Shown: piece after piece, positions 1-41,054 of the stretch
Layout: each line of letters starts with the position of its first letter
How positions within the stretch are numbered: position 1 is the first letter of the stretch
From: Alphaproteobacteria bacterium
GTDB lineage: Bacteria > Pseudomonadota > Alphaproteobacteria > Micropepsales > Micropepsaceae
DNA length: 41,054 nt
Direction: 5' to 3'
Assembly (NCBI GenBank): GCA_023259375.1
Contig: JAHFQC010000041.1
Span: forward strand, 1 to 41,054
Program-made: the position numbers and the translations under genes
Notes under the pieces: generated by a model
What the model saw: only the letters and a program-made list of their open reading frames with translations
What the model was told of the DNA's origin: nothing
The model's database searches: none

Positions 1-936
1 GCGGGCACAATCGGCGCACACCGTCAGTTCGACGGTGACATGGCTGAGACTGGGATAGCGCCGGGTCAGCAAGGTTTTCAGCCGCTCGCCATCGGCCGCT
101 TCGCCGGCAAACGACACGATCAGGCCGTGATGGCCGGGGCCGAGCCGCCACAGATGCAAGTCGAACACTTTGCCGTGAAGCTCGTGCTCGACGGTGGCGC
201 GGATATCGCTTGCCATGGCGGGATCGTCGACGGCATCGAGTAGCACCAGGGCGCTGTCGCGGATCAGCCCGATCGCCCACAACGCGATCACTACCGCTCC
301 GACGAGGCCGACCACCGGATCGGGCCAGGCGATGCCGAACAGCATGCCGGCGGCCAGCGCCACGATCGCGAGCACCGAGGTCGCCGCATCGGCCAGGACA
401 TGGACGTAAGCGGCGCGCAGATTGTTGTCCTGATGCAGGTGATCATGGTCGTGATCATTAGCGTGGTCATGATCGTGATGATGACCTTCGTGCAGGATGG
501 CGGCCGAAGCGATGTTGACCAACAGGCCGATCACCGCAATGACCAGCGCCTCGCGATATTCGACCGTCACCGGCGCCAGCACACGGCGGACCGATTCCAC
601 CGCCACGCCGAGCGACAACAGCCCGAGCACGATGGCACTGGCGAACGCGGCGAGATCGCCGAACTTTCCCGAACCGAAGGAGAAGCGGCGGTCGGCGGCA
701 TGACGGCGCGCCAGCCAGTACGCCCCGGCCGCGAGCCCCAACGCACCGACATGGGTCGCCATGTGGACGCCGTCGGCCAACAGCGCCATCGAGCCGAACC
801 ACAGTCCGGCAACGATTTCGACGACCATGAAGGCGGCGGTCAGCAGCGTGACCATACGGGCGCGCGCTTCGCTTTTCTCATGGCCTTGGCCGAGAAAAAC
901 ATGATCGTGGGTAAAGCGGGCGTGGCTATGTTCCAT
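1..936 (-). CDS. dmeF: CDF-family Co/Ni/Zn efflux transporter, DmeF type (C-terminus cut by window edge)
   Basis: Inner-membrane cation diffusion facilitator that exports divalent metals (Co2+/Ni2+ in characterised DmeF) against protons. Translating the minus strand from the ATG at 936 gives 312 codons with no stop before the window edge. The N-terminus has the DmeF-type metal-binding segment HDHVFLG (residues 10-16). Membrane segments begin near residue 28. The first half of the metal site is D55/H58 in ADGVHM, and the second is H179/D183 in HVLAD. A His/Asp-rich cytoplasmic loop covers residues 149-169. The C-terminal ferredoxin-like domain is almost complete and ends near Cys-Ala-Asp-Cys. 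The usual partner repressor gene dmeR is not directly upstream; fliP is. The start codon has no clear ribosome-binding site, so the exact start is less certain than the family call. Confidence 0.88.
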   Translation of the reverse strand, partial: MEHSHARFTHDHVFLGQGHEKSEARARMVTLLTAAFMVVEIVAGLWFGSMALLADGVHMATHVGALGLAAGAYWLARRHAADRRFSFGSGKFGDLAAFASAIVLGLLSLGVAVESVRRVLAPVTVEYREALVIAVIGLLVNIASAAILHEGHHHDHDHANDHDHDHLHQDNNLRAAYVHVLADAATSVLAIVALAAGMLFGIAWPDPVVGLVGAVVIALWAIGLIRDSALVLLDAVDDPAMASDIRATVEHELHGKVFDLHLWRLGPGHHGLIVSFAGEAADGERLKTLLTRRYPSLSHVTVELTVCADCAR

Positions 937-1255
937 GCGCGGAAGAATAGGGCGCCATGGTCCAAAAACAAACGGCTCGAAAACAAATGGGCCGCAGAGT
1001 CTGGGAACCCTGCGGCCCTTCCGAAGCCGTCGAATCGATGGGGCGTTCAACGGCTTTAGAGTCGAAGCGCAGCGGCGGTGCGAGCCGCGCTGCCTGTTGC
1101 TGTCAGTTTGTCCGCTTTGCCCTGGAGCCGTACAACGCGGCGTCCGGTCGCACAAGGGTTAGTCGAATCGCTGAAAACGCTAGCAGAATCGAAGAATCGC
1201 GCAAACCGGGCCGTGCCGAAAGGGAAGCTTCAACCGGTCAGTTAGTCGGGTGGCG
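937..1255. other. Intergenic region between fliP and dmeF
   Basis: No gene supported. The region carries a GC-rich hairpin (988-1018), a weaker imperfect inverted repeat (about 1069-1093) and six GANTC sites starting at 997, 1032, 1059, 1165, 1186 and 1194. A 100-codon open frame on the plus strand (957-1259) has no family resemblance, biased composition and no neighbour supporting it. The dmeF promoter should lie here, reading leftward. Confidence 0.6.
988..1018 (-). terminator. Candidate intrinsic terminator after fliOP (minus strand)
   Basis: On the minus strand, a 9-bp perfect stem (GGGCCGCAG with CTGCGGCCC, plus-strand arms 989-997 and 1010-1018) encloses a 12-base loop. It is followed by the T-rich tail ATTTGTTTTC. 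This fits a terminator ending leftward fliO-fliP transcription about 240 bases after fliP. Because it sits only about 50 bases before the dmeF start, it could instead be a dmeF leader structure. Confidence 0.45.
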
Positions 1256-2050
1256 TTAACCCGGTGGCGGGCCGTGCATGTAGCTCTCGACCAGCGAACC
1301 GGCGATCAGCCGCCAGCCGTCGACCAGCACGAAGAAGATCAGCTTGAACGGCAGCGAGATCACCACCGGCGGCAACATCATCATGCCCATGCTCATCAGG
1401 ATCGAGGCTACCGCCATGTCGATGATGAGGAAGGGAATGAAAACGAGAAAGCCGATTTCGAAGGCGCGCTTCAATTCCGACAGCATGAAAGCGGGCGCGA
1501 TGGTGGTAATCGGAACCGCTTCGGGCGTCGCCGGGGTCTTCTTGCCGCTCATGTCGACGAACAGCTTGAGGTCGGCCTGACGGACATGGCCGAGCATGAA
1601 TTTCTTCATCGGCACCGCGGCCCGGTCAAACGCCTCGGTGGTCGTGATCTGGCCCTTGGTCATCGGCTCGATGCCTTGGGCGTAAGCGTCCTTCAGCGTC
1701 GGCGTCATCACGAACAGGGTGAGGAACATCGCCAGCGACACCAGCACCGCATTGGGCGGGCTTTGGCCGACGCCCATGGCAGTCCTCAAGAGCGACAGCA
1801 CGACGACGATGCGCACGAAGCTCGTCATCATGATGAGGATCGACGGCGCCACGCTCAAAATGGTGATTAGCGCGATGATCTGCAGCATCTTGTCGGTGAA
1901 GAGACCGCCGCCGGTGATATCGATCGAGAGGCCGCCGTTGGCCGCCGTCGCCGCACCGGCCGCAGCCGGCGTCAAATGGGGCGCCGCGGCATAGGCCGCG
2001 CCCGAAACGACCACCAGCGCCAGGAGCGCAAGAAGGATACGGCGGATCAT
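1256..2050 (-). CDS. fliP: Flagellar type III export gate protein FliP
   Basis: Inner-membrane core subunit of the flagellar protein-export gate, which assembles with FliQ and FliR. The 264-residue product matches the family's size. It has an N-terminal signal peptide (residues 1 to about 21, ending AYA) as is usual for FliP, and a short polar linker. The first membrane region, around residues 55-85, carries the MMTSFVRIVVVLSLLRTAMG block. The family signature PFLIIDMAVASILMSMGMMMLPP follows near residues 205-227, with a C-terminal hydrophobic helix after it. Its start overlaps the fliO stop by 4 bases (ATGA), indicating translational coupling. Its partners fliQ and fliR lie in the divergent operon on the other side of the 2362-2505 control region. 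Confidence 0.97.
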   Translation of the reverse strand: MIRRILLALLALVVVSGAAYAAAPHLTPAAAGAATAANGGLSIDITGGGLFTDKMLQIIALITILSVAPSILIMMTSFVRIVVVLSLLRTAMGVGQSPPNAVLVSLAMFLTLFVMTPTLKDAYAQGIEPMTKGQITTTEAFDRAAVPMKKFMLGHVRQADLKLFVDMSGKKTPATPEAVPITTIAPAFMLSELKRAFEIGFLVFIPFLIIDMAVASILMSMGMMMLPPVVISLPFKLIFFVLVDGWRLIAGSLVESYMHGPPPG

Positions 2051-2361
2051 GGCGCGGATTCCGTGGGCACTGTCGGAGACGCAGGCACTGGCTGAGACGC
2101 GGGCGGCGTAATGCCGGACTCGATCACCGTGGCGCCGTTGGGCGTGATCATCACCATGTGCTCGACGTCGTCGCGGCGGATCAGTGCGATCTTCTGGCGC
2201 GGCGACAATATCAGGGTTTCCACGATCTGAATTCGCCGCGCTTTGACGGGCTTGGCAAAGCCCGGCACACCGAACTTGCGGGTGGCGATACCGGCGGCCC
2301 CGATCAGGCCGAGGACCAACAGCAGGGCAGCGAAGTAGCGGGCAAAGTCGAGCACATCCAT
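2047..2361 (-). CDS. fliO: Flagellar biosynthesis protein FliO
   Basis: Small bitopic membrane protein that helps FliP assemble into the flagellar export gate. The 104-residue product has one hydrophobic helix at residues 8-26, a basic stretch (FAKPVKARRIQIVETL) and the family's beta-rich core, with the SPRQKIALIRRD segment near residues 53-64. The last 20 or so residues are Pro/Ser/Thr-rich and probably disordered. The family is poorly conserved. The call rests on this core, the size and the 4-base overlap with fliP. The start codon lies 25 bases from the nearer CtrA-type box, so both boxes could control this gene as well as flgB. Confidence 0.88.
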   Translation of the reverse strand: MDVLDFARYFAALLLVLGLIGAAGIATRKFGVPGFAKPVKARRIQIVETLILSPRQKIALIRRDDVEHMVMITPNGATVIESGITPPASQPVPASPTVPTESAP

Positions 2362-2385
2362 GCCGCCATCAAACGCCGATCAACC

Positions 2386-2400
2386 TTAATCAGCCGTTAA
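2386..2400. promoter_or_regulatory. CtrA-type binding box 1 (TTAA-N7-TTAA)
   Basis: An exact TTAA, seven bases, TTAA arrangement, the full consensus for the alphaproteobacterial response regulator CtrA. It lies between divergent fliO and flgB, 25 bases from the fliO start codon and about 105 from flgB. CtrA control of flagellar export genes is established in Caulobacter. Binding here is inferred from sequence. Confidence 0.72.
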
Positions 2401-2439
2401 AGACTGGAGCTTTTTGCCCGGCAGCTTTTTCCCGTTGTG

Positions 2440-2454
2440 TTAATCACGGCTTAA
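2440..2454. promoter_or_regulatory. CtrA-type binding box 2 (TTAA-N7-TTAA)
   Basis: A second exact TTAA-N7-TTAA box, 40 bases from the first. It is 51 bases upstream of the flgB start and 79 upstream of fliO, a suitable distance for overlapping a -35 region. Two perfect boxes in one 144-base divergent region make chance unlikely. Confidence 0.75.
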
Positions 2455-2505
2455 TGGGTTGGCCCCACGATAGCCCACGCAACACCTGGATATAGACCGT
2501 AAGCG

Positions 2506-2931
2506 ATGCAGATCGACGATATTCCATTGATGTCGATGCTGAAGGACCGCATGAGCTGGCTCTCGAAGCGGCAGGACGTCCTGTCGAAGAACGTGGCCAA
2601 TGCGGACGTGCCCGGCTATACGCCGCAGGATCTAAAACCGCAGTCATTCGATGCGACGCTGCGCTCGGCGATTTCGCGGTCGGGGTCGACCACCTCGCTC
2701 GCCCTCACCAATCCGCGCCATATCGCGGCCTCCGCCACCACCGCGTCGTCGCGCGCGCTCGAATATAAGGACACGCCCGATGTCGCCGCACCGGCCGGCG
2801 GCAATTCGGTGTCGCTCGAATCGGAAATGATCAAGGTGGCCGAGACCCAGGCGCAATACCAGGCAGCGGCCAATATCTACGGCAAGGCGATCACGATGAT
2901 GAAAGTCGCGATCGGCCGGGGTGGCGGCTGA
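2506..2931 (+). CDS. flgB: Flagellar proximal rod protein FlgB
   Basis: Structural subunit of the proximal rod of the flagellar basal body, exported through the type III gate. The 141-residue product has the family's normal length. The N-terminal rod-protein motif is at residues 26-40 (LSKNVANADVPGYTP). The C-terminal amphipathic helix, VAETQAQYQAAANIYGKAI, is typical of FlgB and packs with the N-terminal helix. The middle (about 55-95) is Ser/Thr/Ala-rich and variable. It is the first gene of a rightward run flgB-flgC-fliE-fliQ-fliR-flhB with gaps of 8 to 34 bases. It starts downstream of two CtrA-type boxes. Its own ribosome-binding site is weak. Confidence 0.97.
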   Translation: MQIDDIPLMSMLKDRMSWLSKRQDVLSKNVANADVPGYTPQDLKPQSFDATLRSAISRSGSTTSLALTNPRHIAASATTASSRALEYKDTPDVAAPAGGNSVSLESEMIKVAETQAQYQAAANIYGKAITMMKVAIGRGGG

Positions 2932-2965
2932 TGCCGGCTGAAACAGAAAGCACAGGGAGCTGAAG

Positions 2966-3376
2966 ATGGATTTCTCGACTTCCATGACCGTTGCGGCGGC
3001 GGGGCTCAAGGCCCAATCGGACCGCATGAAGACGATCGCCGAGAACATCGCCAACGCCAACAGCGCGGCATCGACCGTGGGCGGCGAGCCCTACCGGCGC
3101 AAGGTTCCCACCATGACCTCGAACTTCGATCGCGAGCTCGGCGCCGAAATCGTCAAGAGCGGCAAACCGATCGAAGACAAGAGCGAATTCCGCACCCAAT
3201 ACGATCCGGGCAATCCGCTGGCCGACTCGAAGGGCTACATCAAGCTGCCCAACGTCAACAGCCTGGTCGAGATCATGGACATGCGCGAAGCGCAGCGTTC
3301 CTACGAAGCCAATCTCACGGTGATCGACGCCACCAAGGCGACGCTGTCGCGTACCGTCGATCTTCTGAAGAAGTGA
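2966..3376 (+). CDS. flgC: Flagellar proximal rod protein FlgC
   Basis: Second proximal rod subunit. The 136-residue product matches FlgC in length and pattern. Its N-terminal helix carries the rod motif IAENIANANSA (residues 26-36), followed by EPYRRKV, the FlgC-specific block where flanking strands start. The C-terminal helix contains MDMREAQRSYEANLTVI, the most conserved FlgC segment. A good ribosome-binding site (CAGGGAGC) precedes the ATG. It sits 34 bases after flgB and 8 before fliE. Confidence 0.98.
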   Translation: MDFSTSMTVAAAGLKAQSDRMKTIAENIANANSAASTVGGEPYRRKVPTMTSNFDRELGAEIVKSGKPIEDKSEFRTQYDPGNPLADSKGYIKLPNVNSLVEIMDMREAQRSYEANLTVIDATKATLSRTVDLLKK

Positions 3377-3384
3377 GCTGAAAA

Positions 3385-3699
3385 ATGGCCGTCCTTCCTG
3401 CCGCGGCAGCCGCCGCATACCAATCCATCGCCGCCATGGGCGCCAAGAGCGCGCCCACCACCAGCGCCGCCCCCGTGGGAGCCGGCAGCTTCGGCGATTT
3501 CCTGTCCGATGCGATGAAGGATGCCGTCTCGACGATGAAGAAAGGCGAGCAGGCCGCCACCGCCCACCTGACCGGCAAGGCCGACATCGTCGATGTCGTC
3601 AACGCCGTGAACCAGGCGGAAGTCACACTCGATACGGTGGTCGCCGTCCGCGACAAGGTGGTGGCCGCTTATCAGTCCATCATCAACATGCCGATTTGA
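3385..3699 (+). CDS. fliE: Flagellar hook-basal body protein FliE
   Basis: Adaptor joining the MS ring and export gate to the rod. The 104-residue product has an Ala-rich N-terminus, then FGDFLSDAMKDAVSTMKKGE (about 36-55) and the conserved ADIVDVVNAVNQAEVTLDTVVAVRDKVV-type helix near the C-terminus, including the signature block VNQAEVTLDTVVAVRDK. Length and C-terminal pattern are normal for FliE. It lies between flgC and fliQ, the usual alphaproteobacterial order. Confidence 0.96.
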   Translation: MAVLPAAAAAAYQSIAAMGAKSAPTTSAAPVGAGSFGDFLSDAMKDAVSTMKKGEQAATAHLTGKADIVDVVNAVNQAEVTLDTVVAVRDKVVAAYQSIINMPI

Positions 3700-3709
3700 C
3701 GGAGAGCGT

Positions 3710-3973
3710 ATGTCCGGTCCTGAAGCCATCGATTTTGCACGCTCGTCGATCTACGTGCTCTTGGAAGTCATCACCCCCGCGATGCTGACCGCACTGGTGG
3801 TCGGTCTCGCCATCGGCCTGTTGCAGGCGCTGACCCAGATCCAGGAAGCCACCCTGGTGTTCGTGCCCAAGATCATCGCCATCTTCGTGGTGCTCCTGAT
3901 CACCCTGCCGTTCGCCGGTGCCGCCATGGGCAGCCTGTGGAATGACGTCACGCAGCGCATTGCCGCCTATTAA
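3710..3973 (+). CDS. fliQ: Flagellar export gate protein FliQ
   Basis: Small inner-membrane subunit of the flagellar export gate; several copies wrap the FliP/FliR core. The 87-residue product has the usual two hydrophobic hairpin helices (about 17-38 and 50-72) separated by the conserved ALTQIQEATLVFVPKI loop. The ribosome-binding site GGAGAG stands just upstream. It is 10 bases after fliE and 21 before fliR, which matches the stoichiometric partnership of FliQ and FliR. Confidence 0.97.
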   Translation: MSGPEAIDFARSSIYVLLEVITPAMLTALVVGLAIGLLQALTQIQEATLVFVPKIIAIFVVLLITLPFAGAAMGSLWNDVTQRIAAY

Positions 3974-3994
3974 CGTTACCGGAGCGCCCGCGTC

Positions 3995-4762
3995 ATGACC
4001 GTCACCCTCGCGAGCCTGTCCGGAGTGGTGCTGGTCTATCTGCTCGTCTTCGCCCGCGTCGGCGCCATGCTGATGCTGCTGCCGCCGATCGGCGAAGCCA
4101 ATGTGCCGGCGCGTGTCCGTCTATTGCTGGCGCTCGGCATTGCCATCGCCCTCGCGCCTTTGGTGCAATCGGCCTATCCCCAGACCGCGCCGCAGAACAC
4201 TGCCGCCCTGGTGGCGCTGATCGCCCAGGAAGTCACCGTCGGTATCCTGATCGGCACGATGGGGCGCCTTATCATGAGTTCGGTCTCGATCGCCGGCACC
4301 ATCATTGCCGCCCAGATCGGCCTTTCCTATGCCGAAGCCCTCGATCCGACCCAGCATGGCCAGCAGGGCGCGGTGGTCGGCAACTTCATCTCGCTGCTGG
4401 CGGTGGTGATGATCTTCTCCGCCAATCTGCATCATCTCGCCATCGGCGCCGTGACCGGCTCCTACCATCTGATCCCGCCGGGAACGTCGCTGCCCACCGG
4501 CGACATGGCGGAACTGGCGATCCGCTTCGTGTCGGGCTCGTTCGCTTTGGGCTTTCAGCTTGCGGCGCCGTTCATCGTGTTCGCGTTTGCCCTCAACGCC
4601 GGCTTCGGCGTTCTGGCGCGGATGATGCCGCAGTTGCAGGTGTTCTTCGTCGTAACCCCGCTCAACGTCCTGGTCGGATTCGTCCTCATGGCGCTCATTC
4701 TCGGCACCATGATGACGCTGTTCCTCAACTTCTATGCCAGCCAGATGGGGGCGCTCCTCTAA
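3995..4762 (+). CDS. fliR: Flagellar export gate protein FliR
   Basis: Polytopic inner-membrane component of the flagellar export gate, present in one copy with FliP and FliQ. The 255-residue product has about six hydrophobic segments. The family blocks visible are FARVGAMLMLLPPIGEANVPARVRLLLALGIA at about 19-50, the EVTVGILIGTMGRL block near 80-93, and QIGLSYAEALDP near 107-118. A hydrophobic C-terminus ends in FYASQMG. The ATG follows a GGAGCGCC sequence. flhB starts 12 bases downstream. Confidence 0.97.
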   Translation: MTVTLASLSGVVLVYLLVFARVGAMLMLLPPIGEANVPARVRLLLALGIAIALAPLVQSAYPQTAPQNTAALVALIAQEVTVGILIGTMGRLIMSSVSIAGTIIAAQIGLSYAEALDPTQHGQQGAVVGNFISLLAVVMIFSANLHHLAIGAVTGSYHLIPPGTSLPTGDMAELAIRFVSGSFALGFQLAAPFIVFAFALNAGFGVLARMMPQLQVFFVVTPLNVLVGFVLMALILGTMMTLFLNFYASQMGALL

Positions 4763-4774
4763 GGGGCTCGCGCC

Positions 4775-5851
4775 ATGGCAGACGATCGCGACGACTCACA
4801 ACAAACCGAACAACCGACAGGACGGCGGTTGGAACAGGCCCGCGAGCAGGGCGACATCGTCTCTAGCGGCGAAGTCACCACCCTTGTGCTGCTGCTCGCC
4901 GCCACGCTGGTGATCGCGATTTTCGCCAAGTCCGCGGCGACGCAGATGATCGTCCTGTTCCGGACCTTCCTCGCCGAGCCCGATCAGATCGCCACCGATC
5001 CCGGCGCCCTGCAGATCCTGATGGGCCAGTTGTTGATGAAACTTGGCATGATCATGGGACCCATTCTCGGGTTCTTCATGGTCGCCGGCGTCACCGCCAA
5101 CGTCATCCAGCATCGCCCGGGGTTCAGCGCCGAACGGCTCAAGCCGAATCTTTCGAAACTCTCGCCGTTGGGCGGGCTCAAGCGCATGTTCGGCATGAAC
5201 GGCCTGACGACGTTGATCAAGGGCCTCGTCAAGATCGGTATCGTCGGCATGGCCATCTGGACCCAGTTATGGCCGGAGCGCGACACCCTCGAAGGCATGC
5301 TGACCCAATCGCCCGCAGCGATCGCCGGCGACATGAATCATCTCTGGATCAAGCTGATGATCGCCTCGCTCGCCGCGATGACCGTGATCGCCGGCGCCGA
5401 CTACATGTTCCAGCGCTTCCAGTTCATCAAGCGCAACAAGATGAGCAAGCAGGAGGTCAAGGACGAATTCCGCCAAACCGAAGGCGATCCGATCGTCAAG
5501 GGCCGCCTGCGCCAGATCCGGATGGAACGCGCCAAGAAGCGCATGATCGCCGAAGTGCCGAAGGCGACCGTCGTCATCACCAACCCGACCCATTACGCGG
5601 TGGCGTTGAAATACGAAACCGGCAAGACCATGGCCCCGCTCTGCGTCGCCAAAGGCGTCGATGCGCTCGCCTTGCGCATCCGCGAAGTCGCCAAGGAGAA
5701 CAACGTGCCGATCGTCGAAAACCCGCCGCTGGCGCGCGCGCTCTATGCCACCGTCGAGGTCGACGAAGCGATCCCGGTCGAGCATTTCAAGGCGGTGGCG
5801 CAGGTCATCGGCTATGTGATGAAACTGACCGGCAAGCTGCGCGGCAACTAA
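4775..5851 (+). CDS. flhB: Flagellar export substrate-specificity switch FlhB
   Basis: Inner-membrane export-apparatus protein that switches export from rod/hook to filament subunits after cleaving itself. The 358-residue product has a charged N-terminus (DRDDSQQTEQPTGRRLEQAREQGD), four membrane segments between about 35 and 215, and a soluble C-terminal domain. The autocleavage motif NPTH is intact at residues 270-273, followed by YAVALKYE. The connecting sequence with KMSKQEVKDEFRQTEGDP is strongly conserved in the family. It is the last gene of the flagellar run; a 69-base gap separates it from an unrelated nucleoside hydrolase. Confidence 0.98.
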   Translation: MADDRDDSQQTEQPTGRRLEQAREQGDIVSSGEVTTLVLLLAATLVIAIFAKSAATQMIVLFRTFLAEPDQIATDPGALQILMGQLLMKLGMIMGPILGFFMVAGVTANVIQHRPGFSAERLKPNLSKLSPLGGLKRMFGMNGLTTLIKGLVKIGIVGMAIWTQLWPERDTLEGMLTQSPAAIAGDMNHLWIKLMIASLAAMTVIAGADYMFQRFQFIKRNKMSKQEVKDEFRQTEGDPIVKGRLRQIRMERAKKRMIAEVPKATVVITNPTHYAVALKYETGKTMAPLCVAKGVDALALRIREVAKENNVPIVENPPLARALYATVEVDEAIPVEHFKAVAQVIGYVMKLTGKLRGN

Positions 5852-5920
5852 AACCATGCCGCAGTTGCCTTGACCGCACGCCTCAGGCAGGGTCGGGCGC
5901 GATTTCAGCATGGCAAGGCG

Positions 5921-6883
5921 ATGCGTCTCATCATCGATACCGACACGGCGGGCGACGACTGTTTTTCGATTCTGCTGGCGGCGGCCCAGCCCGATGTCAC
6001 GCTCGAGGCGGTGACGATCTGCAACGGCAACATCGTGTTCGAGCAGCAGATCGAGAACGCGCTGAAGACGCTGGAAGTCGCCGGCCTCGGCGGCAAGGTG
6101 CCGGTCTATCCCGGCTGCCCCAAGCCGCTGCTGCGCGAGCACGTCAATGCCGCCTACGTGTTCGGCGCCGACGGCATGAGCAATGCCTGCTTCGCCCGCA
6201 CCAAGCAGCGCCCGGAAAAGAAGCACGCAGTCGACGCCATCATCGAAACCGTGATGAACAACCCCGGTGAGATCACCATGATCGCCCAGGCGCCGCTGAC
6301 CAACATCGCGGTGGCCGCCACCATGGAGCCGCGCATCGCCACGGCGCTCAAGCATCTCTGGATCATGGGCGGCACCGACAACGGCGTCGGTAATGTCACG
6401 CCGGCGGCGGAATACAATTTCTATGTCGATCCCGAAGCCGCTGCGATGGTGTTCAACGCCGGGTTCGACATTTCGCTCGTCACCTGGACCTTGTCGCTGT
6501 CCTCCAGCCTGATGACGGAAGAAGATCTCGCCGAAGTCGCCGCCATGGGCACGGCGAAAGCGGACTTCTTCACCACCGTCAACGAGTCTCAGGTGCAGTT
6601 CAGCCGCAATCATTACGGCCACGCCGGCACGGTGCATCCCGATGCGCTGACCAGCGCCTGCGCCCTCGTTCCCGGCGTCGTCACTGAAACCGCCGACTGC
6701 CTGGTCCAGATCGAACTCGATTCGATGCTGACGCGCGCCTATTCCAGCGTGTCCTCGCCGCGCGTGCCGAAACAAGAGATCGCCGATCCCGCTCTCGGCA
6801 AAGCCCCAGACGCCAACGCCCGGGTGATCAAAGGCGTCGACCTCGCCGCGTTTCGCAAGTGCATGAAAGACGCTCTGCGCTGA
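5921..6883 (+). CDS. Nucleoside hydrolase (IUNH family)
   Basis: Hydrolyses ribonucleosides to base plus ribose in the cytoplasm (purine/pyrimidine salvage). Exact substrate preference cannot be read from sequence. The 320-residue product begins with the calcium-binding signature DTDTAGDD (residues 6-13). It continues with the family blocks TICNGN, the MIAQAPLTNIAVA segment near 115-127, and LWIMGGTDN, a conserved active-site loop. The YNFYVDPEAA segment near 162-171 is also typical. Late in the protein, HPDAL supplies the usual catalytic/ligand Asp region. I chose the ATG at 5921 because the family signature starts right after it; a TTG 51 bases upstream is in frame but adds an unrelated Arg-rich leader. 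It converges base to base with the deacetylase gene. Confidence 0.92.
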   Translation: MRLIIDTDTAGDDCFSILLAAAQPDVTLEAVTICNGNIVFEQQIENALKTLEVAGLGGKVPVYPGCPKPLLREHVNAAYVFGADGMSNACFARTKQRPEKKHAVDAIIETVMNNPGEITMIAQAPLTNIAVAATMEPRIATALKHLWIMGGTDNGVGNVTPAAEYNFYVDPEAAAMVFNAGFDISLVTWTLSLSSSLMTEEDLAEVAAMGTAKADFFTTVNESQVQFSRNHYGHAGTVHPDALTSACALVPGVVTETADCLVQIELDSMLTRAYSSVSSPRVPKQEIADPALGKAPDANARVIKGVDLAAFRKCMKDALR

Positions 6884-7783
6884 CTATTTGCAGATCGCGT
6901 CGAGCACGTCGGCCTGTCCCGACGGTTGCGGCGGCACGGGCAGGCCGCGGTCGGCGACAGCCTTCTCCATCGACTGCGGCGCCGGAAGCGCCGGATCAAA
7001 GTAGGCGCGGGTGAGCGGGTCGGCGGCGGCTTCGTCGAGGCTGATGAAAGTGGCCCCGCTGGCTTGGTATTGGGCAAGCAGCCGCGGCAGCATGTGGGCC
7101 TGGAACGAGCCGATGTGCAGCAACAACACATAGGGAACATCGCGGCCGTACGCGGCGGTTGCGAGCGCGCGCGAATAGACCAACCCGTCTTCCGCCCGCT
7201 TCAGATACATCGCTTCCAGTTTGGCGATCGCGGCGGTGTCGTTCTTGGCGAGGCAGCGCGCGTACGGCGCGGGATAATCCCAATCGTTGAGGCCGGTGCC
7301 GACGGTGGCAATGCGATAGCCGCGTCCGGCGAGAAAGCCGCGGATCTCGGCCCGCTGCACGGCATCCTTGCCTTCATCGAGGAAGGGATAGCGGAACCAG
7401 TGCCAATCGCTCGTCTCCGCCGCAGCGGCAATCACCGGCTCGTTGCGGACGATCTCGGTCTCGTAATCGGCGGTGGTGATCTGCGACAGACCGGGATGGG
7501 CGAAGGTATGATTGCCGAGCAGATTGCCGCCACCGCGCCACAAATTCAGCACCGGTGCCGCGGCGGGCTCCTTGTCGATCAATGAGGCATTGACGAAGCC
7601 GTAGGTCGGCGGAATGCCGGCCGCCTTGAGCGCATCGATCACCTGCTGGGCGATCTGGAGCCGCGTCATGCCGTCCGGCAGAGTGCCATGCACCGGCAGG
7701 TCGTCGAACGTGACCGCGATCTTTGGCTCGGCCGCGGCGGATACCGACAGCAAAAGCGCCGCCGCGATCACAGCCCGTTTCAT
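6884..7783 (-). CDS. Secreted polysaccharide deacetylase (NodB/CE4 family)
   Basis: Metal-dependent deacetylase expected to remove N- or O-acetyl groups from a polysaccharide or peptidoglycan outside the cytoplasm. From the ATG at 7783 the product is 299 residues. A signal peptide (about 1-18, ending SAAA) precedes KIAVTFDD, whose Asp pair (residues 27-28) is NodB motif 1. Motif 2, the metal-binding HTFAHP, is at 92-97. Motif 3, FRYPF, is at 130-134. The longer open frame upstream has no homology and would destroy the signal peptide. The gene lies 13 bases after the SGNH esterase gene on the same strand, so the two are probably one operon with related carbohydrate substrates. Confidence 0.92.
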   Translation of the reverse strand: MKRAVIAAALLLSVSAAAEPKIAVTFDDLPVHGTLPDGMTRLQIAQQVIDALKAAGIPPTYGFVNASLIDKEPAAAPVLNLWRGGGNLLGNHTFAHPGLSQITTADYETEIVRNEPVIAAAAETSDWHWFRYPFLDEGKDAVQRAEIRGFLAGRGYRIATVGTGLNDWDYPAPYARCLAKNDTAAIAKLEAMYLKRAEDGLVYSRALATAAYGRDVPYVLLLHIGSFQAHMLPRLLAQYQASGATFISLDEAAADPLTRAYFDPALPAPQSMEKAVADRGLPVPPQPSGQADVLDAICK

Positions 7784-7796
7784 CTTTGCCCCCGTG

Positions 7797-9035
7797 TTAC
7801 TTGGCCTTCGCGCCCACCACCCTGGCCGCCAGCGCTCCCATAACACGATATCCCGCCGCCGAAGGATGCAAACTGTCGCCGGTGTCGTAGGCCGGCAAAA
7901 GATAGCTGGGACGGGCCGGATCGCGTAGCGCGGCATCGAAATCGATCACGCCGTCGAACTCCTGCTGGGTGCGGATCCAGGTGTTCACTGCGGTGCGGTC
8001 GGCTTCATTGACCGCGTCGGGGTGATAATAAGCGCCGCCCATATAAGGCAGGATGGTGCCGATATAGGCCTTGAGACCGCGGCTGTGAGCGCGGGTCGCG
8101 ATCTGGCGGTAGCCGGCGATCAGGTTTTCCACCAGCGCCGTATGCTCCTCGGCGGCGACCGGATGATCGATCGTCAAGCGGCCGAGATCGTTGATGCCTT
8201 CGAACACGATCACCGCCTTGACGCCGGCCGGCGCCAGCACATCGCGCTCGATCCGCGAAATCGCATTGGGGCCGATGCACTGCACCAGGACGCAGTTGCC
8301 GCCCTGGCCGGCATTCAGCACCGCGGTGGCGGGAAGCTTATTCGCCGCCAGCTGCTCGGCCAGGATGTTGGTCCAGCGGTCGTTGCCGTTGGTGGTCGAG
8401 CCGCGCCCGTCGGTGATGGAATCGCCCAGCGCGACGACGGCACCGGCCTTCGGCGCCGCGGTCAGCACGTCGATGGCGGCGATCTGATACCAGTGATCGA
8501 CCGTCTTGGCGCCGGCCAGGCTGGCATCGGCGGTGTGATCGCCCGCCAGGATATAGGAGGTCTGGCGCGAGCCGGGATGGCCGGTTTCGACCACCGGGGC
8601 GGCGTCGTAGGCGATCGAGATGGCGACATCGGCGAACGCCGCCAGCGGCAGGCTCACCGGATCGGACAGCCAGGTCGCGCCGGCCGGAATGGTGACGTCC
8701 GGCTTGCCGGCGAAGGTCAAAGCGCGGTCGCTGGCCGGATCGATGGCGCCGGCGCCCAGCGATTTGGCGACATGAACGGCCTTCAGGTGCAGCGGCTGGG
8801 TGCCGAACGTGTTCGACAACAGCAGGCGATAGCCCGTGCCGCCGATCGACAGGCGCACGATCTGGCGCACCGTGGCGCCGGTCATGTCGGCGGGGGCGAG
8901 CATGTTGTTGGGCTCGACGATCTGTTGCGCCGTCGACCAGCTCGTCACCCATTGCGGCGCCGCAACTGCCGCCGCCGTCCACACCACGGCGGCAAAAGCC
9001 ACCCATTCTGCCCGACGCATTGCATTTCCCGTCAT
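7797..9035 (-). CDS. Secreted SGNH/GDSL-family hydrolase (esterase)
   Basis: Probable carbohydrate esterase or lipase-like hydrolase acting in the periplasm or outside the cell. The 412-residue frame has an N-terminal signal peptide (about 7-25, ending AVAA), a beta-rich N-terminal domain of about 170 residues, then the SGNH catalytic domain. Block I is ALGDSITDG with nucleophile S206. Block II lies around NAGQGGN (241-247). Block III is EGIND (279-283). Block V is DSLHP with D387 and H390. A second in-frame ATG (at 9020) starts directly before the signal peptide and is an alternative; the first has a better-spaced AGGG. It is the first gene of an operon with the polysaccharide deacetylase, with a LacI-like palindrome 15 bases upstream. 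Confidence 0.9.
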   Translation of the reverse strand: MTGNAMRRAEWVAFAAVVWTAAAVAAPQWVTSWSTAQQIVEPNNMLAPADMTGATVRQIVRLSIGGTGYRLLLSNTFGTQPLHLKAVHVAKSLGAGAIDPASDRALTFAGKPDVTIPAGATWLSDPVSLPLAAFADVAISIAYDAAPVVETGHPGSRQTSYILAGDHTADASLAGAKTVDHWYQIAAIDVLTAAPKAGAVVALGDSITDGRGSTTNGNDRWTNILAEQLAANKLPATAVLNAGQGGNCVLVQCIGPNAISRIERDVLAPAGVKAVIVFEGINDLGRLTIDHPVAAEEHTALVENLIAGYRQIATRAHSRGLKAYIGTILPYMGGAYYHPDAVNEADRTAVNTWIRTQQEFDGVIDFDAALRDPARPSYLLPAYDTGDSLHPSAAGYRVMGALAARVVGAKAK

Positions 9036-9049
9036 TTCAAACCCTATTT

Positions 9050-9065
9050 CTGGTACCGGTATCAG
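9050..9065. promoter_or_regulatory. LacI-like operator palindrome upstream of the esterase/deacetylase operon
   Basis: A 16-base near-perfect palindrome, CTGGTACCGGTATCAG, with seven of eight pairs matching and a central C|G step typical of LacI-family operators. It lies 15 bases before the SGNH hydrolase start codon (minus strand) and about 100 bases before cckA. Repressor control of the carbohydrate-hydrolase operon is the simpler reading. Confidence 0.5.
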
Positions 9066-9166
9066 TAGCGTTATATCCCGCTTCGACGGGCGCGAAAATG
9101 GCGTGATTTGTCCGCGCTTTCCCGGGGCAGAAAAAATTCATACTGTGCCGAGAGGTCCGAATCAGC

Positions 9167-11248
9167 ATGGCAAGCATCATCGACTCGTCCCTGGGCGTGC
9201 CGAGCGGCAAATGGCGCTGGGTCGCAGCCGCTTTTGTCGCCCTGGCCCTGACCGCCGCAATCCTGGCAATCGCCGTTCCCGCGCAAGCCCAATGGGCGGG
9301 CTTTGCCCTGCTCCTCGGTATCGCCGTCCTCGGACTGGTGCTGCTGTTCGGCATGGCCCAGCGCAAATGGCTGTCGCAAGGCGATATCCGCCGCATCGCC
9401 GAAGCCGCATCGCGCGCCAATGTCGCCTGGGCGGTGACCGCCCCCGACGGCGCCGTGCTCGACTGCAACGACGTCTACCGCCGCATGGCCGGGACCGAAG
9501 AAGGCGCCGCTCCGGCGCCGCCCGAACTGGCCTTGGCCGGCGAGCCCTCGGCGGCCGTGCTATACCGCCTGACCAAAGCGGCGGGCGAAGCCACGGTGCG
9601 GGAAGAGACTTTCCCGGTGGCGCCGGGCCTCGAAATCGTCGCCGCGGTGCGCCCGCTGTCGGATAACCAATCGGTATGGTGGTTCACCCCGCGCCTCGCC
9701 CCCACCTCGCAGCGCGCCAAAGCCGAAGAGGTCAAGCCGGTTGCCGCCTTTACCGGCGACGTCTTCCGCGATGCCCCGATGGGCGTCGCCTTCACCGATG
9801 GCGCCAGCAAGCTCAGCGAATCCAATGCCGCGTTCCGCCATTTCTTCGCGTCGGCCCAGGTTGGCCACCCGTTCGCCGATCTGATCGATCCCAACGACCG
9901 CGGCCGCGCCCTCGACCTGATCGCCAAGGCGGCCAAAGGCGAGACCAATCTCGGCGCCGTCGAAGTGCGGGCGGCCGGGCAAGGCGACCGCATGGCCGAG
10001 CTGTTCGCCCATCCCGCGCCCGGCGGCAAAGCCGTTCTCTATCTGCTCGACATCTCCGAGCAGAAAGCGCTCGAGATCAAATTCGCCCAAAGCCAGAAGA
10101 TGCAGGCGGTCGGCCAGCTCGCCGGCGGCGTGGCGCATGACTTCAACAACCTGCTCACGGTCATCATCGGCAATTCCGAATTCTTGTTGATGCGCCATCA
10201 GGCGGGTGATCCCTCGTTCAAGGAAATCAACGAAATCCACCAGAACGCGCTGCGTGCCGCCACCCTGGTGGGGCAGCTGCTGGCGTTCTCGCGCAAGCAG
10301 ACCATGCAGCCGAAGGTGCTGGCGGTCCGCGATGTGGTCGGCGAACTGGCGCTAATGCTGCGCCGCCTCTTGCGCGAAGGCGTCGAACTGAAGCTCGAAC
10401 ACGGCGCCGATATCTGGCCGGTCCATGCCGACGAAGCGCAGCTTTCCAACGCGATCATCAATCTGGTCGTCAACGCCCGCGATGCCATGCCCAACGGCGG
10501 CACCGTCACCATCCGCACTGCCAACGAGACGGCGAAAAATCCGGTCGCGCTCGGCACCGCCATCATGCCGCCGGGCGATTACGTCCGTATCGAAGTCGCC
10601 GATACCGGCACCGGCATTCCGCCCGAAATCGTCGGCAAGATCTTCGATCCCTTCTTCACCACCAAGCCGGTCGGCCAGGGCACCGGCCTCGGGCTGGCCA
10701 CCGTCTACGGCATCGTCAAGCAGACCGGCGGCTTCATCACGGTGGATTCCGAAGTCGGCCAGGGCACGACGTTCCGCATCTGGCTGCCGCGCCACGACAT
10801 CGATCAGAACGCCATCGCCGAGGAAAAGGAACGCACCGCGCCGCGCGACGTCACCGGCCAGGACACCATTCTGCTGGTCGAAGACGAAGAAGCGGTGAGG
10901 AGCTTCGCGGCCCGCGCGCTCCGCATGCGCGGCTACAATGTGATCGAAGCCTCGGGCGGCGAAGAAGCCCTCGAAGAAGTGCGCAGCGGCAAGGCGCCGA
11001 TCCATCTTCTCATCACCGACGTGGTGATGCCGAACATGGACGGCCCGACCCTGGTGCGCCAAGTCCGCCGCATCCGTCCCGACATGCAGATCATCTTCAT
11101 GTCCGGCTACGCCGAAGAAGCCTTCCGCCGCAACGACGAGAAAGCCGAAGACCTCCACTTCCTGCCCAAGCCGTTCGGCCTCAAGCAGTTGGCAGCGAAG
11201 GTCAAAGAGGTTTTGTCGGGCGCGCCGGTGCCGAAGCGGCAGGGGTAA
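9167..11248 (+). CDS. cckA: Hybrid histidine kinase CckA (cell-cycle kinase)
   Basis: Membrane-bound bifunctional kinase/phosphatase at the top of the alphaproteobacterial CckA-ChpT-CtrA phosphorelay, which governs cell-cycle progression, division and flagellar genes. The 693-residue product has nearly the same length as Caulobacter CckA. Two membrane helices are at about 18-40 and 43-62. PAS-like regions span about 78-165 and 195-295. The dimerisation/phosphoacceptor domain reads [15 protein letters not shown] with H324. The ATPase domain has N-box [18 protein letters not shown] and the [13 protein letters not shown] box. The C-terminal receiver (about 565-690) has acceptor D618 in ITDVVMP, plus SGYAEEAF and FLPKPF, which are typical of CckA. 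The ATG follows GAGAGG by ten bases. A DUF4236 gene starts 3 bases after the stop. Confidence 0.95.
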
Positions 11249-11251
11249 GCG

Positions 11252-11815
11252 ATGGGTTTCAGGTTTCGTCGGACGGTGAAGCTGTTGCCGGGCGTGCGGT
11301 TGAATTTGAGCCGCAGCGGCGTGTCGACCACGGTCGGCGTGCGCGGCGCTTCGGTCACCGTCGGCAAGAAGGGTACCTACGCCAATGTCGGCCTGCCGGG
11401 CAGCGGCGTGTCCTATCGCACAAGGATCGACGGCGAAGGCCATGAACAACAGGCGCCGGAAGCCGGACGCAAGCGTTCGTCGCTGCTGCCGATGCTGGTG
11501 GTGGCGCTGGCGCTCGGCGGCGGCGCACTGGCGTTTTTCGGTTTGAAGACCCCGCGGGCCCCGGCACCCGTCACTGCAACACCCGTCGCAGCGGCACCGG
11601 CGGTCGCGCCCGTCGCACAAGCACCAGCCGCGGAAACGGTGACCATCGCCAAACGCAGCACGGCATTGAAGGCGGAGCCGTCGCGCAAATCCGAAAAGAT
11701 CGGTACCGCCCATCAGGGCGACAGCTTTACGGTCTTTTCGCGCCAAGGCGTCTGGCTGCAGGTCGGCCACGGCCAGCCGGAAGGCTGGATCGCCGCCAGC
11801 GCAACCCGCTCCTGA
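11252..11815 (+). CDS. DUF4236 / SH3-like membrane protein
   Basis: Function unknown. The 187-residue product begins with a DUF4236 domain (residues 1 to about 55: GFRFRRTVKL, LNLSRSGVSTTVGVRG, then a Gly-rich strand pattern). It then has a polar linker, one membrane helix (about 77-95), an Ala/Pro/Val-rich spacer (about 100-128), and a C-terminal bacterial SH3-like domain (about 129-185, ending GWIAAS). The N-in orientation would put the SH3-like part in the periplasm, where such domains often bind peptidoglycan; that is inference. It begins 3 bases after the cckA stop, with a GGGGTAAG ribosome-binding site overlapping the end of cckA, so it is probably co-transcribed and coupled with cckA. 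Confidence 0.8.
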   Translation: MGFRFRRTVKLLPGVRLNLSRSGVSTTVGVRGASVTVGKKGTYANVGLPGSGVSYRTRIDGEGHEQQAPEAGRKRSSLLPMLVVALALGGGALAFFGLKTPRAPAPVTATPVAAAPAVAPVAQAPAAETVTIAKRSTALKAEPSRKSEKIGTAHQGDSFTVFSRQGVWLQVGHGQPEGWIAASATRS

Positions 11816-11952
11816 GCCCAAAAACCGTGAGCGGGCGTCACTTCCCGCGGTAACGTTCGGCCCCGCGCAACCGCCGCTAGCAGTTTCCGTGGCGGAAATT
11901 TGTCTTCCAACCAGCTGAATTTTAACGGCCTTTTCCAGCCTCGCAAAAGGGT

Positions 11953-11966
11953 TGGTAGCGCTACTT
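11953..11966. promoter_or_regulatory. LacI-like operator upstream of TonB receptor
   Basis: A perfect 10-base palindrome GTAGCGCTAC (11955-11964) within TGGTAGCGCTACTT. The core and central C|G step resemble operators of LacI-family sugar regulators that control TonB-dependent receptors in Caulobacter and Xanthomonas relatives. It lies 74 bases before the receptor start codon. No regulator gene is nearby. Confidence 0.4.
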
Positions 11967-12039
11967 GTCAAACGCCTCGGCTTCTGCTGTTAACGTGAGA
12001 ATGCGACACACTCTCAACAGGAACTTTTAGAGGGGTATA

Positions 12040-14124
12040 ATGAGAACGCGTCACAATCTCACGCTTACACAAAGGGCGGTCTGGGCCGCTTCCGTATCGA
12101 TCCTGGCTCTCGGATTTTCGCCCGCTCGGGCGACGGCTGCGGACGTCGGGGAAACCGTCACTGTTACCGGCCAATCGCTGGAACTCGATGTCCGCGGGCA
12201 GACCCCGCTTTTGGAGACGCCGCAGAACATCCAGATCCTGTCGGCCGATCTTTTGGCGGCGCAGAACGTCACCCGGCTCGACGAAGCCTTGCGCAACGTC
12301 GCCGGTGTTGCGGGCGGCGGCTACTATTCCACCTACGACTATTTCCGCATCCGCGGTTTCGATGCCTCGGGCTACATTTATCTCGACGGCATGCGGCTCG
12401 ACTCCTATGTCGACGTCAATGCTGAGCTTTCCGGGCTGCAAGAGATCCAGGTGGTGAAAGGTCCGGCGTCGGCGCTGTACGGCCAAGGGGCGCTCGGCGG
12501 CCTCGTCAATTTCGTCTCCAAGCGGCCGACCGACGAGGCCTTCCTGGCGCTCAGCGGCGCCTACGGCTCTTACGCGTCGTACGAATTCACCCTCGACGGC
12601 AACCGGCCATTCGCGTCCGATCTCGCCGCCCGGCTGGTGGCGACCTATCGCCATGACGGCAGTTTCGTCGATCATGCGAGCGGCAACGACCGGGTTTATA
12701 TCGCGCCGTCCTTCACCTGGACTATCGACGCCGACACCGCGCTGACCTTGCTCACCTCCTATCAGCACGACGACATGAACATGGCGATGCCGCTGACCGC
12801 ACTCGGCACCATCACGCCGTCGGCCTACGGCACCTATTCGCTCAAGACCTATACCGGCAATCTCGGCAACGACAACCAGTCCAAGGTCAACCGCACCCAG
12901 CTTGGCTATCAGTTCAGCCATCGCTTCAACGAAGTGTTCAGCCTCAATCACCGCCTGCGCACCACCTTCAACGACCAGCGCTGGAACAACATTCTCTACA
13001 CCTCGTCGGTGGCCGATACCGGTTCGACGCTGATGCTGAAGCAGTATCCCTACGATTACGACAGCTACGGCACCATGATCACAACCGATACGTCGCTGGC
13101 GGCGGATTTCAGCACGGGGCCGCTCAGCCATCACGTGCTGGCGGGTTCGGATTATTCCATCACCCACGGCCATTCGCATTCGCAACAGATCGATTACAGC
13201 GATCCCAACGCCTACATGACGATCGATCTGTTCCACCCCACGTATCACCGGCCGATGCCGGCCTATTCGCTGTTCACCGCGACCGACGACAGCCTGCACG
13301 ATCTCGGCGTTTATCTGCAGGATCACGTCAGCTACGGCGGCTTCACGCTCACCGGCTCGCTGCGCTGGGACGATGCACAATCGGGCAGCGGCGCGGCGCG
13401 CGTCACCGATGTCGCCTTCACGCCGCGCCTTGGGCTGACCTACGAGGTGGCGCCGAAAACGGTGGTATTCGCCAGCTACAGCGAATCCTTCCTGCCGCAG
13501 AGCGGCACCACCGTTACCGGCGACGCGCTCAAGCCGGAAACCGGCCGCCAATGGGAAACCGGCGTCAAAGCGAGCCTGATGGACGGCAAGATCGATCTCA
13601 CCGCTTCGCTCTATTACCTGACGCGCAACAACGTCTCGACCTCGGACATCGCCCATCCGTTCTTCTACACGCAAGCGGGCAAGCAGCGCAGCCGCGGCTT
13701 CGAATTCGACAGCCGCTTCCAGATCGATGCCAACTGGCAGGCGATCTTCACCTATGCCTATACCGATGCGGCGGTGATCGCGGACACCGACCCCGCGATG
13801 ATCGGCGACCAGCTGCGCAACGCCCCCAAGCACAGTGTCGGCGCCTGGACCCGCTATGCCTTCGATGGCGCGCTTGAAGGATTGTCGCTGGCGGGCGGGG
13901 TCTATCATTATTCCGGCATGGCGGGCGATCTGCCCAACACCTTCCGCCTGCCCGCCTACACCCTCGTCAACGCCGACATCGCCTATGCCTATGGCGACGC
14001 CCAATTGCAGCTCTCGTTCAAGAATCTTTTCAACGAACGCTATTTCTCCGGCTCATACAACGACACCTACGTCCAGCCCGGCTTCCCGCGCACGATCGAA
14101 GCCAAGCTGAGCTACCGGCTGTGA
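12040..14124 (+). CDS. TonB-dependent outer-membrane receptor, siderophore type
   Basis: Outer-membrane beta-barrel receptor that takes up a scarce ligand using TonB energy. The 694-residue product has a signal peptide (to about 36), a TonB box (ETVTVTG, about 39-45), and a plug domain with TPQNIQILSADLL-type start, FRIRGFDASGYIYLDG and QVVKGPASALYGQGALGGLVNF, the block characteristic of siderophore receptors. The remainder is a 22-strand-type barrel with alternating aromatic residues, ending in a C-terminal aromatic/Leu strand (AKLSYRL). The stop overlaps the next start (TGATG), coupling it to a PepSY membrane protein, a pairing usually seen in ferric-siderophore uptake. A strong GAGGGG precedes the ATG. 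A LacI-like palindrome upstream is unexpected for an iron gene, and I see no Fur box. Confidence 0.92.
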   Translation: MRTRHNLTLTQRAVWAASVSILALGFSPARATAADVGETVTVTGQSLELDVRGQTPLLETPQNIQILSADLLAAQNVTRLDEALRNVAGVAGGGYYSTYDYFRIRGFDASGYIYLDGMRLDSYVDVNAELSGLQEIQVVKGPASALYGQGALGGLVNFVSKRPTDEAFLALSGAYGSYASYEFTLDGNRPFASDLAARLVATYRHDGSFVDHASGNDRVYIAPSFTWTIDADTALTLLTSYQHDDMNMAMPLTALGTITPSAYGTYSLKTYTGNLGNDNQSKVNRTQLGYQFSHRFNEVFSLNHRLRTTFNDQRWNNILYTSSVADTGSTLMLKQYPYDYDSYGTMITTDTSLAADFSTGPLSHHVLAGSDYSITHGHSHSQQIDYSDPNAYMTIDLFHPTYHRPMPAYSLFTATDDSLHDLGVYLQDHVSYGGFTLTGSLRWDDAQSGSGAARVTDVAFTPRLGLTYEVAPKTVVFASYSESFLPQSGTTVTGDALKPETGRQWETGVKASLMDGKIDLTASLYYLTRNNVSTSDIAHPFFYTQAGKQRSRGFEFDSRFQIDANWQAIFTYAYTDAAVIADTDPAMIGDQLRNAPKHSVGAWTRYAFDGALEGLSLAGGVYHYSGMAGDLPNTFRLPAYTLVNADIAYAYGDAQLQLSFKNLFNERYFSGSYNDTYVQPGFPRTIEAKLSYRL

Positions 14125-15269
14125 TGCGCGCGGTTTTCGCTCGCCTGCATTGCTGGGTGGGGCTGACGACGGCGGGATTTCTCGCCATCGCCGGTCTCAC
14201 CGGCAGCCTGATCGTGTTCTATCAGGAACTGGATCGCGCGCTGAACCCGGACTTGTTCAATGCACCGGTGACGGCGCAACGCGTGTCGCCTTCAACCTTG
14301 GCGGCGCGGGTGGAAGCGCAACTGCCCGGCACCCATGTCACGATGCTGTCGATCCCGGCAGCCGGACGGGCGAGCGAAGTCTGGGTCAGCGGCAAGGCGC
14401 TGGCCTATGATCAGGTGTTCGCCGATCCCGCCACCGGCAACGTACTTGGCAAACGCAAATGGGGCGAAGCGGGCTTGTCGCGCCCGAACCTCATGCCGAT
14501 GATTTATCTCTTCCACTATTCGCTCAAGCTGCCCGGTGTCTGGGGCGTGTTGCTGATGGGCGTCATCGCCTGCTTGTGGAGCATCGATTGCTTTGTCGCC
14601 TTCGTGCTGACCTTGCCGCGGGGAGCGCCGTTCTGGAGCAAATGGCAGACGTCGTGGCGGATCAAACGCGGCGCCAGCGCGTACCGGCTGCAATTCGATC
14701 TGCATCGCGCCGGCGGGCTGTGGCTATGGGCGGTGCTGTTCATCCTGGCGACCAGCAGCGTGGCGCTCAATCTTCCCGAACAAGTATTCCGTCCGCTGCT
14801 CAAAACCTTCACGCCCCTGTCACCCACGTATGGAGACTTGCACCCACCCGCCGTTGCACGCGCGCCGCGCCTTTCGTTCGATGATGCGCTGCGCCTCGCT
14901 GGCGAGATGGACCGGCCGCAATGGGTGTTTCGCGAGCCCGGCGCTGTCGGCGTCAGTTATGGCGCGCGCGGCGACAAAGGCCTCGACGGCTTTGGTCTTT
15001 CGACCATCGTGTTCGATGACCAGACCGGTGCGCGCCTGCTGCACCAACAGGCTGGCCGAGGACGGCTCGCCGACATCTATGCCGGCATGCAGTACCAGCT
15101 TCATTCGGGCCGCATTCTCGGCTGGCCGGGACGCATTCTCATCTGCCTTGCCGGACTTGCCGTGGCGACGCTGTCGGTGACCGGAATCGTGATCTGGCTG
15201 AGGAAGCGCAACGCGCGGATCGTGACGCGACGGCGCCATGTCGCGACGTCTTACGCGGCGTCACGATAA
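14124..15269 (+). CDS. PepSY-associated transmembrane protein (siderophore-reductase-like)
   Basis: Inner-membrane protein of the PepSY_TM family, often coupled to TonB receptors and in some cases involved in reducing ferric siderophores in the periplasm. From the ATG at 14124 the product is 381 residues. It has a first helix (about 12-34, GLTTAGFLAIAGLTGSLIVFY), a periplasmic PepSY-like region, paired helices around 140-175, another at about 205-225, and a final helix around 330-358 ending before a basic tail. His residues at membrane edges (for example in LFHYSLKLPG and in FDLHRAGGLWLW) fit the heme/metal-binding pattern of this family. A GTG one codon earlier is an alternative start. The 1-base overlap with the receptor shows an operon. 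Confidence 0.88.
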   Translation: MRAVFARLHCWVGLTTAGFLAIAGLTGSLIVFYQELDRALNPDLFNAPVTAQRVSPSTLAARVEAQLPGTHVTMLSIPAAGRASEVWVSGKALAYDQVFADPATGNVLGKRKWGEAGLSRPNLMPMIYLFHYSLKLPGVWGVLLMGVIACLWSIDCFVAFVLTLPRGAPFWSKWQTSWRIKRGASAYRLQFDLHRAGGLWLWAVLFILATSSVALNLPEQVFRPLLKTFTPLSPTYGDLHPPAVARAPRLSFDDALRLAGEMDRPQWVFREPGAVGVSYGARGDKGLDGFGLSTIVFDDQTGARLLHQQAGRGRLADIYAGMQYQLHSGRILGWPGRILICLAGLAVATLSVTGIVIWLRKRNARIVTRRRHVATSYAASR

Positions 15270-15353
15270 ACATGCATTCTTGCTGCCGATTATTCTTCCC
15301 GTAGCGAGGGTGTCATGCGTTAATCGCCGCTCCCCCCATTCAAGGAGCCGGAA

Positions 15354-16202
15354 ATGCCTTTCGCCACAGCCAAAGACGGCACGAAGATCTTTTACAAGGA
15401 CGGCGGATCGGGTCAGCCGATCGTATTTTCTCACGGCTGGCCACTCAATGCCGATGCCTGGGACGCGCAGTTCCTGCACTTCGGCCGCCGCGGCTATCGC
15501 GTCATCGCTCACGACCGCCGCGGCCACGGCCGCTCCGAGCGGACCTGGGATCACAACGACATGGACACCTATGCCGACGATCTGGCGGCGGTGATGGAAG
15601 CGGCGAACGTCAAGGATGCGATCCTGATCGGGCATTCGACCGGCGGCGGCGAGATCGCCCACTACGCCGGCCGTCACGGCACCAGCCGCATCGCCAAGAT
15701 GGTGTTCGTCGGCGCCGTGCCGCCCTTGATGCTGAAGACGGCTTCCAATCCTGAAGGCACGCCGAAAGAAGTGTTCGACAGCATCCGCCAGGGCGTCTCG
15801 ACCAATCCGGCGCAGTTCTACCGCGACCTGTCGCTGCCGTTCTATGGCTTCAACCGCGACGGCGCCGCCGTATCGGAAGGTCTGCGCGACGCGTTCTGGT
15901 CGCAAAGCATGATGTGCGCGATCAAGGCCGCTTACGACTGCATCCACGAATTCTCGGAAGTCGACTACACCGAGGATCTGAAGAAGATCGACAAGCCGGC
16001 CCTCTTCATTCACGGCGACGACGATCAGATCGTGCCGATCGCGGCGGCGGCGGAGAAGGCCTACAAGCTGGTCAAGGGATCGGAGCTGAAGGTCTATCCC
16101 GGTGCGCCGCACGGCCTCGCGCAGACCATGCCGGAGCGGTTCAACAACGACGTCGCCACCTTCATCGAAGGTGCGATCAGGATGTCGGCTGCTGGGGCTT
16201 GA
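15354..16202 (+). CDS. Alpha/beta hydrolase, non-heme haloperoxidase/arylesterase type
   Basis: Cytoplasmic serine hydrolase of the chloroperoxidase/arylesterase branch. The 282-residue product matches that branch in length. The oxyanion motif SHGWP is at about 26-30. The nucleophile elbow GHSTGG has S95. The acid is in HGDDDQIVP (D224 most likely), and the base is H253 in PHGL. The physiological substrate cannot be deduced; members are usually esterases and the perhydrolase reaction is a side activity. A textbook AAGGAG site precedes the ATG. It is 84 bases after the PepSY gene and may have its own promoter. Its last 26 bases overlap the 3' end of the gene on the opposite strand. Confidence 0.92.
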
Positions 16203-16545
16203 AGGCGGGCGAAATCACGACCGTGACGAAGAACGCGGCGGCAAACACCGCGACGAACAGCATCGCGTTCTTCTGCAGGTAATATCCCGGGCTCTGGATC
16301 AGGCTGTAGACCAGCATGCCCGAGGCAAAGACGTTGAGTTGCGTCGCCCAGCGCGCGCCGAACCAGAGACCGATACCGCTGGCGATGAGAAGGCCGGCCG
16401 TGGTGAATTCCGCCGTCAAATGCATGGCGATTTCCCACGGCTTGGTCGTCATCTCAGGGATCGCGCCGGTGGCCCAGAACCAGCCCCACAGCGCCAGCAT
16501 CACAACGCCCACAGTCACCGAATAGACAGCGACGATCGTCTTCAT
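16177..16545 (-). CDS. Small four-helix membrane protein of unknown function
   Basis: I do not recognise a family with confidence. From the ATG at 16545 the product is 122 residues and almost entirely hydrophobic. Four membrane helices lie at about 3-24, 42-62, 66-86 and 94-114. A short polar loop with Trp and Met ([12 protein letters not shown]) follows helix 1, and the C-terminus is polar (FKPQQPTS). The layout resembles DoxX-like or other small membrane proteins. GGGAA precedes this ATG by about 8 bases, so I prefer it over upstream in-frame starts. It overlaps the alpha/beta hydrolase tail by 26 bases on the opposite strand. Confidence 0.78.
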
Positions 16546-16922
16546 TCGCATTTCCCGCATCAATGGAGCGCCGGCCGGGCGTTGCGTCCCCGTTGCGGCA
16601 ACTTGGAAATGCAGTCCGCTTGTGGCGCAACCAAGGCTGCAATGCGTACGAATTGCGCGTTCATTTGGGTATCATTGCAAACATTGCAATTTACCCGTGC
16701 GCTTGTCTGAAAACGGCACAGTTACCCGCGTGTAGCCCCGATACTGACCAAGGTCGCCATCGCCAAGAGCCGTTCACCATGAACAAAAGCGCGCACAGAA
16801 TGCGGCGCGGATCGGGCCGCGGCGGTTTGGACGGACGGCTCGGACACCGGTGCTGCCGGTTCTGGCTTCGATGATAGAAGTCGCGAACCCGGACAAGGCT
16901 CCTCGTAGCCGGGCTCCGCGCT
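16546..16922. other. Intergenic region, no gene seen
   Basis: About 377 bases separate the membrane protein start from the first hemerythrin stop. A 103-codon plus-strand frame covers much of it, but its composition is irregular and I recognise no motif. Near the hemerythrin end, CCCGG and CCGGG flank a 15-base loop (about 16890-16915), a possible weak minus-strand terminator. A promoter for the leftward membrane-protein gene should lie at the low end. Confidence 0.5.
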
Positions 16923-17330
16923 TCAGTTGACGCCGCGCGCCTTGAGATATTCGGCAAAGTCCCGGTCGGGCCCGCCGATGTGCTGCAGCAACAGCTTCTC
17001 GATCTGGGCGGACTGTTCCAGCAAAGCCGGATCGTGCGCCCGGAATGCGAGGATATCGCTCATCAGCGTGGTGTAGGTCAGCCGCGCGGTGCGATGGCAC
17101 CGCTTGTGTTCTTCGACCTTGGGATAACCCGCTTCGGCCATCAGCTCTTCTTCATGTTCCATGTGAGCATTACCTGCGGCCATCGCCTCGCGCAGCACGG
17201 CAAGGGCGATTTCCGCATCGACCTCGGCCTTGAGAAAGGCGACGAATTTCGCAAGCAGGCTGAGCAAGGCGTGGTGTTCGCGGTCGATTGCGTTGACACC
17301 GAGCGTAAGCGTATCGGCTTTCCTGTCCAT
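16923..17330 (-). CDS. Bacteriohemerythrin 1
   Basis: Four-helix-bundle di-iron O2-binding protein, probably cytoplasmic, for oxygen sensing, storage or delivery. The 135-residue product has the full ligand set: H19 or H20 in DREHH, H56-x3-E60, H75-x3-H79, and H117-x4-D122 in QHIGGPD. The GYP turn after helix B is typical. The ATG at 17330 follows GGAG by nine bases; a longer in-frame start lacks homology. It is the last of three leftward hemerythrin genes, separated from the next by 170 bases, so each may have its own promoter. It aligns without gaps to the middle copy, suggesting duplication. Confidence 0.94.
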   Translation of the reverse strand: MDRKADTLTLGVNAIDREHHALLSLLAKFVAFLKAEVDAEIALAVLREAMAAGNAHMEHEEELMAEAGYPKVEEHKRCHRTARLTYTTLMSDILAFRAHDPALLEQSAQIEKLLLQHIGGPDRDFAEYLKARGVN

Positions 17331-17500
17331 GGCAGACGCTCCAACTTGTGGTTTCGCGCGCACCAAGGATGAAGGCGACAGGTTGCAGGGTGTTTACTGC
17401 AGCAATAGGTATTTTCCGAAAGATGGCGGCAATCGCTGCTGGCCTCGCAAACGCGCGCGCACCGGCACGTGCACCGATGCGCGGCGCGTGATCGCGATGC

Positions 17501-17908
17501 TTATTGGATGCCGCGCGGGATCAAGTAATTGGCGAGATCGCGATCGGGCCCATCCATGTGTTCATACAGGAGCTGCTGCATCGCACCGATGTTTTCCAGC
17601 GTGATCGGATCGCAGGTGCCCATGTTGAGGATGTCGCCGGCGAGCGTCGTCATTTTCATCCGCAGCATGCGATGCTGACGTTTTTCCTCCTCGATCTCGG
17701 GATAGCTGGCTTTTTCCATCAGCCGTTCCTCGGAATCGAAGTGCTCGTTGGTGGCGGCCAGGGCCTGTTCGACAATGGTGTTGACCCGCTCGCGCGGGGC
17801 GCCCTCCTTCAGAGCGGCAGCAAAGTCGTCGAACAACGCGGCAAGATGGCGGTGTTCGGTGTCCATTGTTTTCACGCCGAGCGATAGTACGTCTGCGTAA
17901 CGATCCAT
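17501..17908 (-). CDS. Bacteriohemerythrin 2 with one substituted iron ligand
   Basis: Same fold and exactly the same length (135 residues) as the copy at 16923-17330, and it aligns with that copy position by position. The ligands H19 (DTEHRH), H56-x3-E60 (HFDSE), H79 and H117-x4-D122 (EHMDGPD) are kept. The position of the third ligand, H75 in its neighbour, is Glu here (EEEKRQH). This leaves four His plus E60 and D122, with Glu as a possible carboxylate replacement. Either a mixed-ligand di-iron site or a changed O2 affinity or redox property is possible. The two flanking copies keep His, so the change is specific to this gene. Confidence 0.92.
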   Translation of the reverse strand: MDRYADVLSLGVKTMDTEHRHLAALFDDFAAALKEGAPRERVNTIVEQALAATNEHFDSEERLMEKASYPEIEEEKRQHRMLRMKMTTLAGDILNMGTCDPITLENIGAMQQLLYEHMDGPDRDLANYLIPRGIQ

Positions 17909-18061
17909 GTTCCGCTCCCACCTAAAGTCCCGCCAAGGTAAAGCGGCGGGGTTGCACAGTGCTTACCGGAAAGGCAGAGCGGGTTGGCGCTGCCTCCATG
18001 GGGAAACGCGGGATTTGCGCGGGAAGTTGTTACAAGTTTAGGCGCGGCGGTAACCGGCGCC

Positions 18062-18463
18062 TTACCCTAATCCCATGCGGACGAGGTGCTGCGCCAGGGC
18101 GCGGTCGTCCCGGTCCATGTGGGCGACGAATATGCTGCGCAGAAGATCGCCGTGTTCGTTCAGCACTTCCGTCGGCTGACGGTGATGCAGCACGTCTTCG
18201 CTATAAGCCGCCGCCGCCAGGACCAGCCGTTCATGATCGAGCCGGTGGGCCGCCGCTTCAGGATAGGCGCTCTTTTCCATCAAGGCTTCTTCGTGCCGGC
18301 AATGGGCACACAAGGCCGCCAGCGAGGATTCCACCATGGCGCGGATCTCCGCGGCCGGACACCCCCGGATGATGGCGATCTGAAAAGCCCGCAACATCCC
18401 GCCCATCTCGAGATGCTGCTCGTCGAGCGTGGCAATTCCGATCGGGGCAAGATGGACCGCCAT
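18062..18463 (-). CDS. Bacteriohemerythrin 3 (divergent copy)
   Basis: The 133-residue product keeps the hemerythrin ligand pattern: H17 (DEQH), H-x3-E in HCRHE, H-x3-H in HRLDH, and H-x4-D in HMDRDD, with the AYP turn. It is clearly less similar to the other two copies and has Cys residues (in LCAHC) near helix B that they lack. It has no extra signalling domain, so a soluble O2-binding or sensing role is the most that can be said. It is 153 bases upstream of copy 2 on the same strand and reads away from recA. Confidence 0.88.
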   Translation of the reverse strand: MAVHLAPIGIATLDEQHLEMGGMLRAFQIAIIRGCPAAEIRAMVESSLAALCAHCRHEEALMEKSAYPEAAAHRLDHERLVLAAAAYSEDVLHHRQPTEVLNEHGDLLRSIFVAHMDRDDRALAQHLVRMGLG

Positions 18464-18774
18464 GGCGGACTCCGAACGTTAGCAGACCGCACCTTAGGCT
18501 TGCGACTCTTGCCGGAGGCTTACTGGAATCACCCCCTGGGCCGAATCGCCGGGAAGGTCACAGGCCCCTAATCCACAGTGTTAACGAGGGACATTTCCCT
18601 TGCTGCTCATTCTCAAGAACACGACGCGAACATGATCCGGTATTTTTTCGTGGAATCAGGGCTGTATGTAGCGGGTTGTCATCTAGAACAAAACATGTAC
18701 TCTGGCACGCATAACGGCGGTGCGAAATTCATTGGGAATGGGCGCCGTGCCGTGGTCTATAGGGAGCGGAACTG
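18464..18774. other. Divergent intergenic region between hemerythrin 3 and recA
   Basis: This region holds the recA promoter and a LexA-like box (18686-18700), listed separately. A 65-codon plus-strand frame runs through the promoter elements and ends at the recA start; it is not credible. Several GANTC sites occur here, as in the fliP-dmeF gap. A promoter for the hemerythrin gene must lie near 18464-18560, but I see no clear consensus. Confidence 0.6.
18676..18703 (+). promoter_or_regulatory. recA promoter overlapped by an SOS (LexA) box
   Basis: A -35-like TTGTCA (18676-18681) is 16 bases from a weak -10, TACTCT (18698-18703). Between them lies GAAC-N7-GTAC (18686-18700). It matches the alphaproteobacterial LexA site GTTC-N7-GTTC, read on the opposite strand, at all but one position. 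Its location between the promoter elements of recA fits SOS repression. Confidence 0.55.
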
Positions 18775-19851
18775 ATGAGTCAGGCACCGTTGCGCGTCGT
18801 GGGCAAAGAAGACAACACCGATAAGAAGCGCGCCCTTGAGGCCGCGCTGTCGCAGATTGACCGCGCCTTCGGCAAAGGCAGCGTGATGAAGCTCGGCCAG
18901 AAGGAGCCGGTCACCCAGGCGGACGTGGTTTCGACCGGTTCGCTAGGGCTCGATATCGCGCTCGGCATCGGCGGCCTGCCGCGCGGGCGCGTCATTGAGA
19001 TTTACGGTCCGGAATCCTCGGGCAAGACCACCCTGGCCCTACATGCGGTGGCCGAAGTCCAGAAAAAGGGTGGCACGGCGGCCTATATCGACGCCGAACA
19101 TGCCATGGACCCGATTTACGCCCGCAAATTGGGCGTCGACGTCGACGAGTTGTTGATTTCCCAGCCCGATACCGGCGAACAGGCCCTCGAAATCACCGAT
19201 ACCCTGGTGCGCTCGGGCGGCGTCGACATCGTGGTGATCGATTCGGTCGCGGCGCTGACCCCAAAAGCCGAACTCGAAGGCGAGATGGGCGACCAGCTGC
19301 CCGGCCTGCAGGCCCGCCTGATGAGCCAGGCCCTGCGCAAACTGACCGGCTCGATCTCCAAGTCGAACACCATCGTCCTCTTCATCAATCAGATCCGCAT
19401 GAAGATCGGCGTCATGTTCGGCAACCCGGAGACCACCACCGGCGGCAATGCGCTGAAATTCTATTCTTCGGTGCGACTCGATATCCGCCGCATCGGCGCC
19501 ATCAAGGACCGCGACGAGGTGGTCGGCAATCAGACCCGCGTCAAAGTGGTCAAGAACAAGGTCGCCCCGCCCTTTAAGCAGGTCGAGTTCGACATTATGT
19601 ACGGCCAGGGCATCTCCAAGACCGGCGAGCTTCTCGACCTCGGCGTCAAAGCCGGGATTGTGGAAAAGTCGGGCTCCTGGTTCTCCTATGACGGCACCCG
19701 CATCGGCCAAGGCCGCGAAGCGGCTAAGGGCTATTTGGCCGCGAATCAGGACATTGCCAACGCTATCGAGGCGGCAGTCCGCCAGAATGCCGGCCTGATC
19801 GGCCAGGCTTTGGCCCTCGGCGGCGAAGATTCGGAGGCGGCGGAGGGGTAA
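18775..19851 (+). CDS. recA: Recombinase RecA
   Basis: DNA-dependent ATPase for homologous recombination, and the co-protease that triggers LexA self-cleavage. The 358-residue product is standard in length. Walker A is GPESSGKTT (78-86). Other blocks include the [23 protein letters not shown]-terminus, [17 protein letters not shown] (Walker B and following helix), [13 protein letters not shown] and [22 protein letters not shown] (loop L2). The C-terminal tail is acidic (EDSEAAEG). The ATG is preceded by AGGGAG. A strong terminator follows. recX is absent between recA and alaS. Confidence 0.99.
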
Positions 19852-19912
19852 AGCTCTCCGCGCGACCAGTTTTAGACGTCTGTTCCCTTATTGGCATGAG
19901 GGAGCGACTCCA

Positions 19913-19950
19913 GGGGCGTAGCGGGCAACCGCTGCGCCCCTTCCTCTTTC
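19913..19950 (+). terminator. Intrinsic terminator of recA
   Basis: A 12-bp stem (19913-19924 with 19929-19940, one G-T wobble, otherwise fully paired) is closed by a GCAA (GNRA) tetraloop and followed by the pyrimidine tail TTCCTCTTTC. It is 61 bases after the recA stop and reads in the recA direction. Confidence 0.82.
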
Positions 19951-19960
19951 ACCCATTCCC

Positions 19961-19990
19961 ATCATGGCCGCCCGCCGAGCCGGCCATGAT
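19961..19990. repeat. Intergenic 10-bp perfect inverted repeat
   Basis: ATCATGGCCG (19961-19970) and its exact complement CGGCCATGAT (19981-19990) flank a 10-base spacer. There is no T tail, so it is probably not a terminator. The sequence, with the nearby CCGGGATGACAAGG, resembles short palindromic elements scattered between genes in some alphaproteobacteria. Only this one copy is visible here. Confidence 0.5.
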
Positions 19991-20088
19991 GATCAGAGGG
20001 GTTCTGCCGACCGGCCGTTTTGCCGCGGCCCGGCTGCGCAGGCCAAGCCCGGGATGACAAGGATTTAAGCCACAGCTAAAAGGTCTCC

Positions 20089-22727
<2,639 letters not shown>

Positions 22728-22731
<4 letters not shown>

Positions 22732-23972
22732 AACGGGTGGCACGCGACCGTTACAAAGGGTTCCGCCGCCGTGTGTATCTCGTGCTCGAAGGCGGGCCGG
22801 CGCACGGTTCCCTCGGCACGTTGATCGAAGTATTCCTGATCGTCCTCATCATTGCCAATGTGGTGGCGTTCACGCTGCAAAGCGTGCCGTCGATCCGCGA
22901 GCCCTATTGGTTCGATCTCGAGGCCTTTGAAGTCTTCTCGGTGGCGGTGTTCACCATCGAGTACGTGCTGCGGCTGTGGGTGGCGATCGAGGACCCGCTG
23001 GTGGCTGTCGAAGGCCGCTGGAAAGGCCGGCTGGGCGCCGCGCTGAAGCCGACGATGATCATCGACTTCTTCGCGTTTGCGCCGGTTTATTTCACCGTCT
23101 TCGTCCCCTTCCTCGATTTGCGCTTCCTCAGAATGGTGCGGCTGCTGCGACTCCTTAAGATCGCGCGCTATTCGCCGGCCTTGTCGACGCTGGGACGGGT
23201 TTTGATGTCGGAGCGGCGGGCGCTGTTCGGCACTCTCCTCCTCATCGTCTGCACCACCGTGTTCGCGGCCGCTGCCATGCATGCCGCCGAAGGCGCCGTG
23301 CAGCCGGACAAGTTCGGCACCATTCCGTCGTCGATGTGGTGGGCGATCACGACGCTGACGACGGTCGGCTACGGCGACGAAGTGCCAGTGACGCTGCTCG
23401 GCCGCATCATCGCCGGCTGCACCATGGTGACGGGGCTCGGCATTCTGGCGCTGCCGGTCGGCATCGTCGCCAACGGCTTCATGAACACCATCCACCAGCG
23501 CGAATTCATCGTCACCTTCGGCATGCTGGCGCGGGTGCCGCTGTTCAAGGAGTTGGGCGCCCATCTGCTCGGCGAAATCATGAACGTGCTGCGCTCGCAA
23601 AGCGTGCCGCGCGGCACCATCATCTCGGTCAAAGGCGCCCCGGCGCACGCGATGTATTTCATCGTTTCCGGCGAGGTCGAAGTCGAACTCGCCAATCGTC
23701 GGGTGCAGTTCGGGCCGGGCGATTTCTTCGGCGAGCTGGCGCTCTTACACGAAACCCACCGGCGCGCCACGATCGTGGCGCTCACCAACTGTCGTCTGCT
23801 GGCGCTGTCGGCCGAGGACTTCACGATGCTGACGCGCAAACACCCCGAGCTGCGCCAGCACATCGCCGACGCCGCCAAGGACCATCTCGCCCGCGCCGGA
23901 CGCGGCGACATCGCCTCGGTCGAGATCGCTGCCGCCGCCCAACGCCGCTACGAATACCGCGAAGATGATTGA
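22728..23972 (+). CDS. Six-helix voltage-sensor K+ channel with cyclic-nucleotide-binding domain
   Basis: Inner-membrane potassium channel of the MloK1-like type. The 414-residue product has S1-S4 (about 28-145). The S4 carries regularly spaced Arg/Lys ([19 protein letters not shown]). The pore helix and filter are [10 protein letters not shown] (T212-D217 for the filter), with S6 after it (about 228-250). The cytoplasmic C-terminal domain (about 285-390) is cAMP-receptor-like: [19 protein letters not shown], then the phosphate-binding cassette [25 protein letters not shown]. The GTG start overlaps the alaS stop, indicating coupling. The conserved Gly-Glu and Arg of the cassette (GEL, RRAT) suggest cyclic-nucleotide binding is retained. 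The link with alaS appears to be positional only. Confidence 0.93.
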
Positions 23973-23987
23973 TCGCGTCGCGAAGAA

Positions 23988-24368
23988 TTATTTCGCGATG
24001 TAGATGCAGATCTTGTTGCCGGTCGGATCGCGCAAGTAAGCGCCGTAGAACTTGTCGCCATCCGGCGGACGATAGCCGGGCTTGCCTTCATCCGTGCCGC
24101 CATTGGCCATGCCGGCCGCGTACGCCGCGTCGACGGCTTCCTGCGACGGCGCCTTGAACGCCAGCATGGTGCCGTTGCCGGACGTCGCCGGCTCTTTGTT
24201 GAACGGCGGGCAGATGTAAAAATAGTGGCCGTCCGAACCCTTGGGGCCGTAGCCGATCCAGCCGTTGTCGGCGAACTTGCGCTCGTCGCCGACGTGCGCC
24301 AGCACCGCGTCATAGAACTTGCCCGACGCCTCGCCATCGATGGCGCCGATCGTGACATAACCCAGCAT
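23988..24368 (-). CDS. VOC (glyoxalase/dioxygenase superfamily) protein
   Basis: Small vicinal-oxygen-chelate fold protein of unknown substrate. The 126-residue product has the paired beta-alpha-beta-beta-beta pattern. The first half starts YVTIGAIDGEASGKFYDAVLAHVGDER, the DGHYFYICPPFN strands follow, and the second half ends YLRDPTGNKICIYIA, the typical C-terminal VOC strand. The usual first metal ligand (His at the start of strand 1) is Tyr here, so a canonical glyoxalase I metal site is not evident. It lies 53 bases downstream of the carbonic anhydrase gene on the same strand and may be the last gene of the icd operon. Confidence 0.85.
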   Translation of the reverse strand: MLGYVTIGAIDGEASGKFYDAVLAHVGDERKFADNGWIGYGPKGSDGHYFYICPPFNKEPATSGNGTMLAFKAPSQEAVDAAYAAGMANGGTDEGKPGYRPPDGDKFYGAYLRDPTGNKICIYIAK

Positions 24369-24421
24369 GTGCCTCTCCTTTTTGCGGAGACACTAGCGTC
24401 AACCTCGGAACACATAAAGAA

Positions 24422-25036
24422 CTAAGAGTTCGGAGCCTCAGCGATGCGCTTGAAGGTCTGATCGGCCGGATCGAGCATCGACAGCGTGCCGTCGGAAATC
24501 TTGAAATGGGCACCGATCAGCTGCAGGGCGCCTTTGGCGACCCGCTCGGCAATGAAGGGGAACGTCATCAGCCGGCCAAGCGAGAGGCGGATCGATTCAT
24601 ATTCGACGTCGAGCGGATCGCCGCCGCTGCAGGTGTGGATCGCCGGCTCCAAGAGCGACACCCATTGCGACAGGAACGGCGTCGGCAGGTTATGCGCGTT
24701 ATCGGCCATCGCCGCAGCGACGCCGCCGCAATGCTCGTGGCCCAACACGACGATGCGCTCGACTTCGAGATTGATCACCGCAAACGCGATTGCCGCCGAC
24801 ACGCCGTGATAGCCGCCATAGGTCTCATAGGGCGGCACCACCGAAGCGACATTGCGGATGACGAACAGCTCGCCCGCCCTGACGTTGAAAATCGCCGTCG
24901 GATCGACGCGACTATCGCTGCACGAAATCACCAGGGTGTGCGGCTTCTGCCCCTTGGCCAGCGCCTCGAAATGATCCTTGTCGTGCGGCCAGACTTCGCG
25001 GCGAAATTTCTGGTATCCGGCGATCAGTGTTTTCAT
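24422..25036 (-). CDS. Beta-class carbonic anhydrase
   Basis: Zinc enzyme interconverting CO2 and bicarbonate in the cytoplasm. The 204-residue product has the zinc ligands C39 in SCSDSR (with the D41-R43 dyad), H100 and C103 in GHEHCGG. The [19 protein letters not shown] block (51-69) is standard. Its start overlaps the icd stop by 4 bases (ATGA), so it is translated with isocitrate dehydrogenase, which releases CO2. That arrangement suggests the pair supplies bicarbonate for carboxylases or handles TCA-cycle CO2; this is inference. Cyanase is not present nearby, which weakens a cyanate-detoxification role. Confidence 0.95.
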
Positions 25037-26250
25037 GCGCCGCCCATCGCCACGCGCAGGTTTTCATCGACCTTGTCGAGGAAGCCTTCGGTGGTCAGCC
25101 ACTTCTGGTCGGGGCCGACCAGAAGCGCGAGGTCTTTGGTCATGAAGCCGGTCTCCACCGTCTCGATGCAGACTTTTTCGAGGGTGTGCGAGAACTCGGC
25201 CAGCGCCTGATTGCCGTCGAGCTTGGCGCGATGGGCGAGGCCGCGGGTCCAAGCGAAGATCGAGGCGATCGAATTGGTCGAGGTCGGCTTGCCCTTTTGA
25301 TGTTCGCGATAATGGCGGGTGACGGTGCCGTGCGCCGCTTCCGCTTCGACGATCTGGCCATCCGGCGTCATCAGGACGGAGGTCATCAGGCCGAGCGAGC
25401 CGAAGCCCTGGGCCACGGTGTCGGACTGCACGTCGCCGTCGTAATTCTTGCACGCCCAGACATATCCGCCCGACCATTTGAGCGCCGAAGCCACCATGTC
25501 GTCGATCAGGCGATGCTCGTAGGTAAGCCCCTTGGCCTTGTAAGCGGCGGCGAATTCCTTCTCGAACACTTCCTGGAACAGATCCTTGAAGCGGCCGTCA
25601 TAGGCCTTGAGGATGGTGTTCTTGGTCGACAGATAGAGCGGATAGTTGCGCGCCAGGGCGTAGTTCATCGAGGCGCGGGCGAAATCGCGGATCGATTCAT
25701 CGAGATTGTACATGCCCATCACGACGCCGGCGCCCGGCGCCTGGAACACTTCATGCTCGATCACCTCACCGTCGTCGCCGACGAACTTCAAGGTCAGCTT
25801 GCCTTTGCCGGGGAAGCGGAAATCGGTGGCGCGGTATTGATCGCCGAAGGCATGGCGGCCGATCACGATCGGCTGGGTCCAGCCGGGCACCAGGCGCGGC
25901 ACGTTCTTGCAGATGATCGGCTCGCGGAAGATCACCCCGCCCAGGATGTTGCGGATGGTGCCGTTGGGCGACTTCCACATCTTCTTGAGGGAGAATTCCT
26001 TTACCCGGGCTTCGTCGGGGGTGATGGTGGCGCATTTGACGCCGACGCCGTGGCGCTTGATCGCTTCGGCCGAGTCCACCGTCACCTGGTCGCCCGTGGC
26101 GTCGCGGTGCTCAACCGACAGGTCGTAATAATCCAGCTTCACGTCAAGGTAGGGAAGGATCAGCTTCTGCTTGATCAGATCCCAGATGATCCGGGTCATC
26201 TCATCGCCGTCGAGCTCGACGACCGGGTTTGCTACCTTGATCTTGTTCAT
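25033..26250 (-). CDS. icd: NADP-dependent isocitrate dehydrogenase
   Basis: TCA-cycle enzyme oxidising isocitrate to 2-oxoglutarate and CO2 with NADP+. The 405-residue product is of the eukaryote-like homodimeric type common in alphaproteobacteria rather than the Escherichia coli type. It begins [18 protein letters not shown]. The substrate loop is [13 protein letters not shown], followed by VFREP-like IFREPI, the NYDGDVQSD metal-binding Asp segment, and [18 protein letters not shown] for cofactor binding. The C-terminal [11 protein letters not shown]-type block is present ([14 protein letters not shown]). It is the first gene of a leftward operon with carbonic anhydrase, divergent from trmJ across 135 bases. 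Confidence 0.98.
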
Positions 26251-26385
26251 GGGGGTGTGCCTCGGCGGGGAAACTTGGAGTCGTTCTAGCCAAAGCCTCC
26301 CCGGGCGTCAAAGGTCTCGTGCATTTCCGAGCCCCGGGATGGTAAGGGGAAGCTTTCCGCCGGTGCGGCGGTCGTTGGAGTTCGC

Positions 26386-27126
26386 ATGACTACCCCTGCC
26401 ATCATCCTGTGCCGCCCGCAACTGGGCGAGAATATCGGCGCCGCCGCCCGCGCCATGAATAATTTCGGCCTTTCGGACCTGCGCATCGTCGCCCCGCGCG
26501 ACGGCTGGCCGAACGAGAAGGCTTACGCCATGGCGGTCACCGCCAAGCCGATCCTGGACAACGCCAAGCTCTACGACGACCTGCACGACGCGCTAGCCGA
26601 CCTCAATGTGGTCTACGCCACCACGGCGCGCGACCGCGGCATCACCAAAGAGGTGATCACCCCGCCCGAAGCGGCGCTGCGGCTGCGCAAGGTTGCGGCC
26701 GAGGAGAAAACCGGCCTGCTCTTCGGCAACGAGCGCGCCGGACTCGAAAACGACGACGTCTCGCTGGCCGATTGCGTCATCACCATCCCGACCGCGGAAT
26801 TCGCGTCGCTCAACCTCGGCCAAGCAGTGCTTTTGTGCTGCTACGAATGGTTCAAGGCCGAAGACACCACGCCAATCTCGAAGATCGAGCACAACCCGAT
26901 CCATCGCAAGCCGACCCGCCAAGAGCTGTTCCAGCTGTTCGATCATCTCGAAGGCGAACTGACCCGCACCGGCTTCCTGTTTCCGCCCGATAAGCGCGAT
27001 CATATGCAACGCGCCATCCGCGCCACCATCCATCGCGCCAAGCTGACCTATCAAGAAGTGCAGACCCTGCGCGGCATGATCGTGGCGCTGGCCAAAGGCA
27101 AGCACCGGGCGCCGCCGAAAGAGTGA
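26386..27126 (+). CDS. trmJ: tRNA/rRNA 2'-O-methyltransferase, TrmJ type (SPOUT)
   Basis: S-adenosylmethionine-dependent methyltransferase expected to modify the ribose of position 32 in tRNA. The 246-residue product starts with IILCRPQLGENIGAAARAMNNFGL, the N-terminal TrmH/TrmJ motif. The knot region has LLFGNERAGLEND (motif 2) and IPTAEFASLNLGQAV (motif 3), which form the cofactor site. The C-terminal extension of about 80 residues (KPTRQELFQLFDHLEGEL onwards) is characteristic of TrmJ and distinguishes it from TrmL. The gene converges with a small secreted protein gene 19 bases downstream. Confidence 0.92.
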   Translation: MTTPAIILCRPQLGENIGAAARAMNNFGLSDLRIVAPRDGWPNEKAYAMAVTAKPILDNAKLYDDLHDALADLNVVYATTARDRGITKEVITPPEAALRLRKVAAEEKTGLLFGNERAGLENDDVSLADCVITIPTAEFASLNLGQAVLLCCYEWFKAEDTTPISKIEHNPIHRKPTRQELFQLFDHLEGELTRTGFLFPPDKRDHMQRAIRATIHRAKLTYQEVQTLRGMIVALAKGKHRAPPKE

Positions 27127-27145
27127 GTGCGCGGGAGGTAGAAAT

Positions 27146-27415
27146 TTATCCCGAAATCTTGCCTTGCCAGACCGGCCAGCAGGCGGGGCGGCCTTTGGCT
27201 TTGACGCCGTTGTAGAGCCGCATCTGGGCATCTTCGGCCGAGGAACCGCGTGCGACCGCGGTGTAATCGCCACCGCCTTGGCACCAGACATAGAACTGAT
27301 GTTTGCCGGGCGCGTAGAAATCGGCTTGCTTCGATGAGGTCAGGTTGTCGGCCACGGCAACGCCAGCGGCCGTAATGCCGATGCCGAGGGCCACAGCCCA
27401 CCAGAGCCTACGCAT
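27146..27415 (-). CDS. Small secreted protein of unknown function
   Basis: Not recognised. From the ATG at 27415 the product is 89 residues with a clear signal peptide (about 1-22; MRRLWWAVALGIGITAAGVA then VADN). The mature part has two cysteines, in YVWCQGG and PACWPVW, that could form a disulfide. Aromatic and Gly residues are abundant. GGGTGGGG precedes the ATG. The longer in-frame start 90 bases upstream would bury the signal peptide behind a polar leader. It sits between trmJ (convergent) and the CinA-type gene (same strand, upstream). Confidence 0.7.
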   Translation of the reverse strand: MRRLWWAVALGIGITAAGVAVADNLTSSKQADFYAPGKHQFYVWCQGGGDYTAVARGSSAEDAQMRLYNGVKAKGRPACWPVWQGKISG

Positions 27416-27540
27416 ACACCCCACCCGATCTGCCGGTTGCGACCCAACCAACGCAGAAGGACCGGATTTGGATCCGGCCGCATTTTTGTAAAACCTACGA
27501 TACACCGTTTACGGCGTATTTCCATTCGCGTGGTGTGGCA

Positions 27541-28293
27541 TTAGGCGGACAAGCGTTCCGGCTTACCGCCCGCGCCTGCGAGCAGGCTGGTTAATTCGCC
27601 CGCTACCGTTTCCACCTGATCCGGCTCGAAGCCGCGCGCCACCAGCTGCACGCCATAGCCGTCGGCGCGGTAGACCGGATAAGACCCGATCGCAATCTCA
27701 GGATAACGGGCTTGGATCGCCGCCAGACCGGCCGCAATCGCGCCTTCGGCCACCGCGGCCGCAACGGTGATACTGATAACCGGACGGCCCCGGCTGAGCC
27801 GCGGCGCGACATCGTCCAGCATCGCCCACATGATCGACGGTACACCGGCCAGCACGAAGACATTGCCGATTTGGAACCCCGGCGCGGCGGAGACCGGGTT
27901 GCGGATGAGACTGGCGCCGTCCGGAATCCGCGCCATGCGGCGGCGCATCTCGTTGAAATCGGCCGGATCGGCGAAGCGGGCGGCCAGCAGCTTCAGCGCT
28001 TCGGGATGGTAATCGATCCCGACCCCGAACGCGGCGGCGACGGCATCGGCGGTAATGTCGTCATGGGTCGGCCCGATGCCGCCGGTGGTGAAGACATAGC
28101 TGTAGCGGGCCTTGAGCGCGTTCAGTGCCGCAATGATTTCATCGGCAAAATCGCCCACCACGCGAATTTCCTTGAGGGTAATGCCGAAAGGAAGGAGGAA
28201 ACGGGCAATGGTGTTGGAATTCGTGTCTTGCGTGCGGCCGGACAGGATCTCGTTGCCGATGACCAGCACCGCAGCGGTGGGATTTTCGCTCAT
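27541..28293 (-). CDS. CinA-type molybdopterin-binding domain protein
   Basis: Competence/damage-inducible protein A N-terminal domain (MoaB/Mog fold). The 250-residue product has VLVIGNEILSGRTQDTNSN (about 9-27), FTTGGIGPTHDDIT (about 69-82), which is the family's binding motif, and AGVPSIMWAML near 150. It lacks the C-terminal PncC nicotinamide-nucleotide amidohydrolase domain of full CinA, so it is the stand-alone form common in alphaproteobacteria. Its substrate is unclear; pyrophosphatase activity on ADP-ribose or CoA-like molecules is known for some COG1058 members. I chose the ATG at 28293 (MSENP) over one seven codons upstream. It is divergent from map. Confidence 0.88.
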   Translation of the reverse strand: MSENPTAAVLVIGNEILSGRTQDTNSNTIARFLLPFGITLKEIRVVGDFADEIIAALNALKARYSYVFTTGGIGPTHDDITADAVAAAFGVGIDYHPEALKLLAARFADPADFNEMRRRMARIPDGASLIRNPVSAAPGFQIGNVFVLAGVPSIMWAMLDDVAPRLSRGRPVISITVAAAVAEGAIAAGLAAIQARYPEIAIGSYPVYRADGYGVQLVARGFEPDQVETVAGELTSLLAGAGGKPERLSA

Positions 28294-28416
28294 GAACCCC
28301 ATTTTGGGCCGCATCCCAGGGGTTTACCAGCACCGATCAGGACTATTACGACAAGGGTAGAATTAGAGGGACATGCGTCTTAAGTTGGGGAGCAGAAAGC
28401 AATAGATGTTTCCGTG

Positions 28417-29241
28417 ATGCAAGTTTCCGAGGTTTTCGAGGCCGCCCGCCGGGCCCATTTCGCCGTGGCGCTTCACACTGAAAAGGATTTCGAGGGCATG
28501 CGCCGGGCCGGAAGGCTGGCGGCGGAGGTGCTCGATCTGATGGTGCCGGAAGTGAAACCCGGCGTGACCACCGCTCACCTCGACGAGATAGCCTTCAACT
28601 ACATGGTCGACCACGGCGGCGTGCCGGCGTGCCTCGGCTATCGCGGCTACCGCTACACGCTGTGCACCTCGATCAACCATGTCGTCTGCCACGGCATGCC
28701 GTCGGACCGCCCGCTCAAGGACGGCGATATCGTCAACATCGACGTGACCGTGATCCTCGACGGCTGGCACGGCGATTCCAGCCGCATGTATCTGGTCGGC
28801 GAGGTCAAGCGCAAAGCCGCACGGCTGGTCGACATCACCTACGACTCGATGATGCGCGGCATCGCCGTGATCAAACCGGGCGCCACCACCGGCGACATCG
28901 GCCACGCCATCCAGTCCTTCGCCGAAGGCGAGGAAAAATGCAGCGTGGTGCGCGATTTCTGCGGCCACGGCCTGGGACAGGTGTTCCACGCCCTGCCCAA
29001 CATCGTCCATTACGGCAAGCCGGGACACGGCATCGGCCTCAAGCCGGGTATGTTCTTCACCGTCGAACCGATGATCAATCTGGGCGGCTACGGCGTGAAG
29101 GTGCTGTCGGACGGCTGGACCGCGGTGACCCGCGACCGCTCGCTGTCGGCGCAGTTCGAGCACGCCGTCGGCGTGACCGAAGACGGAGTGGAAATCTTCA
29201 CCCTGTCGCCCAAGGGCTGGCACAAGCCGCCGTATCTCTGA
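28417..29241 (+). CDS. map: Type I methionine aminopeptidase
   Basis: Removes the N-terminal Met from nascent proteins with a di-metal site. The product is 274 residues from the ATG at 28417; a GTG one codon upstream is equally possible. The pita-bread fold carries the five metal ligands in order: both Asp in NIDVTVILDGWHGDSSRMY, His in CGHGLG, Glu in FTVEPMI, and Glu in QFEHAVGV. The substrate-pocket HGMP motif is at about 93-96. An N-terminal extension of about 20 residues precedes the usual EGMRRAGRLAAEVLD start. radC follows 51 bases later on the same strand. Confidence 0.97.
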   Translation: MQVSEVFEAARRAHFAVALHTEKDFEGMRRAGRLAAEVLDLMVPEVKPGVTTAHLDEIAFNYMVDHGGVPACLGYRGYRYTLCTSINHVVCHGMPSDRPLKDGDIVNIDVTVILDGWHGDSSRMYLVGEVKRKAARLVDITYDSMMRGIAVIKPGATTGDIGHAIQSFAEGEEKCSVVRDFCGHGLGQVFHALPNIVHYGKPGHGIGLKPGMFFTVEPMINLGGYGVKVLSDGWTAVTRDRSLSAQFEHAVGVTEDGVEIFTLSPKGWHKPPYL

Positions 29242-29292
29242 TCCTCCTCCGGTTGTGGTAAACTCCCCTCGGATTCGGCCGGGGGGCTTGCT

Positions 29293-30003
29293 TTGACGTC
29301 CAAATCCCAGCGCTCGGTTTCCGACGTGGAGATGCCGCATTATGTCGGTCATCGCGAACGCCTGCGCGAACGCTTCTTCAGTGCCGGTCCCGACGCCATG
29401 CCGGATTATGAGCTGTTGGAGCTGACGCTGTTCGCTGCCGTACCGCGGAAAGACGTCAAACCGCTCGCCAAAGCCCTGATCGCCCGGTTCGGATCGTTTG
29501 CCGAAGTCATCGCCGCCCCGCGCGAACGCCTGATGGAAGTGGAAGGCGCGACGGTCGCAGTCGCGGCACATCTCAAGATTGTCGAGGCCGCGGCCCGCCG
29601 TCTGGCCAAGACGCGCCTGTTGGGTCGTCCGGCGCTGGCGTCGTGGGCGGCGCTGATCGATTACTGCGCCGCCGCCATGGCCCGGTCGCAGAAAGAGGAA
29701 TTCCGGGTGCTGTTCCTCGACCGCAAGAATGTTCTGATCGCCGACGAAGTGCAGTCGACCGGCACCGTCGATCATACCCCGGTTTATCCGCGCGAAATCG
29801 TCAAACGCGCCCTCGATCACGGCGCCACCGCCATGATCCTGGTCCACAACCACCCCTCGGGCGATCCCACTCCCTCCAAAGCCGATATCACCATGACCCG
29901 CGACGTCGCCGACGCCGCCAAGGCGCTCGGCATCGTGGTCCACGATCACGTCATCGTCGGCCGCAGCGGCCACGTCAGCTTCAAAGCGCTTGGCCTGCTC
30001 TAG
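29293..30003 (+). CDS. radC: RadC-family JAB-domain protein
   Basis: Zinc metallo-fold protein annotated as DNA repair RadC, though its biochemical role is uncertain. The 236-residue product has an N-terminal helix-hairpin-helix-like domain ([30 protein letters not shown], about 36-65) and a C-terminal MPN/JAB domain with the metal-binding [14 protein letters not shown] (H-x-H and Asp). The start is probably TTG at 29293, since GGGGGG stands six bases upstream. The first in-frame ATG (29332) has a purine tract directly abutting it, which is poor spacing, and would lose 13 residues. It lies 51 bases after map. Confidence 0.93.
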
Positions 30004-30037
30004 CGCGGCCAGTTTTAAGATAATCCCGTGCAAGTGC

Positions 30038-30076
30038 TTCGGCGCGGCGGACGCGGCTGCTATATAGGGCGCCGAA
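30038..30076. promoter_or_regulatory. Inverted repeat flanking a TATATA element upstream of the ABC operon
   Basis: An 8-bp perfect inverted repeat, TTCGGCGC (30038-30045) and GCGCCGAA (30069-30076), encloses a TATATA (30061-30066). It lies 13 bases before the first permease start. It could be a promoter -10 within an operator, or a leader hairpin. No clear -35 is visible. Confidence 0.35.
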
Positions 30077-30088
30077 AGGTGGGGCTTG

Positions 30089-30952
30089 ATGCAGCGGTTC
30101 TTGATCCGCCAGTCCATGCGGCTGGTGGCAGGAGTGTTGGGGGCTGTGCTGATTGCGGCGGCGATCGCTGCGGTCGGCGAACCTGCGGCACACAACCCGC
30201 CCGGCTTCCTCACCGCATTCCTCAGCCATCTGCTCCAGTTCGGCCGCCTCGATCTCGGCACCAGCCTGGTCAGCGGCGCGCCGGTGGTGCAGGAACTTGG
30301 CCGCTATCTGCCGCGAACCCTCGCGCTGGTGGCGATGGGAGCCGTCATCGCCTTGGTCGCCGGCGTGCCGATCGGCTTGTTGCTGACACTCGGGCCGACC
30401 CGCCGTATCGCGGCCCCTCTCATCCAGATCGTCACCGCCACCCCGGTTTTCGTCTCCGGCCTCACACTCGCCTTCGTCGCGGTGCATCTGCTGCACTGGC
30501 CGGTGAGCGTGAACGCGCCGGTGGCGATGCCGTATCAGGTCTGGCAGGTCGCCGTGCTGCCGATCCTGACAGTGGGCTTGGCCGGTGCGGCGGCGGTGCA
30601 ACTGGTTTTGCGCCGGTCGTCGGCCCAGCCGGGTGGTGAATCGTTCCGCACCGGGCTGAAGCGGATGGGCCTCGGCCTGATCGAGATCGAAACCCTCTAC
30701 GTGCTGCCCAAAATGGTGGCCGGTCTTGCCGCCGGCGCGCGCGAGATCGTGCTGGCCCTATTTTCCGCGGCAGTGGTGGCGGAGTGGGTATTTCATTGCG
30801 CCGGTGCCGCCGACCTGTTCGTGAAATCGGTGGCGCTCGCCGACTGGAACATGGCCGCCATCCTGCTGTTCGTGTTTGCCATGGTGACGTTCGTGGTCGA
30901 ATTCTTGGGTGAAGCCATCGCACATGCGCTGGCGCCAGGAGGCCGGCCATGA
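30089..30952 (+). CDS. ABC transporter permease, DppB/SapB type
   Basis: Inner-membrane permease related to dipeptide/oligopeptide importers. From the ATG at 30089 the product is 287 residues. It has an N-terminal helix (about 10-32), then FGRLDLGTSLVSGAPVVQEL (about 51-70), which matches the DppB block before the core. About five helices follow. The cytoplasmic coupling (EAA-like) loop keeps the Gly: FRTGLKRMGLGLIEIETLYVLPK. The late AEWVFHCAGAADLFVKSVALADW matches the DppB block that normally reads ET-F-PG-G. The gene starts a tight operon with 4-base overlaps. No substrate-binding protein is encoded in the window. Confidence 0.85.
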   Translation: MQRFLIRQSMRLVAGVLGAVLIAAAIAAVGEPAAHNPPGFLTAFLSHLLQFGRLDLGTSLVSGAPVVQELGRYLPRTLALVAMGAVIALVAGVPIGLLLTLGPTRRIAAPLIQIVTATPVFVSGLTLAFVAVHLLHWPVSVNAPVAMPYQVWQVAVLPILTVGLAGAAAVQLVLRRSSAQPGGESFRTGLKRMGLGLIEIETLYVLPKMVAGLAAGAREIVLALFSAAVVAEWVFHCAGAADLFVKSVALADWNMAAILLFVFAMVTFVVEFLGEAIAHALAPGGRP

Positions 30953-31752
30953 GCGCGCGCGAGATGCCGTTGGCGAGCCTGATCGTGCGGTCCTTGGGCT
31001 GGCTGGGACTGGGGCTCTGGGCGCTGGCGGTGCTGCTCAGCGACTTCCTCGCTCACGCCCCGGCCGGTGCGGTCATGGTCGGTGCGGAACTGAGCCCGCC
31101 GTCGGGCCTGCATCCCTTCGGCACCGACATCATCGGCCGCGACATGTTCAGCGAGACCCTGCATGGCCTCGCCGCCACCGGCGTGAAGGCGGTCGGCGCG
31201 GCCCTGATTGCCATCGTGCTGGGCGGACTGTTTGGCGCCGTCGCAGTGCGGCTGCCGCGGTTTCCGGCGCTGGTGTTGCGCGGCTTCTGGGGCGTTCTCG
31301 CCTCGGTTCCGGCCCTGCTTTTGGCGATCCTCCTGATCGGCCTGTTCGGCAACGACTTCACCATCTTCGCGGCAGGCCTTGCCACCGCCCCGCTCGGCTT
31401 TGTGCGCAGTTTCGATGCCGTCGACCCGCGTTCCCGCCATGCCGAATACGCCCATGCCACGGGCATTCCCGCCATGATCCTTCTGAAGCGCGACCTGCGC
31501 TACGATTTCCGCCGCATGCTCGGCAGTGTGGTGACGCGGGCGCTGGCGGCGGTGACAATTGTGATTTCGACCGCCAGTTTCCTCGGCTTCGGCGCCAGTC
31601 CGCCGGCCCGCGATCTCGGCCTGATGATTGCCGCCAGCAAAGTGAGCTTCTTTTCCGCCTGGTGGACGGCGGCGTTTCCGGCCCTGGCGCTGATCCTGGT
31701 CATCTTGTGCGCCCGCATGGCGGCGGGCCTCGGTGAAGGGGAGCGGGCATGA
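30949..31752 (+). CDS. ABC transporter permease, DppC/SapC type
   Basis: Second permease of the same transporter. The 267-residue product has an N-terminal helix (about 15-35) followed by LHPFGTDIIGRDMFSETLHG, the DppC hallmark. The coupling loop is YAHATGIPAMILLKRDLR, with the expected G-x9-R spacing. Near the C-terminus, STASFLGFGASPPARDLGLMIA corresponds to the strongly conserved ASLSFLGLG-x-PP block. It overlaps the DppB-type gene and the ATPase gene by 4 bases each (ATGA). Both permeases look intact, in contrast to the ATPase. Confidence 0.87.
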   Translation: MSAREMPLASLIVRSLGWLGLGLWALAVLLSDFLAHAPAGAVMVGAELSPPSGLHPFGTDIIGRDMFSETLHGLAATGVKAVGAALIAIVLGGLFGAVAVRLPRFPALVLRGFWGVLASVPALLLAILLIGLFGNDFTIFAAGLATAPLGFVRSFDAVDPRSRHAEYAHATGIPAMILLKRDLRYDFRRMLGSVVTRALAAVTIVISTASFLGFGASPPARDLGLMIAASKVSFFSAWWTAAFPALALILVILCARMAAGLGEGERA

Positions 31753-33350
31753 ACGAGGCGCTGCTCGAACTCTCCGAACTGACGGTGACCCGCGGCGCCA
31801 ACACGGTGCTCGACCGCCTGTCGCTGCGGCTTGAGCCCGGCGAAAGCGCCATCCTTCTGGGCGAGGAAGGCTGCGGCCGCGAGGCGGTCGTGCGCGTGCT
31901 GGGCGGCTTCCCGGACAAGGCCGACGCCATCTCCGGCACCATCACCTTCGCCGCCACGCCGCCGCGCCCGGCCGCCAAACGTCAGAAGCCGCCGATCCGC
32001 ATCGCTTATCTGCCGAGCCCGCTGGCCGGACCTTTGTCGCCGCACGCCAGCGTGCTCAGGCAGTTGGTGCACATCATCGCCCGCCAGCTCGGCGCCCCCT
32101 TCGGCAGTGCCCGCGAGGAATTGCGTCTGGCGCTCGAACGCTTCCCTACCGCGGTGACGCCGGAACTGCTCGACACCAAGCCCGACCGGCTCGATCCGGT
32201 GACCCTGGCGATCGGCCTTTTGGCGGCGGTGAGCGCCCAGACTCCCGATCTGGTGCTGGCCGACCATCCTTTCGCCGATCTCGGACCGGCCGCGGTCAGA
32301 CTCCTGATGACCCTGTTCAAGGCCGAACACGCCCGGCTGGGCTACGCCTTGATCTATTCCACCGGCGGCTTGCAAGCCGCCGCAAGGCTGGGCGGGCGGG
32401 TACTGGTGCTGCGAACAGGCCGGGTGGTCGAAGAAGGCGACGCCATACGGCTGATGGGCGCGCACGCCCACGCCTATACCAAGACCCTGTTCAAGGCGCT
32501 GCCGCGGCTCAACCGCGATCCGCCCAAGCCGCGCACCGCTCAACGCGGTCAGCCGCTGCTGCAGGTGCATGGACTTTCCTTTAAGCCCAAGACGCCGATG
32601 CGCAACGGCCTCACTTTCGAACTGCGGCGCAACGCGTCGCTGGCGCTGGTCGGCGAAGCCGGTTCGGGGCGGCGGGCGATGCTCAGGGCACTGCTCGGCT
32701 TCGACAAGGCACCCAGCGGCAAAGTGCTGTTCGATGCGGTCGATCTCTATCGCCTGTCCGATGCGATGGCCTCGCGCATCCGCCGCCGCATTGCTTTCGT
32801 CACCGGCGACGACGATTGCCTCGATCCGCGCATGTCGATCCACGACACCGTCGACGAACCCTTGCGGGCTCATCTCGATCTCACCCGCGATCTCATCGCC
32901 GGCTATCGCGATGCGGCGCTGAAGCGGGTCGGTCTTGCCAGTCATGACGGCAACCGCAGCGTTGCCTCGCTGTCGCTGTTCGACCGGCGGCGGCTGCAAG
33001 TGGCGCGCGCCTTCGTCGGCGCCCCCCTTCTGGTGGTGGTCGACGAACCCTTGAAAGGCCTCGACGCCTTCGCCCAAACCATCATGCGCGAAGTGCTGAC
33101 CGACTTCCGCGCCACCCAGGAATCCGCCTTCCTGGTGATGACCTCGGATTTGACTGTGGCCCAGGCCCTCGCCGACGAAGCCCTGGTGTTCCATGACGGC
33201 AAGGTCGTCGAACGCGGCTCGATCGCCCATCTGGTGCGCGCACCCCAGCACGACGCCACCAAGGCGTTGATCGAAGCGGTGAGCTTTTCCGATCTTTCGC
33301 CGGCTGATCTTTCGCCCGCCGACCTTTCGTCCGGGAGTTCTTCGGGATAG
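31749..33350 (+). CDS. Fused tandem ABC ATPase with degenerate nucleotide-binding motifs
   Basis: Two ABC nucleotide-binding domains in one 533-residue chain (about 1-255 and 268-510), as in DppD-DppF fusions, but the catalytic motifs are largely lost. Domain 1: Walker A is GEEGCGRE with R44 for Lys; no Q-loop Gln; no LSGGQ signature; Walker B DHP with H173 for the catalytic Glu; switch His replaced (STGG, about T205). Domain 2: Walker A GEAGSGRR with R308 for Lys; no Q-loop Gln; signature LSLFD (408-412); switch His replaced by S466. Domain 2 keeps Walker B VVVDEP and the D-loop GLDA. The frame is open and starts by 4-base overlap with the permease, so it is not an obvious pseudogene. It either binds ATP weakly or works as a non-hydrolysing subunit. 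The C-terminus has a short tandem repeat. Confidence 0.86.
   Translation: MNEALLELSELTVTRGANTVLDRLSLRLEPGESAILLGEEGCGREAVVRVLGGFPDKADAISGTITFAATPPRPAAKRQKPPIRIAYLPSPLAGPLSPHASVLRQLVHIIARQLGAPFGSAREELRLALERFPTAVTPELLDTKPDRLDPVTLAIGLLAAVSAQTPDLVLADHPFADLGPAAVRLLMTLFKAEHARLGYALIYSTGGLQAAARLGGRVLVLRTGRVVEEGDAIRLMGAHAHAYTKTLFKALPRLNRDPPKPRTAQRGQPLLQVHGLSFKPKTPMRNGLTFELRRNASLALVGEAGSGRRAMLRALLGFDKAPSGKVLFDAVDLYRLSDAMASRIRRRIAFVTGDDDCLDPRMSIHDTVDEPLRAHLDLTRDLIAGYRDAALKRVGLASHDGNRSVASLSLFDRRRLQVARAFVGAPLLVVVDEPLKGLDAFAQTIMREVLTDFRATQESAFLVMTSDLTVAQALADEALVFHDGKVVERGSIAHLVRAPQHDATKALIEAVSFSDLSPADLSPADLSSGSSSG
33291..33335 (+). repeat. Three 15-base tandem repeats in the ABC ATPase 3' end
   Basis: Units 33291-33305, 33306-33320 and 33321-33335 differ by a few bases and encode DLSPA, DLSPA, DLSSG. 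They form a Ser-rich tail beyond the last ABC domain. Slippage-type expansion of the C-terminus is likely. Confidence 0.8.
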
Positions 33351-33381
33351 GTTCCGGGCGATTCCCGAGGACGATAGGACT

Positions 33382-34683
33382 ATGATCCCGCGCTACGCCC
33401 GCGCCGATATGACCGCGATCTGGTCGGCCGAAACAAAATTCCGCATCTGGTTCGAAATCGAGGCCCATGCGGCGACCGCGCTCGCCAAACTCGGCGTCAT
33501 TCCGGAACATGCCGCCAAGACAGTGTGGGAGAAGGGCTCGGTCGCGAAATTTGATGTCGCGCGGATCGACGAGATCGAACGCGAGGTCAAGCACGACGTC
33601 ATCGCCTTCCTCACCCATCTATCGGAGATCGTCGGCCCCGAAGCGCGCTTCGTCCATCAGGGCATGACCTCGTCGGATGTGCTCGACACCTGCCTCGCGG
33701 TGCAGATGAAGCGCGCCGCCGACATCCTGATCGCCGACGTCGACAAACTGCTCGAAGCGATCAAGACCCGCGCCTTCGAACACAAGCTGACGCCCTGCAT
33801 CGGCCGCAGTCACGGCATCCATGCCGAGCCGACCACCTTCGGGCTCAAGCTTGCCGGTTACTATGCCGAATTCACCCGCGCCCGCGCGCGGTTGGTGACG
33901 GCGCGCGAGGAGATCGCCACCTGCGCCATTTCCGGCCCCGTCGGCACCTTCGCCAGCGTATCGCCCGAAGTGGAGGCGTATGTCGCCGAACAGCTCGGCC
34001 TGAAAGTCGAGCCGGTCTCGACCCAGGTGATCCCGCGCGACCGTCATGCCGCATTCTTCGCCGCGCTCGCCGTGGTGGCCTCGTCGCTCGAACGGCTGGC
34101 GGTCGAGATCCGCCACTTGCAGCGCACCGAAGTGTTGGAAGCCGAGGAATATTTCTCGCCCGGCCAGAAGGGCTCTTCGGCGATGCCGCACAAGCGCAAT
34201 CCGATCCTGTCGGAGAACGTCACCGGCCTCGCTCGCATGGTGCGCTCCGCCGTGATCCCGGCGCTCGAAGACGTGGCGCTGTGGCACGAGCGCGATATCT
34301 CGCACTCCTCGGTCGAACGCTATATCGGCCCCGACGCCACCATCACGCTGGACTTCGCGCTGGCCCGCGTCACCGGACTGATCGCCAAGCTGGTGGTCTA
34401 TCCCGAGCATATGCTGGCCAACCTCAACCGCACCCATGGCGTCGTCAACAGCCAGCGGGTGATGCTGGCGCTGACGCAGAAGGGTCTGGCGCGCGAAGTC
34501 GCCTATCGCCTAGTGCAGAAGAACGCCATGCGCGCCTTCAACGGCGAAGGTCCGCTGCTCGACCTGTTGAAGAAAGATCCCGACGTCACCAAGGCGCTGA
34601 CGACGGCGGAGCTGGAATCGCTGTTCGACCTCGGCTTCCATCTGAAGAACGTCGACACGATTTTCGCGCGGGTGTTTGGGTAG
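33382..34683 (+). CDS. purB: Adenylosuccinate lyase
   Basis: Acts twice in purine metabolism: it splits SAICAR to AICAR and adenylosuccinate to AMP, releasing fumarate. The 433-residue product is of standard length. The fumarase-superfamily blocks are present: [12 protein letters not shown] (about 93-104), [12 protein letters not shown] with the catalytic His, and the signature loop [11 protein letters not shown] (about 263-273) with the catalytic Ser. The N-terminus [15 protein letters not shown] is typical of the bacterial enzyme. It starts 31 bases after the ABC gene stop, with a GAGGACGATAGGAC leader. Downstream purC and purS lie 5 kb away, separated by unrelated genes. Confidence 0.98.
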
Positions 34684-34685
34684 AA

Positions 34686-34713
34686 GCGAATAGCGAGTAG
34701 TGAGTAGCGAATA
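34686..34713. repeat. Four tandem 7-base repeats after purB
   Basis: Consecutive heptamers GCGAATA, GCGAGTA, GTGAGTA, GCGAATA start 3 bases after the purB stop. The block is out of keeping with the surrounding GC-rich sequence. The following 190 bases up to 34902 contain no supported gene; a minus-strand frame reads through both. Confidence 0.8.
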
Positions 34714-34902
34714 GAGGTCTGCATCTGCGGCGCGCGGTTTGACTCGCGTCACCGTCCAGACGCGGCGCACGATGCCGTCGACTTCGAGAACGAACAGATC
34801 GGTGCGGCGCGACGGTTCAACAGATGAGCGCAACACCGACGTCAGCCGCGCATTGGGTCGCTGCCATTAAGTCCACTCTGACCCCACTAAACGCGCCCAG
34901 TG

Positions 34903-35085
34903 TCACGCCCACAGTCGGTCGAGGATGCCGGACCAATCGAGCAGAAAACCGACGATGAAATAGACGATTGTGGCGATTGCGGTGGCGCGCCAGCCGATCC
35001 ATTTGCGGGTGCCAATCCGGATCAGCACCGGAAACAGGATTGCGAAACCCACAACCTTACAAATCAGACCGACGATAATATGCAT
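34903..35085 (-). CDS. Small two-helix membrane protein, hypothetical
   Basis: Unrecognised. From the ATG at 35085 the product is 60 residues, with hydrophobic helices at about 2-20 (IIVGLICKVVGFAILFPVLI) and 31-50, joined by a basic turn (RIGTRKWIGWR). A GGGGGCTCGCC sequence precedes the ATG. The hydrophobic pattern and the turn with positive charge are protein-like, but the gene is short and its neighbours (purB and a TonB receptor) give no hint of function. A longer in-frame start adds 24 unconvincing residues. Confidence 0.5.
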   Translation of the reverse strand: MHIIVGLICKVVGFAILFPVLIRIGTRKWIGWRATAIATIVYFIVGFLLDWSGILDRLWA

Positions 35086-35232
35086 GGCGAGCCCCCGCTT
35101 GTGCCTGCCGCAAATCATTGGCGGGCCTGATGGCGAGAATGCGGCTAGGACGTTCACAGATGAGTGAGGCCTTAAAACAAAACGGCCGGAGCGCGAGCCC
35201 CAGCCGTTGTACTGAAAAATAGAGTTCGCGGG

Positions 35233-37503
35233 TCAGATCTTGCCCGACAGCGTCACGCCGTAGGTCGGCGGTTCGTTGAGGATGGCGGCGTCGTAGTTCT
35301 CGATCACGCCCTTGAGGTTCTTGTTGTTGGTGATGTTGCGGCCGTAGAGGGCGACTTCCCAGGCATCGGTCGAATAGCCGAGCTTGAGACCGCCTTCGAA
35401 ATTGCCGTTCGAATTGAACTCGCGGGTGCGGTAGAGCACGAAGTTGGTATAACCCTGCAGGTTCCAGTCCGTCGCCACGAACACTTTGCCTTCGCCGACC
35501 GGGATGTCGTAGCGGCCGGAGAAGTTGAGGTTGTATTCCGGCGCATTCGGCAGCGGGTTGCCATCAATCTTGGCAAAATACGTCGTACCGGTGCCCGAAC
35601 CCTTGGTGAAATAGGAGTTCAACGGCGTGGCGGCGAGAACGCCGAGGAAGCTGCCCATCTGGGCATAAGCGTTGGCGTCCTTGATCTCGGTGTGCAAGAG
35701 CGACAGGCCCGCCGTGAGCGACAGGTTCTCGATCGGCAGCCAATCGAGCTGGGCTTCCATGCCGTAGGCCTCGGCCTTGTTGGCATTGAAGAACACGCCG
35801 TTGCCGTTGGAGTCGTTGCCGTTGAGCTGAATGTGATCGACCGTGTAGGTGAAGGCCGACATGTTGAAGCGCAGCGTGTTGGAGAACTGGCTCTTGAGGC
35901 CGGCTTCCCACGACAGGATGGTTTCGGAATTGGCGAACGTGAACGGCGAATTGAACACCGCCGAACGGCCCTGAATGGTGGGACCGCGGAAGCCGGTGGC
36001 GACGCGGGCATAGACGCTGAGATCGGGGCTCAACTCATAAAGCGCGCTGACATCCCAGCTCGGCGTCGTGTCTTCCAGCACCGGATGAGGATCCGCCGTC
36101 GCCGGGAAGCCGGACACGCCCGCCACGTTCGCGGCCGGTTTGAGCAGCAGCGTGTCCTTGCGGTCGTTGGTGACGCGGGCGCCGCCGGTGAGCGTCAGAT
36201 GCGGCAGCACTTCATAGCTGACCTGACCGAACAGTGCCCATGACGTGTTGGCATCGCGCAGGCGCACCCAGTTGTTGGGATTGTTGGCCGGCGGCGTCAG
36301 GAAGAAGGCGCGCTGATAGAATTCGGTGATGTCGTGCTGGTCGAAATACATGCCGCCGACCTGCCACTTGAGTTGGGCATCGGCCGCGGAAGCCAAACGT
36401 ACTTCCTGCGTCCATTGACTGAGCGCGCGCACGCGGCCCATCGATTCGCCATAACCGGTGTTGTTGTAATCGGCCGCCGCACCGCCGTCGGTATCGCCGC
36501 GGCTCTGGCCTTCGGTGGCTTCATACCCGGTGATCGAGGTCAGGGTGATGCCGCCAAAATCGTAGCTGATGTTCTCGGAAATGCCGTAGGTGTTGTAGCC
36601 CTGCGGATTGTTCATGGCTTCGTCCCAGCGCGCCTGATTCCAGTGCTGCGACGAGACATCGTGCGAACCGATCTTGAGCGCACCGCGGCGGAACACGCTG
36701 GCGGGTCCATCATACCAGCGGCCGTGCATCACCGTCAGCATCGAGAGATTATCGGTCGGTGTGGCGAGCAGTTGGACGCGCAGATCGCGTTCATTGAAGC
36801 CGCCGACCGCATCCTTCTGGCCGGTGGGCGTGCCGTCGGCCGAGGGGCCGGTGTAGGTGTTGTCGATATAATGGTCGCGCTTCTGGTAGAGGCCGGAGAC
36901 GCGCAGCGCGAGCTTGCCGTCAACGAGCGGACCGCCGGCGCCGAAATCGATGTCGACGCTGTTATAGGCGCCGTAGCTAGCCGAACCGCGCGCCTCGAAA
37001 TTCTGGCTGGGGCGGATCGAATCGAACTTGATGATGCCGGCGGTGGTGTTGCGGCCGAACAGCGAGCCTTGCGGACCGCGGAACACTTCCACCGCGCCGA
37101 CGTCGAACGCGGGCGTCGACTTCAAGACGACATGTTCCATCACGATGTCGTCCTGGATGATCGACACCGGCTGCGAAGCGCCGAGATAAAAGTCGACGTT
37201 GCCGAGACCGCGAATATAGAAGCGCGGGAAGATGCGGCCCGTGGTCGATTCCACATAGAGGTTCGGCACCTTGCCCGACAGCGCCAGCAGCGTGTCGTCG
37301 CCCGACGCGGTCATGGTGGTGAGGCTCTCGGTGTTCAGCACGCTGGTCGACACCGGCACGTCCTGCTGGTTCTCGACCCGGCGCTGGGCCGTGACGGTGA
37401 CTTCCTCAAGGCCCGCAGCCTGGGCAAATGCCGGATCGCCGGCCATCAAGGCACAAGCTGCTACGCCAAGCAGAGCCCGGCCGGTCACGTTCATGGAATG
37501 CAT
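35233..37503 (-). CDS. TonB-dependent outer-membrane receptor (sphingomonad type)
   Basis: Outer-membrane active-uptake receptor of the large family expanded in sphingomonads and Caulobacter; ligand unknown. From the ATG at 37503 the product is 756 residues. A signal peptide ends near AFAQA, followed by the TonB box (EEVTVTAQRR). The plug has VPVSTSVLNTESL, the FYIRGLG block, and GAVEVFRGPQGSLFGRNTTAGIIKF, typical of this group rather than classic siderophore receptors. The barrel ends with LYGRNITNNKNL and a C-terminal strand GVTLSGKI. Alternative starts lie at 37521 and 37494. It is divergent from a glycosyltransferase; there is no co-transcribed transporter, so its ligand cannot be guessed from context. 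Confidence 0.92.
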   Translation of the reverse strand: MHSMNVTGRALLGVAACALMAGDPAFAQAAGLEEVTVTAQRRVENQQDVPVSTSVLNTESLTTMTASGDDTLLALSGKVPNLYVESTTGRIFPRFYIRGLGNVDFYLGASQPVSIIQDDIVMEHVVLKSTPAFDVGAVEVFRGPQGSLFGRNTTAGIIKFDSIRPSQNFEARGSASYGAYNSVDIDFGAGGPLVDGKLALRVSGLYQKRDHYIDNTYTGPSADGTPTGQKDAVGGFNERDLRVQLLATPTDNLSMLTVMHGRWYDGPASVFRRGALKIGSHDVSSQHWNQARWDEAMNNPQGYNTYGISENISYDFGGITLTSITGYEATEGQSRGDTDGGAAADYNNTGYGESMGRVRALSQWTQEVRLASAADAQLKWQVGGMYFDQHDITEFYQRAFFLTPPANNPNNWVRLRDANTSWALFGQVSYEVLPHLTLTGGARVTNDRKDTLLLKPAANVAGVSGFPATADPHPVLEDTTPSWDVSALYELSPDLSVYARVATGFRGPTIQGRSAVFNSPFTFANSETILSWEAGLKSQFSNTLRFNMSAFTYTVDHIQLNGNDSNGNGVFFNANKAEAYGMEAQLDWLPIENLSLTAGLSLLHTEIKDANAYAQMGSFLGVLAATPLNSYFTKGSGTGTTYFAKIDGNPLPNAPEYNLNFSGRYDIPVGEGKVFVATDWNLQGYTNFVLYRTREFNSNGNFEGGLKLGYSTDAWEVALYGRNITNNKNLKGVIENYDAAILNEPPTYGVTLSGKI

Positions 37504-37848
37504 GCTTTGTTTCCCGCTCATTGATTTACCAGACGGCAAGATGACCGACCGAATGCCGCGAAGCATTCGCCTCGCCGGTCAGATTGGTGTTCGCTGGAAT
37601 ACCCTCTCGCCGGGCGGACCCTAAGTGCCGATCACAAAGCTTCTGTGACGGTACGTCTTAAAGTCGGCCGCTGTCGCGCCGATGCAACACCGTCCGCGAT
37701 CAGCCGCTTGCTTCTGGCTCGGCGCGACCGGAATGACAGTACTACAAACATTCCGTTCCTGCTGCGGGCGGATATTTTGCAGCGTGGCGCGACGCGAAGC
37801 ACGGTGGCTGCTAGGTTTTGCACGGAGCACGTGCATGGGCCCGGGGCG
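37504..37848. other. Divergent intergenic region between TonB receptor and glycosyltransferase
   Basis: 345 bases without a supported gene. The region holds a perfect inverted repeat CGAATGC-N6-GCATTCG (37550-37569), 47 bases upstream of the receptor start. It also holds a TCACA-N7-TGTGA pair (about 37637-37653). Either could be an operator. An open frame continuous with the glycosyltransferase runs upstream to 37645, but its first 68 codons look non-coding (Arg/Ser-rich, no hydrophobic pattern). Confidence 0.55.
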
Positions 37849-39402
37849 ATGGACAAGGCAATTGAGACTGCCCGGCGGGTATCGCCCCTGCGCATTATCG
37901 CGCGCATCGGCGGCGTCCGCGCCATCGCGTTCCTGTTTCTGGCCGCCGGTCTGTGCGTGGTGCCGAAATTCATCGGACTGACCGTCCAGAGCCTCTGGCT
38001 CGATGAACTCAATGTTCTTCGCTATATGTCCTATCCCCATCTCGACGCCGCCTTCTTCGAAGCCATCCGGCAGGAGCCGCATCCGCCACTGTGGCTCGCC
38101 GCGATGTGGATCTATGGCAAGCTCGTCGGCACGACCCCGTTCGCCTTGCGCCTTTCGAGTGCGGTGACCGCCTGTTTCGCCGTCGCGGGCGCCTATGGCG
38201 CGACCCAGCAAGTGGCCGGCCGGCGCGTCGCGACCATCACCGCGCTGCTGCTCGGACTTTCCAGCGTCGGCCTCTGCGAGGCGCAGAATGTACGCCCCTA
38301 TTCGCTGGTGTTTCTGTTCGCGGCCCTGTCGGCGGCCTGGTTCGCCGGGTTGATGCGCCAACCGGACAGGCGCCTGACGATCAGCCTGACAGCCGCCAAC
38401 ACGGCGTTATGTCTGACGCATTATTCGGGCGTGTTCCTGGTGTTCGGCGAAGCGCTGGCGATCGGCCTGGTGCGATGGCGCGCCGGCACTCCCCGGCCAT
38501 GGAGCCTCAGCGTGCTCTTGACAGCGACGGCGCTGCCGGCCCTCGTCTGGATGGCCTGGACATTCGGCGTCTACGATCCGATGGCGACGGCGAATTTGCA
38601 TTGGCGCGTGCTCGATCTGTTGTCGCCGCTGCGAGGGTTCTTCGGCCAGTTTCCGCTGCTCATCCTGGTGCTGACGCCCTTCGTCCTGGAACGGCGGCCG
38701 CTGCATCTGGGGGCAGATCCCAAAATCGTCGGGCTTGGCGTGGTGATCTTCTGCGTTGCCGCGGCGATAACGGCTGCGGCGCTGGTGCATCCGAGCTGGA
38801 TGCAAAACAAGAACTTCTATGTCGCCTTTCCGGCCGGCTATCTCCTCATCGCATTGATCGTGAGCAAGACGCCGCTGATGCGCGGCGAGACAGGGGCCTG
38901 GCTGACGCTGCTGGTCACCGCCACCGGATTGGCGACCTATCTTGCCACCGGCTATCCTTTGCATCCTACCACGTATTACGCGCCGTACCGCGAGCAGGTG
39001 CGCGAGGCCGCCAAGCTGATCGGTGTGCTCGCCCGCCCCGGCGACACGGTGCTGACCGGGGTGATCGACATCAACGGCAACCACACCTATTTGGTGCCGA
39101 CCCGCACCTATGCCGAAACCATCCTGCGGCACCCCTGGCGGACCCGGGACATCCGGCTGCTGGCGGAACCACGGCAAGCCCAGGCGCGGGTCGCAGCCCT
39201 AACGCACGCCGTCTTGACCCGCCGACCGCACGGCAGCCTGATCGTCGACCTGCCGCAATCGACAAAATTGAGCCCGGCCGAACGGGCCACCCTTGAATCC
39301 GCGGTCTGCATCACCGAACACCGGCTGATCAAACACACGGTGCTGGAGGCGGACTTCGATGCGGCGCGCTGTCCCAAACGCATCGTGGTGAGCGACATCT
39401 GA
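37849..39402 (+). CDS. GT39/ArnT-like membrane glycosyltransferase
   Basis: Polytopic inner-membrane glycosyltransferase of the PMT/ArnT fold, expected to move a sugar from a polyprenyl-phosphate donor to an acceptor on the periplasmic side. The product is 517 residues from the ATG at 37849. After the first helix (about 20-42), the first periplasmic loop has the catalytic-type acidic pair in SLWLDELNVL. EPHPPLWL then matches the HPPL motif of this family. About ten more helices follow to about residue 390, then a soluble C-terminal domain of about 120 residues. Acceptor and sugar are unknown. The start is uncertain: no ideal ribosome-binding site, and open frame upstream. It converges with DUF1476. 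Confidence 0.82.
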   Translation: MDKAIETARRVSPLRIIARIGGVRAIAFLFLAAGLCVVPKFIGLTVQSLWLDELNVLRYMSYPHLDAAFFEAIRQEPHPPLWLAAMWIYGKLVGTTPFALRLSSAVTACFAVAGAYGATQQVAGRRVATITALLLGLSSVGLCEAQNVRPYSLVFLFAALSAAWFAGLMRQPDRRLTISLTAANTALCLTHYSGVFLVFGEALAIGLVRWRAGTPRPWSLSVLLTATALPALVWMAWTFGVYDPMATANLHWRVLDLLSPLRGFFGQFPLLILVLTPFVLERRPLHLGADPKIVGLGVVIFCVAAAITAAALVHPSWMQNKNFYVAFPAGYLLIALIVSKTPLMRGETGAWLTLLVTATGLATYLATGYPLHPTTYYAPYREQVREAAKLIGVLARPGDTVLTGVIDINGNHTYLVPTRTYAETILRHPWRTRDIRLLAEPRQAQARVAALTHAVLTRRPHGSLIVDLPQSTKLSPAERATLESAVCITEHRLIKHTVLEADFDAARCPKRIVVSDI

Positions 39403-39415
39403 GACCGCCGGCTGG

Positions 39416-39730
39416 TCAGCCGTTCGCTTCCAGCTCGGCGCGCACCTGGGCACTGAATTCGTGCATCTTCCGGCGCAGGACGTCGTCCGGGACCGCCACG
39501 CCGTGGGCCCTGAAATCGCCCTGCACCTTGCGGAAGACGTCCTCTTCGCCGGGCTCTTTCATGTCCGAGGCGACCACCGACTTGGCGTAGTCCTCGGCCT
39601 CGAGCCCGGCGAGACCCAGCTCCGCCGCCGCCCACAACCCCAACAGCTTGTTACGCCGCACCGTGGCCTTGAACCGGACCTCCTCGTCGAAAGCCCATTT
39701 GGTCTCGTGCTTGTTGTGCGGCTCGCTCAT
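39416..39730 (-). CDS. DUF1476 protein (F1-ATPase zeta-subunit family)
   Basis: Member of the family that includes the zeta subunit of the Paracoccus denitrificans ATP synthase, an inhibitor blocking reverse ATP hydrolysis by F1. Restricted to alphaproteobacteria. The 104-residue product is highly charged and helical. The conserved [25 protein letters not shown] segment (about 9-33) is followed by [32 protein letters not shown] and a C-terminal helix. The ATG at 39730 has AAGGGAA upstream; a longer frame adds unrelated sequence. Location next to purC is commonly seen and does not imply a purine role. The family call is firm; whether it inhibits ATP synthase in this organism is inferred. Confidence 0.92.
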
Positions 39731-39883
39731 GGCTTCCCTTGCGTAATGTGTTGATTTCCAATGATTATCTAATGCGAAGCCGGGCTTTTGCAACGCCTGC
39801 CGCGGGCGCGCTTGGCGCTGCCTTAAGGGAATCCGGCAGCCCGCATTGCCCCCAGGACGCGCCATGCTTATTTTGGGGGGCTC

Positions 39884-39905
39884 GCGGGGTCGGTTCTGGC
39901 CCCGC
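39884..39905 (+). promoter_or_regulatory. Hairpin in the purC leader
   Basis: GCGGGG (39884-39889) and CCCCGC (39900-39905) form a 6-bp GC stem with a 10-base loop, followed by TTCGCGTTTTC. It lies 49 bases upstream of purC. It could be an attenuator or merely a GC-rich leader fold. Other than this, 39731-39954 shows no gene. Confidence 0.3.
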
Positions 39906-39954
39906 TTCGCGTTTTCACCCGCTCTCAACGTCCTGGAGCGCCAGGCAGGCCAAG

Positions 39955-40731
39955 ATGGATTTTCAAATGAAACGCCGGCGCATGATCTACGAGGGCAAGG
40001 GCAAGATCCTTTATGAAGGACCCGAGCCCGGTACCCTCGTCCAATATTTCAAGGACGACACCACCGCCCTCGACAATTCCAAGAAGGCCGTCATCGAAGG
40101 CAAGGGCGTTCTCAACAATCGCATCAGCGAATACCTGATGACGCAGCTCAACCTCATCGGGGTGCCGACGCATTTCATGCGCCGCCTCAACATGCGCGAG
40201 CAGCTCGTCAAAGAAGTCGAGATCGTTCCGCTCGAAGTGAAGGTGCGCAACGTCGCCGCAGGTTCGCTGTCGAAACGCCTCGGCATCGAGGAAGGCACGC
40301 CGCTGCCGCGCTCGATCATCGAATATTATTACAAGAACGACGCCCTGCATGATCCCTGGGTGTCGGAGGAACACATCACCGCGTTCGGCTGGGCCAGCCC
40401 CCAGGATCTCGACGACATGGTCAACTTGACCATCCGGATCAACGACTTCCTCTCCGGCCTTTTCCTCGGCGCCGGCATCAAGCTGGTGGATTTCAAGGTC
40501 GAATTCGGCCGCCTGTGGGAGAACGACTACATGCGCATCGTTCTCGCCGACGAAATCAGCCCCGACTGCTGCCGCCTGTGGGACGTCACCACCAGCGAGA
40601 AACTCGACAAGGATCGCTTCCGGCGCGATCTCGGCGGGCTGATGGAGGCCTACTCTGAGGTCGCACGCCGCCTGGGAATCCTGCCCGAATCAGGGCAAGG
40701 AGAAGCCAAGGGACCGATGCTGGTGAAATGA
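39955..40731 (+). CDS. purC: SAICAR synthetase (phosphoribosylaminoimidazole-succinocarboxamide synthase)
   Basis: ATP-dependent step joining CAIR and aspartate in de novo purine synthesis; its product is the substrate of PurB. The 258-residue product is standard for bacteria. It begins [13 protein letters not shown] (ATP-site Gly-rich strand), then [13 protein letters not shown] and GVLNNRIS. The signature [16 protein letters not shown] is near 85-100, and LVDFKVEFG near 175-183 provides the metal-binding region, with [13 protein letters not shown] following. The ATG at 39955 follows GGCAGG; the upstream in-frame sequence is non-coding in character. purS follows after 196 bases, an unusually large gap for this pair. 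Confidence 0.98.
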
Positions 40732-40778
40732 CGCGCTGGTGAATTGGTAGTGTCGCGCGTATAAGCCGCCCGGGTTTT

Positions 40779-40798
40779 GCCTCCCTTCGGGTTGAGGC
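40779..40798 (+). promoter_or_regulatory. UUCG-tetraloop hairpin between purC and purS
   Basis: GCCTC (40779-40783) pairs with GAGGC (40794-40798), and inside it CC and GG close a TTCG tetraloop. This makes a 7-bp stem with a 2-base bulge. There is no T tail, so termination is unlikely. A weaker 6-bp inverted repeat (40875-40880 and 40903-40908) lies nearer purS. Together they suggest a structured leader for purS. Confidence 0.35.
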
Positions 40799-40927
40799 GC
40801 ACGAATTTCGCGAAGCAGCAATACTTTACGGGGGTAGTGTGTCCTCTGTGGCTGCGCGCGGAAAAGGTTAGTTCGCGCTTTCGGGCCGGGTCCTTCTTCC
40901 TGAAGCGCTCTATGGAGATCGAACCCA

Positions 40928-41054
40928 ATGAAAGCGCGCGTCTTCGTCACCCTGAAAAACGGCGTCCTCGATCCGCAAGGCAAGGCGATCGGGCGCGCCC
41001 TCGGCAATCTCGGCTTTGCCGGCGTCGGCAGCGTGCGCCAGGGCAAGCTGATCG
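40928..41054 (+). CDS. purS: FGAM synthetase subunit PurS (start only; cut by window edge)
   Basis: Small subunit linking PurQ and PurL in formylglycinamidine ribonucleotide synthesis. Only the first 42 codons are present, but they match the family start: VFVTLKNGVLDPQGKAIGRAL, with GFAGVGSVRQGKLI following. The ATG follows a GGAGA sequence. purQ and purL are expected beyond the edge. Confidence 0.93.
   Translation, partial: MKARVFVTLKNGVLDPQGKAIGRALGNLGFAGVGSVRQGKLI

Follow-up and report, generated by a model that had tools for sequence, protein, structure and literature searches.

The window is a stretch of 41,054 nucleotides from a genome (G000) of the Rhizomicrobium lineage. Flanked by radC and purB lies an Opp/Dpp-type cassette, made up of two permease genes (perm1 and perm2) followed by a gene for a fused ATPase:

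30089..30952, + strand: perm1, OppB/DppB-type permease of 287 aa without the scoop segment; PF00528 at E 3.4e-8
30949..31752, + strand: perm2, OppC/DppC-type permease of 267 aa, 4-base overlap with perm1
31749..33350, + strand: fused two-domain pseudo-ATPase of 533 aa, 4-base overlap with perm2; PF00005 in two stretches

All three reading frames are open, and at each junction the genes share the 4 bases ATGA; an intact ATPase frame and 4-base overlaps had been reported in an earlier sequence-only reading of this DNA. A TTG at 30086 is a possible alternative start for perm1. In the genus, where starts were picked by script, the overlap is found in 27 of 30 cassettes for perm2 and the ATPase and in 23 of 30 for perm1 and perm2. 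The neighbours of the cassette differ between lineages (names from reading of translations, with no family scan). An aldehyde-dehydrogenase-like gene lies downstream in G004, G030, G023 and G002, a multicopper-oxidase-like gene upstream in G034, G013 and G076, and an alanyl-tRNA-synthetase-like gene downstream in G033, G080 and G072. No binding-protein-like gene was seen beside the cassette among the neighbours read, in the window or in other lineages, which agrees with the earlier observation that no substrate-binding protein gene is adjacent.

The motif sites of the first (NBD1) and second (NBD2) ATPase domains are as follows:

31791..31793, + strand: NBD1 A-loop position, Arg replaces Phe/Tyr
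31860..31886, + strand: NBD1 Walker A, GEEGCGREA (R44, E45)
32190..32222, + strand: NBD1 signature site, LSGGQ lost
32250..32270, + strand: NBD1 Walker B, His173 in place of Glu
32652..32678, + strand: NBD2 Walker A, GEAGSGRRA (R308, R309)
32796..32828, + strand: NBD2 Q-loop, Gln lost
32970..32996, + strand: NBD2 signature, LSxFDxRRL in place of LSGGQ
33030..33050, + strand: NBD2 Walker B, Asp-Glu retained
33144..33146, + strand: NBD2 switch position, Ser466 for His

In the window ATPase, Arg stands at the Walker A Lys position of each domain, neither domain has a Q-loop Gln, LSGGQ or switch His, and the Walker B Glu of NBD1 is lost. These substitutions had been claimed previously, and a codon-by-codon check upheld R44 (CGC, 31878-31880) and R308 (CGG, 32670-32672), together with H173, G206, S466, T352/G353 and F411-D412. 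The losses also hold against 43 canonical fused homologues, compared with 30 cassette orthologues of the genus as residue counts per aligned column. Since both Walker A Lys, both Walker B Glu and both switch His are kept in 43/43 canonical proteins, the motif losses are far from chance.

NBD2 is altered in the same manner throughout: all 31 cassettes found (30 in the genus and one, G812, in a sister genus) carry Arg at the Walker A Lys position and are without the Q-loop Gln, LSGGQ and switch His, at which all 43 canonical homologues are intact. R308 is present in 30/30 genus orthologues and in G812 (canonical, Lys 43/43). The Q-loop position is Gly in 27 and Ser in 3 of the 30 cassettes (canonical, Gln 43/43), and the switch position is Ser in 21, Ala in 8 and Gly in 1 (canonical, His 43/43). 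At the signature site, most of the 30 rows read L-S/T-x-F/Y-D-x-R-R-L, with Phe in 29 and Tyr in 1 at position 411 and with D412, R414 and R415 each in 30/30. Walker B is retained (E433 in 30/30 and D432 in 29/30 genus orthologues; Tyr-Glu in G812), as is the D-loop alongside it in 29-30 of the 30. The A-loop aromatic column of NBD2 is a gap in 26/30, with a Phe two columns earlier in 10/30, the window included; this loss was left uncounted because the absence depends on the alignment.

NBD1 is more variable. Lys44 is present in 24/30 genus orthologues, which corrects the earlier picture: the family as a whole has lost the Walker A lysine in NBD2 but not in NBD1. Nevertheless, the adjoining Ser/Thr45 position is Asp or Glu in 26/30, G812 reads GSLGADREA at this site, and the A-loop Phe/Tyr is found in 0/30 cassettes as against 35/43 canonical proteins. 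The signature Ser-Gly-Gly of 43/43 canonical homologues is replaced by other residues in the cassette columns. In Walker B, Asp172 is kept in 27/30, and position 173 is His in 20, Asp in 6, Ser in 2, Thr in 1 and Arg in 1, with Glu retained in G812. Among the orthologues compared, none with an intact Walker A and LSGGQ was found. One consensus composite site is not kept either, both sites being without Q-loop Gln, LSGGQ and switch His.

The fold expected of these proteins appears to be preserved. The AF2 model of the ATPase (pLDDT 87.5, pTM 0.84) contains two ABC domains of the OppD/OppF kind, and its best structural match is Mtb DppD (8wd9_D, Z 32.4). Z was 32.4 for apo Mtb DppD, 29.1 for one ATP-bound entry and 31.2 for another, 8xfc; the last is almost as close as the apo form, and the comparison therefore favours no one conformation. 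The top NCBIfam match is the YejF-type fused ATPase NF011713, aligned over 2-509 and scoring 181 bits, where the model's cut-off is 834. The AF2 model of perm1 (pLDDT 82.8) also keeps its expected fold, with 8z21_A, 8wda_B, 8wd9_B and 8z1v_A as top Foldseek matches, and a profile search with perm1 matched DppB/OppB chains, in keeping with an OppB/DppB-type permease. For perm2, assigned as an OppC/DppC-type permease from sequence only, NCBIfam Opp2C matches at E 2.4e-25, under the model's cut-off, and the profile search matched DppC/OppC chains. The permease features are:

30176..30199, + strand: perm1 linker from TM1 to the next helix, short, at the site of the scoop motif in canonical DppB
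30644..30664, + strand: perm1 coupling helix on the cytoplasmic side, EAA-like, residues 186-192 (AF2 helix H186-192)
31120..31143, + strand: perm2 GTDxxGRD motif, retained as in OppC/DppC
31153..31155, + strand: perm2 Glu69, invariant acidic residue
31612..31614, + strand: perm2 Asp222, invariant acidic residue

The description of both permeases as normal did not survive, since alignment and model helices (2-29, 32-35 and 37-53 in the N-terminal part) show that perm1 passes from TM1 to its next helix without the periplasmic scoop known from DppB. The coupling helix of perm1 lines up with the canonical DppB EAA loop, and the C-terminal third of perm1 holds invariant residues. In perm2, G58, T59, D60, G63, R64 and D65 are each present in 30/30 genus cassettes, and a WW pair is conserved among cassettes. 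Because GTDxxGRD is retained, some periplasmic partner may persist. Position 69 is Glu in 30/30 cassettes as against Arg in 8 and Gly in 4 of 12 canonical DppC, and position 222 is Asp in 30/30 as against Ser in 12/12. As for cluster-C substrate-binding proteins, SBP_bac_5 gave no match in the window genome (155 contigs, 96.5% complete) or in six further cassette genomes (7/30 in all), two of the seven being only 75% and 82% complete. SBP_bac_5 proteins are encoded elsewhere in 23/30 cassette genomes, a point against a pseudo-ABC complex.

Of 69 genus genomes, 30 were found to carry the cassette, as was G812, amounting to 31 of 96 genomes in the order, and perm2 and ATPase profile matches fall in the same 31. 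It was not found in 39/69 genus genomes; this dispensability is likewise a point against the pseudo-ABC reading. Presence and absence on the genus tree give four label changes, and gain or loss is left unsettled because the tree is midpoint-rooted. In the ATPase tree, a branch divides the cassette proteins from the 43 canonical fused proteins, and the cassette clade has support of 100, although its attachment is unsure because of a program warning that long branches meet. The sole further match in a phylum sample at E 1e-85, from G726, has intact motifs.

The orthologues bear out the expectation that a conserved family would share its substitutions and gene order: the NBD2 changes are common to the 30 genus orthologues and G812, and gene order is kept. 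Pairwise dN/dS, expected to lie well below 1, was 0.058-0.370 over 36 gene-pair comparisons (12 author-chosen pairs for each of three genes). Recent decay in a single strain and a sequencing artefact are ruled out by the 31 genomes in two genera, the open frames and dN/dS. With regard to an artefact, 7/7 control ABC proteins, drawn from 27 other ABC matches in the window genome, show GK[ST] and LSGG[QEM]. For the NBD2 Q-loop and helical region, the cassette family has a mean entropy of 0.78 bits as against 1.65 in canonical proteins, and for the NBD1 signature/Walker B/switch stretch the values are 1.41 and 0.93. Within the cassette ATPase, constraint is thus strongest on NBD2, and constraint appears to have moved, with the NBD2 helical region, the putative permease docking site, unusually conserved.

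The sequences show degeneration at both composite ATP sites and loss of the scoop. A cluster-C binding protein was not found in the window genome, and the three-gene set is held open under purifying selection across the genus, with a relative in the sister genus. The cassette is probably a DppBCD-like complex of Opp/Dpp importer descent that has become a conserved pseudo-ABC complex, and it is likely non-hydrolysing. The proposal that selection has kept a complex of this kind is supported by the shared NBD2 changes, gene order and dN/dS. The cassette proteins would assemble in the inner membrane, where the helical subdomain of NBD2 may clamp a permease coupling helix, and the assembled complex would not hydrolyse ATP. 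Its resting state would be inward-facing, by analogy with DppBCDF without DppA, which has no ATPase activity and is inward-facing (PMC12136057). Given a non-hydrolysing pseudo-ABC complex, the chances are about even that it serves as an ATP-independent membrane scaffold or sensor, which might signal or dock partners without ATP; an energy-independent or ion-driven permeation path would be the second choice. Nucleotide binding is still conceivable because Walker B Asp-Glu and the D-loop persist in NBD2, as does Lys44 of NBD1 in 24/30.

Known systems share some of these properties. Two permeases and one fused two-NBD ATPase make up Mtb DppABCD/OppABCD (PDB 8wd9, 8j5q; PMC12136057), as in the cassette, whose proteins have their best sequence and structure matches there. 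However, the titles of the Mtb entries describe complexes that include a binding protein and have substrate or ATP bound, whereas the cassette is without ATP-site motifs and scoop. Permease kinship, fold and coupling-helix position are also common to E. coli DppABCDF. According to the same source (PMC12136057), the E. coli DppB scoop comprises residues 32-62, Dpp ATPase activity requires DppA, and each ATPase carries a 4-Cys [4Fe-4S] cluster. In contrast, perm1 has no scoop and the window ATPase holds just 2 Cys in total, although Cys counts vary widely in both cassette and canonical ATPase families. In ABC proteins with one dead site, degeneration is retained by selection and the dead site has a structural role (PMC7756269, PMC12038006). 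CFTR, SUR, TmrAB, TM287/288 and MsRv1273c/72c resemble the cassette in degeneration under selection; these proteins, which the literature reviews for type I exporters, keep one competent site, whereas the cassette is importer-type with both composite sites degenerate.

Another possibility, rather unlikely, shares the dead motor and differs in the job: substrate may still be moved without ATP, passively or driven by an ion gradient. SbmA, of the SLiPT family, is not known to have an NBD of its own. It is an ABC-like TMD energised by protons without ATP use (PMC13316013), and such transport would fit the two kept permease folds, the invariant perm1 C-terminal third, perm2 GTDxxGRD and WW, and E69 and D222 as candidates for ion coupling. 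However, scoop and binding protein are absent, E69 and D222 could just as well be contact sites, and the cassette, unlike SbmA/BacA, keeps conserved NBDs, a pair that would be superfluous for ATP-free transport even though no part of the ATPase is more constrained than NBD2.

CFTR- or SUR-like proteins use nucleotide as a regulatory ligand. That NBD1 binds nucleotide in this way, in an ATP-gated, non-hydrolysing complex, is suggested by the frequencies of Lys44 and Asp172 and is more doubtful still, given the missing A-loop aromatic residue, the acidic residue at position 45, the loss of the opposing LSGGQ and Q-loop, Arg44 in the window protein and the Walker A of G812. An active transporter with a non-canonical catalytic site, in which Arg308, Glu433 and LSxFDxRR would form an unusual ATPase, is very improbable: the retained Walker B2 Asp-Glu, D-loop and signature-site motif would suit it, but Lys, Q-loop Gln, LSGGQ and switch His are lost together, Tyr replaces the Walker B2 Asp in G812, and no route to the gamma phosphate is known after such a joint loss.

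A pseudogene set in decay is hardly credible, because, despite the lost motifs, the 39 genomes without the cassette and an ATPase dN above that of purB in 9/9 shared pairs, there is no premature stop in 30 genus ATPases, dN/dS is 0.06-0.37, the gene overlaps are kept, the cassette occurs in two genera, and no remnants were found at E 1e-5 in 31 of 39 cassette-less loci (those fetched, the remaining 8 excluded, in a search that also took in three purB regions of cassette genomes). The sequence-only reading had offered energising by another ATPase as one option. That an intact OppD/F-type ATPase acts on the complex in trans is just as implausible: canonical two-domain Dpp ATPases are present in other cassette genomes (e.g. 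G061, G010, G021), but in the window genome (155 contigs, 96.5% complete) no second two-domain Opp/Dpp ATPase and no hidden canonical copy was found, the next-best match is a single-domain ABC protein (162.8 bits), and the sole oligo_HPY match is the cassette ATPase, so that this part of the proposal is unsupported.

ABC transporters are defined by ATP-driven cycling, and dead single sites are well known. In the open-licence PMC literature, where absence proves little, no importer-type complex with both sites degenerate under selection was found. It seems reasonably likely that, in the Rhizomicrobium family, a whole importer-type ABC complex took on a new role as a membrane machine obligately independent of ATP, in which the NBDs would be only structural or signalling, with a new invariant Phe/Tyr-Asp at the LSGGQ site; perm2 would have gained invariant acidic residues, and ion coupling or partner binding may have taken the place of ATP drive. 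If confirmed, the pseudo-ABC complex would be a natural experiment on NBD roles other than hydrolysis. It would also allow a test of signalling or conduction by an Opp-type translocator in the absence of ATP, and would caution against labelling such loci ordinary peptide transporters by homology alone. A motor with key parts lost in both halves, kept long in a peptide-importer-like membrane complex by Rhizomicrobium-related soil bacteria, suggests a transporter turned to ATP-free work.

The cassette, comprising two permeases and a fused two-domain ATPase of Opp/Dpp-type peptide-importer kinship, lies between radC and purB:

28414-29241, + strand, map
29293-30003, + strand, radC
30089-30952, + strand, perm1, OppB/DppB-type permease (Pfam PF00528, E 3.4e-8)
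30949-31752, + strand, perm2, OppC/DppC-type permease (no Pfam match at 0.01)
31749-33350, + strand, fused ATPase (Pfam PF00005 in two stretches and a partial oligo_HPY)
33382-34683, + strand, purB

The perm1/perm2 and perm2/ATPase junctions are each a 4-base ATGA overlap. In NCBIfam, both permeases match Opp/Dpp/Nik/Gsi/Sap-type families and the ATPase has its top matches with YejF, NikE and dipeptide types; every one of these scores is far under its cut-off. The lineage is Rhizomicrobium, with R. electricum DSM 21034 the closest named record in the GTDB scan (88% ATPase identity). Very long antisense open frames over map/radC (28363-30261, - strand, 632 aa) and over the ATPase (31500-33251, - strand, 583 aa) are probably a high-GC by-product.

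Walker A of the window ATPase reads GEEGCGREA in the first domain (NBD1) and GEAGSGRRA in the second (NBD2). All 30 genus orthologues have Arg in place of the NBD2 Walker A Lys, and the residue after it is Arg (21), His (7) or Glu (2). In NBD1 this position holds Lys in 24, Arg in three and Thr, Ala or Asn in one each, and the next residue is Glu (13), Asp (13), Gly (3) or Ser (1). The Walker B Glu is kept in NBD2 in 30/30, and its NBD1 position holds His (20), Asp (6), Ser (2), Thr (1) or Arg (1). The last two places of the NBD2 LSGG-Q motif are Phe (29) or Tyr (1) and then Asp (30), and Ser (21), Ala (8) or Gly (1) stands in place of the NBD2 switch His. In a joint alignment, the cassette rows show no Gln at the Q-loop position and no His at the switch position of either domain, and the NBD1 A-loop column holds Phe/Tyr in 0/30 versus 35/43 canonical proteins; loss of the NBD2 A-loop aromatic is uncertain, as it depends on the alignment. 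Of 48 candidate canonical fused proteins from class and genus genomes, 43 had a profile match across both domains (five were left out), and these keep both Lys, both Walker B Glu, both Q-loop Gln and both switch His in 43/43. Orthologues that bear Lys44 may still bind some nucleotide at NBD1.

A cassette in a sister genus (G812) shares the order radC, perm1, perm2, ATPase, purB, with 42% ATPase identity. Its NBD2 carries Walker A GERGSGRRA, signature LSELD, switch ITADF and Walker B LYEP, and its NBD1 has the P-loop GSLGADREA and still an ADEP Walker B; thus the two genera have in common the loss of the NBD2 Lys, Q-loop, signature and switch residues, and the remaining sites decayed differently in each. 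The window ATPase model (25 sequences, pLDDT 87.5, pTM 0.84) keeps both ABC folds and is best matched by Mtb DppD/OppD, with Z 32.4 to apo DppD (rmsd 3.1, 491 aligned), 31.3 to the substrate-bound form, and 31.2 (with a DppA mutation) and 29.1 (rmsd 4.3, 486 aligned) to ATP-bound entries.

No premature stops were found among the 30 genus ATPases, a TAG at codon 530 in G032 being the normal end; the contig start truncates perm1 in G078 and apparently also in G072. Nei-Gojobori dN/dS over 12 hand-picked pairs, of which two G072 pairs are unreliable (dS > 1), was 0.078-0.370 for the ATPase, 0.058-0.358 for perm1 and 0.067-0.272 for perm2, and 0.042-0.267 for purB (nine pairs available) and 0.056-0.257 for radC (eight). 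ATPase dN exceeded purB dN in 9/9 shared pairs, so that the ATPase evolves faster than purB, yet far below neutrality. Mean column entropy in cassette versus canonical proteins, sets of unequal divergence in which only a changed ranking is meaningful, was 0.78 versus 1.65 bits for the NBD2 Q-loop and helical subdomain, 0.58 versus 0.71 for the NBD2 signature helix, 1.61 versus 1.57 for the NBD1 core and 1.41 versus 0.93 for the NBD1 signature/Walker B/switch. The Q-loop/helical region of an NBD is the docking place of the permease coupling helix, and its strong conservation in NBD2 suggests that assembly with the permeases is kept.

A perm2 search placed the cassette in 30/69 genus genomes, the ATPase adjoining in 30/30. 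Across the order (96 genomes), ATPase (E 1e-100) and perm2 (E 1e-27) profiles match the same 31, the 30 of the genus plus G812, the sole carrier among 27 genomes from the family's other genera. In a class sample of 385 genomes the top two were cassette genomes (G000, the window's own, and G068; E < 1e-250) and the next match stood at 1.5e-80; among 398 genomes of the phylum, only G000 and G726, the latter with intact motifs, pass 1e-85. A GTDB contig scan, which works on exact peptide patterns, gave 31 loci, namely 25 cassettes (48-88% identity) and six weak ABC matches (21-29%). In the ATPase tree, a branch with SH-aLRT 100 separates the 31 cassette proteins from the rest, under the program's long-branch warning.

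In the fetched stretches, radC lies upstream and purB downstream in 23/30 cassettes, radC only in three and purB only in three; in G072, where the cassette is at the contig start, neither flanks it. An alanyl-tRNA-synthetase-like gene follows the cassette in G033, G080 and G072, with purB on a separate contig, and the locus therefore differs between genomes. Remnants of the three genes were not detected at E 1e-5 in the purB regions of 31 of the 39 cassette-less genomes, four of these stretches being without radC; radC and purB matches are 67-72 bases apart in nine of the 31 and 15 in one, which makes these empty sites, and the interval reaches about 5.4 kb in cassette-less genus genomes, some of which have inserts of as much as about 5 kb. 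Mapped on a tree of 61 genomes built from Map, RadC and PurB, cassette presence needs four changes versus about 20 in shuffles. Together with the gene order shared by G812, this favours old presence with several later losses, of which the midpoint-rooted tree is no proof. In G067 (locus L072, 5831-7614), translations indicate DNA cytosine methyltransferase-like and very-short-patch-repair endonuclease-like genes inserted between radC and perm1, which makes this a possible integration spot. An aldehyde-dehydrogenase-like gene (succinate-semialdehyde type by eye) lies directly 3' of the cassette, before purB, in G004, G030, G023 and G002 (L049, L050, L051, L053), and a multicopper-oxidase-like gene upstream of perm1 in G034, G013 and G076 (L045, L052, L070). 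In G015 (C4:82947-83655) and G088 (C12:2787-3442), radC is seemingly in two overlapping pieces.

SBP_bac_5, the family of cluster-C substrate-binding proteins, is present in 60/69 genus genomes, and is missing from 7/30 with the cassette versus 2/39 without. The cassette genomes in which searches did not find it are G000, G062 (one contig), G064, G007, G065, G011 (75% complete) and G026 (82%). In G000, the one oligo_HPY match is the cassette ATPase and no second two-domain Opp/Dpp-type match was found; these searches thus turned up no cluster-C binding protein there and no cognate motor. G061 (R. electricum DSM 21034), G010 and G021 each have one further such match beside the cassette.

The perm1 model (AF2, pLDDT 82.8) is best matched by OppB/DppB chains. 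TM1 leads almost straight into the next helix, with 52-59 residues ahead of the conserved Gly57 in 28/29 aligned rows (the 29th is the truncated G072), whereas canonical DppB has an extra segment after TM1 in 12/12 compared (starts trimmed by script); G812 perm1, read by eye, also lacks it. In E. coli, residues 32-62 of DppB form a scoop that docks in DppA, and its deletion gave poorer growth on dipeptide and left about a fourth of ATPase activity (PMC12136057). In perm2, GTDxxGRD is kept in 30/30. Also invariant are E69 (Arg in eight and Gly in four of 12 canonical DppC), D222 (Ser in all 12) and D182 (His 8, Gln 2, Glu 2).

The simplest account is that the cassette is a pseudo-ABC complex descended from an Opp/Dpp importer, in which an assembled permease-NBD body would be kept for a role without need of ATP hydrolysis. 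Ion-driven transport is kept alive by the new acidic residues of perm2; a scaffold or sensor is modestly preferred over secondary or passive transport, given that both NBDs persist and that constraint is stronger on NBD2. Homology alone is not enough to annotate the complex as a peptide transporter.
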